Source of the DNA: Reinekea forsetii
GTDB lineage: Bacteria; Pseudomonadota; Gammaproteobacteria; Pseudomonadales; Natronospirillaceae
Length of the DNA: 64,000 bases
Assembly: GCF_018860385.1 (NCBI RefSeq)
Contig: NZ_JAHKPH010000016.1
Coordinates: 62,001-126,000, forward strand
Direction of reading: 5' to 3'
Shown piece by piece: positions 1-64,000 of the stretch (position 1 is its first letter; the number at the start of each line of letters is the position of its first letter). The position numbers and the translations under genes were made by a program. A model generated the notes under the pieces. It was not told where the DNA came from, did no database searches, and worked only from the letters and a program-made list of their open reading frames with translations.

Positions 1-1
1 C

Positions 2-667
2 TCACGCGGCTATGCAGCTGGGCGCTTTAGTTTTAATGTCAAAGGTGGCCGTTGTGAAGCTTGCCAAGGCGATGGCTTAATTAAAGTTGAAATGCACTTT
101 CTAGCCGATATATACGTGGCATGTGATGTTTGCCAAAGTAAACGTTATAACCGCGAAACTCTAGAGGTACGTTATAAAGGCAAAAACATTCATGAAGTGC
201 TCGATATGACGATTGAAGACGCCTCTGAATTTTTTGAAGCTATTCCGGCGTTATCTCGTAAATTACAAACATTGATGGACGTTGGCTTGTCTTATGTAAA
301 ACTGGGCCAAAGCGCCACTACGCTTTCTGGTGGTGAGGCTCAGCGAGTCAAACTAGCCCGCGAGCTATCGAAACGAGACACTGGCAGTACTTTATATATT
401 TTAGATGAACCTACCACTGGTTTGCACTTCCAAGACATTAAGTTACTGCTCGATGTATTACATCGACTTCGTGATAACGGAAATACCGTGGTCGTTATTG
501 AGCACAACTTAGATGTCGTTAAAACGGCAGACTGGGTTGTCGATTTAGGGCCAGAAGGTGGCGTAAAAGGCGGTAACATTGTAGCGGCTGGAACGCCAGA
601 GCATGTTGCAAAAGATAAGGCATCGGCTACAGGTAAGTACTTAAAGCCGCTACTCGAAAAAGGCTAA
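2..667 (+). CDS. uvrA: UvrABC excision nuclease subunit A, C-terminal part (cut by window start)
   Basis: This is the C-terminal 221 codons of UvrA, the ATP-dependent damage-recognition subunit of nucleotide excision repair, which works with UvrB and UvrC on DNA in the cytoplasm. The frame is open from base 2, so the gene begins outside the window. The C-terminal zinc finger is visible as CEAC near the start and CDVC about 20 residues later. It is followed by the signature [12 protein letters not shown] and the Walker B stretch [11 protein letters not shown] of the second ABC domain. The protein ends with LLEKG, a normal UvrA end. A hairpin shared with the convergent HD-GYP gene follows. Family assignment is certain; only the N-terminal part is missing. 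Confidence 0.97.
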
Positions 668-676
668 GTAGCTTTA

Positions 677-706
677 AAAATCGGTGAGCGGTTACGCTTA
701 CCGATT
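677..706 (-). terminator. Hairpin between convergent uvrA and HD-GYP gene
   Basis: A 12-bp stem (679-690 with 695-706, one G-T wobble) closes a GTTA loop. On the minus strand it is followed by a short T run (ATTTTTAAA), so it resembles an intrinsic terminator for the HD-GYP gene, whose stop codon at 698-700 lies in the stem. It may also stop uvrA transcripts, with a poorer T run in that direction. Confidence 0.6.
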
Positions 707-1966
707 GTAAAGTGCGAATTCCTTTTTAATGTAAGACTTCACATCAAATCCAAAAGAACCGTTCGCCAATTCTTTTAAAATTGTAAACCCTTCAGGGTTT
801 TTGCTCGCCAAATTTACTACTCGTTCAAATGGTGTCGGCTGTTTTTTCTCATCACTGACTATTAGAATTTTACTGCTAGAAGGGTCAAGTTCATTTGCCC
901 CAATCACCACGGCTACCTCACCAGATTTAAGCTCTACTAAACAACCCACTGGGTATACGCCGATGCACTTTACAAACTCTTTTGTCAGTGCTTCGTCAAA
1001 CTGAGTACCCATATTTTTTAATAAAATATCGAGCGCAAACTCAGATGATTTAGGGGTTCCGTACACACGGTCACTGGTCATCGCATCGTACGCATCTACG
1101 ATGGAAACCAACTTTGCGTAATATGGAATGCTATCTCCGTCTAAACCTCTTGGATAACCTTTTCCATCGATACGTTCATGATGAGAGTGCGCTACTTCTA
1201 CTGCATGCCGATGGTTACCTCCCATCGACATTAATATGTTACGCCCAAAAGTTGTGTGCTGAGCCATAATCCTGGCTTCACCAGCATTGAATCGATCGGG
1301 CTTATTCAGCACTTCAATAGGAATCTTTGATTTGCCTACGTCGTGCAACAATCCACACAATGCCACTGTTTTAATCTCGAAATCGAGTAACCCTAAATGC
1401 CTAGCAAAGGTTGCACACAATATACACACATTCATACTGTGCTCAGCCGTGTAGTTATCTTTACTTTTTATTTGGCTTAAAAACCGCAACGCGTCTTTAT
1501 TGGATAACACGCTGTCAACAATCTCTTCGACAGCCTGACGGCATTCGTCCATGTTAATGTTTCGGCTGAATCGCAGGCCATCTATCACGGTGTTGGCCAT
1601 AGACCTTGCCGAATCAAAGGTAACTCGAGCAGAGTCAACGGCCTTTTCGAATGGCACCTGATCTTTATAGGCAACAGGAATATCGGTTACTGGCCCATCA
1701 ACACCTGGTCTCCGTGTTTTTCCGTTTCTGTTTTTGGGTTTCGCCGCCAACATACGTTTAAAGGCTTCTACTTCTTCCATCTTTACTTGCACAAATACTT
1801 GTTCACATTGGGCTTGCAGCTGATAGATTTCTTCTTGGGATTTAATGATAAACCCTTGAAGTAAGAAGTTTGTTTCTTTCCAAGGACGATCCAGGCTAAC
1901 AATATTCATTCCAATTTCTAAATCTGAGACTGAGATTGGAACATCATGATATTGAAGGTGCTTCAT
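698..1966 (-). CDS. HD-GYP domain cyclic-di-GMP phosphodiesterase with DUF3391 N-terminus
   Basis: A 422-residue cytoplasmic protein. Residues ~8-70 resemble DUF3391, the module that often precedes HD-GYP domains. The HD-GYP domain follows at ~150-360. Visible metal and catalytic residues are the HD pair at 208-209 (LLHDVGK), HHE at 262-264 and GxGYP at 268-272, then DAYDAMTSDR at 291-300, a conserved HD-GYP signature. The known activity of the family is hydrolysis of cyclic-di-GMP to GMP, and all the key residues look intact. No receiver or sensor domain is seen, so the input is unknown. It stands 56 nt upstream of cnoX on the same strand in genomic order, so cnoX-to-HD-GYP co-transcription is possible. 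The call is firm at family level; substrate is inferred. Confidence 0.9.
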   Translation of the reverse strand: MKHLQYHDVPISVSDLEIGMNIVSLDRPWKETNFLLQGFIIKSQEEIYQLQAQCEQVFVQVKMEEVEAFKRMLAAKPKNRNGKTRRPGVDGPVTDIPVAYKDQVPFEKAVDSARVTFDSARSMANTVIDGLRFSRNINMDECRQAVEEIVDSVLSNKDALRFLSQIKSKDNYTAEHSMNVCILCATFARHLGLLDFEIKTVALCGLLHDVGKSKIPIEVLNKPDRFNAGEARIMAQHTTFGRNILMSMGGNHRHAVEVAHSHHERIDGKGYPRGLDGDSIPYYAKLVSIVDAYDAMTSDRVYGTPKSSEFALDILLKNMGTQFDEALTKEFVKCIGVYPVGCLVELKSGEVAVVIGANELDPSSSKILIVSDEKKQPTPFERVVNLASKNPEGFTILKELANGSFGFDVKSYIKKEFALYNR

Positions 1967-2022
1967 ACGTGTAGAACCTCAAAGCGGCTGCTTGGTATTT
2001 GAACAATAAAAGATGAATAAAC

Positions 2023-2880
2023 TCAGTATAGCAAAGTAAATAATTTTCGCTGGTAACGTGCGGCTAATGCATCTCCCGCTGGCAATCCACTGATCACATC
2101 TAAGAATATCTTCTTAGCGCCGCCGTCAAGGTAGTTTATATCCGCCTTTAATACGTCTAACAACAACTCTAACGCGTCTTCAACCCGTTCGACCTGACTG
2201 TATTGAACGCCCAGCTCATATTTGAGCTCGGTGTTTTCTGGGTCTGTTTCCAGCTTAGCTTGTAATTCGCGTAATTCAGGGGTGTCAGCGGCCTCTTTCA
2301 TCAATTCAATTTTGGCCATAATTGGCTCATAACTTGGATGAAGTTTTTGCTCTAAACTAGCTTCTGATAAAACAGCTTCAGCTTCTGACCAGCGTTTCAA
2401 AGATACATAACATTCCGCAATCAGAATGGCGACCTCGAAGACTTCCTCACTTAATGTATAAGCTTCTAACAACAGAGGCAGAGCCTGCTGGAAATCCTGC
2501 TGTTCCATCAGCCGCTGGGCTGCTTGCGCTTTTAATTGCCATTCACTGGGTAAAAAAGGCGCTATCTTTTCACGAATAACACTTTCTGGCTCGGCACCTT
2601 GAAACGCATCAACGGGCTGACCATCTTTAATGAGTGCTACGGTTGGTAAGCTTTGAACGCCAAAATTTGCTGTTATTGCCTGTTGTTCATCGGCATTTAC
2701 TTTAGCTAACAGCAGCTGGCCATCGTATTCTGCCACCAATTTTTCAAGAATGGGTCCTAAAGCTTTGCAAGGTGCACACCAGTCTGCCCAGAAATCAAGC
2801 AACACAAGTCTCTGCTTAGATTCTTCAAACATAATGTGTTGGAAATTTTCCTGCGTTACGTCTACAACATGACTCTGCAT
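2023..2880 (-). CDS. cnoX: CnoX/YbbN-type thioredoxin-TPR chaperedoxin
   Basis: A 285-residue protein made of a thioredoxin domain (residues ~1-110) followed by alpha-helical TPR-like repeats (~115-285). This matches the E. coli CnoX (YbbN) architecture, a chaperone-oxidoreductase that protects proteins from hypochlorite and hands clients to GroEL or DnaK. The redox motif CAPC is at 35-38, with the cis-proline near residue 79 (SLPT). E. coli CnoX lacks a standard CxxC and is redox-poor, so this homologue looks like a redox-competent member. The start ATG at 2880 is the only sensible one. It is divergent from the M16 protease gene across a 154-bp gap that must hold both promoters. High confidence in the family; client range is inferred. 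Confidence 0.88.
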   Translation of the reverse strand: MQSHVVDVTQENFQHIMFEESKQRLVLLDFWADWCAPCKALGPILEKLVAEYDGQLLLAKVNADEQQAITANFGVQSLPTVALIKDGQPVDAFQGAEPESVIREKIAPFLPSEWQLKAQAAQRLMEQQDFQQALPLLLEAYTLSEEVFEVAILIAECYVSLKRWSEAEAVLSEASLEQKLHPSYEPIMAKIELMKEAADTPELRELQAKLETDPENTELKYELGVQYSQVERVEDALELLLDVLKADINYLDGGAKKIFLDVISGLPAGDALAARYQRKLFTLLY

Positions 2881-3034
2881 GTGACCTCACCCTCATTTAA
2901 ATTCAAAAGACCCTATTATGCGGCTAAATCGGTAAATCTCCAATTATTCCGACTAGCGCTCTAGAGCTGGCCTCGTTAAAATGACTCTTTTATTCTCCGA
3001 CGATTCAGTCTGGATTATTTTTAAGGGGTTTCTA

Positions 3035-5944
3035 ATGAAAAAAGGCGTTCTTATCGCCCTCAGCGTGCTGATAGTGGTTGTGTTAGTCGTCACCGGTATT
3101 TGGTGGCTTAAGCCGAAAGAAACAGGGGAAAACCCCTCAAACATCATTGTTAGCGATGCTGAAACTCGCCACTTTAAAGCATTGACGTTAAAAAATGGCC
3201 TTAAAGTTGTTTTAGTATCAGACCCCAGCGCCGAAAAAGCGGCCGCTGCGATGAACGTATTTGTCGGCTCATGGGCAAACCCTAAAGACAAGCAGGGCCT
3301 AGCTCACTTTTTAGAACACATGTTATTTCTCGGTACCGAAAAATACCCCGAAGCCGATGCCTACCAACAATTTATTGAAAAGAACGGTGGCAGCGACAAT
3401 GCCTATACCAGTTCGGAAAACACTCTGTACCATTTTGATATTAACGCGCCGGCACTACCTGAAGCACTCGACCGCTTTGCACAATTTTTTATTGCACCAT
3501 TATTTGACCCTGTTTACTCCGACAGAGAAAGAAATGCTGTTCACTCAGAATATAGCGCGAGCCTGCAAAATGACGGCCGACGCATTGAAGATGCTATCCG
3601 CGAAGTAGTCAATCCGAATCATCCTGCTGCCATGCTCAGCGTTGGTACATTAGATACATTAGCAACCGATAACATGAGTGACAGGCTGAAACAATTTTAC
3701 AAAGAGCATTATGTTTCCTCGCGTATGGCTTTAGCGATTTACGCGCCACAATCGATGGATCAACTTGAAACCTGGGTAACGGAAAATTTTAGCGGCATTC
3801 GAGACATAGAAAGTAATGCCCCGATTTATGATCAAGCCCTTCTTTCTCCCAGCCAATTGCCGTTGTTACTAGAGGTTGAACCCCGCAGTGAACTTCGCCA
3901 ACTAAACTTTAGATTTCCAATAGAAGGCACCGCTAAATCGATAGCAAACCGACCAGAAAACTACGTTGCCCACCTGCTTGGGCATGAATCAACTGGGTCT
4001 TTATTATCTGAGTTGAAGAGCAAGGGATGGGCAGAACAACTTTCCGCCGGCTCTTACGGATTAACAGAATCAAATACTACCTTTAATGTAACCATTGATC
4101 TCACTCCCGAAGGTGTTGAAAACTGGGAGGCTATTGGTGAGTTATTATTTGCTCAAATAGAGCTAATATCTAACCAGGGTATTCAGCAATGGATATTTGA
4201 TGAACAGCAACAAATCAATGAAATTGGGTTCCAGTTTTCTGAAAAAGTATCCGCTAGCCAAACAGCAACCGTGCTTGCGGAGCGTTTACGTTATTACCCA
4301 ATGGAAAATTTACTTTCAGGTCCATTTCGCATGGAAAGCTTTAATCCCGATCAAATTAAAGCCGTATTAAAAAAGCTCAAACCTGATAATGCATTGATTG
4401 TGCTGACGCATCCTAGCGCGAAGACTACAAAGTTGAGTCAATACTACCAAACTCCCTATGGCGTTAGTGACCTGCCGGGTAATTTACTCGCTAATTGGCG
4501 CTCACCCACGCTAGACACCAACTTAGCGTTACCTACACCTAACCCATTTATACCATCTCAATTAACGGTTTATCCGTTAGAGCATGAAGAATCTGGTTTG
4601 TTTTCAGCCAACCCGCAGCGAATAATTATAGAAGAGAATATTACCGTTTGGTTTGAACAAGATGATAAGTTTAAAACACCCAAGGTGGATGTTCACATTT
4701 TGCTAGAAACCGATTTCGCTAACCAGTCAGCGTTAAATAGTTCAGCAACTTCACTATACTTAATGCTCATCAATGATGCGCTTAATGAAGTTCGCTATGA
4801 AGCGAGTTTGGCAGGTTCCGGTTATGGCATTAGCTTAGTGGATAATGGCCTCCTTATTCGCCTGTATGGTTATCAAGATAAACTTCAACTGCTGCTCGAC
4901 ACCCTTTTATTAGAACTTGCGGAGCATGAAATTAATGCAGATCGTTTGGCAGTAAAACGCGAAGAGTTTTTACGTAATTTAAGAAATGCAGATGAAGAAC
5001 CCGTGATTCGCCAAGTGGTGCGGCGATTTAACGAATGGCTAATCAGCAATACATTCTCTGTTGAGGCAAAGCTCGAAGCCGTGCAACAACTTACTAAAGC
5101 TCAGCTGGAAGAATCACGCGGTCAATGGTTAACATCAAGCAAACTCAATGTGCTCATTCACGGCAATTTAGTTAAAGGCGATGCTATTCGTTGGGCGAAT
5201 CGAATTAATTCTATCATCCCACAACAGAGTTCGGCCGACGTCAGCCGGCAGTTAGCGAAGATACCTACCCGTACCTTTGTCGATTCTATATTTATAGATC
5301 ACTCTGACTCAGCTTTTTTACAATATTACCAAGGTGAAAACGCCTCTCTTAGAGAGCGAGCACTATATGCTCTATTGGCTGATATGATCAGCGCGCCCTA
5401 TTTTACCGAACTAAGAACAAAAGAGCAGCTTGGTTATATTGTTATGGCACGACCCTATCCGCTTGATGGTCATCCTGGCATGGTGTTATATATCCAATCA
5501 CCAAGTACAGACCCTGCTCTGTTGCAGCTTTACTCAGACCGTTTCTTAAACCGTTACCGGCAAACACTGCAATCGTTGAGTGATGAAGAATTTAATATTT
5601 TTAAAGAAGGTTTAAAAACTAATTTACTCGAAGACGATAAGAACTTATATCAGTTGAGCAGTCGTTATTGGAATAACATTCAAGATGAAAACTACAACTT
5701 TAACAGCTACCGTCGCATAGCCCACGAAGTTGATCAGATCAGCTTAGATGGATTTAAACGATTCTATGAGAATCGTGTATTGGCGGACAACGTTCGTAGT
5801 TTATCACTGCACCAAATAGGAAAAGATATGAAAGCAGATTACAAAGACCATATGGAAAGTATTGTCGGCTTGTATCCTTTAGAAGAACCTAAGCAGTGGC
5901 CAGAAGATGTTTCTTGGGTTTCACCGACCTTTAACAATCAATAA
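3035..5944 (+). CDS. ptrA: Pitrilysin-type M16 zinc metallopeptidase, membrane-anchored
   Basis: 969 residues from ATG 3035, chosen because AAGGGG lies just upstream and because the codons before it look non-coding. It belongs to the insulinase/pitrilysin family (protease III of E. coli, 962 aa), which degrades small peptides in the periplasm. The inverted zinc motif HFLEH is at 91-95 (H91, catalytic E94, H95). The third ligand is Glu172 in the ERNAVHSEY stretch, the same spacing as H88/E91/H92/E169 in pitrilysin. The C-terminal half shows the inactive M16 repeats, including the RTKEQLGY segment. The N-terminus is MKKGV followed by ~18 hydrophobic residues and no clear AxA cleavage site, so it may stay membrane-tethered. 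A strong terminator follows. Confidence 0.92.
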   Translation: MKKGVLIALSVLIVVVLVVTGIWWLKPKETGENPSNIIVSDAETRHFKALTLKNGLKVVLVSDPSAEKAAAAMNVFVGSWANPKDKQGLAHFLEHMLFLGTEKYPEADAYQQFIEKNGGSDNAYTSSENTLYHFDINAPALPEALDRFAQFFIAPLFDPVYSDRERNAVHSEYSASLQNDGRRIEDAIREVVNPNHPAAMLSVGTLDTLATDNMSDRLKQFYKEHYVSSRMALAIYAPQSMDQLETWVTENFSGIRDIESNAPIYDQALLSPSQLPLLLEVEPRSELRQLNFRFPIEGTAKSIANRPENYVAHLLGHESTGSLLSELKSKGWAEQLSAGSYGLTESNTTFNVTIDLTPEGVENWEAIGELLFAQIELISNQGIQQWIFDEQQQINEIGFQFSEKVSASQTATVLAERLRYYPMENLLSGPFRMESFNPDQIKAVLKKLKPDNALIVLTHPSAKTTKLSQYYQTPYGVSDLPGNLLANWRSPTLDTNLALPTPNPFIPSQLTVYPLEHEESGLFSANPQRIIIEENITVWFEQDDKFKTPKVDVHILLETDFANQSALNSSATSLYLMLINDALNEVRYEASLAGSGYGISLVDNGLLIRLYGYQDKLQLLLDTLLLELAEHEINADRLAVKREEFLRNLRNADEEPVIRQVVRRFNEWLISNTFSVEAKLEAVQQLTKAQLEESRGQWLTSSKLNVLIHGNLVKGDAIRWANRINSIIPQQSSADVSRQLAKIPTRTFVDSIFIDHSDSAFLQYYQGENASLRERALYALLADMISAPYFTELRTKEQLGYIVMARPYPLDGHPGMVLYIQSPSTDPALLQLYSDRFLNRYRQTLQSLSDEEFNIFKEGLKTNLLEDDKNLYQLSSRYWNNIQDENYNFNSYRRIAHEVDQISLDGFKRFYENRVLADNVRSLSLHQIGKDMKADYKDHMESIVGLYPLEEPKQWPEDVSWVSPTFNNQ

Positions 5945-5955
5945 TAGACAACAAT

Positions 5956-5984
5956 AAAAAACGGCGCATTATGCGCCGTTTTTT
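5956..5984. terminator. Bidirectional intrinsic terminator
   Basis: A near-perfect palindrome with 14-bp arms (5956-5969 and 5971-5984) has a GC-rich core, ACGGCGCAT/ATGCGCCGT, flanked by A6 and T6. It works as an intrinsic terminator on both strands and separates the convergent M16 protease and kinase-like genes. Confidence 0.9.
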
Positions 5985-5985
5985 A

Positions 5986-7017
5986 TTACTCATAATTTTG
6001 TTCAAAAGGATTTCTAGGAATAATTATTAACACCTCTGTACCTTGATCAGATGCGTTAATATCTAATTGCCCATTAAGTAGCTGCGCCATGCGCCGAGCA
6101 ACCACAAACGTAAGACCAGGACCCACATCTTGTCCATTTTCTAGAATAGCCACATATTCCGTTAATACTCGCTTTAATTGCTCTTCAGAAAGTACGCGCC
6201 CATCTATTGCAAATGTTATCCGTAAAGCATCGCCAATATCTGCATCTAAATAGCCAATTAAATGCACCGTAAGTTTTGTATCGTGGTTCATTCTGATCAG
6301 TGCGCGTGCTACCCGCGACAATAAATTTTCTAACCAGAGTTCATCGGCCATTATAGGCATATGATCTTCTGGGTTATCTAACTTCACGGAAACTTTATGG
6401 CCTTTGCCAAATGCATTCCAGTCGTCAACCAATGGACCTATTTGTTCAATAAAATTCATTTCATGGAGCTGTGGAATTTCAGATTTCAATTCTAATTTCG
6501 CTAAAGACTTTAAATCAAAAGCATACTGCTTCATGCCTTTCGCTCGAAACTCTACTTGTTGGTTTAAATCATCACTTGACTGATGAGAAATTTCTATCAA
6601 CTCATCCATGGCATGATCCAAGGCATTCGCCATGTTTTGCAAGGCGTGATCCTTTTCTTGGGTTGAATTTAAAACAATGCGTCTCAATTCACCTGATTTC
6701 TTGGAATCATACTCGTAACGATCAATTTTTAATCGAGCTTCTTGCACTTGCCGCTTAGTCGCACTATGGGCTTTATTTGTTTCAGCTAACTCAATTTGGG
6801 ACTGATTCAACGTTGCCAAGCTCGCGCCAACAGATACAACTAATAGGGACAGTATCGTGACTAGCTTCCACACCTCAACTTGGTTATAAAGCAGCCAGAT
6901 TGAGCTTAAACCTAAAGCCAGCCAAGCCACCAACATAATTACTAAAAATTGCTTCAAACGAGATGCTTTTGTCACTCGTACACTCTCCAGAAAAAAGAGC
7001 AATAATTGCTCAATCAA
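5986..7017 (-). CDS. Membrane histidine-kinase-like protein with degenerate ATPase boxes
   Basis: A 343-residue protein. Two hydrophobic segments at ~24-44 and ~50-70 form a membrane anchor with almost no periplasmic loop. A predicted coiled coil (~72-150) follows, then a GHKL-ATPase-like C-terminal domain (~190-338). The G2-like box GPGLTFVVARRMAQLLNGQ and the ending GTEVLIIIP are recognisable. The N box has lost its Asn (LWLENLLSRVARALIRM), the G1 box reads FAIDGRVLSEE instead of DNGxG, and the candidate phospho-acceptor helix (DELIEISHQSS) is atypical. It may therefore be a pseudokinase or a very divergent sensor. It is divergently transcribed from the CheX-like gene 76 bp away. Function is not established. 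Confidence 0.6.
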   Translation of the reverse strand: MIEQLLLFFLESVRVTKASRLKQFLVIMLVAWLALGLSSIWLLYNQVEVWKLVTILSLLVVSVGASLATLNQSQIELAETNKAHSATKRQVQEARLKIDRYEYDSKKSGELRRIVLNSTQEKDHALQNMANALDHAMDELIEISHQSSDDLNQQVEFRAKGMKQYAFDLKSLAKLELKSEIPQLHEMNFIEQIGPLVDDWNAFGKGHKVSVKLDNPEDHMPIMADELWLENLLSRVARALIRMNHDTKLTVHLIGYLDADIGDALRITFAIDGRVLSEEQLKRVLTEYVAILENGQDVGPGLTFVVARRMAQLLNGQLDINASDQGTEVLIIIPRNPFEQNYE

Positions 7018-7093
7018 AAAAAATATAAATATAAAGCTGCATTCTGCCAGATATCTACTAACTTTAGCAGTAGTATATAAATTCGTGAGTATT

Positions 7094-7558
7094 ATGGACG
7101 TTAAATTAATTAACCCATTTGTAGAAGCCCTTTTAGAAGTGACTGAAAGTATGGCTCAGCTGACGGGGGAAATAGGTAAGCCATCAATTAAGGTCGGAGA
7201 CGATGCTCAAGGGGTTGTTAGCGGCTATATTTTATTAAATAGTTCGAGTAACAATGGGTCATTATCGATCACCTTTACTGAAGACGTTCTTTTGGATATC
7301 TACCAAAAAATGCTCGGGGAACCATTAGAGCAATTAGATGATTCGGCTTACGACTTAGTCGGAGAAATCACCAACATGGTATGTGGCGGTGCAAAACGCC
7401 GACTCAGTGAGCAAGGGCTTGATTTCGACTTAGCCACACCCAGTATTATAAAAGGCGAAGGGCATAAAGTAGAGCATTTAGACAATAAACCCGTTGTTGT
7501 TTTACCGTTTACATTTGAAAAGGGTGAAATTTTCATCGAAGTCTGCTTGAACCGTTGA
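7094..7558 (+). CDS. cheX: CheX-family chemotaxis phosphatase
   Basis: A protein of ~154 residues from ATG 7094. A GTG at 7085 in frame would add three residues, and neither has a strong Shine-Dalgarno. It matches the CheC/CheX/FliY phosphatase fold, which removes phosphate from CheY-type receivers. The key motif E-x2-N is present in [14 protein letters not shown] (Glu91, Asn94), and a beta-rich centre GSLSITF and final [17 protein letters not shown] fit CheX. No che cluster lies near it, so its receiver partner is elsewhere or is not chemotactic. The divergent degenerate kinase is the only signalling gene beside it. The deo operon begins 59 bp downstream. Confidence 0.8.
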
Positions 7559-7583
7559 GTTCAGGGTCATTTAAGCCTAGAAT
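7555..7583 (+). promoter_or_regulatory. Candidate sigma-70 promoter of the deo operon
   Basis: TTGAGT (7555-7560) and TAGAAT (7578-7583) are spaced by exactly 17 bp and lie 35 bp upstream of the deoC ATG. The box overlaps the cheX stop codon. It is a consensus match only, and no DeoR or CytR operator was recognised. Confidence 0.4.
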
Positions 7584-7617
7584 AAGCCTTATTTATTTGA
7601 CCAAACGGACAACAATA

Positions 7618-8388
7618 ATGACTCAGCTTCAAGAATCTGCCCGCAAAGCCTTATCCCTAATGGATCTTACTTCGCTTAACGACAACGATACCGATGCCGT
7701 TATTGAAGCTTTATGCCAACAAGCGAAAACACCCGAAGGGCACCCAGCTGCAGTCTGCGTTTATCCGAAATTTATAAAAACGGCTAAATCACAGCTAACG
7801 GCCTTAGAGTTAGATCAAGTTAAAATTGCGACTGTTACCAACTTTCCGGATGGTAGCGACAATATCGAGCGCGCCGTAAATGAAACAATTCAAGCCGTTA
7901 AAGATGGTACCGATGAAGTCGATGTTGTTTTCCCTTACCGAGCATTAATGGCAGGGAACACCGAAGTAGGCTATGAGTTAGTTAAGCAATGTAAAGCCGC
8001 CTGTGGCGACGCTGTTCAGTTAAAAGTCATCATTGAATCAGGTGAACTTAAAACAGATGCATTGATTAAGAGTGCATCTGAAATTTCAATTAATGCCGGT
8101 GCAGACTTCATTAAAACCAGTACTGGTAAAGTAGCCGTTAATGCCACCTTAGAAGCGGCTAGCATTATGATTCAAGCCATCAAAGACAGCCAAAAGCCGG
8201 TCGGATTTAAAGCCGCTGGCGGTGTACGAAGCGCTGAAGACGCTGCTGAGTACCTAAAATTAGCGGCTTCAATCATGGGAGATGCTTGGGTTACCACTCA
8301 AACATTCCGTTTTGGTGCCAGCAGCCTACTGGGCAGCCTTTTAGAAACTCTCGGCCATCAATCATCATCTAGCAAAAGCGGCTACTAA
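7618..8388 (+). CDS. deoC: Deoxyribose-phosphate aldolase
   Basis: A 256-residue cytosolic class I aldolase that splits 2-deoxyribose 5-phosphate into glyceraldehyde 3-phosphate and acetaldehyde. It is very close to E. coli DeoC (259 aa) along its whole length. The Schiff-base lysine is K166 in FIKTSTGK, the helper lysine is K198 in GFKAAGG, and the catalytic Asp is D102 in [14 protein letters not shown]. The open frame extends 21 codons further upstream, but homology begins at ATG 7618, which is used here. It is the first gene of deoC-deoA-deoB, so the operon can convert deoxynucleosides to central-metabolism intermediates. Confidence 0.97.
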
Positions 8389-8410
8389 TAAATTATATAT
8401 GAGGCAAGGC

Positions 8411-9727
8411 ATGTATTTACCCCAAGAAATTATTCGTCGGAAACGCAACAATGAAATTCTAACCACAGAAGAAATCCAGTGGTTTGTAAAAGGTATTCAC
8501 GACGAAAGCGTGACCGAAGGCCAGATTGGTGCGTTTGCAATGGCCGTTTACTTTAAAGGCATGAACATTGAAGAGCGTATTGCGCTAACTCTAGCCATGC
8601 GTGATTCTGGTCACGTTCTAGATTGGTCAGATTTTAATGGACCTATCGTCGATAAGCACAGTACTGGCGGTGTTGGTGATGTGGTGAGTTTAATGCTTGG
8701 CCCGATGGTTGCTGCCGTTGGCGGGTACGTTCCAATGATTTCAGGCCGAGGTTTAGGGCATACAGGCGGTACATTAGACAAGTTTGAAAGTATTCCAGGA
8801 TACGACCCCTACCCTAACAACGATCGTTTTAGAGACATCGTTCGTGATGTAGGTGTAGCCATTATTGGTCAAACCGGCAATCTCGCCCCAGCCGACAAGC
8901 GCTTCTACGGAATTCGAGATGTGACCGCTACGGTAGAGAGTATCGATTTAATCACGGCGTCTATCCTTTCGAAAAAACTCGCAGCAGGCTTAGACGCACT
9001 GGTGATGGATGTGAAAGTAGGCGACGGTGCCTTTATGCCTAGCTACGAAGACAGTAAAGCCTTAGCGCAGAGCATTGTAAAAGTCGCCAACGGCGCTGGC
9101 ACACAAACGACCGCCTTATTAACGGACATGAACCAAGTGTTAGCACGTTCAGCGGGCAATGCTGTGGAAGTGCGCGAAGCTGTACGTTACTTATCAGGTG
9201 ACTATCGCGATCAGGCATTACATGAAGTCACCATGGCTTTATGTGCAGAAATGGTCGTCAGTGCAAAATTAGCGACTAATCTAGAGCAAGCGCATGAAAA
9301 GCTACAGGCAGCGCTCGATAGCGGCAAAGCTTTAGAAGTATTTTCAAAAATGGTCGGTGCTTTAGGTGGTCCAAACGATTTTGTTGAAAAAATGGAATCT
9401 TACTTGCCACATGCACCACTCAAGCTAACCTTAACAGCTCCGCAAGCAGGCTACATTAGCTCCATTAAAACGCGTGAACTAGGGTTAGCGGTTGTTCAAT
9501 TAGGCGGCGGTCGTTCTCGTGCGGATCAAAAAGTTGATCATGCTGTTGGATTAGACAATATTGTTAAAATTGGTGAGCAAGTAGCACAAGGTGACCCGTT
9601 ATTAGAGGTGCACGTTCGTGATCAAGCCCAATACGACAGTGTAAAAGAACGATTATTGTCGTCATTTACCGTCTCTGACCAAAAACCAGACGCATTACAG
9701 TCTGTATATGAAACTGTGACGGGTTAA
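8411..9727 (+). CDS. deoA: Thymidine phosphorylase
   Basis: A 438-residue cytosolic enzyme catalysing thymidine + phosphate to thymine + deoxyribose 1-phosphate. It aligns over its full length with E. coli DeoA (440 aa). Seen directly are the family signature in [14 protein letters not shown], the phosphate-binding KHSTGGVGD, and the segments [12 protein letters not shown] and GGGRSRADQ. The start ATG 8411 is preceded by GAGG at 8401-8404 with good spacing; an in-frame ATG 12 nt earlier is less likely. It is 22 nt downstream of deoC, in the same operon. Confidence 0.97.
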
Positions 9728-9805
9728 CCTCGTCATTTTTAGGCGCAAAGCTCTTTTTGGGGTATTGCGCTTTTCCCCTCACAGTCATACAAAAAGGTGA
9801 ACCAC

Positions 9806-11044
9806 ATGAAACGAGCTCACATTTTAGTTTTAGATAGCTTTGGCCTAGGCGAAACCGCTGATGCCGATAAATTTGGTGATGTGGGGGCAAATACCTTTGG
9901 CCACATTGCACAAGCTTGCTTTGAAGGTCGAGCTGACATTAACCGTCAAGGTCCTATTAAATTACCTAACCTAACCCAGCTTGGGTTGGTCAATGCAGCG
10001 ACTCAGAGCAGTAAAGGCAAGGTACCTGCTGGTTTAGAGCAAACAGACGCACCCATAGCGAGCTATGGTTTTGCTAAAGAGCTTTCCAGCGGTAAAGATA
10101 CGCCTAGCGGTCACTGGGAAATTGCTGGCGTTCCCGTTTTATTTGAATGGGGCTATTTTTCTGAATTAGAAAACTCATTTCCAGAATCATTGCTTGAAGA
10201 ATTCATCAAACGTGCAGACGTGCCGGGTATTTTAGGCAATTGCCATGCTTCGGGTACTGAAATCATCCAACGCTTAGGCGAAGAGCACATGGCCACGGGT
10301 AAACCGATTGTTTACACCAGCGCCGATAGCGTATTTCAGATCGCGTGCCACGAAGAAAGCTTCGGCCTAGAGCGTTTATATGAGCTATGCACTATTGCTC
10401 GTGAATTGGTCAACGAATACAACATTGGTCGAGTGATCGCGCGCCCGTTCGTTGGTGCCGATTCAGAGAGCTTTGAGCGCACCGGAAACCGTAAAGATTT
10501 AGCCGTACAGCCACCTTCAAAAACGGTATTAGAAAAGCTCACTGATGCCAACGGCAAAGTAATCTCTATTGGTAAAATATCGGATATTTATGCCCATACC
10601 GGCATCAGCGAAGGCCATAAAGCAACAGGTCTTGAAGCTTTATTTGATAAGACTTTAGAGCAGATCAAAGCCGCTGGAGACAACACCCTTGTTTTCACCA
10701 ACTTTGTAGATTTTGATTCTAGCTACGGACATCGAAGAGATGTGGCTGGCTACGCGGCAGCTCTTGAGTATTTTGATACTCGTATCCCTGAGCTATTAGA
10801 ATCCGTCGCCGATGATGATTTGGTTATCTTCACCGCGGATCATGGTTGCGACCCAACATGGCCAGGATCAGACCACACCCGTGAGCACATTCCTGTGATT
10901 GTTTACTGCAAAAACAGACAAGCCGTGAACTTAGGGTTACGTACCTCTTTTGCAGATATCGGACAAACGCTAGCAGATCACTTCGGTCTCGACGCGATGG
11001 ACTATGGCACCAGTTTCTTAAATGAAATGGCGCCAATACAGTAA
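9806..11044 (+). CDS. deoB: Phosphopentomutase
   Basis: 412 residues; it interconverts (deoxy)ribose 1-phosphate and 5-phosphate, linking DeoA to DeoC. It is a member of the alkaline phosphatase superfamily with two metal ions. Visible motifs are LDSFGLG at the N-terminus (metal Asp), [30 protein letters not shown], the [18 protein letters not shown] block carrying Asp and His ligands, and FADIGQTLA. The ATG at 9806 follows AAGGTG with proper spacing; the GTG at 9797 is part of that ribosome-binding site. E. coli DeoB is 407 aa. The stop is only 1 nt from the end of the convergent ComB gene, with no terminator visible between them. Confidence 0.97.
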
Positions 11045-11045
11045 G

Positions 11046-11762
11046 TTAAAATTGCACAAAAGCGTTATCAACAAGGCGTGCAGCATAGGCATCGGAGTTT
11101 TCTTCACAAGCCAGTTGCACGTCTTCTTTAAAACCTCGATCTATTAACTCCCGCCCCGACACAGATTCAAACATTCTTGCGTCTAACTCACCGGTCACAC
11201 TTAAGTACGCCATTTCAGCCACCGCAGCCTCGGGTGATCGCTGACCATCAAGCTCATTGATGATCGCTCCCGCGCCAATGAGGTCTTCCCAAGCTGGTCG
11301 CAAAGAATTGTCAGGCCATCGCTCGCCCGCTGGCACAATACCAATACGTGAGCCTAGGTGCATGGCTGCCGCCGCCGTTGCTCGAGCATTTCTAAGACTG
11401 CCACACAATACGGGGGTCTCATTGGCCATTAAACTCAATGTCGCGCCATTTGGAGAAGGCAAAACCACTTTTTGTTCGGGTTTAATCGACTGGAATGACT
11501 TAGGAGATAGACTAAGTTTTCCCTGCTTAACCGCTGTGTCGCGCTTTACCGCACAATCTGCGTTAAGCTGCGCAGCATAAGCACTGGCCTTTTCCGAATC
11601 CATTTTTGTCGGATAAACGATTGCACCTTGATTTACAGCGATGCTGATACAAGAAGAAAAAGAAAGAACATCGACAACAATGATCACATCACAAGCATCG
11701 TGTAACGATAACATTCCTTGTTCACCCCATTCACATCGAATATCGAATAGCGCTTGTTTCAT
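11046..11762 (-). CDS. ComB-family 2-phosphosulfolactate phosphatase-like protein
   Basis: A 238-residue protein of the ComB family, whose founding member removes phosphate from 2-phosphosulfolactate in coenzyme M synthesis in methanogens. Seen here are the family core IIVVDVLSFSSCISIA near residues 27-42, the LPSPNGATLS loop, and the GSLRNARATAAAA helix. Bacteria carrying this gene mostly do not make coenzyme M, and no ComA- or ComC-like genes occur in this window. The true substrate may be another sulfonate or sugar phosphate. Monocistronic and convergent with deoB, it is divergent from the EamA transporter with a 90-bp gap. The family call is firm and the reaction inferred. Confidence 0.78.
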   Translation of the reverse strand: MKQALFDIRCEWGEQGMLSLHDACDVIIVVDVLSFSSCISIAVNQGAIVYPTKMDSEKASAYAAQLNADCAVKRDTAVKQGKLSLSPKSFQSIKPEQKVVLPSPNGATLSLMANETPVLCGSLRNARATAAAAMHLGSRIGIVPAGERWPDNSLRPAWEDLIGAGAIINELDGQRSPEAAVAEMAYLSVTGELDARMFESVSGRELIDRGFKEDVQLACEENSDAYAARLVDNAFVQF

Positions 11763-11852
11763 GAGTCGTTTATCCTAGTCTTTTTTGTAATGGCTCCAGC
11801 ATACCAGAGCCCACGTTTTATTGTGAATCGTCAATAGGAAATAAAAGCCCTT

Positions 11853-12764
11853 ATGTCACCAAAGTCATTGAGTTTACTGTTGGTTCTTTCTGCCCTTTGG
11901 GGCGCTTCGTTCCTATTTATGCGTGTGGGTGCTCCAGAGTTTGGCCCCGTTAGCCTAATATTTATTCGCATGTCTGTCGGCGTTTTGGCTATTCTGCCCT
12001 TTTTCTTCAAAGTTTCTTTGCTAAAAACCATACTTAAAAACGCCAAAGCACTGCTATTACTGGGCTTGATTAACCATGTAATACCTTTTGTCGCCCTTTC
12101 CTACGCAGCACTTTCACTCGAATCTGGCTTTACCTCGCTCATAAATGCTACAACGCCAATTTTCACGGCTTTAGTCGCCGCGCTGTTTTTCGCCACCGCC
12201 ATTAAACCTAGCCAAATTCTAGGTTTAATTGTAGCCGTTCTGGGTGTTGGCATTTTGTCGTCTGATAAAATGAGCTTTGGCAGCTTAGGCACAGGTTGGG
12301 CCATAGCGGCGGGGTTAATGGCGGCACTGTCTTATGGTTTTGCAGGAAACTACACCAAGCATGCGTTAAGCCATTTAAGTGCCATCGAAATAACGGTTGG
12401 GAGTATGCTTGCCTCCTCCCTTATATTATTAGTACCTGGCCTTTATTTCTGGCCAACGACCAACCCAAGTCCTCAAGCCTGGGCCAGTGCGTTGCTATTA
12501 GCCGTCGCTTCGACTGGCGTCGCTTTTATCATTTTCTTTAAGATCATGAAGGAAGCCGGTGCGTTCATTGCTTCAAATGTGACGCTACTCGTGCCTTTGT
12601 TTGCTGTGAGCTGGGGGATATTTCTACTCGACGAATCACTCACGTTAAGGCTCATTTTAGGCATGGTAGTAACACTTTCAGGTACGGCCTTGACCTTACA
12701 ACTGTTAAAACTACACAGCCTTAATTCTCGTATTGCTAGCCTGAAAATAAAAAAGGCGCCTTAG
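11853..12764 (+). CDS. EamA/DMT-family inner-membrane transporter
   Basis: 303 residues with about ten hydrophobic segments arranged as two EamA repeats, the topology of drug/metabolite exporters. The typical opening LWGASFLFMRVGAPEFGPVSLIFIRM and a second repeat starting near residue 150 with GLMAALSYGFAGNYTK are both visible. The substrate cannot be read from sequence; family members export amino acids, nucleosides or drugs. The gene stands alone, divergent from the ComB-like gene. Its stop codon sits inside the terminator hairpin of the convergent glgP gene. Confidence 0.85.
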   Translation: MSPKSLSLLLVLSALWGASFLFMRVGAPEFGPVSLIFIRMSVGVLAILPFFFKVSLLKTILKNAKALLLLGLINHVIPFVALSYAALSLESGFTSLINATTPIFTALVAALFFATAIKPSQILGLIVAVLGVGILSSDKMSFGSLGTGWAIAAGLMAALSYGFAGNYTKHALSHLSAIEITVGSMLASSLILLVPGLYFWPTTNPSPQAWASALLLAVASTGVAFIIFFKIMKEAGAFIASNVTLLVPLFAVSWGIFLLDESLTLRLILGMVVTLSGTALTLQLLKLHSLNSRIASLKIKKAP

Positions 12765-12772
12765 CGCCTTTG
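12744..12772 (-). terminator. Intrinsic terminator of glgP
   Basis: Read on the minus strand, an 8-bp stem AAAGGCGC/GCGCCTTT (12752-12759 with 12764-12771) with a 4-nt loop is followed by TTTTTTATTTT. It overlaps the stop codon of the convergent EamA gene. Confidence 0.85.
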
Positions 12773-12797
12773 AGGGTATAGCTTTTAAGAGCAACTA

Positions 12798-15284
12798 CTA
12801 AGACTTCGCTTCAACACCTTTAACGTGCCAAATATTTTGCGCGTAATCTTGAATAGAACGATCTGAGTTGAACTTAGCCAAGCTGGCTGTATTTAAAATA
12901 GCGGCCTTTGCCCAAGCTTTTTTATCGCGATAAAGCGCATCAATTTTTTGGTGAGCTTCACAATAAGATTCAAAATCTGGTAACACCATAAATGGATCAC
13001 TCTCGACCAAGTTACGTTTCACCTCTGCCAACAACCCAGGTTCACCAGGGGTAAAGAAGTCTCCTTCTAACCAATCCAGCACCGCTTTTAGCTCTTCGTT
13101 ACTACGATAATAATCTGCAGGGTGATACCCTTTATTTTTTAGCGCGACGACATCGTCAACTTCCATTCCAAAAATAACTACATTATCGGAACCAGCTTCT
13201 TCAGCAATCTCAATATTTGCGCCGTCCATAGTACCAATGGTTATGGCACCATTTAATGCAAGCTTCATGTTTCCGGTACCTGAAGCTTCTTTACCTGCCA
13301 ATGATATTTGCTCGGAAACATCGGCCGCTGGAATTAACTTTTCAGCGAGCGATACACGATAGTTCGGCAAAAATACAACTTTTATCTTGTCATTGATGCG
13401 GCGATCATTGTTAATTTTTTCGGCCACTTTATTAATCGCAAAAATAATTTCTTTCGCAATTTTGTAGCCTGGAGCCGCTTTAGCACCGAAGATAAATACT
13501 CTTGGATGCATATCGTAATTTGGATCAATTAACACTCGACGATACAACGCCATAATGTGCAATAAATTTAAATGCTGGCGTTTATATTCATGCAAACGCT
13601 TAATTTGCACATCAAAGATGGCATCGGCGCTCACATCTACACCGGTCAGCGTTTTTATTTCTTTAACAAAATCAACTTTGTTTTCATGTTTAACGGCCAT
13701 AAAGCTATCTTGAAATGCTTGATCATCGGCCAAAGGCTTTAAGCCCGTTAGCTTTTCTAAATACCGTGGCCAATCGGTATCGATATGTTGCTCAATTAAA
13801 GCAGACAGCCTTGGGTTACAAGCTTTCATCCAGCGTCGAGGAGTAATACCGTTGGTGACGTTTACAAACTTATTGGGCCACAGCGCGTCGAATTCAGGAA
13901 ACAAATCTTTCTTTACTAAATCGGAATGTATCTGGGCCACACCGTTTACGGTGTGAGAGCCAATAACCGACAAATTACCCATGCGAATCATTTGTTCTGC
14001 GCCTTCTTCGACAATCGAAAGCTTCCGTTTTATGTCATTGTTGCCTGGCCACATAGTCTCTACTTCTTGAGTCAAGAATCGGCTATTTATTTCCAGAATA
14101 ATTTCCATATGACGCGGTAATACTTTTTCGATGAGCTTTAAAGACCACTTCTCTAATGCTTCAGGGAGTAAAGTATGGTTTGTATAGGAGAAAGTTTCGC
14201 GTGTCATTGCCCAAGCTTCATCCCAAGCAAAATTTTCTTCATCAACGAGCACACGCATCAGTTCAGGAATCGCAATGGCAGGGTGAGTGTCGTTAAGCTG
14301 CATCGCATTTAGTTTTGCGAAATTAGCCAAGTCTTCACCGTTTGCCGCTTTATAGCGTCGCATAACATCAGCAATTGATGCCGCACTGAAGAAATATTGC
14401 TGAATAAGGCGAAGCTCTTTACCTGCATCCGTTTCATCGTTGGGGTAAAGAACTTTTGATATGGTTTCGGCTTCTACAGATTCTGAGTAAGCATCGACAT
14501 AACCACCAGAATTAAAGACATCCCAATCAAAAAATTTATCGGCTCTTGATTCCCATAGGCGCAAAACGTTGACATTCTGACCACCATAGCCCACTACAGG
14601 AATATCCCATGGAATGGCACGAATAGTACGACCTGGATGCCAAACTTTTGAGAGCTTGCCTTGTTCATAAACCGTTTCAACATAGCCATATAGTTTGATG
14701 ACTTGAGCAGACTCTGGGCGACAAATCTCCCAAGGATTACCAAATTCACGCCATTGATCAGGCCGTTCAACTTGGCGACCTTTATGGAACTCTTGGCGAA
14801 ATAGTCCATGCTCATAATGGATGCCATAACCTACGGCAGGAATGTTAAGCGTGGCCATTGAATCAATAAAACATGCCGCTAAACGGCCTAAGCCACCATT
14901 GCCCAATGCCATATCAGGCTCTTCTTCGAGGACATCGGCAATTTCAAGCCCTAGGCTCTTCAATGCTTCTTCCGCCACTGAGTATAAACCCAAGTTCTGT
15001 AGGTTATTCGACATTAGGCGACCCATAAGAAACTCGAGCGATAAATAATGTACAGCTCTAGCACCGACATTGGCATGGGTTTTACGTGTGCGGCTTACGC
15101 CTTCAAAAACAAATTCATTGATCGCTGCTGCGAGAGCCTTATTCCAAGCTTGCTTTGAGGCTTTCTCTTCATAAGTACCTAAAGTGGTACGTAAATGCTT
15201 AACGACTGACGTTTTAAACTGTTCAGCGGTCAGAGCAGGCGTTGGCGCTACAGACTTTTTACTTGGCATTGTAGGATCATCCAT
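12798..15284 (-). CDS. glgP: Glycogen/maltodextrin phosphorylase
   Basis: An 828-residue glycosyltransferase family 35 enzyme that releases glucose 1-phosphate from alpha-1,4-glucans. The pyridoxal-phosphate lysine is K674 in the signature EASGTGNMKLALNGA. Other family blocks are LGNGGLGRLAACF, GYGIHYEHGLFRQ, NDTHPAIAIPELMR and RLHEYKRQHLN. E. coli GlgP is 815 aa and MalP 797 aa; sequence alone does not decide between glycogen and maltodextrin as substrate. No other glg or mal gene is nearby. Two possible ATG codons (15284 and 15269) differ by five residues and neither has a clear advantage. Transcription starts in the 384-bp gap shared with the MoxR operon. Confidence 0.94.
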   Translation of the reverse strand: MDDPTMPSKKSVAPTPALTAEQFKTSVVKHLRTTLGTYEEKASKQAWNKALAAAINEFVFEGVSRTRKTHANVGARAVHYLSLEFLMGRLMSNNLQNLGLYSVAEEALKSLGLEIADVLEEEPDMALGNGGLGRLAACFIDSMATLNIPAVGYGIHYEHGLFRQEFHKGRQVERPDQWREFGNPWEICRPESAQVIKLYGYVETVYEQGKLSKVWHPGRTIRAIPWDIPVVGYGGQNVNVLRLWESRADKFFDWDVFNSGGYVDAYSESVEAETISKVLYPNDETDAGKELRLIQQYFFSAASIADVMRRYKAANGEDLANFAKLNAMQLNDTHPAIAIPELMRVLVDEENFAWDEAWAMTRETFSYTNHTLLPEALEKWSLKLIEKVLPRHMEIILEINSRFLTQEVETMWPGNNDIKRKLSIVEEGAEQMIRMGNLSVIGSHTVNGVAQIHSDLVKKDLFPEFDALWPNKFVNVTNGITPRRWMKACNPRLSALIEQHIDTDWPRYLEKLTGLKPLADDQAFQDSFMAVKHENKVDFVKEIKTLTGVDVSADAIFDVQIKRLHEYKRQHLNLLHIMALYRRVLIDPNYDMHPRVFIFGAKAAPGYKIAKEIIFAINKVAEKINNDRRINDKIKVVFLPNYRVSLAEKLIPAADVSEQISLAGKEASGTGNMKLALNGAITIGTMDGANIEIAEEAGSDNVVIFGMEVDDVVALKNKGYHPADYYRSNEELKAVLDWLEGDFFTPGEPGLLAEVKRNLVESDPFMVLPDFESYCEAHQKIDALYRDKKAWAKAAILNTASLAKFNSDRSIQDYAQNIWHVKGVEAKS

Positions 15285-15668
15285 CTACTTGTGAATCGGT
15301 TAAAATCTCGCGATTTTTATTATGGTTTGAATTTTGATCAACGCATAATACTCAGTCATTGATAAAGTTGAAGTTTGAATATAGCAGAACCCTGCCCTTG
15401 CCTTAGCTCCACCCTATTTAGGTTGAGCCTAGTAATTAACTATTCCTCACCTGTCGTAGCCTTCACTTTAGTTTCGCGGCATGAAAACAGTGTATGAGGG
15501 TTAAATTCTCAACCATGTCGCCTGTATAAGTGAATTTTACTCAGCTATGAAAAAGTTTAAAAAAATTGCTAAATTTTTGAAATTAACCGGTAAACATCCT
15601 TGAAAAGTGAGCATTAGGCTCATAATTTAGCGTCAATACACTCTTTTGAATCATAAAGAACCTTAACT
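15285..15668. other. Intergenic region between divergent glgP and MoxR operon
   Basis: 384 bp, AT-rich, holding the control regions of both flanking transcripts. A loose sigma-70-like match for the moxR side is TTGAAA (15600-15605) with CATAAT (15621-15626), spacing 15 bp. No tRNA, repeat or riboswitch was recognised. An 18-codon lysine-rich ORF (15547-15603) lies inside but lacks a ribosome-binding site. Confidence 0.5.
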
Positions 15669-16625
15669 ATGGATGCTCAACACGCTATAAATCAATTAAG
15701 ACACTCTCTCGATGGCCGTATTATCGGGCAAGATGAGTTAATAGAGTCTTTGTTGCTCAGTCTACTTGCTGATGGACATTTGCTAGTAGAAGGCGCTCCG
15801 GGGCTGGCAAAAACCACCGCGGTTAAAGCCCTAGCTGATTCAATTCACGGCGAATTTCAACGTATTCAATTTACGCCAGACCTAATGCCAGCTGATGTTA
15901 CGGGCTCTGAAGTTTATCGAGTTGAAGAGCATCTGTTTGAATTTCAGAAGGGTCCTATTTTCGCTAACCTAGTATTAGCCGATGAAATCAACCGTGCCCC
16001 AGCGAAAGTTCAATCAGCACTTTTAGAAGCCATGTCTGAAAAACAGGTTTCTGTGAACGGCACCACGCACAATCTGCCGAATCCTTTTCTTGTCATGGCA
16101 ACGCAAAACCCAGTCGAAAACGAAGGCACTTATCCGCTGCCCGAAGCACAGCTTGATCGTTTCATTATGAAGGTTAACCTTGATTACCCAAGCATCGAGG
16201 ATGAACAGAAAATTTTAAAACTGGCGCGTGCGGAACAAGCTCACCAACTGCCGGAACTGACCTCCTTGAATTTACAGCTGCTACTCGATGCGAGAGAAGC
16301 GTTAAATAACATTCACGTCAGTGACGCCGTTGAACACTATATACTAAGGTTGATACAGGCGACTCGACAACCAGAACTATACAACCCTGAATTAAGCGAT
16401 GCCATTGATTACGGAGCATCACCGCGTGCCACAATCGCTCTTGAAAGGCTGGCAAGAGCATTAGCATGGCTAGAGCAATCCGACTTTGTCACGCCAGATC
16501 ATGTACAGCGTGTCGCCGTACGCGTATTAGCTCATCGCATAGTGGTTTCGTTAAATGCGCAGGCTAAAGGCCATACTGCGCCATCAATAATACGTTCATT
16601 ACTAGATTCGGTTGCCGTAATCTAA
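15669..16625 (+). CDS. MoxR-family AAA+ ATPase
   Basis: 318 residues. Walker A is GAPGLAKT at 42-49, Walker B is LVLADE at 101-106, sensor 1 is in MATQNP, and the ending shows the helical lid typical of MoxR ATPases. This family acts as a chaperone that loads metals or matures partner complexes, usually encoded beside DUF58 and von Willebrand factor A (VWA) proteins, as here. It is the first gene of a six-gene operon running to 22250. It ends in TAATG, overlapping the DUF58 start by one base, which implies translational coupling. The target of this system in the cell is unknown. Confidence 0.92.
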   Translation: MDAQHAINQLRHSLDGRIIGQDELIESLLLSLLADGHLLVEGAPGLAKTTAVKALADSIHGEFQRIQFTPDLMPADVTGSEVYRVEEHLFEFQKGPIFANLVLADEINRAPAKVQSALLEAMSEKQVSVNGTTHNLPNPFLVMATQNPVENEGTYPLPEAQLDRFIMKVNLDYPSIEDEQKILKLARAEQAHQLPELTSLNLQLLLDAREALNNIHVSDAVEHYILRLIQATRQPELYNPELSDAIDYGASPRATIALERLARALAWLEQSDFVTPDHVQRVAVRVLAHRIVVSLNAQAKGHTAPSIIRSLLDSVAVI

Positions 16626-17545
16626 TGAATGCTTCTGCTGCCATAGAACCCTTTGCAATAAAAGGCGCTGATGTCGATGTGGCTTCGTTGTTGCAACTGC
16701 AATTATTGGCTCAAGATACGGCACGCCTGTTCAATGACCGAACCCGCTCTCGAAAAGCGGGAGATCAACGATCAATGTTTCGAGGCCAAGGTCGAGAGTT
16801 TATTGAAATGAAACATTATCAAATGGGCGATGATGTTAGGCGCATAGATTGGAAGCTAACCGCACGCAAGCAACAACCCTTCGTTCGTGTAATGGAAGAA
16901 GACAGACATGCCGAACAAGCCATTTGGTTAAACTTGTCGAGCAGCAGTTTCTTTGGCACGCAACGCTGCTTAAAATCAGTAATGCTGGTGCATTGGGCAG
17001 CATTTTTAATTTGGCGCTTTTTACATCTAAAGCACCCTATTCGAATTATAATTCAAGTTGGAAATACGTCGAAAGAATTAACCGTATCGAATAAAGCGCA
17101 AGCTGCATTTGCTTGCCAAACCTTAATAGAGTGCCACGACCTGTTAGCCAGCCAATTCAAAATTTTCGACTCAGCGCCAACTTTTAATTGGCCAACTCAC
17201 TGGCACAGCCGCCCGAACCTTTGGGTTCTATCAGACTTTTTACAAGATGACTTAGATGAGCTTCAAACGTCTATACCCCATGAGCGCGTCAATCGAGTTA
17301 ACTTGTTGCAAGTTACTGATCAGTTTGACTTAAAATATCCGAAAGCTGGTCAGCTAGCCGTCTCTCACAACAACAAAACCTCATTTATCAATGCTAGCAA
17401 TCAACAGGCGCGCTCACAGCACGAAGTACAGGCATTAGAGCTTCAAAATAAACTAAGCGAAATCGCGTTTGGGTTTAATGGTCAGTTTATTCATTCGATC
17501 AGCCAACAGTTTCAATGGCAGGATGTAAGCCAATGGTCCATTTAA
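16625..17545 (+). CDS. DUF58 domain protein of the MoxR/Bat operon
   Basis: 306 residues, soluble, with the DUF58 hallmark FIEMKHYQMGDDVRRIDWKLTAR at ~58-80 (GDDVR and IDW are the invariant part). DUF58 proteins are near-constant partners of MoxR ATPases and have a VWA-like fold. The start ATG overlaps the moxR stop by one base. Molecular function is not established for any close relative. Confidence 0.88.
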   Translation: MNASAAIEPFAIKGADVDVASLLQLQLLAQDTARLFNDRTRSRKAGDQRSMFRGQGREFIEMKHYQMGDDVRRIDWKLTARKQQPFVRVMEEDRHAEQAIWLNLSSSSFFGTQRCLKSVMLVHWAAFLIWRFLHLKHPIRIIIQVGNTSKELTVSNKAQAAFACQTLIECHDLLASQFKIFDSAPTFNWPTHWHSRPNLWVLSDFLQDDLDELQTSIPHERVNRVNLLQVTDQFDLKYPKAGQLAVSHNNKTSFINASNQQARSQHEVQALELQNKLSEIAFGFNGQFIHSISQQFQWQDVSQWSI

Positions 17546-17550
17546 CGATT

Positions 17551-18000
17551 ATGAATTCAGCAGCAACAGCACCACCAGAGCTGTTAGCTCAACTGGTTCC
17601 AAATGATCCAGTCAATACCGCACCTTGGTGGCCACTTGCGATAGGCTATTGGCTGTTACTGTTGGTACTTTGTATCGTACTAACCATTATTGCGAGAGCT
17701 TGGATTAAAAAAGCGAAGTATCGACGCTTTATAAAACACCTAAATAAAACAAAAGCCGACCCTAAAGCTCAACAACTTAGCCAAGTACATCTATTGCTTC
17801 GAAAAGTCTTGCAAGATAATTCTGCAGCCGACGCCAGTGTCAGCAATCGGGTTTTTGCTGATAAAATTAAAAGCACGTTGGGTCTCGATACAGCACCGAA
17901 TTGGGTGAATGCTCACTACACGCAAGACCCCAAAGTATCGGTAGATTGGATACAGGTTAAGCAATTGATTAAGCAGTGGTCACAGGAGCAGCGTGTATGA
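17551..18000 (+). CDS. DUF4381 membrane protein
   Basis: 149 residues from ATG 17551, 5 nt after the DUF58 stop. An in-frame ATG at 17533 would overlap DUF58 and is less likely. It has a short N-terminal part with PWWPLAIGYW, one transmembrane helix (~31-54), then a charged cytoplasmic domain with the WIQVKQLIKQW ending. This matches DUF4381, the small membrane protein found between DUF58 and VWA genes in MoxR operons. It probably anchors or organises the complex. It overlaps the next gene by ATGA. Confidence 0.8.
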   Translation: MNSAATAPPELLAQLVPNDPVNTAPWWPLAIGYWLLLLVLCIVLTIIARAWIKKAKYRRFIKHLNKTKADPKAQQLSQVHLLLRKVLQDNSAADASVSNRVFADKIKSTLGLDTAPNWVNAHYTQDPKVSVDWIQVKQLIKQWSQEQRV

Positions 18001-18968
18001 CTTTTGCATGGCCATGGCTCCTTATTTTACTGCTCGCACCGCTAGCCGCGCTCAAGGTTAACTTTCAACCAAAACGAAGCTCCGAGGCTATTGCGCACCC
18101 TTATTTAGCCAGTCTTGGGGAGGTACCCTCTCAAACCCATCAACACCTTCTCCTTAATTGGCGAAATGCAGCCGCCATCCTAGCTTGGAGTTTTTTAGTG
18201 CTGGCACTGGCAAGACCACAATGGATAGGGGAGCCTATTGCTCAGCCGCTCGTGGGGCGCAGTATTATGCTAACGGTTGATATTTCCGGCAGTATGGGAG
18301 AGCGCGATATGGTTTGGAATGGCCAACGAATTGCTCGATATCAAGCCGTTCAATCGGTTGTCGGCAATTTCGCAGCAAACAGAAAAGGCGATTTTTTAGG
18401 GCTGGTCGTTTTTGGATCATTTGCCGATATACAAGCGCCTTTAACGCCCGATGTGAAGGCTGTAGAAAACATATTAAGCGACTTACTGCCTGGGATGGCC
18501 GGTGAAAGTACAGCCATAGGGGATGGCTTGGCACTCGCGGTTCAGCGCTTACGCGAAATTGATACTGACGATAAAGTCATTGTGCTGCTAACCGACGGTG
18601 AAAATAAGGCTGGCAGCGTTTCTCCCCAAGACGCGGCCAATATTGCTAAACAAAGCGATATTCGCGTTCATACGATAGGCTTTGGACGCCAAGGGTCTGC
18701 TTTCTTTGGAGACCCAGTCGATACAAGAACACTAACCGCCATCGCTCAAACGACCCAAGGCCAATTCTTTAGAGCAACCAATAGCGCAGAACTTAAAGCA
18801 ATCTTTGAAACCATTGATGCATTGGAGCCTTCTGAATCAGAGGGTATTGAACAACGCACCATTAAAGAGCTTTATTACTGGCCTATGCTATTTTCTGTCA
18901 TTTTAATTTTAATACTAAGTTTAAGCACATTAAATGTACGGAGGAACCGCCCATATGACCTTCGTTAG
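17997..18968 (+). CDS. batA: VWA-domain membrane protein (BatA-like)
   Basis: 323 residues from ATG 17997, which overlaps the previous stop (ATGA). An N-terminal hydrophobic segment (~4-19) and a second one (~58-73) frame a loop, then a VWA domain with a complete metal-ion-dependent adhesion site (MIDAS): DISGS at 95-99 and TDGEN further on. A C-terminal helix near 300-318 closes it. This is the Bat (Bacteroides aerotolerance) layout: two N-terminal helices, VWA facing the periplasm or cytoplasm, and a final helix. The intact MIDAS suggests metal-dependent binding of a partner, likely the MoxR or BatB protein. Confidence 0.88.
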   Translation: MTFAWPWLLILLLAPLAALKVNFQPKRSSEAIAHPYLASLGEVPSQTHQHLLLNWRNAAAILAWSFLVLALARPQWIGEPIAQPLVGRSIMLTVDISGSMGERDMVWNGQRIARYQAVQSVVGNFAANRKGDFLGLVVFGSFADIQAPLTPDVKAVENILSDLLPGMAGESTAIGDGLALAVQRLREIDTDDKVIVLLTDGENKAGSVSPQDAANIAKQSDIRVHTIGFGRQGSAFFGDPVDTRTLTAIAQTTQGQFFRATNSAELKAIFETIDALEPSESEGIEQRTIKELYYWPMLFSVILILILSLSTLNVRRNRPYDLR

Positions 18969-20664
18969 ACCTGAATGGCTATGGCTAATGGTCGTACTAG
19001 TTCCTGCAACTTGGTATTGGTTTCGGAATAATCAGCCAAAGTCGAGCTGGCACGACATCATCTCACCAGAACTTTTTACAGCCATTGCTGGAGACCAAAT
19101 TAAAAGAAGCAAAAGGCATAATGGTTTTTTGCCCATTTTGTTGGCACTTTCTATAGTTGCACTTGCCGGTCCTGCCATTAAAAATGGTGATGTAAAGGTG
19201 TCGAGTTTAGGAAACTTAGTTGTCATCTTAGACAACAGTTTATCGATGGCTGGAACCGATATCACACCCGATAGGCTAACACGGGCAAAGCGAATGCTGC
19301 TAGATTGGACACAAAGCGGCCTTTTCCATCAAACTGCCGTTATATTGTATTCTGGCTCAGCACATTGGTTAACACCCTTTACCCAAGATTCTAAAACGCT
19401 AGAAGTTCAATTATCGCCTGTTACTCCATTTATGATGCCTTCACTAGGAAACAGACCCGAGCTGGCCTTTGAAGCATTAGAATCTCGCTTAGCGTCACTT
19501 CCAAACCAACCTCTCACCTTACTTTGGTTAACGGACGACATTCAAAAACATCACATAAAGAAAATTACCAATTCATTGCCTGAAACGTCTAATAAGTTTC
19601 TTACCGTTGTCGGTACGGAACAAGGCAGTGCTATACCTTTGCCCAACGACAACGGCTTTTTAACTGATGGCGATAACATGGTGATAGCGAAAGCCAATTC
19701 GAATGAAATAGCGACGCTTGGCCAAGAACTTGGGTTTCAAACTATAACTCTAGGGCAAGATCCAGCAATCGATTTACTACAAAGCAAGTACGATCAAAAG
19801 AGCGAGATCTCCAATGCACAAGAAGTGGGTTATTGGCTCATTATTCCTATCATGATTCTGTTCGCATTGATGCTGCGTGCCTTCCCTAATTTTGCTTCGG
19901 CTATGGGTGTTTTATTTTTCATCGCACTACCTTCAAACAGTGAAGCGTTTGAATACGAAAGTTTATTTTTAAATAAAGATCAACAAGCAATTAAGTATTT
20001 GCAGACTGAGCAATTCGAAAAAGCACTCGACGTGGCGAATTCCCCAGAAATAAAAGGCCAAGCGGCATTTGAAATGAACAATTACGAACAGGCCGTGGTT
20101 GAATTCGAATCAATTTCTACGGCTTCTGGCTACTTTAACTTGGGCAATAGTTTAGCCCACCTAGGAAAACTAGAAGAAGCTATTTCAGCTTATGAGAATG
20201 CTTTAACTATAGAAGACCACGCCGGTGCTCTTAAAAATAAAGAGACCATTGAAGAATTTATAGCCCAGCAGAAAGTTGAACAAGAAAACACTGAACAATC
20301 GACGAAAGACGATAAGTCTAAAGACCCATCTGAAAATCAACAGGATAGCGCAAAGTCCGGTGAAAACGCTCAGCCATCAGAAAATAGCAATCAAGTCGAA
20401 CCTCCCGAATCGAGTAACGACGAAACTGAAGAAGAATCTCGCGAAGATGCAAGCGCAAGCTCAGAATCATCAAATAAACCGCCCAAAAACGCCGCTGAAG
20501 GTCTCAATTCAGAATCACCAAAAAGCGCTGAAGAGCTGAGAGCGCAACAACAAATTGATGCCATACTCAACCAATTAGAAACTACACCTGGGTATGTGAC
20601 ACAGCAAAAATTCAAGTATCAATATCAACAAAACCCAACCTCCGATGAAGGAACGCTTTGGTAA
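18955..20664 (+). CDS. batB: VWA-TPR membrane protein (BatB/BatC fusion-like)
   Basis: 569 residues from ATG 18955. The start is supported by GGAGG at 18940-18944, inside the previous gene, so the two overlap by 14 nt. Two N-terminal helices are followed by a VWA domain with DNSLS at 93-97, another hydrophobic stretch near 295-330, then two TPR-like units (~365-430, including GYFNLGNSLAHLG). The last ~130 residues are a disordered, Glu/Ser/Asn/Gln-rich tail. In Bacteroides the VWA and TPR parts are separate proteins (BatB, BatC); here they are fused, as in many gammaproteobacteria. The acidic tail could bind cations or a basic partner, but this is speculation. Confidence 0.86.
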   Translation: MTFVRPEWLWLMVVLVPATWYWFRNNQPKSSWHDIISPELFTAIAGDQIKRSKRHNGFLPILLALSIVALAGPAIKNGDVKVSSLGNLVVILDNSLSMAGTDITPDRLTRAKRMLLDWTQSGLFHQTAVILYSGSAHWLTPFTQDSKTLEVQLSPVTPFMMPSLGNRPELAFEALESRLASLPNQPLTLLWLTDDIQKHHIKKITNSLPETSNKFLTVVGTEQGSAIPLPNDNGFLTDGDNMVIAKANSNEIATLGQELGFQTITLGQDPAIDLLQSKYDQKSEISNAQEVGYWLIIPIMILFALMLRAFPNFASAMGVLFFIALPSNSEAFEYESLFLNKDQQAIKYLQTEQFEKALDVANSPEIKGQAAFEMNNYEQAVVEFESISTASGYFNLGNSLAHLGKLEEAISAYENALTIEDHAGALKNKETIEEFIAQQKVEQENTEQSTKDDKSKDPSENQQDSAKSGENAQPSENSNQVEPPESSNDETEEESREDASASSESSNKPPKNAAEGLNSESPKSAEELRAQQQIDAILNQLETTPGYVTQQKFKYQYQQNPTSDEGTLW

Positions 20665-22250
20665 TGGTTAGAATATTATTTTGTATTATTGCGACTTTTA
20701 CACTGACTAGCGGCGTTATTGCTGACGTCACGGTTAAAGCTGATCGCTTAGAAATATATGAAGATGAAAGCTTTTTACTTACGGTCACCGTGTCGCCATC
20801 AGCAAATTTAAATCGTACCGATATTAACGCACTAGAAAGCATCTTTACGATTGTCTCACGAGGTCAATCCACTCAATCCACTTCTGTAAATGGACAACGA
20901 ACTTCGGTTACCGAATACCAATTTCGTTTAGCTCCCAAAGAAAAAGGGCTATTAGGATTACCTGTATTTACAGTCAATGGCGAACAAAGCGACACATTTT
21001 TTATCAATGTCAAAGACGCAACAACTCGCTCAAACACACTTGAAGACGACGCCATTATTTATGATGTTTCAGTCAGCGATACAACCCCCTATATAGATCA
21101 AACACTCTATTTAACTATAGAAGTGGCCTATCGGGTAGCATTGAATGGTCAGTTTACTAAGCTCAGCTTTCCCAATTTTGAGACGGGTGAGCAACAAGAA
21201 CAACAACGTGTCGAAACCCGAGAAGGGAAAAGCTATAACGTTTATACTTTAACTATTCCGCTCACTCCTAGGAGCGCTGGGGCGTTTAATTTACCCGAAA
21301 TTGAATTTAATGGTCAGTACCAAGTATCCAGTACTCGACCCGCAAAAAGGATTTCGCTCTCAGCTAAGCCTGAAAAAATCACAGTTAAGTCTATACCCTC
21401 AAATTACCCTGCTGGAGCCTACTGGCTACCCGTTTCAAGCCTGTCCATTTCAGATAATTTAGACACCGATATTACTCTGGAAGCCGATGAACATTTAAAC
21501 TGGAGCATCACACAAAATGTGACTGGAATCAGCGCTAATCTGTTGCCAGATCCACTGACGTCAATCGAACAACAGCCTGAGATTCAATTGTATCGAGATA
21601 ACCCAATATTTAAAGATGCTGACAATAAATCTGGGTTTAGAAAAGACATAGCAGCCTTGTCATTTAAGAATCAAACAAATACCACCATTACACTACCTGA
21701 AGTGCGAGTACCTTGGTGGAATATCAACACCGACCAGTTAGAGTATGCGGTGCTGCCAAAACGTATTGTCACTTTAAAGTCGGCTCAACCACTCTATCCG
21801 GATTCAAATACAATTCCGGCATCCCAACCTTCTGAAATTAGTCAGAAAAAAACCTTAAACCTTTGGGTATCCGGTACATTAGCATTAATGCTGCTAACCA
21901 GTTTGATGCTAAATTTTTGGCTCTACCGAAAACTAAACCGAAAAGAGCTTACTGAATCAAGACTTGAAGCAAAGGAACCTTTTCACCCAGTAGACAACCT
22001 AAGTGAGACTTACTCAACTTTGCTCAGTATTATACGAGAACACAATGACACACTTAATAAACTAAAGCAGAATCTCTCGAGCGATTCCTTAGAGACAATT
22101 CAAAAACTAGAATCAAATTATTATGGCGAATCAGATAAGCGGCCTTGTTCACTAGCTCAAGCGAATAAAGCACTACGAGAAGTACATGAATTTTATAAAC
22201 GAACTCCGCAAAATCGCCGATCGATTCTCAACGTATACCCGGAGGCATAA
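20664..22250 (+). CDS. batD: BatD family protein
   Basis: 528 residues from ATG 20664, which overlaps the previous stop by one base (TAATG); an upstream TTG would add two residues. It has an N-terminal signal peptide ending near VIADVTV, a long beta-rich periplasmic part (~22-385), one transmembrane helix (~403-425, LWVSGTLALMLLTSLMLNFW) and a charged cytoplasmic tail. This is the BatD layout (oxygen-tolerance family, repeated immunoglobulin-like folds). It is the last gene of the MoxR operon, and no terminator hairpin is clear after it. Confidence 0.85.
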   Translation: MVRILFCIIATFTLTSGVIADVTVKADRLEIYEDESFLLTVTVSPSANLNRTDINALESIFTIVSRGQSTQSTSVNGQRTSVTEYQFRLAPKEKGLLGLPVFTVNGEQSDTFFINVKDATTRSNTLEDDAIIYDVSVSDTTPYIDQTLYLTIEVAYRVALNGQFTKLSFPNFETGEQQEQQRVETREGKSYNVYTLTIPLTPRSAGAFNLPEIEFNGQYQVSSTRPAKRISLSAKPEKITVKSIPSNYPAGAYWLPVSSLSISDNLDTDITLEADEHLNWSITQNVTGISANLLPDPLTSIEQQPEIQLYRDNPIFKDADNKSGFRKDIAALSFKNQTNTTITLPEVRVPWWNINTDQLEYAVLPKRIVTLKSAQPLYPDSNTIPASQPSEISQKKTLNLWVSGTLALMLLTSLMLNFWLYRKLNRKELTESRLEAKEPFHPVDNLSETYSTLLSIIREHNDTLNKLKQNLSSDSLETIQKLESNYYGESDKRPCSLAQANKALREVHEFYKRTPQNRRSILNVYPEA

Positions 22251-22269
22251 ATACAAGAGCTTTAACCTA

Positions 22270-22560
22270 TTAAGCCGTACTGAGATTTCGACCAAATAGT
22301 AATCCAAAAACAACGTGTGCGGCTATTAGCGCAAGAAAAACCCATTTCATAGAAGCAAATGGTTTCCAAACACACACGATGGCTGATATATGGGCCATCA
22401 CCAGTGCAATCCAGCTGGCAGACCCTATAAACCCTAAAAGTGGACCATGACTTTCTTTAAAATTAGTAATACCAAAACCCCATGGCAACAGCGTCCAAGC
22501 TATTAGCCACATAAGTACCATCGTCAAAATAATATTTAATAAAATACCTGTCCAAGACAT
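22270..22560 (-). CDS. Small multi-spanning membrane protein of unknown function
   Basis: 96 residues from ATG 22560, preferred over ATG 22578 because AAAGGT lies at the right distance before it and inside the longer version. There are three hydrophobic segments (~4-24, 33-53, 64-86) and few charges. No family was recognised. It lies at the end of a minus-strand run 49 nt past the HD hydrolase gene and may be co-transcribed with it. Confidence 0.6.
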   Translation of the reverse strand: MSWTGILLNIILTMVLMWLIAWTLLPWGFGITNFKESHGPLLGFIGSASWIALVMAHISAIVCVWKPFASMKWVFLALIAAHVVFGLLFGRNLSTA

Positions 22561-22609
22561 ATGTAGACCTTTGTTCAAAAATACTTGCAGTTTATAACTT
22601 TTAGCTCTC

Positions 22610-23173
22610 TTACCCTAACCAACCGGCTTCAACAGCCTTGTCAATTTGTGCCAACATCCACTTATGAATATCTGGTGCTAAATCAGCGATAAATTCATTG
22701 TGTTTGAGTACCATGTTTTTAGTCACACCTTGCTCTTGCCAGGTTAGTCCGCGACTTTGAATATTCAGAATAAATGGTAGTAGTTTATCGAATACTTTAA
22801 GCCAACGACTCTCTTCGGTTTGCCCATCTTCATACTCTTGCCATAAAGCTTTTGCATCTGTGCCTATGCCTGGAAAGCGAGATTCAAACTCCGACATATA
22901 CAGCAGCTCTTTCTCATTCTGAGCATCGGTCACAAAGTAGGCGCTTACATCGCCTGCCCCAATTTCACAAATATCATGGCACAACGCCATACGGATAATT
23001 CTATTTATATCCACCGTATTAGGCAGAAACTTAGCGAAGCCCATAATAGTGAGCGCTAAGTGCCAGCTATGCTCAGCTGAATTTTCCCTTCTAGAGCTAT
23101 TCGAAATATAAGATTTTCGATAAACCGATTTTAGTTTATCTAGCTCTAATACCAGTTCTGCAATTTGTTCCAC
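22610..23173 (-). CDS. HD-domain hydrolase (YfbR/COG1896-like)
   Basis: 187 residues, all one HD domain. The metal-binding pattern is visible: H in AEHSWHLAL (~residue 30), the HD pair in LCHDICEIGAGD (~69-70), and a downstream Asp. It resembles the family of E. coli YfbR, a 5'-deoxynucleotidase, but also the broader COG1896 HD hydrolases. The substrate is likely a (deoxy)nucleoside monophosphate but is not proven. It sits 12 nt downstream of rlmB on the same strand. Confidence 0.78.
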   Translation of the reverse strand: MEQIAELVLELDKLKSVYRKSYISNSSRRENSAEHSWHLALTIMGFAKFLPNTVDINRIIRMALCHDICEIGAGDVSAYFVTDAQNEKELLYMSEFESRFPGIGTDAKALWQEYEDGQTEESRWLKVFDKLLPFILNIQSRGLTWQEQGVTKNMVLKHNEFIADLAPDIHKWMLAQIDKAVEAGWLG

Positions 23174-23184
23174 TGGTTTCTTTC

Positions 23185-23946
23185 CTAAGCCAATCTGCGC
23201 TGGCGTCCGATTTCAAATAAGGAAACTCCGGCGGCAACTGAAACATTTAAGCTGCTGACAGTGCCCGCCATAGGGAGATTGACTAAACCATCACACAAGT
23301 CTCGGGTTAAACGTCGCATACCTTTACCTTCAGCTCCCATTACCAAGGCAACTGGACCTGTAAGCTTAGTTTGATAGATTGATCCTGTTGCTTCGCCAGC
23401 CGTACCATAAACCCATATACCGCGTGCTTTTAGCTGCTCGATCGTGCGAGCTAGATTGGTTACTGCGAAGAATGGGACCGTGTCTGCGGCGCCGCTGGCA
23501 ATATTAACTGCGGTGGGCGTTAAAGTGGCTGATTTATCTTTAGGAACGATAAGTCCATGTGCGCCCGCGGCATCACAGGTACGCAAACAGGCACCAATAT
23601 TATGTGGGTCGGTAACGCCATCGAGAATAAGCAATAACGCATCTTCTTCTAGGGTATCGAGCATGGCTTCGAGATCATTTTCTTTCAGAACGGGGGCCGC
23701 TAAGGTTTGTACTAAAACGCCTTGATGCCGAGCTTCTCTAAGTTCATTTTTTTGAATAATTCGGTCAAAGTCTTCTTTGCTGGCTAACCTGAACTTTACA
23801 CCCTGCTCTTTGCAGGCGTCTAATATTTTTCCGACTCGAGCGTCTTGCCGACCTTTGAGTAAAACAACCTCTTTAATTCGATCAGGATTTTGCTCTAACG
23901 CGCTGTGTGCGGCGTGTAATCCAAACACCCACATAGATTGAGACAT
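23185..23946 (-). CDS. rlmB: 23S rRNA 2'-O-ribose methyltransferase RlmB (Gm2251)
   Basis: 253 residues from the ATG at 23946, preceded by GGAG at 6 nt; the frame is open 16 codons upstream but without support. It is a SpoU-type SPOUT methyltransferase that methylates G2251 in the peptidyl-transferase loop of 23S rRNA with S-adenosylmethionine. The N-terminal substrate-binding part (~1-90) precedes the knotted domain. The three family motifs are visible: NIGACLRTCDAAGAHGL, LVMGAEGKGM and LPMAGTVSSLNVSVAAG. In E. coli rlmB follows rnr; here they remain close but are separated by the PilZ-like gene on the other strand. Confidence 0.95.
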   Translation of the reverse strand: MSQSMWVFGLHAAHSALEQNPDRIKEVVLLKGRQDARVGKILDACKEQGVKFRLASKEDFDRIIQKNELREARHQGVLVQTLAAPVLKENDLEAMLDTLEEDALLLILDGVTDPHNIGACLRTCDAAGAHGLIVPKDKSATLTPTAVNIASGAADTVPFFAVTNLARTIEQLKARGIWVYGTAGEATGSIYQTKLTGPVALVMGAEGKGMRRLTRDLCDGLVNLPMAGTVSSLNVSVAAGVSLFEIGRQRRLA

Positions 23947-24008
23947 GACAGACTCCAATTCACTGCTAAACTTATAAATGAGTACAACCATCACCGCCGG
24001 AGCTTGTC

Positions 24009-24287
24009 ATGCTTGCACGTAAATTTCGTCGTATTTCGCTGGATGCGAATATTTTGGTCATTAATAACCAAGGTAAAGAAGCCATGTGTCGTTGCTTGGA
24101 GTTTTCGAATGATGGCATCGATTTAGAGCCGATCCAACTTAACCTGACCCACATGAATGACTTATTTCATGCAGGGCAAATTGTTGATCTGCAGATCCAA
24201 GACGTTACCGATGCTCCTGTGATCAAAGCCGCCATCATTAGAGCATCGATTAACTTTGCTAGTTTGCGTTTCATTCCGCAAATTTAG
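24009..24287 (+). CDS. Small PilZ-like protein
   Basis: 92 residues. RKFRR at 4-8 and EFSNDGIDLE at ~31-40 resemble the two c-di-GMP contact motifs of PilZ domains (RxxxR and D/NxSxxG), with the second degenerate (F-S-N-D-G). It is therefore tentatively a minimal PilZ protein that may bind cyclic-di-GMP. GGAG precedes the ATG. It is wedged between rlmB and rnr, facing rnr, with a 4-nt convergent overlap at its stop codon. A GGDEF protein and an HD-GYP protein are encoded elsewhere in the window. Confidence 0.6.
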   Translation: MLARKFRRISLDANILVINNQGKEAMCRCLEFSNDGIDLEPIQLNLTHMNDLFHAGQIVDLQIQDVTDAPVIKAAIIRASINFASLRFIPQI

Positions 24288-26695
24288 CGCTTCTTCTTAC
24301 CCGCCTTTTTAACTTTTGGCTTTTTCGGCTTTTTGCTTTTTGCCGAATTCACTTTTGGTTTGTTGGTAGATGATTTTTTTCCTGCACTGGGTTTTCCAGC
24401 TTTAGCGCCAGGCTTTGATTGTTTGCTTCTGTTTTTCCGATTACTGGTATGAGCTTCGGCATCGGCAAGTTCAAAATCTATTTTACGGTCATCTAAATCT
24501 ACTCGAGCAACTCTAATCTTTATTCGGTCGCCTAAAGCGTACACGGTTCGCGTGCGCTCCCCGACTAAGCGATGTGTTGCAGCTTGGTATTGATAGTAAT
24601 CACTGCGTAAACTGGAAATATGAACTAAGCCATCCACAAATACATCGTCTAATTGAACAAAGAGCCCGAAGTTTGCTACAGAAGAAATGGCACCTTCAAA
24701 TTCGTCACCTATGTGATCACTCATGTATTCACATTTGAGCCAAGCTATAACATCCCAAGTGGCCTCGTCTGCGCGGCGCTCAGTCATCGAGCAATGTTCG
24801 CCTAACTCAAACATATCTTTAACATCGTAAGGATAAATATGTTTGGCGGGAATATTTTTAACGCCAGAGACTCGTTGCACGAGGTCTGTTTTTCTTTCGC
24901 TTCGAATTACAGAGCGAATGGCACGGTGCACGAGTAAATCAGGATAGCGACGGATAGGAGAAGTAAAGTGGGCGTATTTTTCAAACGCCAGGCCGAAATG
25001 GCCAAGGTTATCGGGCTGGTATACAGCCTGTGCCATAGACCGCAGCATAACCGTTTGCAACAATAAGAAATCGTCTCGACTTTTTATTTGTTCCAGTAGA
25101 CGCTGGTAATCTTTCGCATGAGGCTTTAAGCCACCGCCCACTTCTAACCCTTGTTCTCCCATGTATTGGCGCAAGTTTTCCAAGCGCTCAAAACTCGGCG
25201 TATCATGTACTCGATACAAACAAGGAATTTCTAGAGTTTCTAAAAAGGTCGCGGCCGATACATTCGCCGCCAACATACACTCTTCAATAAGTTTGTGCGC
25301 TTCATTTCGCTCAGTCGCAACAATGCGATCAATTTTGCGATCATCATTAAAGATAATTCGAGGCTCTTTGGTCTCAAACTCAATGCTGCCACGATCGGCA
25401 CGTGCCAATTTAAACTTTTGATACAAAGCATAGATAGCATCAATATTATTTAAAACCGAGGAACCGTGCGCTTGCTCAAATTCTGTCCGTACAGCGCCCT
25501 CTTTGTCTTCAATAACCTCACTCACCTGCGTATAAGTTAAACGAGCATGCGAATGTATAACTCCTTCCATGAACTGGAAGTTTTCAACCACGCCTTGCCC
25601 ATTCACAAGCATTTTGCAGACTAGTGATAGTCGATCGGTTTTGGGCATCAACGAACAAAGCCCATTAGACAAAACCTCAGGTAACATTGGAATAACACGC
25701 TCTGGGAAATAAACCGATGTACCTCGACTGCGTGCTTCATGGTCTAGAGGTGTATGAACGCCGACATAGTGGGAGACATCGGCAATAGCAACATAAAGGT
25801 AGGCTTTTCCTTTGCCGGCATCTTCGGCATAGACGGCATCATCAAAATCTCGAGCGTCTTCGCCATCAATAGTGACAAAGGCTTTTTGTCGTAAGTCTAC
25901 TCGTCCTGCTTTGTCCTTTTCTTCTACTTGATACGTAAAATCTACTATTTGCTCTTCGACTTCATATGACCATTCGTGTGGAATGTCATAGGTTTGCATA
26001 GCGATATCTATTTCCATGCCTGGCGCCATATGCTCGCCCAACACTTTTGATACTCGCCCTATCGGTTGCTTACGAAACTGAGGCTGTTCAATTATGTCAA
26101 CAACGACAATATCACCGTCGTTGGCTTCTATAGAATCTTTTTGAGGAATGAGAATATCTTGAGAAATTCGCCGATTCTCTGGACGAACTACGCCAAAACC
26201 GCCTTCCCAGTGAAAACGCCCTACAAGCTCTTGAGTGTTCCGCTCTAGCACTTCTGTAATTGTGCCTTCGGTACGACCGCGATGGTCTTTTCGGCCTTTT
26301 CGAGCTAATACGATATCGCCGTCAAAGCAGCAACGCATTTGCCGATGATTCAAGACAAGGTCATCACCGCCAGAATCGGGCTTCAAAAAACCAAACCCAT
26401 CGGCATGGCCAATCACTTTGCCACGCACTAAATCCATTTTATCAATGAGCCCAAACGCACCACGACGTGAACATAATAATTGCCCATCGCGAACCATCGC
26501 TATTAAACGGCGGCGAAGCGCTTCTATATCATCGTCTGTTGTAAGCTTTAGTTCTTCACATAATTCGGCATGTGAGGCTGGACCATTACGTTTTTCAAGG
26601 TGCGTGGTTATGAACTCACGACTAGGAATGGGATTTTGATACTTCTCTGCTTCCCTTTTTAGATGAGGGTCAGCACTAGGTTGTGGTTTTTTCAC
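24284..26695 (-). CDS. rnr: Ribonuclease R
   Basis: 803 residues; a 3'-5' exoribonuclease that degrades structured RNA, including rRNA and mRNA. Domains in order: winged-helix N-terminus (~20-85), two cold-shock domains (~90-250), the RNB catalytic domain (~265-600) with Asp277, Asp283, Asp285 and Asp286 in DGEDARDFDDAV, an S1 domain (~640-725), and a lysine-rich tail rich in K/S/A (~750-803). All four catalytic aspartates are in place. The basic tail is typical of gammaproteobacterial RNase R and is the target of SmpB-linked control in E. coli. Confidence 0.96.
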   Translation of the reverse strand: MKKPQPSADPHLKREAEKYQNPIPSREFITTHLEKRNGPASHAELCEELKLTTDDDIEALRRRLIAMVRDGQLLCSRRGAFGLIDKMDLVRGKVIGHADGFGFLKPDSGGDDLVLNHRQMRCCFDGDIVLARKGRKDHRGRTEGTITEVLERNTQELVGRFHWEGGFGVVRPENRRISQDILIPQKDSIEANDGDIVVVDIIEQPQFRKQPIGRVSKVLGEHMAPGMEIDIAMQTYDIPHEWSYEVEEQIVDFTYQVEEKDKAGRVDLRQKAFVTIDGEDARDFDDAVYAEDAGKGKAYLYVAIADVSHYVGVHTPLDHEARSRGTSVYFPERVIPMLPEVLSNGLCSLMPKTDRLSLVCKMLVNGQGVVENFQFMEGVIHSHARLTYTQVSEVIEDKEGAVRTEFEQAHGSSVLNNIDAIYALYQKFKLARADRGSIEFETKEPRIIFNDDRKIDRIVATERNEAHKLIEECMLAANVSAATFLETLEIPCLYRVHDTPSFERLENLRQYMGEQGLEVGGGLKPHAKDYQRLLEQIKSRDDFLLLQTVMLRSMAQAVYQPDNLGHFGLAFEKYAHFTSPIRRYPDLLVHRAIRSVIRSERKTDLVQRVSGVKNIPAKHIYPYDVKDMFELGEHCSMTERRADEATWDVIAWLKCEYMSDHIGDEFEGAISSVANFGLFVQLDDVFVDGLVHISSLRSDYYQYQAATHRLVGERTRTVYALGDRIKIRVARVDLDDRKIDFELADAEAHTSNRKNRSKQSKPGAKAGKPSAGKKSSTNKPKVNSAKSKKPKKPKVKKAGKKKR

Positions 26696-26778
26696 GGGAT
26701 CCTTCGTTTGTTATTATCATTATGCCACTGAGTATAGCGGGTGATTCATAATAACTGTAGTTTTCTGATAGGGAATTT

Positions 26779-26802
26779 GCCCCAGTAAGATATTACTGGG
26801 GC
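26779..26802 (-). terminator. Stem-loop downstream of purA
   Basis: A perfect 10-bp stem GCCCCAGTAA/TTACTGGGGC with a GATA loop lies 10 nt past the purA stop. It has no T run on the minus strand, so it may be a 3' stabiliser or Rho-linked end rather than a classic terminator. It separates purA from rnr. Confidence 0.55.
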
Positions 26803-26811
26803 GATCACTCA

Positions 26812-29302
<2,491 letters not shown>

Positions 29303-29337
29303 GCTTAGCAATGTCCCATTGTTAATAAAATTAAGGC

Positions 29338-29365
29338 ACAAAAAAACCGGGCGACTAACCCGGTT
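29338..29365 (-). terminator. Intrinsic terminator between hflC and hisZ
   Basis: Minus-strand hairpin: a 7-bp GC-rich stem AACCGGG/CCCGGTT (29345-29351 with 29359-29365) followed by TTTTTTTT. It ends the hfq-hflX-hflK-hflC transcript, so hisZ-purA probably has its own promoter or depends on read-through. Confidence 0.85.
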
Positions 29366-29409
29366 GCAAGATTATACACGTGGTTGCTTACGAAACCAGC
29401 GAATTTTAC

Positions 29410-30339
29410 TTAGTTTCCGTTTTGATTATTCAAGTAACGGAAGAAGTCGCTTTCTGGCTCTAAGACTAAGATGTCTTGACCACCGTTAAAGGAATTACGG
29501 TAAGCTCTTAGGCTTCGATAAAACGCATAAAACTCTTCATCTTGATTGTACGCTTCAGCATATATCGCTGCAGCCTCTGCATCACCAGAGCCTTTAATTT
29601 GCTCAGACTCACGGAAAGCATTCGCTAACTCAATGGTACGAGTTTGGTCCGCATTGGCCTGAATAATTTCAGCCTGACGCTGACCTTCAGAACGGAACTT
29701 TCGTGCTTCTTGCTCACGATCAGAACGCATTCGACGGAATACATCAGCCGATACTTCTTGAGGTAAATCAATCGCCTTAACTCGAATATCGATTACTTCG
29801 ATACCCAATTCAGTTTTGGCCACATCGTTCACCTTTTTAAGTACGTTTGCCATTAAGATATCGCGCTGACCATAGTCAGAATCAATATTGTTCGCATCTG
29901 GCAATTCTTCATCGTTTCTTAAGCCTGTTACAACTTCACGTAGCGACTTATCACCAAAAGCATCACGCAGTGCTGCATTTACACGAGAACCCAATACTTG
30001 GTTTGCTCGGAAATAGTCACCGCCACTGTTCGCAGTATAAAACATAGAAGTGTCGTTAATGCGCCATTGCACATAAGAATCAACTTCTAAGCTTTTCTGC
30101 TCACTGGTAATGAATCGCTCAGATTGAGAATCTAACGTAATCAATCGAATATCAAAGCGCTTAATTTCATCAATTAATGGCATTTTGAAATGTAGACCAG
30201 GTTGGATTCCTGACTCCACCACTTCGCTGAATCGTAATCGAATCGCACTTTCACGCTCATCGACGATATATAAACTGCTTAAGCCAGCTAAAATAACCAA
30301 GGCTAAAACAATGATTGCTAATGAACTTTTACCATTCAT
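29410..30339 (-). CDS. hflC: HflC, SPFH-domain modulator of FtsH protease
   Basis: 309 residues. One N-terminal transmembrane helix (~7-25) is followed by a large SPFH/prohibitin domain facing the periplasm. The opening AIIVLALVILAGLSSLYIVDERESAIRLRF is typical of HflC, as is ARKFRSEGQRQAEIIQA near the end of the coiled coil. It forms the HflKC cage around the membrane protease FtsH. It lies 11 nt downstream of hflK. Confidence 0.95.
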   Translation of the reverse strand: MNGKSSLAIIVLALVILAGLSSLYIVDERESAIRLRFSEVVESGIQPGLHFKMPLIDEIKRFDIRLITLDSQSERFITSEQKSLEVDSYVQWRINDTSMFYTANSGGDYFRANQVLGSRVNAALRDAFGDKSLREVVTGLRNDEELPDANNIDSDYGQRDILMANVLKKVNDVAKTELGIEVIDIRVKAIDLPQEVSADVFRRMRSDREQEARKFRSEGQRQAEIIQANADQTRTIELANAFRESEQIKGSGDAEAAAIYAEAYNQDEEFYAFYRSLRAYRNSFNGGQDILVLEPESDFFRYLNNQNGN

Positions 30340-30350
30340 GTTCTGTCTCC

Positions 30351-31535
30351 TTATTGGTTATTTCGGCGATTAATTTCGCGCAAAATTTGATCCGTTAAAT
30401 TACTTACATCAGACTGGCTCATGTTGTTCAAACTGCTCGATGTGCCACCTGTTAAGCTGCTTGCAGCAGAGCCAGTTTGACCTTTCAACAGTTGATCCAA
30501 CGGCAAATACATCATGTTATTCCCACCTTCTACATCAACTAGCACTTTGCTGCTGGTTGAATAAATACTTTCAATGGTGTCTAAGTACAGGCGCTGACGA
30601 GTAATTTCAGGTGCTTTACTGTATTCGGTATACAGTGCCGAGAAACGGTTAGCTTCACCCTTTGCACGAGCAACGACTTCTTGACGATAGGCTTCTGCTT
30701 CAGCGATTTGACGAGCCGCCTGACCTTGTGCAACTGGGATAATGCCGTTGGCATAGGCTTGTGCTTCGTTAACTAAACGCTGCTGATCTTCTCGTGCTTT
30801 GATGACGTCATCGAACGCATCTTGAACCGCACTTGGAGGCGATGCATCGGTAATTTTAAGCTGCGCTAATGTAATACCGACATCATAGCCATCTAAGTAA
30901 TTCTGTAGACGCTCTTTAACAAGTGCCTGAACTTGGTCACGACCCGTTGTCAAAATCTGCTCTAAACGAGCAGAACCCACAACGTGACGCAGGGCAGATT
31001 CTGCTGCGTGTGCCATGGTTGATTCAGGATCACGTACGTTCAATGCAAATTTCTTTGCATCTGCGGCTAAGTATTCCACTGTCATAGAAACGGTTACGAT
31101 GTTTTCATCGGCCGTTAACATTGAGTTTTGCAAACTGTGCTCACGAATTTGAGTCACGTTTACTTTGCCAGCTATTTGATCCACATAAGGAATCTTAAAT
31201 TGAAGACCTGGCGTTTCTACTCGCGAAAACTCACCCAAACGCAATACTACCGCACGCTCAGATTCATCTACGGTATAAACCGAGTTGAAACCCGTAAAAA
31301 CCAACAAAGCAATCACAACCACAGCGATCAACGGGCCAACACCACCGCCATTGCTGCTATCGTTTCCGCTACCATTACCCTTATTGTTGCCACCACCAAA
31401 CCAACTGTTTAGCTTTTTATTTAAGTCTTTGATGATATCGTCTAGTTCAGGCGGCCCATCGTTTTTTTTGTTCCGATCGCGGTTGCCCCAAGGGTCCTGA
31501 TCGTTATTGCCACCTGGTGGTTCGTTCCACGCCAT
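30351..31535 (-). CDS. hflK: HflK, SPFH-domain modulator of FtsH protease
   Basis: 394 residues from ATG 31535, chosen because GGAG sits 6 nt upstream; the frame extends 4 codons further. The N-terminus is MAWNEPPGGNNDQDPWG, a typical HflK opening, then a Gly/Asn/Ser-rich cytosolic stretch, one transmembrane helix (~70-90) and the SPFH domain. The C-terminal ~45 residues are Ser/Asn/Gly/Gln-rich. It is the partner of HflC. Confidence 0.95.
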   Translation of the reverse strand: MAWNEPPGGNNDQDPWGNRDRNKKNDGPPELDDIIKDLNKKLNSWFGGGNNKGNGSGNDSSNGGGVGPLIAVVVIALLVFTGFNSVYTVDESERAVVLRLGEFSRVETPGLQFKIPYVDQIAGKVNVTQIREHSLQNSMLTADENIVTVSMTVEYLAADAKKFALNVRDPESTMAHAAESALRHVVGSARLEQILTTGRDQVQALVKERLQNYLDGYDVGITLAQLKITDASPPSAVQDAFDDVIKAREDQQRLVNEAQAYANGIIPVAQGQAARQIAEAEAYRQEVVARAKGEANRFSALYTEYSKAPEITRQRLYLDTIESIYSTSSKVLVDVEGGNNMMYLPLDQLLKGQTGSAASSLTGGTSSSLNNMSQSDVSNLTDQILREINRRNNQ

Positions 31536-31588
31536 GGTTAACTCCATTAGTTAATAGTAAGTTTTATAGTATACGTCTGCCCTTATGA

Positions 31589-31607
31589 CTTAGATGACTC
31601 ATCTAAG
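31589..31607 (-). other. Stem-loop between hflX and hflK
   Basis: An 8-bp perfect stem CTTAGATG/CATCTAAG with a 3-nt loop lies in the 93-bp gap between the hflX stop and the hflK start. There is no T run on the minus strand. It may act as a processing or attenuation element within the hfq-hflX-hflKC transcript. Confidence 0.35.
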
Positions 31608-31628
31608 CCACCCTATTAACAGGCACAC

Positions 31629-32942
31629 TTATTTTTCAAAAAATTCTTTTTCTCTCGCAACACCAAAACGCTCTTCCGATAAGTTATTACGTTTTAGCAA
31701 TTGCTTGAAGTCTTTCTTTTGCATGCGGATATCTATCACCGCATTACCCTGTTCATCATAGTTCTCAGCCAGAACAGCATTGTAATCATGTAATGCCGCT
31801 CGTAAGGCAAGTTCGTGTGGCTCAAGGGTAATGGTTTGCGCAATAACATCATCCCCCAACAGCTCGCCAATGGCCGCTAATACTAACGAAGTGCCTTGTC
31901 CTGTTTTCGCTGAGCACCACACTCGAACAGGCTTACCTTCATCATTACGTTCAACGGCCGGTTCAAAGTTGTCCAACATATCAATCTTATTGAAGACTTC
32001 CAAGCGTGGCACATCAGAAGAGCCAATTTCGCCCAATACGTGCTCAACTTGCTCCATATTCGCCAGACGATCTTCATCGGCACAATCTACCACGTGCAGC
32101 AAAAGGTCGGCTTCAGCGGTTTCTTGCAAGGTCGATTTAAAGGCTTCTACTAGTTTATGGGGTAGGTGTCGGATAAATCCAACCGTATCGGCTAAAACAA
32201 TTTCACCCATATCAGGAATGTCCAATCGCCTCAAAGTTGGATCAAGCGTTGCAAACAGCTGATTTGCGGCGTAGACCTCGGCATCTGTCAATTGATTGAA
32301 AAGAGTCGATTTACCCGCATTGGTATACCCCACCAATGAAACCGTGGAGATATCAGAGCGTGATCTAGCACGTCGGCTTTGATTACGTTGCCGCTGCACT
32401 TTTTCTAATTTTTTATTGATGGTCGAGATTCGGACACTCAATAAGCGCCTATCGGCTTCAAGCTGAGTTTCGCCGGTTCCTCGCAAACCAATCCCGCCTT
32501 TTTGGCGGTCTAAGTGCGTCCAACCTCGCACTAACCGAGTGCTTTGATGTTGAATTTGGGCCAACTCAACCTGGAGCTTACCTTCGTGGGTTCGAGCTCG
32601 CTGAGCAAATATATCAAGAATCAACCCTGTGCGATCTACAACGCGCGCTTCAATGACTTCTTCAATATTTCGCTCTTGTGAAGGCGATAATGCATGGTTA
32701 AATAAAACCACATCAGCCTCTAAGGCAATCACGGCTTCACGAATTTCTTCAAGTTTACCGGTACCAACGAAATATTTAGGGTCAGGGGTCGTGCGAACCG
32801 CACGGATATAGGTGGCAGGCTCAACTCCGGCCGATACAACTAATTCTTCAAATTCCACTGGATCTTCTCGATGTTCTGACTCGGGAAAATCCACGTGGAC
32901 TAACACGGCACGATTGCCGCCTTCTACGCGTTCAAAAAACAA
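31629..32942 (-). CDS. hflX: GTPase HflX (ribosome-associated)
   Basis: 437 residues. The start is a TTG at 32942, supported by CGGAG 7 nt upstream and by alignment of MFFERVEGGNRAVLVHVDF with the E. coli HflX N-terminus. No ATG exists nearby in frame. The N-terminal HflX domain is followed by a G domain: G1 GYTNAGKST, G3 DTVGFIRHLP, G4 NKID. HflX splits stalled 70S ribosomes, notably in heat stress. It is downstream of hfq by 57 nt. The TTG start suggests low-level translation. Confidence 0.94.
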   Translation of the reverse strand: MFFERVEGGNRAVLVHVDFPESEHREDPVEFEELVVSAGVEPATYIRAVRTTPDPKYFVGTGKLEEIREAVIALEADVVLFNHALSPSQERNIEEVIEARVVDRTGLILDIFAQRARTHEGKLQVELAQIQHQSTRLVRGWTHLDRQKGGIGLRGTGETQLEADRRLLSVRISTINKKLEKVQRQRNQSRRARSRSDISTVSLVGYTNAGKSTLFNQLTDAEVYAANQLFATLDPTLRRLDIPDMGEIVLADTVGFIRHLPHKLVEAFKSTLQETAEADLLLHVVDCADEDRLANMEQVEHVLGEIGSSDVPRLEVFNKIDMLDNFEPAVERNDEGKPVRVWCSAKTGQGTSLVLAAIGELLGDDVIAQTITLEPHELALRAALHDYNAVLAENYDEQGNAVIDIRMQKKDFKQLLKRNNLSEERFGVAREKEFFEK

Positions 32943-32956
32943 TCACAAACTCCGAT

Positions 32957-32973
32957 GCCCGGTCATGCCGGGC
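32957..32973 (-). terminator. Short GC stem-loop after hfq
   Basis: A 6-bp stem GCCCGG/CCGGGC with a 5-nt loop lies 27 nt past the hfq stop and 15 nt before the hflX start. It has no T run, so at most it is a partial terminator. Read-through to hflX is expected. Confidence 0.35.
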
Positions 32974-32999
32974 TAAGAGGGAAATAAGCACAGTCGACT

Positions 33000-33242
33000 T
33001 TATTCGACGGTAGCTTCTTCACCATCTACTGATACTTTGACATTACGCGCAGGCACGACGGTTGAAATCGCATGTTTGTATACCATCTGACTGACAGTAT
33101 TGCGCAATAGAATCACAAATTGATCAAAACTTTCGATTTGACCTTGCAGCTTAATCCCATTAACCAAAAAGATAGAAACGGGAATTCGCTCTTTGCGAAG
33201 TGCATTTAAAAAAGGGTCTTGTAAAGACTGCCCTTTAGACAT
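33000..33242 (-). CDS. hfq: RNA chaperone Hfq
   Basis: 80 residues, a hexameric Sm-like protein that pairs small RNAs with mRNAs. Sm1 ([24 protein letters not shown]) and Sm2 ([11 protein letters not shown], containing the YKHA motif) are both intact, with Gln and Phe residues of the proximal RNA site. The C-terminal tail is short (about 15 residues), unlike the long acidic tail of E. coli. It lies between miaA and hflX as in most gammaproteobacteria. The 278-bp gap upstream holds its likely own promoter; no clear box was recognised. Confidence 0.97.
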
Positions 33243-33520
33243 GGTGTGCTCCTTTTAATTGGAAGGATGTAATTATCGGCTACATCTAAATCATAATGAT
33301 GCATTTGAATGCTCCAGCCCGTTCATTGGTGAATATTCATCACATCGAACAAGTAAAAGTCTGGATTAGCCGCACTCTAAAACTATATTAGGTGAATTCT
33401 AGTTGATTTTTACGTAAGGGTGGTAGTTATATACAGTTTATTTAATGATTTTTAGGAAAGATGGTGACTAATGGCGGTTTAGACGTTCAAAAACCACACA
33501 TATGCCCGATCTCTCGCCCT

Positions 33521-34489
33521 CTAACTTGATGAAATATGCGCTAGAATTTCTTGGCAATATTGTTGCGAAGGTGCCTGAGTCGTATCAAAAACCGTCACAT
33601 CTGGCCAACCACGAAGCCAAGTTAACTGGCGCTTAGCCAATTGGCGAGTCGCAATGATGCCTCGTTCAATCATCTCATCAAAACTTAATTCGCCTTCAAA
33701 ATATTGCCACATTTGGCGGTATCCCACACACCGCATAGACGGCAAATCTAGATGCAAATCTCCTCGTTCATACAACACACGTACTTCCTGCTCGAACCCT
33801 AGATCGATCATTTGATGAAACCGGCGCGCAATACGCTCATGCAATACTTTTCGGTCTTCAGGCATCACGGCATACTGATGCAATTGATATGGAAAATCTG
33901 CTATGGCGGCCTCCGCTAAAGACCCTTTGCCATCGTGAACGCCTTTATCCCAAAAGCTAGAAATAGGCTTACCAGTAATTCGAAACACTTCTAGCGCTCT
34001 TTGTACACGCTGGGGGTTTTGCTGGTCAATTTTTTCGTATGCGGCTAGGTCACACTCTTTTAGTTCATTGAGTAAAGGGTCTAACCCATGTTGCTCAAAC
34101 GTTTGTTGAAGCTGAACCCGAATCGCGGCATCTCCGGGCGGTAAATCAGCCATTGGCTCTACTAAAGTTTTAAAATAAAGCATCGTGCCGCCGGTAAGTA
34201 GCGGTATTTTGCCGCGCTCTGCAATTTGCGCCATCACCGCCAAGGCATCTTTGCGAAATTCAACAGCGGAGTAGCTTTCAGCCGGGTCTTTAATATCAAT
34301 AAGGTGATGCGGTGCGCGCGCTAAAATTTGTGCATCGGGCTTAGCTGCGCCAATGTCCATCCCTTTAAATACTTGCGCCGAATCCACCGAAATAATTTCG
34401 CAAGCACCTTGCTCTACCAAGGAGATAGCTAGGTCAGTTTTACCGGCTGCGGTAGGTCCCATTAAGAAAATAGCGTTAGGCTTACTCAT
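33521..34489 (-). CDS. miaA: tRNA dimethylallyltransferase MiaA
   Basis: 322 residues; adds a dimethylallyl group to A37 of tRNAs reading UNN codons. The P-loop GPTAAGKTDLA near the N-terminus, the DSAQVFKGMDIGAAKP block and GGTMLYFKTL are family signatures; RCVGYRQMWQYFEGE is near the C-terminus. It starts 1 nt after the mutL stop and is co-transcribed with it. Confidence 0.97.
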   Translation of the reverse strand: MSKPNAIFLMGPTAAGKTDLAISLVEQGACEIISVDSAQVFKGMDIGAAKPDAQILARAPHHLIDIKDPAESYSAVEFRKDALAVMAQIAERGKIPLLTGGTMLYFKTLVEPMADLPPGDAAIRVQLQQTFEQHGLDPLLNELKECDLAAYEKIDQQNPQRVQRALEVFRITGKPISSFWDKGVHDGKGSLAEAAIADFPYQLHQYAVMPEDRKVLHERIARRFHQMIDLGFEQEVRVLYERGDLHLDLPSMRCVGYRQMWQYFEGELSFDEMIERGIIATRQLAKRQLTWLRGWPDVTVFDTTQAPSQQYCQEILAHISSS

Positions 34490-34490
34490 T

Positions 34491-36386
34491 TTAACGCCCT
34501 CTCATAAAGAGTTTGTCCAGCTCACTCATTGTGAGCTGCGTCCAGGTCGGTCGGCCATGATTGCATTGGCCGCTGCGTTCGGTTCTTTCCATATCTCGCA
34601 ACAAGCCGTTCATTTCCGGAGTCGTTAACTTACGATTCGCCCTAACAGAGCCGTGGCAAGCCATACTTGATAATATTTCATTTCGATGAGCGACTACGCC
34701 ATCGGATGTTTCATGCGCCATAAAATCGGCTAAAAGACTCCGAACCAAAGGGTCTACATCGGCCTGCTCTAAAAACACAGGCACTTGCCGAACCATAATT
34801 GTTTCTGGTGATAAGCGCGCAACATCGATTCCAAATTGACGCAGCAGCTCACTGAACTCTTCGGCGGCATCGGCTTCGCGCTCACTCACCTGCACCTTTA
34901 CGGGAACCAACATGGGTTGCGTTTGCACGCCTTGCTCATCGTATTGGCGCTTTAAACGTTCGTAGGTGATTCGTTCATGGGCGGCATGCATGTCGACCAC
35001 AATTAACCCTTGCTCACTTTGAGACAAAATAAACACGCCATGCAATTGGGCCATGGCAAACCCTAAGGGTGGAATATCTTTATTTTCCGTTTCGGGTAAT
35101 GTCACACGAGGCACCGAACCAAATTCATTGAGCGATGAGGGTTGCTGCTGCTCGCTACTGCTCACTGAATTCTGCTGTTGCAAGGTTTGATAAAACGCAA
35201 CCTGATCACTCACCGGAACATTGGCATTAGCCTCTGAAGGCGCACGATAACTGGTCGCTGGAGAGGACATCATCAAACTGTGCTGACCACCAAACTCTCC
35301 GGCTTGCGGGCCACTAATGGTTAGCGCAGGTTCGGTTGCATTGTGTGATTCTTGAATCGGGTTTAATTCGCCGCCGGGTCGAACTTGCGCCAAGGCATGA
35401 TGCAATTGAGAAAATAAAAAATCGTGCACAAGACGCTGATCTCTAAATCGTACTTCGTGCTTCGTCGGGTGCACGTTAACATCGACTCCGGAAGAATCGA
35501 GTTCTAAATAGAGAACAAAACAAGGTTGGCGACCATGATAAAGCACATCTCGGTAAGCTTGCTTTACGGCATGCGCGATCACTTTATCGCGAACAACTCG
35601 CCCATTTACGAAAAAATACTGCATATCGGCCATTGACCGAGAAAATGTCGGTAAACCGACCCAACCCTGCATTTTTAAGCCGGCTCTCTCAACATCAATG
35701 ATCAGTGAGTTTTGCATAAACTCAGGTTTTAACAGTTGTGCAATACGGCGTTGCTGCTCTGCCGTTGAATGCGCGGGGCGCAACGAATGTATGGTTTTGT
35801 TATTGTGACGCAAAGAAAAGGCCACATCGAATCGTGACAGCGCCTGTCTTTTTATCACTTCTTCTAGATGATTGAATTCAGTTTTTTCTGTCCGTAAAAA
35901 CTTTCGCCGTGCGGGGGTATTAAAAAATAAATCACGAACTTCTACTGTCGTGCCATCGGTATGTGCGGCAGGGCTGACCTCACTTTCCATGTCACGGCCT
36001 TGACTCTGCACTTGCCAAGCGTTTTCTTGATCGGCGGGCTTACTGGTCAAAGTTAATCTGGAGACCGATGCTACTGAGGCCAACGCCTCACCACGAAACC
36101 CTAGAGAACCTAATGCTTCTAATTCATCTAAAGAATAAACTTTAGACGTTGCATGGCGAGATAAAGACAACGGCAAATCGTCTTTACGAATGCCCGAACC
36201 ATTATCGCGCACTCGGATGAGTTTAATACCACCCTGCTCTATTTCGACATCAATTCGAGTAGCACCTGCATCTAAACAGTTCTCAATTAATTCCTTAACG
36301 ACAGAGGCTGGACGTTCAACAACCTCACCTGCAGCAATCTGGTTGGCCAGGCGAGGAGATAATATTTGAATTGCGCGCTGAGACAT
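34491..36386 (-). CDS. mutL: DNA mismatch repair protein MutL (endonuclease type)
   Basis: 631 residues from ATG 36386, preceded by AGGG; the frame is open 20 codons upstream, overlapping amiB. The N-terminal GHKL ATPase shows [18 protein letters not shown] and [11 protein letters not shown] disordered Ser/Gln-rich linker (~345-450) precedes the C-terminal dimerisation domain. That domain carries [12 protein letters not shown] (34959-34994), which fits the endonuclease motif DQHAx2Ex4E with Gln to Met, plus [11 protein letters not shown] and NHGRPT. This points to a nicking MutL, as in most bacteria without MutH, unlike the E. coli enzyme. Confidence 0.95.
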
Positions 36387-36396
36387 GAATACCCTG

Positions 36397-37746
36397 TTAG
36401 CTTTGGGGCAAGATAAGCACTTGCCCGATTTTAATCGTTGATCCACTGATGTTATTGATCGACTTTAATGCCTGCAATGACACGCCATTTTTAACCGCAA
36501 TACCCGACAGGGTGTCACCTTTTGCCACGACATATTTTTTAACGCTTTGGCTTTGCTGTTTTTTCCAAGCGACCCAGCTGCCTTCCGGAGGCTGTGATTC
36601 AAAGTACCGTACAATGCCATTGGTGATGGCGGTCGCCATTTTTTTACGATAAGCAGGAGAGCCTAAATTGGCTTCTTCAATGGGGTTGCTGATATAGCCA
36701 GTTTCAACCAATATGGAAGGCACATCAGGCGCACGTAATACAACAAAATTAGCCTGGCCTGGCACGCGTCTGTTGCCATGAAGTTTAGTGAAGCGCCCAA
36801 TTTCTTCTAATACCAATGCCCCCACGTTTAAGCTGCTTTGCATGGTCGCTGTCATCGATAAGTCGACCAATACTTGTTTGAGCACATCATCCTTATCTTC
36901 GAGGCTAACGCCATTTAAGCCGCCAATCACATCCGCCGCGTTTTCTTGGTCGGCTAAATATTGCGCCATGGATGAAGTCGCGCCACCATTAGACAATGCA
37001 TAAACGGAAGCACCACGAGCTGAAGCACTGCTAAACGCATCGGCATGAATTGAAACAAATATATCGGCATTTTTTTCACGTGCGAAATTCCGTCGATTTT
37101 TTAAAGCGACGATATAATCTCCATTTCGCACCAATAACGGCTTATAACCTTGGCGTGCTTCTAGTTGCTGATACACCTGTTTAGCGATGGCAAGCACTAC
37201 GTGCTTTTCTAATGTTTTATTAGGTCCAACCGCACCGGGATCTTCACCACCATGCCCTGCATCGATTACGACCAAAATGTCGCGCCGCTGATTACTAACC
37301 TGATCGACCGATAAATTTACCGTAGGCGTAGGCACCACTTTTTCACCGGTATTAGAAAGTACGGGCCTCTCTAAATCGACAACTAAGCGATGCCCATATT
37401 GTTCATTTGGGGGCAGGTTAAAGCTCCGCGGAGACATTGACTCAGTCATATCTAGGACAATTCTTAAATCATTGTTATTGCGCTTTGCGGATCGTATAAG
37501 CCGAACCCCCGTATCGGCTAAATCAAGATGGTCTAATGAACCCTTCAAGGAGGTGTTTTTTACATCTAGAACCACACGATCTGGGTTTTTGAGTACCAAA
37601 ATGGAGTGCTCTACCGGACCAGATAAATCGAGCACCAATCGAGTGACGTCTGGAGATGGCCAAATACGCGCGCCTTCCATTGTGGTTGCTTGTGCAAATA
37701 CACTACACAAACTCAGCAAACACGCACAGATAACACCTCTAAACAT
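36397..37746 (-). CDS. amiB: N-acetylmuramoyl-L-alanine amidase with AMIN and LysM domains (AmiB-like)
   Basis: 449 residues; cleaves the bond between N-acetylmuramic acid and the stem peptide to separate daughter cells. Domains: signal peptide (~1-20, ending FAQA), AMIN domain for septal targeting (~22-120), zinc amidase_3 (~155-380) with [18 protein letters not shown] and the [10 protein letters not shown] block, and one LysM (~402-446) that binds peptidoglycan. AmiB-type amidases are autoinhibited and switched on by EnvC, which is also encoded in this window at 50165-51313. It overlaps tsaE by one base. Confidence 0.94.
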
Positions 37747-38207
37747 TAAGCCTCCCAGGCGTTACGAATAGTTTCAATTTGAGCTTCACCACGATCAGAA
37801 TGCCCTTGCAATTCAATTTGTCTAGCGTCTGAAGCATCGGTAAACTGCACCACGATATCTGGGCAAGGCAACATGCCAGTCCCTTTCTCTGGCCATTCTA
37901 CTAACCAAATAGCGTTTGTCGCATCGTAATCTCGAATCCCCATAAACTCTAGTTCTTCTGGGTCTGCTAAACGGTACAAATCGAAGTGATAGGCGATTAA
38001 ATTGTCGAGTTCATACGGCTCTACAAGCGTATAGGTTGGACTTTTAACCGACTCCGACCAACCCAGCCCTTGAATAACACTGCGGCTTAAAGTGGTCTTT
38101 CCCATCCCTAAGGTACCATTCAGGTAGAGAATACTGCCCGTACGGCACGCCTCTCCTATTGATTTACCAAAAGCTGGCATGTCCATTTCTGTAATCGTTG
38201 CTTTCAC
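37746..38207 (-). CDS. tsaE: tRNA t6A synthesis ATPase TsaE
   Basis: 153 residues; a partner of TsaB-TsaD in making threonylcarbamoyl-adenosine at tRNA position 37. The P-loop GTLGMGKTTLSR (~33-44) and the segment SPTYTLVEPYE are characteristic, and HFDLYRL carries the conserved Asp. It is the first gene of the minus-strand tsaE-amiB-mutL-miaA operon. It faces queG divergently with an 82-bp gap. In Pseudomonas-like genomes nnr (NAD(P)HX epimerase/dehydratase) usually stands between queG and tsaE; it is absent here. Confidence 0.95.
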   Translation of the reverse strand: MKATITEMDMPAFGKSIGEACRTGSILYLNGTLGMGKTTLSRSVIQGLGWSESVKSPTYTLVEPYELDNLIAYHFDLYRLADPEELEFMGIRDYDATNAIWLVEWPEKGTGMLPCPDIVVQFTDASDARQIELQGHSDRGEAQIETIRNAWEA

Positions 38208-38289
38208 TCTAAACTCTTTTTAACAGTCAAACGCACAACAGTGTATCATTAGAGATTCAAAATTTGATGAATCCACCGTAAATTTACCG

Positions 38290-39375
38290 ATGTCAGACTC
38301 ACAAAACACAGACCTTATTTCAACAGACAGTGACTTAACCCTGCCTGAACAAATTCGATCACTGTCAGAAAGCTTCGGTTTTGCAGATATCCGCTTCAGT
38401 CCTGTTTCTGCATCCCAACATTTGGAGCAATACCAAAATTGGGTAGCGGCAGGCTACAATGGCACCATGCAGTGGATGGAGCGCAATATAGATAAACGCT
38501 TTGATGCCAGCGAGCTACACCCCGGCACAAAAACGGTGATAACCGTGCGTATGGATTACCACCCCAACTGTGAAAATGACTTCGATGTTCTTAAGGATGA
38601 TCGCAAAGCCTATATTGCGCGATATGCTCTCGGGCGCGATTACCACAAAGTTATGCGCAAGCGTCTCACTTCTTTTGGCAAAGCGATAGAAGCTTTAGCT
38701 GGGCATCATGGTTATCGTGCTTTCGTAGACAGCGCCCCCATTATGGAGCGCCAATTAGCCGAACAATCGGGTTTGGGGTGGATTGGTAAAAACAGTTTGC
38801 TGCTGGTTCCTGGCGTTGGAAGCTGGTTCTTCTTAGGTGAACTGATGACCGATCTAGACTTGCCCAAAGACCCACCGCTGCCCAAAAGCCACTGCGGCAG
38901 TTGCAATCAGTGTATAGTAGACTGCCCGACCGATGCTTTTGTCGCAGACGGCGTGTTAGATGCTCGTAAATGTATCAGCTACTTAACCATTGAATACTCA
39001 GGCTCAATACCGACCGATTTAAGAAGTAAAATGGGTAACCGCATTTATGGGTGTGATGATTGCCAATTGGTATGCCCGCACAATAACAAGGCTCCAAAGA
39101 CTGAAGAGTCTGATTATAATGTTCGTCACAATTTAGACAATTTAGATTTATTAGTGGCCTTTTCATGGGATGAGGAAACGTTTCTATCAAACACTGAAGG
39201 CAGTGCGATTCGCCGTATCGGGTTTGAGCAGTGGCAAAGAAACATCGCAATCGCCATTGGCAACGGTAAACCTTACCCTGAAGCCGTGCAAATTCTGCTC
39301 AGCCAAAAAGGAAACGTATCAGACTTAGTTGACGAACACATTGACTGGGCTGTAACCCAATTGCAAAACCGCTAA
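38290..39375 (+). CDS. queG: Epoxyqueuosine reductase QueG
   Basis: 361 residues; the cobalamin-dependent iron-sulfur enzyme that reduces epoxyqueuosine to queuosine in tRNA. Two 4Fe-4S clusters are encoded by CGSCNQCIVDCP and the CDDCQLVCPHN block. The N-terminal part holds the cobalamin site, and the segment ERQLAEQSGLGWIGKNSLLL is a family signature. A HEAT-like C-terminal helix region is short. It is convergent with the YgjP-like gene, overlapping by 4 nt. Confidence 0.96.
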   Translation: MSDSQNTDLISTDSDLTLPEQIRSLSESFGFADIRFSPVSASQHLEQYQNWVAAGYNGTMQWMERNIDKRFDASELHPGTKTVITVRMDYHPNCENDFDVLKDDRKAYIARYALGRDYHKVMRKRLTSFGKAIEALAGHHGYRAFVDSAPIMERQLAEQSGLGWIGKNSLLLVPGVGSWFFLGELMTDLDLPKDPPLPKSHCGSCNQCIVDCPTDAFVADGVLDARKCISYLTIEYSGSIPTDLRSKMGNRIYGCDDCQLVCPHNNKAPKTEESDYNVRHNLDNLDLLVAFSWDEETFLSNTEGSAIRRIGFEQWQRNIAIAIGNGKPYPEAVQILLSQKGNVSDLVDEHIDWAVTQLQNR

Positions 39376-39872
39376 CGACTGTATATATCTTGGCGCTCTT
39401 CTACTTGGGTTAAGTATACCCGCACATCAAATTCCAATTGATGATAATTAGGCAGCATGTACTCACATAAACTGTAAAAAGCTTTGTTATGCTCCTTTTC
39501 TTTGATATGCGCTAATTCATGCACACTAATCATGGCTAAAAACGGTTCAGGAACCCGTTTAAAAAGCGTACTGATTCTAATTTCATTTTTGGCTTTTAAC
39601 TTTTGCCCTTGAACTCTCGAAACAAAGCTATGAGTTCCGAGCGCATTTTTAATCACGTGCAACTTTGGGTCATAAACAACTTTACTAATTGGATTGGATT
39701 TTTTTAAGTATCGGTTCTTCAGTTCAAATACATATTGGCGAAGCGCTTTATCGGTTGAGTACTCGTGGACTTCCGGATATTTTTCCAGCAAATAATCCCC
39801 AAGTTTATCTCGCGATAAAAGCTCGCTAATGCGAGCTTTTAATGGTTCAGAATAATGTGCCAAATATTTCAA
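39372..39872 (-). CDS. YgjP-like M48/DUF45 zinc metallohydrolase
   Basis: 166 residues with the zinc motif HELAH at ~118-122 followed by KEKEHNKAF (third His), the pattern of YgjP/DUF45 proteins. Members are putative metal-dependent hydrolases whose biological role is unknown. It overlaps the end of the ABC-F gene by 4 nt (ATGA), so the two are probably translated as a coupled pair. That link with a ribosome-associated ATPase is the only functional hint. Confidence 0.75.
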   Translation of the reverse strand: MKYLAHYSEPLKARISELLSRDKLGDYLLEKYPEVHEYSTDKALRQYVFELKNRYLKKSNPISKVVYDPKLHVIKNALGTHSFVSRVQGQKLKAKNEIRISTLFKRVPEPFLAMISVHELAHIKEKEHNKAFYSLCEYMLPNYHQLEFDVRVYLTQVEERQDIYSR

Positions 39873-41602
39873 CTGTCTAACCTATGGTTCAATTCATCTA
39901 ACTCCTGCTGCCACTGCTGTTGCAACTTAGGTTTTTGGAATTTAGCCTTGCGCTGCTTATCTTCCTCTAAAAGTGACTCGAGTTCGAGAATGCGCTCTAA
40001 TAACATTTCATCATCGGAAAGGGCTGGTTTTTCAACGTTGAGCGGCTCGCTGTGTTTCTCCAATTTAGAACTCGAGGCATGTTCCATTACATCTAAACTT
40101 GCAAAATAATCTTCAGGGTTATGCGTTTCAATAAGTTGCCCATTGCGAATCCACCAGAATCGCGTAGCCACCGTTTCAATGAACCGTTGATCATGGCTGG
40201 TGAATAGCAACGTCATCGACTGTTCCACTAAGTTAGCTTCAAGCTCTTCTTTTCCTTGTAAGTCAATGTGGTTGGTAGGCTCATCCATAATGAGCACATT
40301 CGGTTGATCCAACTGAAAGGTAAGCAATAATAATCTGGCTCGCTCTCCCCCGCTAAGCACATTAACGGCACGATTGTGGTCTTGATAAGGAAAGCCCCAT
40401 TGAATTAAGGTCTGCTTAATATCTTCTTCACTGGCCTGCGACTGTTCACGACACCAATCCATAATCCCAATAGTTTGATTAAATTGTTCGAGCTCTTGAT
40501 CGAAATAACCAATGCGTACATTAGGATTAAAACGAGTACAGCTTTGTTCTCCAACAGGTAATCGAAACACGTTCATGAGATGCTCAATACAACTTGATTT
40601 ACCGGCGCCATTTACGCCTAATAAAGCGATTCGATCTCCCGGTCTCATGACCAGCTCCTCAACGTGAAACAGCGGATCACCAATCGGGTTACAAATGTCT
40701 TGGTTCTCTAGAATTAACACCTGCTTACTGCGTAACAATTCCGCATCGACTTGCAGAGATAATCCTGAGCCCGCCGAAACAAAGGTGTAATCTTGCTCTA
40801 GTTTTTCAGCTCGACGCTCAATGGTTTTGGCTTTCCGAGCCAAGTCTTCATTGTCATAGTCTTTGCCCCATTGCGCTAATCGCTTCGCACTCTTTTTTAA
40901 TTTAGTGACTTCACGCTCTTCGGCTATGCGTTGCTTTTGTGCATCTTCATCCTGTTTTTGTAGGGCTAGTTTTGCTTCACTGTAGGGCAATTTAAACTGA
41001 TACAGCCGTTCATCTCGTAACCAAAAAGTCTTTGTCGTAACGCTATCTAGCAGATCACGATCGTGTGAGATCATTAAAAAACTGGGAGCATCACTTGAAG
41101 ATAAATAGCCTTTTAAGTAATGCATGGCACTAGAGTCCATATGGTTTCCGGGTTCATCGAGCAACAATACTTCTGGATCTTTTATAATGGCACGGGCAAA
41201 TAAGATTAAGTTTTTTTGTCCGCCACTGAGCTGGTCTATTGTGTTTTGCCATAAGCTTTCATCAAACCCAAGCCTGAGTAAAAGAGCTTCCACTACATAT
41301 TGCGAAGTGGCTCTTTCTTCATTAGGTAGCGCATCACATACGCAAGCTAAGACAGACAAGGAACTGATTTCGTCTGGTAAAAACTGCTCAACAACACCGA
41401 CTGTTAGACCACGCTGGCGCAATATTCGGCCATCATCCACACTGTGCCGATCTAACAATAAATTCAACAGCGTCGACTTTCCACAGCCATTATGACCAAC
41501 CACGCCAATGCGATCACCCGAATCGATGTGGCATGACAAATCATTAAACAGACGTTTAGTGCCCGCTTGATACGAAATACTTAAAACTGAAATAAGAGAC
41601 AT
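39869..41602 (-). CDS. ABC-F family ATPase (translation factor/ribosome protection type)
   Basis: 577 residues, two ABC domains in one chain without transmembrane segments: the ABC-F layout, known for ribosome binding at the E site (EttA, Uup, VmlR, Vga). Walker A motifs are GHNGCGKS at 36-43 and GVNGAGKS in the second half. The two signatures are LSGGQKN and LSGGERAR, and Walker B is LLLDEPGNHMD and LIMDEPTNHID. The first is unusual, with Gly in place of Thr. The interdomain linker (~210-275) is long and highly charged, and a coiled-coil tail rich in Gln/Lys follows ~500. It is not one of the four E. coli ABC-Fs that I can name with confidence. It is preceded by a leader ORF and hairpin. Confidence 0.85.
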   Translation of the reverse strand: MSLISVLSISYQAGTKRLFNDLSCHIDSGDRIGVVGHNGCGKSTLLNLLLDRHSVDDGRILRQRGLTVGVVEQFLPDEISSLSVLACVCDALPNEERATSQYVVEALLLRLGFDESLWQNTIDQLSGGQKNLILFARAIIKDPEVLLLDEPGNHMDSSAMHYLKGYLSSSDAPSFLMISHDRDLLDSVTTKTFWLRDERLYQFKLPYSEAKLALQKQDEDAQKQRIAEEREVTKLKKSAKRLAQWGKDYDNEDLARKAKTIERRAEKLEQDYTFVSAGSGLSLQVDAELLRSKQVLILENQDICNPIGDPLFHVEELVMRPGDRIALLGVNGAGKSSCIEHLMNVFRLPVGEQSCTRFNPNVRIGYFDQELEQFNQTIGIMDWCREQSQASEEDIKQTLIQWGFPYQDHNRAVNVLSGGERARLLLLTFQLDQPNVLIMDEPTNHIDLQGKEELEANLVEQSMTLLFTSHDQRFIETVATRFWWIRNGQLIETHNPEDYFASLDVMEHASSSKLEKHSEPLNVEKPALSDDEMLLERILELESLLEEDKQRKAKFQKPKLQQQWQQELDELNHRLDS

Positions 41603-41630
41603 ATAAAACCTATACTGACAAATTACGACA

Positions 41631-41680
41631 GCACAGATGCGGTTTCATGAACCCGATTGTAAGGTGCAGCACATCTGTGC
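41631..41680 (-). promoter_or_regulatory. Inverted-repeat leader structure upstream of the ABC-F gene
   Basis: On the minus strand GCACAGATGT pairs with GCATCTGTGC ten bases long (41671-41680 with 41631-41640, last pair T-G). It encloses a 30-nt loop that holds a smaller GGTT/AACC hairpin. The 5' arm can instead fold on itself (GCACA-GA-TGTGC). The structure starts 2 nt after the leader ORF stop and ends 28 nt before the ABC-F ATG. There is no T run, so it would act by translation or mRNA stability rather than simple termination. Confidence 0.55.
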
Positions 41681-41682
41681 GT

Positions 41683-41769
41683 TTATAAAATAAACGACGA
41701 CAATGCTGCAGAACGGTCTCCGAAGAAAAATGCGTAATCTAATACGCATGTGTTTGCAATTGCTTGCAT
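41683..41769 (-). CDS. Candidate 28-residue leader peptide upstream of ABC-F
   Basis: Small ORF starting MQAIANTCVLDYAFFFGDRS and ending SAALSSFIL. Its ATG at 41769 is preceded by AAGGAGG with 4 nt spacing, the strongest Shine-Dalgarno in this part of the window. It stops 2 nt before the 5' arm of a 10-bp hairpin and 80 nt before the ABC-F gene on the same strand. The centre holds Tyr-Ala-Phe-Phe-Phe. A ribosome stalled near the stop would cover the 5' arm, a layout seen in leader-controlled ABC-F resistance genes. It may also be an ordinary small protein. No homologue is recognised. Confidence 0.5.
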   Translation of the reverse strand: MQAIANTCVLDYAFFFGDRSAALSSFIL

Positions 41770-41825
41770 GGAGCCTCCTTTTTATTTTGACAGCCCACTA
41801 AGGCTTTGTTGATAGGAATTGGACC

Positions 41826-41854
41826 AGTTTAAGTCGTTTCCTAGTAAACAACAA
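41826..41854 (-). promoter_or_regulatory. Weak sigma-70-like promoter for leader ORF and ABC-F
   Basis: Minus-strand TTGTTG (41849-41854) and TAAACT (41826-41831), 17 bp apart, lie 57 nt upstream of the leader ORF start. It is placed in the remnant DNA of the broken reductase gene. It is a consensus match only. Confidence 0.3.
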
Positions 41855-41871
41855 TGCCTTGTAGGGGTTAA

Positions 41872-42191
41872 GTTACTCGCTACGAAACCCGCTTGATTAA
41901 TAATATCTTTTGCTGAGCCAAATGGCGGAGCGTAGCAGAGCTCAACACCTCAAATTTAATACGAATGTCTATATTAAATCGTGCCTTCATAAATACTGGT
42001 GTTTGTACCAACAGCGCTGTTCTTTCTTCGATTTCACCACCAATATGATAAGGTAAACCGCAGTTAGCGAATGAAATAAAGCTGTCTCTTTCAAAATAAT
42101 TTATTTGGGCATCTTCACTTAAACGACGAGCACGTACCGCTGCAGAATCACCACCTGCAACCCCACCAACTTTTAAAATTTTATGAGTCAT
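41872..42191 (-). pseudogene. Internally deleted CoA-disulfide reductase remnant
   Basis: The first ~85 codons are the N-terminus of a CoA-disulfide reductase-type flavoprotein, with GGVAGGDSAA (FAD-binding loop, normally GGASAA) and SFANCGLPYHIGGEI holding the redox Cys. At about 41935 the homology jumps, with a change of frame, to YAPPFGSAKDIINQAGFVASN, the conserved segment found near residue 300 of such enzymes. About 200 codons are thus missing and the reading frame is shifted. The open frame stops at 41880 after 103 codons. A second break seems to follow ASN. This is dead as an enzyme. Its ATG overlaps the extended 5' end of the acyltransferase frame. Confidence 0.85.
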
Positions 42192-42338
42192 AACATTGTA
42201 TCCAAAATACTCAATATTAGAATAGCCTTATATTTAGGATCTCTTATATTGAATCACGTCAATAAACCCATTTTAAATGCCAACTTTCGATCAAAATGGT
42301 ACATTGCGACCTTTCTCACAGGCTTTGTACAGGTGTTA

Positions 42339-43127
42339 ATGTTAGTTCTTAAGTTTATTCGGATATTGTTACTGGTGTTCGTACTGTTGTTTGGTGTCTT
42401 TCTTATTATTATCGCGACCACCATAGATACTTTAGTGAGCAAGAAATGGGCTCAACTTTGGGTGTCTAAACTGTGGTTCCGCTCATTGTTAGCGGTAATG
42501 AATGTACATGTAACCCGTATTGGCGAGGTTCAAGCAGGCGGAACCTTAGTGGCCAGCAATCATATAAGCTGGTTAGACATTCCCGTTTTGGGGAGCGTGT
42601 TGCCTTGTTATTTTTTATCGAAAGCCGAGGTGAAAAACATTCCCATTGTTGGATGGCTTGCACACCGTGGCGGAACCCTCTTTATTAAGCGCGGCAGCGG
42701 ACAAATTGAACAAGTTCGATCTCTCATGAAGGTCTATTTGGATCGTGATCATTGTTTGAGCTTTTTCCCAGAAGCGACGACAGGCGATGGTTTCTCAATT
42801 AGGCAGTTTCACCCTCGGCTTTTTGCAGCGGCCATAGACAGTGACGTACCTGTAATGCCTGTCGCAATTTCTTATCAACTTCACCGCCAATCATCGATCG
42901 AAATCGGATTCGGAGATGAAACCATGGCTTCTAATATTTGGCGAGTCTTGGGCCGATGGAGAACCGATGCAACCGTCCAGCTGTTACCTGTCGTCCAGAC
43001 CAGTGATTTAGAGCGCAAGAGTTTAGCCTACACCTGTATGCACAGCATTGCCGATGCCATTAATATTCCGCACACCCATAGAGGGGTGGGCTTTAAAGCC
43101 CCGCTTCCGGATCGTCACAGTCGATAA
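42339..43127 (+). CDS. PlsC-type 1-acyl-glycerol-3-phosphate acyltransferase
   Basis: 262 residues from ATG 42339, preceded by AGGTG. The frame is open back to 42183, but the extra 52 residues do not resemble the family and would overlap the reductase remnant. Two hydrophobic segments sit at the N-terminus (~1-30). The catalytic HX4D motif is in NHISWLD (~83-89), and the second block FFPEATTGDG (~146-155) matches the FPEGTRS region of PlsC enzymes with changed residues. It is likely a lysophosphatidic or ornithine-lipid acyltransferase; the acceptor cannot be fixed. Its 3' end overlaps the convergent YigZ gene by 35 nt. Confidence 0.8.
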   Translation: MLVLKFIRILLLVFVLLFGVFLIIIATTIDTLVSKKWAQLWVSKLWFRSLLAVMNVHVTRIGEVQAGGTLVASNHISWLDIPVLGSVLPCYFLSKAEVKNIPIVGWLAHRGGTLFIKRGSGQIEQVRSLMKVYLDRDHCLSFFPEATTGDGFSIRQFHPRLFAAAIDSDVPVMPVAISYQLHRQSSIEIGFGDETMASNIWRVLGRWRTDATVQLLPVVQTSDLERKSLAYTCMHSIADAINIPHTHRGVGFKAPLPDRHSR

Positions 43128-43704
43128 CAAGTGCGGAACTGCCAGGGGCAATGCTTTGTAACTGTGAAAGCACCTCAGCACGTGTCGATTCAGATACCGT
43201 TACGACTGCCGATACAGTGCTGGTATATTGAATATTTTCAAGCTCTATAGAAAAAGGTGCTAATACACGCCGAACCTGGCTTTCGAGCGCGAAGTCGAAT
43301 GTCAATTTTAGCGTAAATTTACGCTCAACCTTCACAACATTGGCCAAGGTCATCGCCTGCGCAACAGCGCCACCGTAAGCCCTTGCCAACCCCCCTGCAC
43401 CCAGTTTAATGCCGCCAAAATATCGAACCACAATTGCCATCACATTGATTAAATCGTTATGTGCAATTACGTTAAACATAGGTTTTGCGGCCGTTCCAGA
43501 AGGTTCGCCATCGTCACTTAAACCGCTTGACCCATTCACATAAAATGCGAAACACACATGACGGGCATCAGGGTATTGTTTGCGAATGCTATCTAGACGA
43601 GCTTTAGCATCTTCTGAACTCGCTACAGGCTCTAACCAGGTTAAAAACCGGCTTTTTTTTATCTCAATCTCACAGTAAACAGGCTCAGCCAGTGTTGAAG
43701 GCAT
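43093..43704 (-). CDS. YigZ/IMPACT family protein
   Basis: 203 residues from ATG 43704, which overlaps the stop of the upstream SGNH gene (TAATG). It has the UPF0029 N-terminal domain with the DARHVCFAFYVN and SDDGEPSGTAAKPM motifs, followed by VVVRYFGGIKLGAGGLARAY, all diagnostic for the bacterial YigZ/eukaryotic IMPACT family. The C-terminal domain (~130-203) is the DUF1949 part. IMPACT regulates the kinase GCN2 in eukaryotes; bacterial function is not settled, with some evidence for ribosome-linked roles. Confidence 0.9.
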   Translation of the reverse strand: MPSTLAEPVYCEIEIKKSRFLTWLEPVASSEDAKARLDSIRKQYPDARHVCFAFYVNGSSGLSDDGEPSGTAAKPMFNVIAHNDLINVMAIVVRYFGGIKLGAGGLARAYGGAVAQAMTLANVVKVERKFTLKLTFDFALESQVRRVLAPFSIELENIQYTSTVSAVVTVSESTRAEVLSQLQSIAPGSSALVIDCDDPEAGL

Positions 43705-44300
43705 TAACCAAACCACCACGAGCGATCGTTTGAGACTAGATCGAAAATTTTATCGTAGCCAACATCGTGTGGGTGAACTTTATCACCGGTGGCTAAATCT
43801 CGCTTGTATTCTACGTTATCGGTCAGCGCGTGAAATAAATCAATAAACGCCACATGGTTTTTAGAGCACAAATCACGATATAGACCGTTAAGGCGGCGTA
43901 CTTTACTGTTTCGTTGAGGATCATAAACTGGCGGGAGCCCGACCATAATTAACTTCACATGCCGCCTAGTTTGAGCAATGAGATGCTCCAGCGCTTTTAC
44001 AGAGTCTTGGTTCGACACAATACTTTTATGATCGACCTGCAATGTATCTTCAACACCAAAGCTGAGTATTAAACGATTGTCGGCTCCCTTTTTCATTCTA
44101 GGTACAAGCTCTTTCACTCGTTTAGCAACATCGATTGAAGTTTCTTTAGGGATGCCCAAATTATAATAATTAACAAGACCATGCTCTTGCGTCACATCGG
44201 CGATTAAGCGTCCCGTCCAACCGAGGTTTTTAGAGTCCCCGACGCCTTTTACGAAGCCATCGCCCAAGGCGCAAATATTAATCTCTGTTTCTTTATCCAT
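43704..44300 (-). CDS. SGNH/GDSL-hydrolase-fold protein with degenerate active site
   Basis: 198 residues of the SGNH (GDSL) hydrolase family by overall pattern. Block I reads LGDGFVKGVGD, so the nucleophile Ser of GDS is Gly (codon GGC). Block II NLGIPKETS keeps its Gly. Block III reads FGVEDT where GxND is expected, so the oxyanion Asn is Glu. Block V DKVHPHDVGY keeps the Asp-His pair. Loss of Ser and Asn suggests it is not a normal esterase. It is intact, translationally coupled to the YigZ gene, and divergent from the outer-membrane barrel gene. No signal peptide, so cytoplasmic. Function unknown. Confidence 0.75.
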   Translation of the reverse strand: MDKETEINICALGDGFVKGVGDSKNLGWTGRLIADVTQEHGLVNYYNLGIPKETSIDVAKRVKELVPRMKKGADNRLILSFGVEDTLQVDHKSIVSNQDSVKALEHLIAQTRRHVKLIMVGLPPVYDPQRNSKVRRLNGLYRDLCSKNHVAFIDLFHALTDNVEYKRDLATGDKVHPHDVGYDKIFDLVSNDRSWWFG

Positions 44301-44426
44301 GAATGATCACATTTCGTCATAAGTGTAAAAATTGTAGCCTTGATTGAGTCATTAATACACCAGCATTGACAAGAGATTGCGTACTTAACATAGTAATCCC
44401 CATAAAATAAGAAAACAGGCTCGTTT

Positions 44427-45491
44427 ATGAAAAAGTTATTTCTCGCACCAATAATTTGTATGGCTGCACTGAGCAGCGCAGATTCACTTAAGCCTGCTGC
44501 TTGGGTACCCTTACCTGCCGTAGGCTCAAGCCCGGAAACAGGCTTTCAATACGGTGCTTATGTTATGCGTATTTTTGAGCAAACATCAGCCGAACAACCA
44601 CAAAATCGCTTAGAGCTGCTGTTGCAAGGCACCACCCAAGGCCAATATCAGGCTTACATTTGGCCTAATATGTATTTAGACGGAGGCCTATGGAACCTAA
44701 AAGGAAAATTGGGCGGTCGATACTGGCCAAGTGGTTACTTTGGCCAAGGGAATGAGACTGAAGAAGAGGCCGACCAGTATGCTAATACAACACTAGAAGG
44801 CAGTATTACCGCTAATTATCTCATTACACCTGAAATTCGCATTGGCGCGAGTTTAAGAGTTGAAAACCATGAAATAGAAGACATAGCCGACCCGGATGGC
44901 AGCGAGAGTAGTTTAATTGACACAGGCGTTATTGGTGCAAATGGAGGGCTTTATTCTGGTGTCGGTGCCGAATTGATTTATGACAAACGAGACAACATAG
45001 ATTGGCCAACCCAGGGTAATTTGAGCAAAGCAACTTGGGATTTGTATCCTTCTAGCTTGGGCAGTGAGGCAAATTTCTCTTTATTGAATGCTCGTTCAGC
45101 ACATTATGTCTCGATTGCCGATGATGTGTTAGCCTTTAGCGCGCAATTATCACTGGCCTCCGAAGGTACCCCTTTCACGCATTTACCAAGACCTAGCGGA
45201 GATGGAACCCTACGCGGTGCAAATGGCCAACGCTGGATTGATAACGCTAGCGTGGGGGCACAGGCCGAATTTCGAAAAGCAATTTCAAACCGTTGGGCCG
45301 CGGTTGTCTTTACCGACACGTTCCAAGTTGCTTCAGGTTTAGACCAGTTTGCAGTGTCTGACTTTCATTACAGTATGGGGGGCGGCATTCGATTTGCGAC
45401 AACTCCAGACCGTTTCAATGTCCGTCTGGATGTCGGTTTTGTAGATCTTGAGTCATTTAATTTTGCCATTACTGTGGGTGAAGCGTTTTGA
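44427..45491 (+). CDS. Outer-membrane beta-barrel protein (surface antigen D15/Omp85-like barrel, no POTRA)
   Basis: 354 residues with an N-terminal signal (MKKLFLAPIICMAALSSADS), then regular alternating beta strands. Segments such as GVGAELIYDKRDN and PTQGNLSKA resemble the bacterial surface antigen (Bac_surface_Ag) barrel seen in TamA/BamA-type proteins, in which DxRDxxxxPxxG is typical. There is no room for POTRA domains, so it is a barrel only. The last residue is Phe, the sorting signal of outer-membrane proteins. Its stop codon overlaps the start of the potassium channel gene (TGATG). The job is unknown. Confidence 0.72.
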   Translation: MKKLFLAPIICMAALSSADSLKPAAWVPLPAVGSSPETGFQYGAYVMRIFEQTSAEQPQNRLELLLQGTTQGQYQAYIWPNMYLDGGLWNLKGKLGGRYWPSGYFGQGNETEEEADQYANTTLEGSITANYLITPEIRIGASLRVENHEIEDIADPDGSESSLIDTGVIGANGGLYSGVGAELIYDKRDNIDWPTQGNLSKATWDLYPSSLGSEANFSLLNARSAHYVSIADDVLAFSAQLSLASEGTPFTHLPRPSGDGTLRGANGQRWIDNASVGAQAEFRKAISNRWAAVVFTDTFQVASGLDQFAVSDFHYSMGGGIRFATTPDRFNVRLDVGFVDLESFNFAITVGEAF

Positions 45492-46351
45492 TGGATGAAC
45501 TGCGTACCAGTAAATTTCATGTATTGAAATCCGATACTGAGCCAATGGCTCAGTGGCGTATCACATTAAATGACATTATTTTTGGTGCTGAATCAAAGCC
45601 AGGTAAAACTTTCGACATTATTCTAATCATTGCCATTTTATTAAGTGTGTCGGCCGTCATCCTTGAGAGCATTGTCTCTATCAACACCCCGCTTGGTAAA
45701 AACTTATATATTGTCGAGTGGGTGTTTACCATTGCCTTTACCGTTGAATACGGTTTGCGATTAGTTTGCGTTCGACATCCGTTGAAATATGCGTTGAGCT
45801 TTTATGGCCTCATCGATTTGCTGTCTATTATTCCAACCTACTTATCACTGTTGGTTCCGGGCGCGAATTCGTTGCTGGTTATTCGAATATTCCGAATTTT
45901 ACGAGTCTTTCGAATTTTAAAATTGTTCCACTATATTCGCGAAGCAGAAACTTTAGCCGAAGCCATGGTCGCGGGTCGTCGCAAGATCATGGTGTTCTTA
46001 TATTTTATCTGCACTCTCGTGGTTGTGTTCGGCTGCGTCATGTATTTGGTGGAAGGCTCCGTCAATGGTTTTACCTCCATCCCACGCAGTATTTATTGGG
46101 CAATTGTAACCATGACCACCGTCGGTTATGGGGATCTAACACCGACAACGGCTTTTGGGCAGCTCATCGCCTCTATGATGATGATTATTGGCTACGCTGT
46201 CATTGCAGTACCTACGGGCATCTACACCGCTGAGTTATCTAAGGCCATTGTACGAAAACGCGATGTTCGAGGGTGTATCGGTTGCGGTAAAAACGGCCAT
46301 GAAGTTGAATCAGATTTCTGTCGATATTGTGGCGAGAAGTTGCCTGAGTGA
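45491..46351 (+). CDS. Voltage-gated-type potassium channel with C-terminal zinc ribbon
   Basis: 286 residues from ATG 45491, coupled to the barrel gene by a one-base overlap. Six helices fit the Ion_trans layout. S4 is VIRIFRILRVFRILKLFHY, with Arg or Lys every third residue as in voltage sensors. The pore filter TMTTVGYGDLTP is the potassium signature. The last 27 residues hold CIGCGKNGHEVESDFCRYC, a Cys4 zinc-ribbon motif (CxxC...CxxC), unusual as a tail of such a channel. Gating by voltage is inferred from S4 only; the ribbon may bind metal or a partner in the cytoplasm. Confidence 0.88.
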   Translation: MDELRTSKFHVLKSDTEPMAQWRITLNDIIFGAESKPGKTFDIILIIAILLSVSAVILESIVSINTPLGKNLYIVEWVFTIAFTVEYGLRLVCVRHPLKYALSFYGLIDLLSIIPTYLSLLVPGANSLLVIRIFRILRVFRILKLFHYIREAETLAEAMVAGRRKIMVFLYFICTLVVVFGCVMYLVEGSVNGFTSIPRSIYWAIVTMTTVGYGDLTPTTAFGQLIASMMMIIGYAVIAVPTGIYTAELSKAIVRKRDVRGCIGCGKNGHEVESDFCRYCGEKLPE

Positions 46352-46440
46352 ACGGCTCTACTGGGAGAGGTTATTCAGCAAGCTGACTTGGCTGAGTTAC
46401 CGTGAAAAGAGTGGCGCTGAAAAACCATGCATGAGGGTCG

Positions 46441-46462
46441 TTATTGGCATCTATGCCAATAA
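46441..46462 (+). terminator. Palindrome downstream of the potassium channel gene
   Basis: TTATTGGCAT and ATGCCAATAA, 10-bp arms two bases apart (46441-46450, 46453-46462), lie 90 bp after the channel stop, with TATTTTTAG 8 nt later. It may be the terminator of the channel transcript or a palindromic operator-like site. The remainder of the 203-bp gap is unremarkable. Confidence 0.45.
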
Positions 46463-46554
46463 TGGTCCTATTTTTAGCTACACCTCAGTTTCAATGCTTA
46501 GTGCTATCGTATTTTTGAAATCAAATTTAATAAGATTATCAGGCATTACTCGAA

Positions 46555-47340
46555 TTATTTTAATTGAGAAACAATTCCAAACAATTTTTGAGTATTTAAC
46601 CTGGTTTGGTTCTGAAGTTCGTCCAAGGTGATCGATTTCTGCTCGGCCAATGTTTCAGCCACCCGCAACAAATCTAAAAGAGGGTTGGCTTCGGTTAAAG
46701 GTTGCGAAGTCATGAAGGGTGCGTCAGTTTCTAGCAATATTTTTTCAGCCGGCAGTCTACTGACGGCTTGGAGCGTTTTAGGTGATTTCAATATCATGGG
46801 GCCAACGCCTATGTGCAACCCTAACGCGATATAACTTTGCGCGAGTTCGGCGTTACCCGTAAACGCGTGAACAACGCCACGATGAATGCCATGCTTTTTC
46901 AACAATTGAAGCATGTCGTTATGCGCTTTTACGCAATGCAGAATGACGGGAAGCTCGTTATGTTTTGCGAGTTCAAGCTGGCCTTCAAAGGCTTCTAACT
47001 GAAGTAATTTCTCTGGTCGAGGCGTCTTACCTTGATAGTAATCTAACCCTATTTCACCAACGGCTACTGCGGGTTGATTTTTTAGCCATTGCTCTAAAGC
47101 CTCAATGTCTTGAGTTGGATTAGTAACATACCAAGGGTGTGTGCCAGCGGCATAGAATACTTGTGGAGAGCGGATGGTGGATGCGTCTTTCCATTGCGCG
47201 GGCATCGTTCCTGGAATGACAAACGATTCAATCTGATGCTGGGCAGCCTCTTCTAGGTTTTGATCTAAGTTTGATAGGTCATTGAGATGGCAGTGACTGT
47301 CTATCCAGCCACCGCCGACTTTAAACTCAGTAGTAGGCAT
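46555..47340 (-). CDS. TatD-family metal-dependent hydrolase (YjjV-like)
   Basis: 261 residues from ATG 47340, where homology begins; the frame is open 17 codons upstream, inside the DUF2799 gene. It has the amidohydrolase fold of TatD DNases. Metal-site motifs are IDSHCHLNDLSN (HxH), GEIGLDYY, the HCVKAHNDM block and HAFTGNAEL, and LLETDAPFM near the C-terminus. TatD enzymes cut DNA 3'-5' or act in repair. It overlaps the 3' end of the lipoprotein gene by 14 nt. Confidence 0.88.
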   Translation of the reverse strand: MPTTEFKVGGGWIDSHCHLNDLSNLDQNLEEAAQHQIESFVIPGTMPAQWKDASTIRSPQVFYAAGTHPWYVTNPTQDIEALEQWLKNQPAVAVGEIGLDYYQGKTPRPEKLLQLEAFEGQLELAKHNELPVILHCVKAHNDMLQLLKKHGIHRGVVHAFTGNAELAQSYIALGLHIGVGPMILKSPKTLQAVSRLPAEKILLETDAPFMTSQPLTEANPLLDLLRVAETLAEQKSITLDELQNQTRLNTQKLFGIVSQLK

Positions 47341-47947
47341 ACTTTTCTTCGAGGATTCGAAGCTGTGCTTGTGCTTGCGCAATTTCAACAATAAGTTGCT
47401 TATTGCGTTCTTCTAAACCGCCTAGCTCTTCTTGCATTTGACCTATGCTGTTGTAGATATTACGGCGCTCTTCTTCTGGTGTTGTTGCAGCAAACATTGC
47501 GGCTTCAGCGTCGATTAAGGCCTGTTTTAGAGAACTGATTCTATTCTCATTGCTACGCTGTTCAGATTGCAAACTACTCACGACACTGCGAACGGAGTAA
47601 ATTTCGCGTCCTGCTTGGTACGAGTCTAAAAATTCACCTTCAATAGATGGTGGGCAAATACCCGCATACTGATACCCTTTTTGGCCCTGTACAAAACCAT
47701 TACGTGGCGTACAGAAAGAGAGAACGCCTTCACTATGGCCATCTAAGTAATCGCGAAATTGAGGTGCTACACCGTGCTTTGCACAGGCCTCGCGATGAGA
47801 AGCAATGCGAGTATCTGGATACCCTCTGGCACCATCTTCGTAGCCAATTTGATACCAATCGGCTGTTAAACACTCATCTTCACTTAAGGTAGCACACCCT
47901 GATAATACAAGCATGGTGGCAATAAAAGCGATTCCAATGCGGTTCAT
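47327..47947 (-). CDS. DUF2799 lipoprotein
   Basis: 206 residues. A lipobox is present at the N-terminus (VLSGC, Cys18), so the mature protein is lipid-anchored. The repeated motifs WYQIGYEDGARG, DYLDGHSEGVLSFCTPRNGFVQGQKG and SYQAGREI match DUF2799, a gammaproteobacterial family of unknown function. The last ~85 residues are a coiled coil. It is co-transcribed with and overlaps tatD downstream. Confidence 0.85.
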   Translation of the reverse strand: MNRIGIAFIATMLVLSGCATLSEDECLTADWYQIGYEDGARGYPDTRIASHREACAKHGVAPQFRDYLDGHSEGVLSFCTPRNGFVQGQKGYQYAGICPPSIEGEFLDSYQAGREIYSVRSVVSSLQSEQRSNENRISSLKQALIDAEAAMFAATTPEEERRNIYNSIGQMQEELGGLEERNKQLIVEIAQAQAQLRILEEKYAYY

Positions 47948-48062
47948 TTACTTCTCCAAAGTATTTTAGTTATTTATAGATTAGGTAAAAGTTTCGCAGA
48001 TTTTAGCTGAACCGCAACTTAATTGGTGTCTTTTAATCAAAAAAAACGCTTTTCAGGCAACT

Positions 48063-48830
48063 TTATATTCCCTGGGGTATATTCCGATCGGCTCTTATAG
48101 CTACTGGATGGTTTAAAGTTGCAGACAGAGGGAGCAATCGAATGCCCTGTAAATCGTCGATAGGCAATTGATTCAAAAATGCCACCGTTTCTGGATAAGG
48201 GTGACAAATTACCCGCACATCGTGCCCTTGCCGTGCTTTTTTCAAGGCTAATTGCCATTGCTTGTTTAAAAATGCTTTGTCTTTATGATGATCCAAGAAG
48301 ACCTGCCGTTTTGCCCAGGGTATTTGATGGTCATCGGCGGCTTGCCAAGCCACCGAATTTGCAACCGTGTGGCTGTCGAAAAAATAAAACTGATACGGTT
48401 TTAGTGCCGCCATGACCCAATCCATGGCTTCTCGGTCTTGCGTAAGGCGACTGCCCATGTGATTAGATAATCCTACCGCATAAGGAACACTGGCAATGGC
48501 ATCGTGTAAATTTTGCTCCAAGGCTGCACGACCATCTCGTTTATCTAAACCAAATGGTCCTAACGGGAAATCAGTGGTATTAGACATCGGGGCATGCACG
48601 ATGACTTCTAATTTATTACGGTGTGCATATCGTGCTAGTTCTTCACTGTAAGGTCGGCCAGGCATCACAGCAACCGTTGTGACAAAGTTTGCGTCGATGG
48701 CGGCCTTACCAGCCGAGAGTTGATTGCCTAAATCATCTAGTACTAATGTGATACTGCCACTGGCACTCGCATTTGCGGTGCTGAACAACAGCACCGCAAT
48801 GAGTTTAACGATGGTAATACTTAGCTTCAT
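48063..48830 (-). CDS. yibQ: YibQ-type divergent polysaccharide deacetylase
   Basis: 255 residues with a signal peptide (~1-23) and a NodB-like fold (ITLVLDDLGNQLSAG, VIVHAPMSNT, GLSNHMGSRLTQD, YFFDSHTVANS). This is the family called divergent polysaccharide deacetylase (YibQ). The known neighbours gpmI-envC-ctpA precede it as in other gammaproteobacteria. It overlaps ctpA by 4 nt. Substrate is unknown; a cell-wall or envelope role is inferred from context. Confidence 0.88.
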   Translation of the reverse strand: MKLSITIVKLIAVLLFSTANASASGSITLVLDDLGNQLSAGKAAIDANFVTTVAVMPGRPYSEELARYAHRNKLEVIVHAPMSNTTDFPLGPFGLDKRDGRAALEQNLHDAIASVPYAVGLSNHMGSRLTQDREAMDWVMAALKPYQFYFFDSHTVANSVAWQAADDHQIPWAKRQVFLDHHKDKAFLNKQWQLALKKARQGHDVRVICHPYPETVAFLNQLPIDDLQGIRLLPLSATLNHPVAIRADRNIPQGI

Positions 48831-50116
48831 TTAAAAAACGATATACCTTTCAACAAGGTCAATGCTTGATACAGCTGATAATCTCGCTCTGCTAAATCCG
48901 CTTCGGTTTGCTCTGTTTCACTGTCAGCTTCTGTGCCACCTTCTTGATCATTATTCAACGCGCCGGCGAGATCGGCTTCTTTATAATAAGGTTCGCCATC
49001 TTGTTGAGTGAGTTTGCCAGGTTTGACTATAACATCAGGCACAATACCTTGGGCTTGAATTGAGCGTCCGCTTGGTGTGTAGTATCGCGCTGTTGTTAGT
49101 TTAATGGCATGGTCTTTATCGAGTGGCAAAATGGTTTGTACACTGCCTTTCCCGAACGATTGCGTGCCCATGATTAAGCCACGTTTATGATCTTGAACGG
49201 CACCGGCAACAATTTCCGAAGCACTGGCTGAACCACCGTTAATTAACACAACCAAGTTAACATTTTCACTTGGGTTCGCGCTGCGGGCTGTGAAACGGCT
49301 ATCGGAGTTCGCTGTTCGGCCTTCGGTGTACACTATTAACCCTTCACTGATTAATGCATCAACTACTTCAACAGACGCCTGTAAAACACCACCCGGGTTG
49401 TTACGTAGATCTAGAACCAAACCGTTCAACTCACCATTAGCTTCATCGCGCAAGCTTTCTATCGCATTGACGAAGTCTGGGCCAGTACGCTCCTGAAATT
49501 GAGAGATACGGATATAGCCATATCCGGTTTCAAGCATGCGTGAACGAACGGAAGTGATTTTAATAATATCGCGCGTAATTTCGACTTCTAAAGGACCGTT
49601 CTCGCCTTCACGTGCAATGGTCAATACGATGTCCGTTCCTGGCTTACCGCGCATGAGAGAGACAGCATCATTAATCGTCATACCTTTTACGGGCGTTTCG
49701 TCAATTTTAGTAATCAAGTCACCACTTTGCATGCCCGCTCGGAACGCCGGCGTATCATCAATTGGCGCGACTACACGAACAAACCCCGTCTCATCTAAAA
49801 TAATTTCGATGCCTAAGCCACCAAACTCACCGCTGGTGCTTTCTCGTAAAGATTTGAAATCATCGGGCGTCAAGTAATCTGAGTGAGGATCTAGACCAGA
49901 CAACATACCCTCGATGGCCGATTCAAATAACTCTTCATCAGTCACCTCTTCTACATAAGATTGTTTGATGCGCTCAAGTATTTGCGACATTAAACGAACT
50001 TCATCGATTGGCAAACGTGCTTCATTTTCGGCATGAACCTGTGAGGTAAACCCCACTGCAATACCAATAACCAAAGCGGTCGTTGCCGTAAGCCATGGAT
50101 TTCGAATGAGTCTCAT
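48827..50116 (-). CDS. ctpA: Carboxyl-terminal processing protease CtpA (S41)
   Basis: 429 residues from ATG 50116, which has AAGGA 6 nt upstream; an in-frame TTG at 50158 is less likely. A signal/anchor segment (~10-30) is followed by a PDZ domain (~90-170) with GLGIEI and RAGMQSGD, and the S41 catalytic domain with the serine in GGSASASEIVAGA and the lysine in FGKGSVQ. Periplasmic CtpA enzymes degrade cell-wall hydrolases, in Pseudomonas with the LbcA adaptor. The acidic C-terminus includes ADLAGALNN. It is downstream of envC by 48 nt, and envC feeds amidase activation. Confidence 0.93.
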   Translation of the reverse strand: MRLIRNPWLTATTALVIGIAVGFTSQVHAENEARLPIDEVRLMSQILERIKQSYVEEVTDEELFESAIEGMLSGLDPHSDYLTPDDFKSLRESTSGEFGGLGIEIILDETGFVRVVAPIDDTPAFRAGMQSGDLITKIDETPVKGMTINDAVSLMRGKPGTDIVLTIAREGENGPLEVEITRDIIKITSVRSRMLETGYGYIRISQFQERTGPDFVNAIESLRDEANGELNGLVLDLRNNPGGVLQASVEVVDALISEGLIVYTEGRTANSDSRFTARSANPSENVNLVVLINGGSASASEIVAGAVQDHKRGLIMGTQSFGKGSVQTILPLDKDHAIKLTTARYYTPSGRSIQAQGIVPDVIVKPGKLTQQDGEPYYKEADLAGALNNDQEGGTEADSETEQTEADLAERDYQLYQALTLLKGISFFK

Positions 50117-50164
50117 AATGGTTCCTTTAACATCTGATGTTTGATTTTGTTCACTCAAGGTAAT

Positions 50165-51313
50165 TTACCTCTTTTTCAGCCACGACGATGGATTTTCGGG
50201 GCGGCCATTGTTTCTTAATTCAAAATAAAGACCAGACCGACTGTGCCCGCCTGACTGTCCAACTGAGGCGATTACTTCACCTGTCTCGACCCAGCTGCCA
50301 ACTTCTTTAAGCAGTGATTGATTTCGCCCATAAAGCGTCATAACGCCGTTTCCGTGATCAATAATAATCAATAAGCCATGAGTTCTGAAGAAATCAGCAA
50401 ACACAACTTGCCCTGCTTGAATCGCTCGTACCGGATCACCGGCCGGCGCTGCAATGGTGACACCTTGCCACTTTAATTGGCTACCATCTATTACACCATT
50501 GTAGCTGTTGAGCAACCTGCCAGTGACCGGCCATGCTAATTTACCTTTTAATTTACGAATATCTTCAGCGTCTGGGAACTCTAAGCTAAAGGCATCGAGC
50601 TTTTCTTGCAAGTCGCTAATGAGGGTCGATAGTTCCTCGCGCTCTGTAACTTTACGTTGAATTTGCTTTTCTGTGCTGACGACTTCTTTCGATAAGTTAG
50701 CCAGCACTTGAGCACGCTTATTCTTTTGAGACTTTAATTGCTTTTCTTGTTCTAAGAGCAACTGACTTTGCGAGACGAGATCATCACGTTGCTGTTCTAT
50801 TTTTGACTTCAAAGCCGCGAGTTTACGCTTTTCCTGTACCCACTGATTCAAAGTTTGCTGTTGGTAATCGGTGAGAATCGAAAAATAATACAATTGCCGC
50901 GCATAATCCTCTGGGCGCTGCCCGGATAATAACAGCTTGATTAGGGGTTGATTATTTTGCGTGTAAGCAAGACGTAAAATAGAAGCAATGACGTCTTGTT
51001 TACTATCAAGTGCTTCGCTTAATTCGATGATTGCTAGCTCATTGGCTTGAACTTCGGCGTTTAATTGTTCGATTCTTTCGTTGATCTGAAGTGCTTTTTT
51101 TTGAACGACGCCTATTTCAACTTCGACCTGCTTTAAGGCTTTTTGTTGCGAAGTTAAATCTTTTTGCTTGCTGCTCAGGTCTGATTGCAGCGACAGCAAC
51201 TCTTTATTCAGTGCTTCCAGCTTCTTTTTTTGTTCGGCAACATCATCGGCAAAAGTAAGCGATGCGATGAGCGCAATAACAGTAACGACCAAGCTCTTTA
51301 GTAAAGTATTCAC
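50165..51313 (-). CDS. envC: Murein hydrolase activator EnvC
   Basis: 382 residues; signal peptide (~1-22), long coiled coil (~25-245), then a LytM (M23) domain (~265-380). The zinc ligands are gone: the HxH position reads LYGRNQ and the FELR segment has LYFELRNNG instead of LHFE. EnvC of E. coli is likewise inactive and instead switches on AmiA/AmiB at the septum through FtsEX. AmiB is encoded at 36397-37746. It lies between gpmI and ctpA. The coiled coil is Lys/Glu/Gln-rich. Confidence 0.93.
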   Translation of the reverse strand: MNTLLKSLVVTVIALIASLTFADDVAEQKKKLEALNKELLSLQSDLSSKQKDLTSQQKALKQVEVEIGVVQKKALQINERIEQLNAEVQANELAIIELSEALDSKQDVIASILRLAYTQNNQPLIKLLLSGQRPEDYARQLYYFSILTDYQQQTLNQWVQEKRKLAALKSKIEQQRDDLVSQSQLLLEQEKQLKSQKNKRAQVLANLSKEVVSTEKQIQRKVTEREELSTLISDLQEKLDAFSLEFPDAEDIRKLKGKLAWPVTGRLLNSYNGVIDGSQLKWQGVTIAAPAGDPVRAIQAGQVVFADFFRTHGLLIIIDHGNGVMTLYGRNQSLLKEVGSWVETGEVIASVGQSGGHSRSGLYFELRNNGRPENPSSWLKKR

Positions 51314-51386
51314 AATTCAACAGCAAAATAAGGGGACTGCATAGTAACAAGAAATCCCCTATTGTCTAAAGGCATCGATCACATTT

Positions 51387-51417
51387 GGCAGAATAAGTGC
51401 GCAACACTTATTCTGCC
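51387..51417 (-). terminator. Perfect 13-bp stem-loop between gpmI and envC
   Basis: GGCAGAATAAGTG pairs with CACTTATTCTGCC (51387-51399, 51405-51417) around CGCAA. It lies just past the gpmI stop. On the minus strand it has no T run (next bases AAATGTG), so it may stabilise the gpmI mRNA end or support Rho-dependent stop rather than act alone. Confidence 0.6.
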
Positions 51418-51427
51418 GGAAAGGGTG

Positions 51428-52972
51428 CTACCCCAGTAAACTGCGCCCCGTCATTTGCTCGGGACGTTCTTTGCCCATAATTTTCAGCAATGTCGGTGCA
51501 ATATCACACAATGCACCGTCTTTTAGAGCGGCATTTACATTGTCGTTAGAGACATACACTAAAGGCACAGGGCACAGTGTATGACTTGTCACAGCGCCGC
51601 CCGTTTTGGGGTCGACCATCAATTCAACATTACCGTGATCGGCGGTAATAAGCACTTCTGCATCGGCGGCCAAGGCCGCTTTTGTCACAGCATCCACCGC
51701 TGCATCAAGCGCTTCTACGGCTTTTATTGCAGCATCGAGCTTACCCGTATGGCCAACCATGTCACCATTTGCGTAGTTACAAACAATTAAATCGAACTCT
51801 TTTGAAGCAATCGCATCGACTAACTTCTCAGTCACCTCTGGCGCGCTCATTTCCGGCTGCAAATCGTAAGTGGCCACTTTAGGTGAAGGAATAAGAATCC
51901 GCTTCTCTCCTTCAAATTCAGTTTCTTGGCCGCCACTGAAGAAAAAGGTTACATGTGCGTATTTTTCAGTTTCAGCGATGCGTAATTGCTTGCCGCCACT
52001 ATTAGCGACAACTTCGCCAATGGTGTTCACTAAATTCTCTGGCGGGTATGCAACTTCGCACGGGATGTCACCGGCGTACTCTGTTAAGGTAACAAAGCTC
52101 GATAGCTTAGGACGAACACTGCGATCTAGATCCGATTCTAAACCATCGTCTATAATTGCGCGGGCCAATTCACGCGCTCTATCGGGTCTAAAATTCATAA
52201 ATACAACCGCATCACCGTCATTAATGGTGATTGGGTTTGTTGAATCAGCACGAACAGAAGCAGCCGGCATGAACTCATCGTCTTTATCTTGTTCATAGGC
52301 TGCGTGCAGCGCATCCATAGGCGTACTGGCTACGATATCCGCTTCACCTTTAAACAATAAATTATAAGCAGCCTGAACACGTTCCCAGCGATTATCTCGA
52401 TCCATTGCGTAGTAACGACCAATTAGCGAAACAATACCGCCAACGCCCAGCTTTTCTAGCTTAGTTTCTAAAGCCTCAATAGACTTTAAAGCACTGCGAG
52501 GTGGAGTATCTCGTCCGTCTAAGAAGGCATGAACAAAAACTTTTTTCGCACCACGTTGTACCGCTAGATCAACCATGGCATGTATATGGTCTTCATGAGA
52601 ATGCACGCCGCCTGGCGAAAGCAGCCCCATAATATGTACCGCGCCACCCGCATCTAGCGCGGCATCGACCGCCCCAGTTAACACAGGGCTTTCAAAGAAA
52701 TCACCGTCTTTAATGGCTTTAGTGACTCTTGTTAGTTGCTGATAAACCGTACGGCCAGCCCCTAGATTCATATGACCGACTTCTGAATTCCCCATTTGTC
52801 CATCGGGAAGTCCTACGGCCATGCCAGACGTTTGAATCAAGCTATGAGGGTAATCAGACCATAAACGGTCCCAGTTGGGTGTATTCGCTTGTTCAATTGC
52901 GTTTGATTTAGATGTTTCGCTGTAGCCAAACCCATCTAAAATCAGTAATACCGCGGTTTTACCTGTTGCCAT
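51428..52972 (-). CDS. gpmI: 2,3-bisphosphoglycerate-independent phosphoglycerate mutase
   Basis: 514 residues; converts 3- and 2-phosphoglycerate with two Mn ions. The N-terminal metal site is [10 protein letters not shown], the phosphoserine is in [15 protein letters not shown], and the other ligand blocks are [12 protein letters not shown] and [11 protein letters not shown]. Length matches E. coli GpmI (514). It is divergent from the rhodanese gene with a 207-bp gap. Expression with envC is the usual arrangement. Confidence 0.97.
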
Positions 52973-53179
52973 GATCCAAAGCCTCTCAAACCAAAATGTA
53001 GGAAAATTACATAATAGTGTACTAAAATAGCGACAAACTGCGAGTTGTTATTGTTAAAAATTACGAATATTTAAATTAACCGAGCATGATAATAGGTAAT
53101 TTTCGGCATGAAGACAGGTGTTAGAAGTGGACAGCTTGTGTATACTGCGGCCTCTTTTTTATTGTCTAGAGATTGACCC

Positions 53180-53599
53180 ATGTTAGAACAGCTTTTGGAA
53201 TTTGCCGTAAACCACTGGATTCTTACATCACTTTGGATTGCCTTAGCTATTTTGCTTATGAAGACAGAAGGTGCCCGCGGTGGCCTCGCTTTATCACCCC
53301 AGCAGGTAACCCAAAAAATTAATAATGAAGACGCTAAAGTGATCGATATTCGCGCAAAAGACGAATTTAATAAAGGTCACCTACCTAATGCGACTAATAT
53401 TCCAGCCCGAGATGTTCAAAAACGCCTTGGTGAATTAGAACCCTTTAAAGACCAGCCTGTTATTTTGATTTGCAAAACAGGCACAACAGCTGGTGCAACC
53501 GGTGCCATTTTGGCAAAAGAAGGTTTCTCTAAGTTATTTAAACTGCGCGGTGGCATTTTAGAGTGGCAAAACAGCAACTTGCCATTGGTTAAAAAGTAA
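53180..53599 (+). CDS. yibN: Membrane-anchored rhodanese-like protein (YibN)
   Basis: 139 residues; one N-terminal transmembrane segment (~12-30) and a rhodanese domain with the active Cys in LICKTGTTAGAT (~103). The order yibN-grxC-secB, divergent from gpmI, is the same in E. coli. The substrate of YibN is not established. The spacing to grxC is 15 nt, so they are co-transcribed. Confidence 0.9.
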   Translation: MLEQLLEFAVNHWILTSLWIALAILLMKTEGARGGLALSPQQVTQKINNEDAKVIDIRAKDEFNKGHLPNATNIPARDVQKRLGELEPFKDQPVILICKTGTTAGATGAILAKEGFSKLFKLRGGILEWQNSNLPLVKK

Positions 53600-53614
53600 A
53601 AAGGTAGCCTTAAA

Positions 53615-53875
53615 ATGACTGCAACCGTAAAAATGTACTCTTCAGATTGGTGCCCTTTTTGTATTCGAGCTAAACAATTGCTCGATTCAAAAAAAGTACG
53701 CTATGAAGAGTTAAAGGTCGATGGCCAACCCGCGCTGCGTCAAAAAATGACAACTGAAAGTGGCCGGACCAGTGTTCCACAAATTTGGATTGGTTCAACC
53801 CATGTGGGCGGATGCGATGAACTTTATGCACTAGAACGATCTGGCAAGCTTAATACACTGCTAGAAGAGGCATAA
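53615..53875 (+). CDS. grxC: Glutaredoxin 3
   Basis: 86 residues, cytosolic; reduces disulfides with glutathione. The dithiol CPFC is at ~13-16, which here is CPFC rather than the common CPYC of E. coli, and the cis-Pro block TSVPQIWIG and GGCDELYALE are intact. It lies between yibN and secB. Confidence 0.95.
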   Translation: MTATVKMYSSDWCPFCIRAKQLLDSKKVRYEELKVDGQPALRQKMTTESGRTSVPQIWIGSTHVGGCDELYALERSGKLNTLLEEA

Positions 53876-53899
53876 TACGCGGCAAAATACCATTATTAA

Positions 53900-53984
53900 T
53901 AACGAAATATCCACAATAAAGGCATGCGTTGAAAACTTAGGTAATATGTCACTTAAGTTCGACAACGATGACAATATTTCGTTA
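53900..53984. repeat. 11-bp inverted repeat in the grxC-secB gap
   Basis: TAACGAAATAT (53900-53910) and ATATTTCGTTA (53974-53984) flank 63 bp in the 216-bp gap upstream of secB. Probably a regulatory or processing site, as no gene is inside. Chance is not excluded in AT-rich DNA. Confidence 0.35.
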
Positions 53985-54091
53985 ATCTTATGCTCAACAC
54001 CCTTTTTTGAACTAGGTCGCTCAATGAGCACCCGAAATACCCAAATTGCCTGCTACGCAATTGAAACTATAATAAGATATTAGGAAGTCCC

Positions 54092-54538
54092 ATGACTGAA
54101 CAGCAACAACCTCAATTTGGCATCCAGCGTTTGTATTTAAAAGACGTATCATTTGAAAGCCCCAACTCGCCAGCCATTTTCCGCAAAGAATGGAAGCCAC
54201 AGGTCAAGTTAGATTTAAACACCAGCACCAGTGTTTTAGATGAAGGTGTGTTTGAAGTTGTCTTAACCTTAACAGTCTCCGCAAAGCTAGAAGAAGAAAC
54301 CGCATTTTTATGTGAAGTTCAACAAGCGGGCATCTTTACCCTATCTGGCTTCCCAGAAGAAACACGTGATCAAATGCTTGGCGCATACTGCCCAAACATT
54401 TTATTCCCTTATGCTCGTGAAGCTATTGATGCACAAGTGATCAAAGGCAGCTTCCCAGCCTTAATGCTAGCGCCAGTAAATTTTGATGCGCTGTTTGCAC
54501 AGAATAAAGCGGAAGTGGAAAACGCTACCACTAATTAA
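54092..54538 (+). CDS. secB: Protein-export chaperone SecB
   Basis: 148 residues; holds preproteins unfolded and delivers them to SecA. The tetramer-forming beta sheet has [36 protein letters not shown] and [15 protein letters not shown], all typical. AGGA is placed well before ATG 54092. It is separated from grxC by 216 bp that contain an inverted repeat. In E. coli gpsA follows; here a diguanylate cyclase does. Confidence 0.97.
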
Positions 54539-54569
54539 GCGACAGACCCTCATGCAATAGGATTGCCGA

Positions 54570-57335
54570 ATGCCTGAAACTCATCTTCAGTCACTCTACC
54601 TTGGAGCTTTCACAAACAGTGACAGTTTGGCAATCCTTTGTTCCAAAGAAGGGACAATTCAAGCTATTAGCCAGACCCTTGCTGAATTCCTTAGGGTTGA
54701 AAGCAGCGCTATTATTGGACAACAACTACTAGTTTCCCAAACATCAGAAGCCCCTAATTTAGAGTGGCTCACTGAAGCAACGCAACACCAAAAGCAATGG
54801 CTCATAACAGGACGTATTTCCGTACTTGGAAACTTCAGTGGTTTCGAAAAAGTCAGTTCCTTTTTTGTAAAAAAGCTCACCGTTGACAACGAAATTGTCG
54901 GTTATCAATTAAAGCTCGAAAAAGCCAATGCGCTTCAAACTACCTTACCTCAGAACGCCTGGCTTCAGCTTTTTGATGATTCTCCTGATGGTATTGCACT
55001 GTTTGATGAATCACTCAAAATAATATCCACGAATTCAGCTTTTAAAAAGCTAACTGGCTTGCACGACACCGCCATTGCTACAGTGGCTATTGACGATGTG
55101 GTTACGATTGCCGGGTCTTTTTCTGACTGGCTTTCAAGTGCCGAGACACTGGCCGTTCAAGGAACTTTAAAGGGAAACTTAGGCGTACAAACCTCGATTT
55201 CAATTCGTGTGACCCCGTTCGATATTGGCAACCATATGTATTTTTGGTGCTTTATAGCCGACTTATCACACGCCACTAAATTACAACAAAAGCTGAATGC
55301 CACCCTATCTCACTTTAAGACTCTATTTGAAAATAACAGAGACGGAATTGCCTTAACCAATGTCCAAGGCAACTACATTGAAGCAAACCAGCAGTTCGCA
55401 ACCATGCTGGGCTTTGATAGGGATTACATCATCGGTCGGCATTTTGCCTATTTCAATGCAAAACACAGCTTTGAACTAACCGCGAAAGAAATGCAGCAAT
55501 TTGTTGATTCTGGATTTATCGAACCTTTTGAAAAGCAACTTCAGCGCGCCGACGGCTCTATTACAAATGTATCCGTGCAATTATTTCCTCATTACGATGA
55601 CGAAGACACATACAGTGGCGCATGGTGTATCTACCACCCAATTTCAGCCGAAGAAGAAAAGTATCGTCGCCAGAAAAAACGCTTTGAGATGTTGCTCGAA
55701 AAATCCATTGATGCGATCGCCTACTCTAGCTTCGAGGGCATTATAGAAGTTGCCAATCAAGCCTTTTGCGATATGGTTCAAAGGACTTCTGCAGAGCTTG
55801 TCGGCATGTCGTATAAAGAGATCACGCCTGCCCACGATATACAGCGTGAAGAATCAATTTTTAGAGACCAACTGTTAGCCCGTGGCTACTCTGATGTTTA
55901 TTCAAAAGATTTTGAACTGCCCGATGGCCGCCTGGTTCCTGTTTCGATTCGAACTGTATTGATCCGCTCTGAAAGCGGCCACCCCGAGGGTGTTTGGTCT
56001 ATTTCACGTAGCAACGAACAACGCGACAGGCTAGTTGATAGCCTTGCAGAAAGCGAACGTAGATTTCGCTCATTATTTTCGAACAGCTTTGACGCTATCG
56101 CATTATGGTCGCCGAAAGACGAAATCCAATACGCGAACCGTGCCTATTTAGAGCTTATTGGCTATAGCCAGGAAGAGCTTAGAGATCTCGACTACCGCAA
56201 ATTTACACCGGCAGGCTGGGAAGAGGTAGATGCCTTAATGGCTAAGCAAGTTGCCGAACGTGGCTATAGTGATATTGTCGAAAAAGAAGTCTTGAGTAAA
56301 AACGGCCGACGCATTCCAATCAGTATTCGTGCCAGCGGCATGAAAGACTCGGCCGGTAACATTATCGGAAGCTGGGTGATCATTCGAGATATTTCAGATT
56401 ATCGGAATACTTTTAAAGAACTCGAACATTCACAAAATCTATTACGACAAACCAGTCGAATGTCGCGTGTCGGTGGCTGGGAACTCAATATAGAAAAACA
56501 AGAATTCACTTTTACGGAAGAAACCTATCGAATTTTATCGATACCAAGCTCTTACAGTTTAACCGTGAAAAGTATTTCTAAAGTCCTTGATCCGCACTCT
56601 GAATCAATGATTGTTCAAAAGGTTAAAGAAGCGTTCATCAGTGACACGCACCAAGAAGTTGAGTTGAAGCTTTCTGGATTTGAACCAGAGCGCTGGATTC
56701 GCGTCAGTGCACAAACAGGCTATGAAACTGGCAACAATAAAAAATATCTATACGGCGCTGTCCAAGACATTACCGATTTTAAACAGAAAGAGAAAACACT
56801 CGAATTCGATAAAAATATTTATCAGCAATTGGCTTTTCACGACCCACTGACAAAACTGCCTAATCGGCTATTATTATCCGATCGATTCGAACAGACCACC
56901 AGCCAGGCCATGCGAGATAAAAAGGTGGTGGCACTCATTGTTATTGATCTTGATAACTTTAAACAAATTAACGATGAATACGGGCACCCTGCCGGTGATG
57001 CGTTACTTAAAGAGTTGGCTCAGCGATTTGTGAGCAATGTTCGTAAAAACGATACAGTATCCCGTTTAGGGGGAGATGAATTTATCATCATTGCTCGTTT
57101 AGACAACCCGAACGATATCGACGCCTTTGCTCAAAAGATTCTTTTGGGCTTATCTGAACCGGTTAAATGGCAGGATCATTCGTTTAACTCTAGTGCTTCG
57201 ATGGGCGTAGCGCTTTACCCTAAGCACGGTGAAGATTTTGACACCCTCTACAACCGTGCCGACAAAGCGCTCTATTGGCGTAAACATCATGAGAAAAATG
57301 GTTACACCCTAGCCGATCAAAGCGAATCGTCGTGA
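54570..57335 (+). CDS. Multi-PAS diguanylate cyclase
   Basis: 921 residues, no transmembrane segment, likely cytoplasmic. At least five PAS-type modules are stacked (~15-65, 125-190, 245-355, 370-480, 495-610), with a further PAS-like one near 640-745. A GGDEF domain follows (~770-915) with the full active site RLGGDEFIII. The inhibitory I site RxxD is RKND, five residues upstream of GGDEF, so product feedback is possible. No EAL domain. It makes cyclic-di-GMP in response to signals sensed by the PAS modules, whose ligands are unknown. Its end overlaps thiI by 19 nt in convergent orientation. Confidence 0.9.
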   Translation: MPETHLQSLYLGAFTNSDSLAILCSKEGTIQAISQTLAEFLRVESSAIIGQQLLVSQTSEAPNLEWLTEATQHQKQWLITGRISVLGNFSGFEKVSSFFVKKLTVDNEIVGYQLKLEKANALQTTLPQNAWLQLFDDSPDGIALFDESLKIISTNSAFKKLTGLHDTAIATVAIDDVVTIAGSFSDWLSSAETLAVQGTLKGNLGVQTSISIRVTPFDIGNHMYFWCFIADLSHATKLQQKLNATLSHFKTLFENNRDGIALTNVQGNYIEANQQFATMLGFDRDYIIGRHFAYFNAKHSFELTAKEMQQFVDSGFIEPFEKQLQRADGSITNVSVQLFPHYDDEDTYSGAWCIYHPISAEEEKYRRQKKRFEMLLEKSIDAIAYSSFEGIIEVANQAFCDMVQRTSAELVGMSYKEITPAHDIQREESIFRDQLLARGYSDVYSKDFELPDGRLVPVSIRTVLIRSESGHPEGVWSISRSNEQRDRLVDSLAESERRFRSLFSNSFDAIALWSPKDEIQYANRAYLELIGYSQEELRDLDYRKFTPAGWEEVDALMAKQVAERGYSDIVEKEVLSKNGRRIPISIRASGMKDSAGNIIGSWVIIRDISDYRNTFKELEHSQNLLRQTSRMSRVGGWELNIEKQEFTFTEETYRILSIPSSYSLTVKSISKVLDPHSESMIVQKVKEAFISDTHQEVELKLSGFEPERWIRVSAQTGYETGNNKKYLYGAVQDITDFKQKEKTLEFDKNIYQQLAFHDPLTKLPNRLLLSDRFEQTTSQAMRDKKVVALIVIDLDNFKQINDEYGHPAGDALLKELAQRFVSNVRKNDTVSRLGGDEFIIIARLDNPNDIDAFAQKILLGLSEPVKWQDHSFNSSASMGVALYPKHGEDFDTLYNRADKALYWRKHHEKNGYTLADQSESS

Positions 57336-58783
57336 TACACCCCGACATTTTTAAAACCGGCATCACTCAAATGCAGTGCGTGCATCTTACTCATCACGCC
57401 TTTATCGCAATACAATAAATACTCTTTACTTGAGTCCAACTCTTTAAAGCGCTTATTAATACTGTAAAACGGAATATTAATTACTTCATGGTTTTCCAAC
57501 TTAAACGCCTGCTGCTCAATATCATTTGGATGTCGAACATCGATAATAACCGCCGTTTCTCGATCAATCTTAGCTGACACCGCATGATCTATTTCAGAGG
57601 TGGGTTGCCACTTCATGGTTTCGATCGATTCAACATTAGCCGACTCTAAGGCTTGTTCTAGCAAGTTAAAATCGAAGGTCGATTCTGCAGCTTCTACATC
57701 CGCTTTTTTACAGGCGGCATTTGGCTTTCTTGAAATCACGCCACAATATTCTGGAATTCGCTCTACAAAGCTCGCGGCCCCAATTGAACGCGCAGCATCA
57801 ACTATGGTTTGCTTGTCTGTCACGGCTAGGGGTCGAATAACCATGCGATCCGTGACATCATCGATCAAGCGCTGATTCATCATGGTTTGGCTAGATACTT
57901 GCGCTATGGCTTCACCAGTAACGTAAGCATCGGTGCCAACTTTATCGCTCACTTTATTGGCGGCCCGCATCATCATTCGCTTTAACACAACACCCATATA
58001 GCGATCTTCAACCTGATCTAATATCCCCTCGACAACTCCTTCAAATGGTACAGAGATAAATTTCACACGGTGCGAACTGCCATACTTTTTCCATAGATAA
58101 TAGATAACTTCCTTAACACTGTTTTCATGCGCAGCACCGCCTAAGTTAAAAAACAAAAAGTGAGTTTTTATCCCTCGACGCATAATCTGATAGGTAGCCA
58201 CTGTTGAGTCAAAGCCACCGCTGACCAGCGTAACAGTTGTGCCGGCCGTCCCTAACGGAAACCCTCCAAGCCCTTCTCGTCGTTGATCAATGACAAACAC
58301 GCGTTGATCACGAACTTCTAGATTGATGGTTATTTCAGGGTTATGTAGGTCAACGCCTTTAGCATTTGATCGTTGATTAATGCCTCCGCCCACATAACGC
58401 TCTAAATCGACAGAAGTGAAGTCGTGTTTGCCGGCTCGTTTAGCCCGAACAACAAAGGTTTTATTATTGAGCGCGTCCCCCCAAACACTCAGCGTATCTG
58501 TAATCACCTGATCTAGATCGACTAATGGAAACTCAACCACCTTATTAATGTGTGCAATGCCCGGAATGCACACCAATGCCCCATAAACGCTGTCATTGAC
58601 CGCGTCACTGGCGTCTTCAGGTGTCCAAACTTCAATGGAATCCCAAAGATTGCGCATTTTTGCATCGGCACTGACTTTAAGTAACACATTGCGAATGTTT
58701 TGACCCAACTGCTTAATAAGAAGTTTACGGACAGGTTTAGTTTTGATGGTGATTTCAGGGAAGAACTTTACTACGAATTTCAT
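57317..58783 (-). CDS. thiI: tRNA 4-thiouridine synthase / rhodanese ThiI
   Basis: 488 residues from ATG 58783, where homology begins (MKFVVKFFPEITI); an ATG 15 nt earlier is possible. It transfers sulfur to U8 of tRNA and to the thiamine carrier ThiS. Domains: NFLD and THUMP (~1-165), PP-loop ATPase with SGGFDSTV (~180-187), and a C-terminal rhodanese (~395-488) with the catalytic Cys in LLYCDKGVMSK. The second Cys in NAACKKADVE is conserved as well. All parts are present, as in E. coli ThiI (482 aa). Confidence 0.95.
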   Translation of the reverse strand: MKFVVKFFPEITIKTKPVRKLLIKQLGQNIRNVLLKVSADAKMRNLWDSIEVWTPEDASDAVNDSVYGALVCIPGIAHINKVVEFPLVDLDQVITDTLSVWGDALNNKTFVVRAKRAGKHDFTSVDLERYVGGGINQRSNAKGVDLHNPEITINLEVRDQRVFVIDQRREGLGGFPLGTAGTTVTLVSGGFDSTVATYQIMRRGIKTHFLFFNLGGAAHENSVKEVIYYLWKKYGSSHRVKFISVPFEGVVEGILDQVEDRYMGVVLKRMMMRAANKVSDKVGTDAYVTGEAIAQVSSQTMMNQRLIDDVTDRMVIRPLAVTDKQTIVDAARSIGAASFVERIPEYCGVISRKPNAACKKADVEAAESTFDFNLLEQALESANVESIETMKWQPTSEIDHAVSAKIDRETAVIIDVRHPNDIEQQAFKLENHEVINIPFYSINKRFKELDSSKEYLLYCDKGVMSKMHALHLSDAGFKNVGVYHDDSL

Positions 58784-58906
58784 GTTAGTTGGGCGCATTC
58801 AAATTAAAAGGCGATTATAGCACCTAAGCGTAATGAGTCAGCTATTGGGCGCAGAAAAAGCGTAGGTAAAGTGGCTGCATCAACTTACAACCACGCACCA
58901 CACTTA

Positions 58907-58924
58907 TGCACCAAAACAATGCAT
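58907..58924 (+). promoter_or_regulatory. NtrC-binding site 1 upstream of glnA
   Basis: TGCACCAAAACAATGCAT, 18 bp. It matches the TGCACCA half of the NtrC consensus TGCACCA-N4-TGGTGCA perfectly; the second half is partial. It lies about 110 bp upstream of the sigma-54 promoter. Confidence 0.6.
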
Positions 58925-58936
58925 AACAACACGCAA

Positions 58937-58954
58937 AGCACCACTTTGATGCAT
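58937..58954 (+). promoter_or_regulatory. NtrC-binding site 2 upstream of glnA
   Basis: AGCACCACTTTGATGCAT, 18 bp, one mismatch in the first half-site and partial in the second. It is spaced 30 bp from site 1, close to three helical turns, like the enhancer pair of E. coli glnA. Confidence 0.55.
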
Positions 58955-59016
58955 CATTTCTCTATTTTCTGCTCTATACTGAGCGCTAACGCCCATTACT
59001 ATGCCATTTGGCTCTC

Positions 59017-59032
59017 TGGCATAGCGATTGCT
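59017..59032 (+). promoter_or_regulatory. Sigma-54 promoter of glnA
   Basis: TGGCATAGCGATTGCT fits the -24/-12 consensus TGGCAYR-N4-TTGCW, with the GG-to-GC spacing of 10 bp correct. The start point would be near 59043, giving a leader of about 113 nt. Confidence 0.85.
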
Positions 59033-59155
59033 TATTCATGATCACTGTTGGTGCTTCTGCGAAATATTAGGTTTATTTAACAGCACCAGCACAATCAATT
59101 CGCAAGAGACGGCAATGAGCCTCTTAATAAATAGAAACAGTAATGGAGACAAACA

Positions 59156-60559
59156 ATGTCTAAAACGCTTACGCTAATTCAAGAATCGGAAGCTCGTTGG
59201 GTCGATTTACGCTTTACAGATACCAAAGGTAAAGAGCAGCACGTTACCATCCCTTCATCAGAGGTTGATGACAGTTTCTTTGAAGACGGTAAAATGTTCG
59301 ATGGCTCTTCTATTGAGGGCTGGAAAGGTATTAACGAATCTGACATGATTTTAATGCCGGATGATACTGCTTCTGTTTTAGACCCATTCACTGAAGATGC
59401 GACCGTTATTGTGCGTTGCGGCATCGTTGAACCTTCTACAGGCGAAGGTTATAACCGTGATCCACGCTCTATTGCACAACGTGCTGAAAATTACCTACGC
59501 TCTACTGGTTTAGGTGATGAAGCCTACTTCGGTCCTGAACCAGAATTTTTTGTCTTTGATGACATTAAATGGGGTGCGGACATGTCGGGTTGTTTCTATA
59601 AAATCGAATCTGACGAAGCGGCTTGGTCTTCTGAGCGTACTTTCGAAGATGGCAACTTTGGTCACCGTCCTGGCGTTAAAGGTGGTTATTTCCCAGTTCC
59701 TCCAGTCGATAGCCTTCATGAAATCCGCGCTCAAATGTGCGATGCCATGGAAGCAATGGGCTTAACGATCGAAGTACATCACCACGAAGTGGGTACGGCA
59801 GGTCAGTGTGAAATTGGCGTTGGCTTAAACACCCTGGTCAAGAAAGCCGATGAAGTGCAAATTCTGAAGTACTGTGTACATAACGTTGCACACGCTTATG
59901 GCAAAACAGCAACCTTTATGCCTAAGCCTATCGTTGGCGACAACGGTTCTGGCATGCACGTTCACATGTCTTACGTTAAAGATGGTGTGAACCAGTTTGC
60001 AGGTGATGAGTATGCCGGTCTTTCTGAAGCGGCTCTTTTCTACACAGGCGGTATTATTAAGCACGCGCGTTCTTTGAATGCATTTGCAAATGCATCGACT
60101 AACTCTTACAAGCGTTTGGTTCCTGGCTTCGAAGCACCTGTTATGTTGGCATACTCTGCTCGTAACCGTTCAGCTTCTATCCGCATTCCTTACGTTAATT
60201 CGCCAAAAGGCAAGCGTGTAGAAGTACGTTTCGGCGACCCAACAGCAAACCCATACTTAATGTTCTCTGCCTTCCTAATGGCTGGCTTAGACGGTGTTAT
60301 CAACAAGATCCACCCTGGCGACGCTGCTGACAAAGACCTGTATGACCTTCCACCAGAAGAAGCTGCTGCTTACCCAACGGTTGCAACAAGCCTAGAGCAA
60401 GCTTTAGAAGCGCTAGACAATGACCGTGAATACCTAAAAGCTGGCGGTGTATTTGATGATGATACGATCGACGCTTACATTGAATTAAAGATGGAAGAAG
60501 TGACTCGATTGAACATGACAACTCACCCAGTTGAGTTTGATATGTACTACTCAATCTAA
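59156..60559 (+). CDS. glnA: Glutamine synthetase type I
   Basis: 467 residues; makes glutamine from glutamate, ammonia and ATP in a dodecamer. Seen are the metal/ATP blocks [29 protein letters not shown]-like [32 protein letters not shown] and [10 protein letters not shown]. The adenylylation site is present in [10 protein letters not shown], equivalent to Tyr397 of E. coli, so GlnE control is likely. The sigma-54 promoter and NtrC sites upstream show nitrogen control. The glnL and glnG genes do not follow here. Confidence 0.98.
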
Positions 60560-60576
60560 GGGCTTGTCCTTTAGAT

Positions 60577-60617
60577 ACAAAAAAGCCCTTGCACTGTTAT
60601 GGTGCAAGGGCTTTTTG
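60577..60617. terminator. Bidirectional terminator between glnA and ygiQ
   Basis: A 14-bp stem AAAAGCCCTTGCAC/GTGCAAGGGCTTTT (60581-60594 with 60602-60615) with a 7-nt loop and T/A runs on both sides. It serves glnA and the convergent ygiQ. Confidence 0.92.
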
Positions 60618-60638
60618 TTCACCTATTTTTATAAAACC

Positions 60639-62825
60639 TTACATTTTCTTAACCGACTTAGGCTTTTTCTTAAATTGCTTACGAACGGGCTTACCTGGTT
60701 TATTTAAATGTTTAGCCTTATTGGGTGCGCGATATTTTTTACGCTCTTCTGGCTTTTCTTCGGCCGGTACTAGCTGATGCTCACCATCCCCAATCAAATG
60801 TTTTAACCCTAAGTTCGTTAACGTCTCACGAATTTTTCCCCAGCCTTGTTTATCGTGATAGCGCAACAACATCTTTTGCAGTTGTCTTTGCTCAATCTTT
60901 TTAACGATATTGACAGGGTTACTTTTATAAGTGACTCGCTTGAGCGGATTCTTTCCAGAGTAATACATCGCTGTCGCCAAACTCATCGGAGAAGGATAAA
61001 ACGTTTGTACTTGATCAACCTTCATATTTTGTCGCTTCAGCCACAACGCCAGATTCACCATGTCCTCGTCTTCGCAACCTGGGTGAGCCGCAATAAAATA
61101 AGGGATAAGGTACTGCTTTTTACCCGCCTTTTTAGAAAATTTATCAAACATGGTTTTGAATCGGTCATAGGTTCCCATGCCCGGTTTCATCATCATCTGC
61201 AGAGGACGGTTTTCGGTATGCTCAGGCGCTATTTTCAAATAACCCCCAACATGATGCGTGACTAACTCTTCGACGTACTCAGGGTCTTCAACAGCTAGGT
61301 CATATCGTAAACCTGAGGCAATGGCGACCGTATGAATCCCCTCCACTTTGCGAACTTTCCGATACAACGCAGTCGTCATTGAGTGGTCTGTTTTCAAGTT
61401 TTTACAGATAGAAGGATATACGCAGCTTAAGCGACGACAATTAGATTGAATGTCGTCGTCTTTGCATTGTAAGTGGTACATATTCGCGGTGGGTCCACCT
61501 AAGTCAGATATCGCCCCAGAAAAATTAGGGACTTTATCGCGCATGTCCTCGACTTCTCGCAATACTGATTCGTGCGAGCGGCTTTGAATTATGCGGCCCT
61601 CATGTTCTGTAATTGAGCAAAAAGTACACCCCCCAAAACAACCTCGCATAATATTGATCGAGGTTTTAATCATGTCATAAGCAGGTATTTTCGCCTTGCC
61701 ATAACTAGGATGTGGCACTCGTGCATAAGGCAAATCAAATACGCCATCCATTTCTTCTGTGGTTAAAGGAATCGGAGGAGGATTAACCCAGACATCCATA
61801 TTAGCGTGCTTTTGAACCAATACATGAGCGTTGTGCGGATTAGCTTCAATGTGCAAAACTCGGCTGGCATGCGCATAAAGCGCTGGATCATTTCGCACCT
61901 TTTCGAACGACGGTAAACGAATGTAAGTTTTGCTGTGATCAATTTCTTGCTTACGCTGCAAAGGCATTGGTATAACTCGCAACGTTTGAACTTCTTCTTC
62001 CACTTGACTCGAAGCACAATTCGCCTTCTCACCCGCATCGGTAATAGCCTGCTTAGCTTCATAAGGGTTCGGTTCATTAAACTCTGTTATTTCACCGATG
62101 TTGTGTGGCCAATCGATACGGCTGGAATCTATTTCAGTCCAATCGCGAGGCGTTTCTTTCAGTAAAATAGTGGTGCCACGAACGTTTTTTATACTTTCGA
62201 TAGGCACATTATTAGCAAGCTTGTGTGTCACCTCAACCAATGCTCTCTCAGCATTTCCGTACAACAAAATATCGGCATTGGCATCAAACAACACTGAATG
62301 CCGAACCTTGTTGCTCCAATAATCATACTGAGCAATGCGACGCAGACTTGCTTCTATTCCGCCAAGAACAACAGGAACATCCGAAAAGGCTTCTTTGCAT
62401 TTCTGGCTATACACCAAAACAGCGCGCTCTGGGCGTTTACCACCTTCGTTATTCGGCGTGTAGGCATCGTCATTGCGAACTTTTAAGTCTGCGGTGTAGC
62501 GGTTAATGAGTGAATCCATGTTCCCCGCAGTCACCCCAAAGTAGAGGTTCGGTTTTCCCAAAGCCTTAAATGGTTCGGTCGATGTCCAGTCGGGTTGGCT
62601 AATGATTCCAACACGATACCCTTGGGCCTCTAACAATCGCCCCATCACCGCCATGCCAAAACTCGGATGATCTACATAGGCATCGCCTGTCACCAAAATC
62701 ACATCACAACTGTCCCACCCGAGCTGTTCCATTTCGTCACGACTCATGGGCAAAAAGGGTGCAGGATCAAAGCAAGAAGCCCAATATTTGGGGTATTTAA
62801 AGAGGTGAGGCGCAGTTTTATACAT
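60639..62825 (-). CDS. ygiQ: YgiQ-family radical SAM protein
   Basis: 728 residues. The radical-SAM cluster CFGGCTFC sits near residue 395, inside [17 protein letters not shown]. The N-terminal part (~25-350) is the UPF0313 domain, with [23 protein letters not shown]. The C-terminal ~60 residues are Lys/Pro/Arg-rich. YgiQ proteins are widespread; their reaction is not known. The ATG at 62825 is the only long choice. It is divergent from the phosphate-binding protein gene. Confidence 0.93.
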
Positions 62826-62919
62826 GTAGATCTACTAAGACGATATTGAACGCCATAGGATAGCAGAAATTCCGATCTAGCAGAATGCTCACCGACTATA
62901 TGAACAGAGTATGAAGACC

Positions 62920-62937
62920 TTGTCATCAAAATGACAT
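62920..62937 (+). promoter_or_regulatory. Candidate Pho box upstream of pstS-like gene
   Basis: TTGTCATCAAAATGACAT: two seven-base halves (TTGTCAT, ATGACAT) 4 bp apart, the 7-4-7 spacing of PHO boxes. The first half has one mismatch to CTGTCAT and the second two. It is also a TGTCAT/ATGACA inverted repeat. It lies 46 bp before the ATG at 62984. Confidence 0.45.
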
Positions 62938-62983
62938 ATAACTTAGCTAGTGTAGCGGTAATTATTAGTTGCCGGGTGACCCG

Positions 62984-64000
62984 ATGAAAAAAGCAAACGC
63001 TCTCTTTTTACTCCTGACTTTATTCTTAGCGCCGCTGTCATATTCAACCACTCTAGAACTTAATAAGCCTTCTTTAAACTCTAGAGGTTATCTTTTTGAA
63101 ATACATGGTTCGAATACCATTGGCGCTCACTTAGCGCCCACATTGGTTGAGCAATGGCTAAGGCACCACCAGTTTGAAGCGATCGAACGGAGAAAAACGA
63201 CACTCACTAATGAAGTAGAGATATGGGCTCGAACACCTGCCAGCGGCATGACAATCAAGGTGAAAATCGCTGCTCATGGCTCAAGTACCGGATTTTTAGA
63301 ATTGCAATCAAACACTGCGGATATCGCAGCCGCCTCACGACCCGTTAAACACTCTGAAAATGCCCTTTTTCCGAGTATAAACCTCGCCCAGTATGAAAAC
63401 GAAACTGTTCTCGCAATAGACGGTTTAGCAATTATTGCTCATCCAGCTTTAAATATTTCTCATCTCACCATCACACAATTAGGGCAAATATTTTCAGGTG
63501 AAATAACCAATTGGGCAGACTTAGGTGGGCCTAATTTAGATGTTACGGTGCATTCTCGTGATGGTAATTCAGGGACTTTTGATACCTTTAAAGCGCTGGT
63601 GCTTTCTCGTGGTTATTCTTTGACAGAAGAAGCGCTGCGCTACGAATCGAATGAGGCGCTTTCTCGCCAAGTGGCAATGTCGCCAGGCGCTATTGGATTC
63701 ACCGCTTTTGCAAGTATCGGCCAGGCCAAAGTTATTGCCATTGTAGATGGTGAAAGTTTACCTATGCCTCCAGTTACAACGAGTATCGCCACAGAAGACT
63801 ACCCCCTTTCACGCCGACTCTACTTGTATCAAGCCAACACAGAAAATAACTACGCTTTAGATTTTCTTTCTTTTGTGAAATCTCAAGCAGGTCAACGTAG
63901 CGTAGAACAAGCGGGGTTTGTTTCTCAGAATTTATCCGAAGTACAGATCACCCCAAATGAACACATGCCTCAGGGTTATCGATTTTTAGTGAGCCAAGCC
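62984..64000 (+). CDS. PstS-like phosphate-binding protein (cut by window end)
   Basis: The frame is open from ATG 62984 to the last base, 339 codons, so the 3' end is missing. A signal peptide (MKKANALFLLLTLFLAPLSYS) is followed by a PBP-like fold: FEIHGSNTIGAHLAP with the phosphate-loop Ser/Asn, SSTGFLELQSNTADIAAASR, ITNWADLGG, SRDGNSGTFDTFK and SPGAIGFTAF. These are the PstS anion-binding loops. Marine relatives often carry an OmpA domain after this part; whether this one does cannot be seen. A possible Pho box precedes it, and the pst transport genes are not in view. Confidence 0.85.
   Translation, partial: MKKANALFLLLTLFLAPLSYSTTLELNKPSLNSRGYLFEIHGSNTIGAHLAPTLVEQWLRHHQFEAIERRKTTLTNEVEIWARTPASGMTIKVKIAAHGSSTGFLELQSNTADIAAASRPVKHSENALFPSINLAQYENETVLAIDGLAIIAHPALNISHLTITQLGQIFSGEITNWADLGGPNLDVTVHSRDGNSGTFDTFKALVLSRGYSLTEEALRYESNEALSRQVAMSPGAIGFTAFASIGQAKVIAIVDGESLPMPPVTTSIATEDYPLSRRLYLYQANTENNYALDFLSFVKSQAGQRSVEQAGFVSQNLSEVQITPNEHMPQGYRFLVSQA

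Follow-up and report, generated by a model that had tools for sequence, protein, structure and literature searches.

A probable ribosome-stalling attenuator of erm-type layout upstream of a proteobacterial ABC-F gene

Does the short open reading frame (ORF) lying before an ABC-F gene of Reinekea forsetii, together with the inverted repeat past its stop codon, place that gene under the control of a stalled ribosome? The question was raised by an earlier note on the window, the whole stretch of 64,000 nucleotides analysed here, in which a 28-codon upstream ORF (uORF) with the Shine-Dalgarno sequence AAGGAGG 4 nt before its ATG was said to end 2 nt ahead of a 10-bp inverted repeat, with the ABC-F gene starting 80 nt past the stop codon. 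These elements were recovered on the minus strand, which holds the whole window system of uORF, hairpins, and ABC-F gene (Table 1). The repeat, GCACAGATG against CATCTGTGC at a distance of 32 nt, amounts to nine Watson-Crick pairs with a G-U as the tenth, and its complementarity is real; it is, however, one of several competing pairings and belongs to the alternative 2:3 rather than to the basal state, its arms taking other partners in the free minimum-energy fold. The 201-nt leader folds with a z score of -4.48 against dinucleotide shuffles, 0 of 200 shuffles being as stable. The leader peptide finds a single match in its own genome, namely itself. Directly upstream of the uORF lies an apparently truncated ORF of 103 aa (41880-42191, minus), which we take to resemble the N-terminal part of a pyridine nucleotide-disulfide oxidoreductase, and hairpin 0 of the window (41749-41730, minus) is followed by TTTTTCTT and was scored terminator-like.

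The locus is best read, with good confidence, as a ribosome-stalling translational attenuator with an erm-type plan of four segments, set before the ABC-F gene. The uORF would be translated constantly from its strong ribosome-binding site. As long as ribosomes run through it unhindered, segment 1, which lies in the uORF, would pair with segment 2 past the stop codon; segment 3 would then be available to segment 4, and their pairing would conceal the ABC-F start. A ribosome stalled near a conserved Gly or Ser codon would instead cover segment 1, upon which 2 would pair with 3, segment 4 would be released, and the ABC-F protein would be made, presumably to relieve stalled ribosomes in turn. The earlier note had seated this ribosome at the stop codon; the likely stall falls about 10 codons earlier, at Gly17-Asp18, from where segment 1 would be covered. 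Stalling, its inducer, and any resistance due to the ABC-F product are what we infer from this arrangement. The first observation was thus right and its reading as control by stalling is essentially supported, with the anatomy of the switch corrected.

Table 1. Elements of the leader and its ABC-F gene, in positions of the window
Feature	Position	Strand	Remark
Shine-Dalgarno AAGGAGG of uORF	41774..41780	-	4 nt 5' of uORF ATG
uORF, 28 codons, MQAIANTCVLDYAFFFGDRSAALSSFIL	41683..41769	-	kept as leader ORF in relatives
uORF stop TAA	41685-41683	-	
Hairpin 0, 5' arm ATGCGTA, within uORF	41743..41749	-	enterobacterial-type equivalent shows compensatory changes
Hairpin 0, 3' arm TACGCAT	41730..41736	-	as for 5' arm
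Proposed stall site, codons Gly17-Asp18 (P site, Asp; A site, Arg19)	41716..41721	-	inferred from spacing to segment 1
Segment 1 CTGCAGCA, core TGCAGCA 41704-41710, within uORF	41704..41711	-	would pair with segment 2b
Segment 2a GCACAGATG, 2 nt past uORF stop	41672..41680	-	would pair with segment 3 in the induced state
Segment 2b TGCTGCAC, core TGCTGCA 41665-41671	41664..41671	-	would pair with segment 1 in the basal state
Segment 3 CATCTGTGC	41631..41639	-	would pair with segment 4 (basal) or 2a (induced)
Segment 4 GTATAGGT, weak ribosome-binding region of ABC-F gene	41608..41615	-	would pair with segment 3
ABC-F ATPase gene, 577 aa, probably PAF1	39869..41602	-	ATG 41602-41600, 80 nt past uORF stop

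The ABC-F product has NF000355 (ribosomal protection-like) as its best NCBIfam model (1.1e-97), missing the curated cut-off of that model (328 bits against 380) and scoring far under the cut-offs of the Vga, Msr, Lsa, Sal, and OptrA models. Its relatives in the PDB are PoxtA, YbiT, entries named ExpZ, Uup, and YheS; phmmer puts PoxtA and YbiT nearest among the solved chains and a profile built from 15 orthologs puts YheS and YbiT there, so that none of the solved relatives is clearly the closest. A tree was built of 90 ABC-F proteins, 37 of them selected from the clade; a branch with an SH-aLRT of 100 separates these 37 from the other 53. With the window's own genome counted where drawn, orthologs were found in 14 of 22 genomes of its family and 16 of 390 of its order. 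A profile made from relatives of the window found one among 369 genomes sampled from the class, and a broader one found 35 among 398 from the phylum; the families of G1016 and G973 gave 46 of 198 and 26 of 151, the E-value limits differing between all these searches. Forty records of a plasmid collection match, including Klebsiella, Rahnella, Pantoea, Vibrio, Proteus, Morganella, Photobacterium, and Aeromonas, and 80% of the gene was found at blastn sensitivity in 0 of 5,426 genomes of E. coli, the one Escherichia species covered. PAF1, a proteobacterial ABC-F subfamily, is described in the accessible text of Murina et al. as present in Klebsiella and Vibrio, absent from Escherichia, and a predicted resistance factor (PMC6723617). 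Presence in Klebsiella and Vibrio with none in E. coli fits this distribution, and the clade of the window is probably their uncharacterised PAF1. The gene may be plasmid-borne, for a Morganella morganii copy with its leader (L225:2995-4734) sits close to ada and alkB in a plasmid record of 50.6 kb. Three other "plasmid" records (L220, L224, and L228) are chromosome-sized at 4.1-5.4 Mb and therefore probably mislabelled chromosomes; beside the Proteus copy, a "vanG" resistance call of 39% identity (L224:1-1022) is in our opinion probably an ordinary D-Ala-D-Ala ligase.

Leaders were compared at 124 loci of the clade, comprising 14 from the family of the window, a further 63 classed here as gammaproteobacterial (with Burkholderia among them), and 47 from another class, labelled here the alphaproteobacterial type (Rhizobium, Aminobacter, Brucella, a Rhodospirillales MAG, and the rest from the same phylum). 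All family, order, phylum, G1016, and G973 matches were taken, along with nine of the 40 plasmid-collection records and the best five of at least 80 contig-search loci; removal of three duplicates left 121 distinct upstream regions. A strict rule called for 12-40 codons, a Shine-Dalgarno sequence matching over 7 nt or more, a place within 350 nt of the gene, and an end at least 45 nt short of it. Under this rule, a leader was found in 92 of the 121 regions, in 5 of 1,210 shuffled regions, and in none of the 88 other ABC-F genes. A match of at least 6 nt gave 98 of 121, 30 of 1,210, and 3 of 88, and one of at least 5 nt, which lets chance ORFs through, 109 of 121, 174 of 1,210, and 12 of 88, respectively. 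Among the ABC-F genes compared, the leader is restricted to the clade of the window. Leaders plain by alignment, with a weaker or more distant Shine-Dalgarno sequence, are missed by the strict rule in L155, L157, L158, L191, L196, L199, L200, and L203. No leader ORF was found under any rule, even a loose one, in L125, L218, and L219; L014 passes only through an ORF without a matching helix, none there looking related, and L124 has a uORF with no helix arm of six pairs. All nine plasmid-collection records opened carry the leader, over which no gene is listed in the annotated neighbourhoods of L220, L221, L222, and L225, the annotation table being incomplete. The leader ORFs span 15-35 codons, outside the 3-4 codons that mark the uORFs of vmlR, cplR, and lsaA; the longest reading, 35 codons, was seen in L205 of the enterobacterial type, in which the usual stop is absent. 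Rfam gave no match in the window, none in its leader at E <= 5, none in 13 relatives at gathering scores save three tRNAs in L010, and, in the leader of one relative, only a chance match below the gathering score. Both ORF and stem, on whose conservation in relatives the earlier note had staked its reading, are kept far beyond the window's family, and the leader, introduced there as one "in a gammaproteobacterium", is present in that class with a much wider range over a broad set of Proteobacteria.

A Gly or Ser codon sits 10-13 nt before segment 1 across lineages, while the peptides differ. In the alphaproteobacterial type, the uORF ends in a hairpin (GCCCTGCAAA/TTTGCAGGGC), and a scan that required Gly-Pro before it, covering 45 of the 47 loci (L160 and L204 left out), found the dipeptide in 45 of 45, none failing; these represent 43 distinct uORFs. 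The Gly codon in those 43 is GGC in 32, GGT in nine, and GGA in two, and the Pro, likewise in 43 of 43, is written with four codons; within the hairpin, Ala is GCC in 43 and Leu is CTG in 42. As Gly-Pro is fixed with synonymous freedom and the Ala and Leu codons are near-fixed themselves, selection appears to act on the peptide at Gly-Pro and on the RNA in the hairpin. The hairpin is kept even where the stop codon falls inside it (L047, L155, L157, and L201), and what is conserved in that part is therefore RNA, not peptide. The Gly codon starts 12 nt 5' of the hairpin in 39 of 44 rows, with 16 nt in L148 and 11 nt in L191; in three further rows, the script settled on a different Gly-Pro, a different hairpin, or a spurious stem of 3 bp. 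Among 67 distinct gammaproteobacterial leaders, the codon starting 11-13 nt ahead of the longest arm of a perfect helix encodes Gly in 44 and Ser in 14, hence 58 of 67 against a Gly plus Ser background of 19% in these peptides, the rows being related rather than independent; another helix was taken in L006 and L205, and six of the 77 loci lack a uORF or helix. In the 39 enterobacterial-type uORFs of equal length, codon 14 is Gly in 31 and Ser in eight, and in the window the core arm of segment 1 begins 11 nt after the first base of Gly17. Primer extension stops 16 nt from the P site (PMC13410324, accessible text). With the codon after Gly or Ser in the P site, a ribosome would accordingly reach over the first bases of segment 1, and for this reason the stall is placed at that codon. 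In the same source, bottromycin stalls with Gly in the A site, phenicols with Ala and less so Ser, Gly, or Thr in the E site, and erythromycin at +X+, XDK, and XP (PMC13410324). Each of the three fits part of the data and none fits all, and so no inducer is named. Two other readings were also set aside: an amino-acid attenuator built on YAFFF, whose Phe run is not kept in the other window-clade leaders, and macrolide arrest of the +X+ kind at RQR of the alphaproteobacterial type, where R, Q, and R vary while Gly-Pro is fixed.

The same residues allow an unlikely alternative, in which the uORF stalls ribosomes without any drug, for instance at Gly-Pro or Gly-Asp-Pro, and the ABC-F protein itself relieves the arrest, so that the leader would gauge ABC-F activity in the cell. 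Pro follows Gly in 43 of 43 distinct alphaproteobacterial-type leaders, and Gly-Asp-Pro stands in five of the six window-clade leaders, the window itself having Gly-Asp-Arg. Feedback by an ABC-F protein is real, for MsrD suppresses its own induction in the accessible account (PMC10314930). Pro is absent, however, from codons 14-16 in all 39 equal-length enterobacterial-type uORFs, and the leaders are too different between lineages for one arrest peptide. For Murina et al., moreover, a gene found in only some members of a genus points to a resistance factor (PMC6723617, accessible text), which also speaks against intrinsic arrest.

The RNA on which this attenuator would depend was compared in 41 enterobacterial-type leaders chosen from 63, near-identical, divergent, and leaderless rows being left out. 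Segment 1 (GCTCAAGC) lies within the ORF, segment 2 (GCTTGAGCGAAG) past its stop, segment 3 is CTTC-CTC-GGGCTTACC, and segment 4 (GTAAGC) is beside the ABC-F start. Hairpin 0, the extended 1:2, 3:4, and two local hairpins together form the basal set. Of its 1,473 cells, 94.2% are paired, as against 20-39% for slid partners, and double changes were counted at 11 basal pairs against a shuffled mean of 5.4, with 3:4 nearly invariant. RNAalifold, with no structure supplied, returned hairpin 0, 1:2, 3:4, and one local hairpin, plus other pairs; the extension of 1:2 was not returned. In L166 and L177, the pairs of hairpin 0 are kept even though both arms change amino acids (Glu to Lys and Ser to Leu). 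For the alternative 2:3, 738 cells were scored; complementarity holds in 94.2% of them (slid, 38-51%), with a covariation score no higher than that of shuffles. The covariation check which the earlier note had proposed for the stem is accordingly borne out for 1:2 and hairpin 0, but 2:3, the repeat it had in mind, shows no excess. For the six leaders of the window clade, the corresponding figures are 93.6% of 125 cells for the basal pairs (slid, 20-60%) and 91.6% of 83 cells for 2:3 (slid, 18-49%), the latter without covariation. In the alphaproteobacterial type, the hairpin is followed by GGTCTG as segment 3 in 32 of 43 leaders (55 of 2,150 shuffles), and in those 32 the longest helix of this segment with the ABC-F start region averages 8.0 bp (shuffled, 6.2). 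Sequence comparison thus establishes the uORF, the segments, their complementarity, and covariation of 1:2, hairpin 0, and one local hairpin.

Whether the predicted fold switches was addressed in the 41 leaders with the RNA masked as far as a ribosome seated one codon past Gly. Pairing of 3:4 fell in 21 and rose in three, and that of 2:3 rose in 21 and fell in one, the direction of the switch being right in about half of them. The switch of the window is partial under masking, with 3:4 going from 0.64 to 0.45 and 2a:3 from 0 to 0.29, and the start region remains largely paired, in another way, in the masked minimum-energy fold. A blunter test on 52 leaders, masked to the stop codon and scored by mean openness of the ABC-F start region, gave a release of the start that was not significant (gain of 0.082 against a shuffled mean of 0.049 and a maximum of 0.096 in 40 sets); in the same set, the free start region is less open than in shuffles (0.349 against 0.415).

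It might also be supposed that premature termination, by Rho or at an intrinsic terminator, is the main control and hiding of the start site secondary. Terminators are used by msrD, cplR, and ARE5 genes, as given in the accessible text (PMC10314930, PMC10201436, PMC12421871), toiL-topAI couples to Rho (PMC12121999, likewise), and hairpin 0 of the window has the terminator-like score mentioned above. Control by transcription is nonetheless improbable, given that a terminator scan of the window listed no candidate site in the stretch from the uORF stop to the ABC-F start, that no such T run follows hairpin 0, by eye, in the enterobacterial-type leaders and the other five of the window clade, and that segment 4 overlaps the ABC-F start region.

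The earlier note had proposed a dN/dS check, and in the enterobacterial type, where RNA elements overlap the coding sequence, it returned no overall purifying selection on the peptide: for 39 uORFs of equal length (two of the 41 dropped for other lengths), pN/pS was 0.92, as against 0.70 and 0.95 in the shifted frames. With this value like that of the shifted frames, most of the conservation of these uORFs is attributed to RNA. Such dominant RNA constraint is what a structured 5' UTR working independently of uORF translation would display, be it a riboswitch or a thermosensor with an incidental ORF. We nevertheless regard this as very improbable, considering the very strong Shine-Dalgarno sites, a uORF length held at 27 codons in 39 of 41 leaders (26 and 28 in the other two), the conservation of Gly-Pro at the amino-acid level, and the position of segment 1 inside the ORF in the aligned leaders. 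That these are ordinary conserved intergenic hairpins with no regulatory role is scarcely credible in view of mutually exclusive complementarity to the gene start in separate lineages with different sequences and the absence of strong leader ORFs from the 88 other ABC-F genes.

Beyond the locus itself, a wider claim can be advanced only tentatively, that one sensing principle runs through the entire proteobacterial ABC-F subfamily, with the leaders as biosensors and PAF1 as an inducible ribosome-protection factor. If so, peptides and RNA would have been replaced lineage by lineage while the Gly or Ser codon stayed at its distance of 10-13 nt, and this constant spacing would let a ribosome that halts immediately past it open the switch. 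The leaders would then sense an inhibitor, or class of inhibitors, whose stalling needs Gly or Ser as the last residue of the nascent chain; PAF1, in turn, would be a widespread, unrecognised protection factor of Gram-negative ribosomes, the gene fitting a guard against some natural inhibitor. The regulated resistance ABC-Fs in the accessible texts of the papers cited here are Gram-positive; a stalling-controlled proteobacterial leader would be independent evidence that PAF1, a predicted resistance factor, answers translation inhibitors, and it would provide a reporter for the inducer. Presence in Klebsiella, Proteus, and Morganella lends the matter relevance to intrinsic drug response. The leaders would also illustrate how the layout of an attenuator can outlast its peptide and RNA sequences.

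No report of a PAF1 leader was found among the titles and abstract openings of open-access PMC, preprints and most subscription papers lying outside that search. Mangano et al. reportedly proposed in 2022 that an orthosomycin-resistance gene of several bacteria may be governed by a regulatory ORF, and the present leader would be less new if the two were the same. In the main text on PAF1, as far as accessible, the word "leader" occurs 0 times and regulation is not mentioned (PMC6723617). The accessible text of a Sinorhizobium Ribo-seq study mentions translated 5'-UTR ORFs and does not name the ABC-F gene considered here (PMC10117765). The ABC-F leaders described in the accessible literature have 3-9 codons, are Gram-positive, and often act on transcription (PMC10201436, PMC12421871, PMC10314930).

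Among known systems, the leader resembles those of ermB and ermC in layout; no sequence relation to them was seen. The erm leaders are built on a four-segment plan with 19-36 codons. In ermB and ermC, a stall within the leader ORF refolds the RNA and exposes a Shine-Dalgarno sequence (PMC10219788, accessible text), as would be the case here, and ErmBL stalls at Asp codon 10, which resembles the Gly-Asp-Arg of the window leader; they differ in controlling a methyltransferase with macrolides as known inducers, whereas the present leader precedes an ABC-F gene. The leader is unlike those of the vmlR and lsa type, which the earlier note had named as examples. The Gram-positive resistance genes cplR, vmlR, vmlR2, and lsaA do share a uORF before an ABC-F gene, and cplR hides its own Shine-Dalgarno sequence in the accessible description (PMC10201436), as proposed here; their uORFs, however, have 3-4 codons, they belong to other ABC-F subfamilies, and cplR has a terminator in addition, which leaves the present layout nearer to ermB and ermC. 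In msrDL-msrD, a leader peptide governs an ABC-F gene by drug-dependent stalling (PMC10314930, accessible text), which would be its likeness to the present case, but msrDL has six codons, stalls at the stop codon, and acts by transcriptional attenuation. The toiL-topAI leader of E. coli, as portrayed in the accessible text, serves a toxin-antitoxin operon, its uORF itself pairs with the ribosome-binding site, and it is coupled to Rho, all unlike the present leader; it nevertheless offers a Gram-negative uORF at which antibiotic stalling frees a ribosome-binding site (PMC12121999), much as the leader of the window would do.
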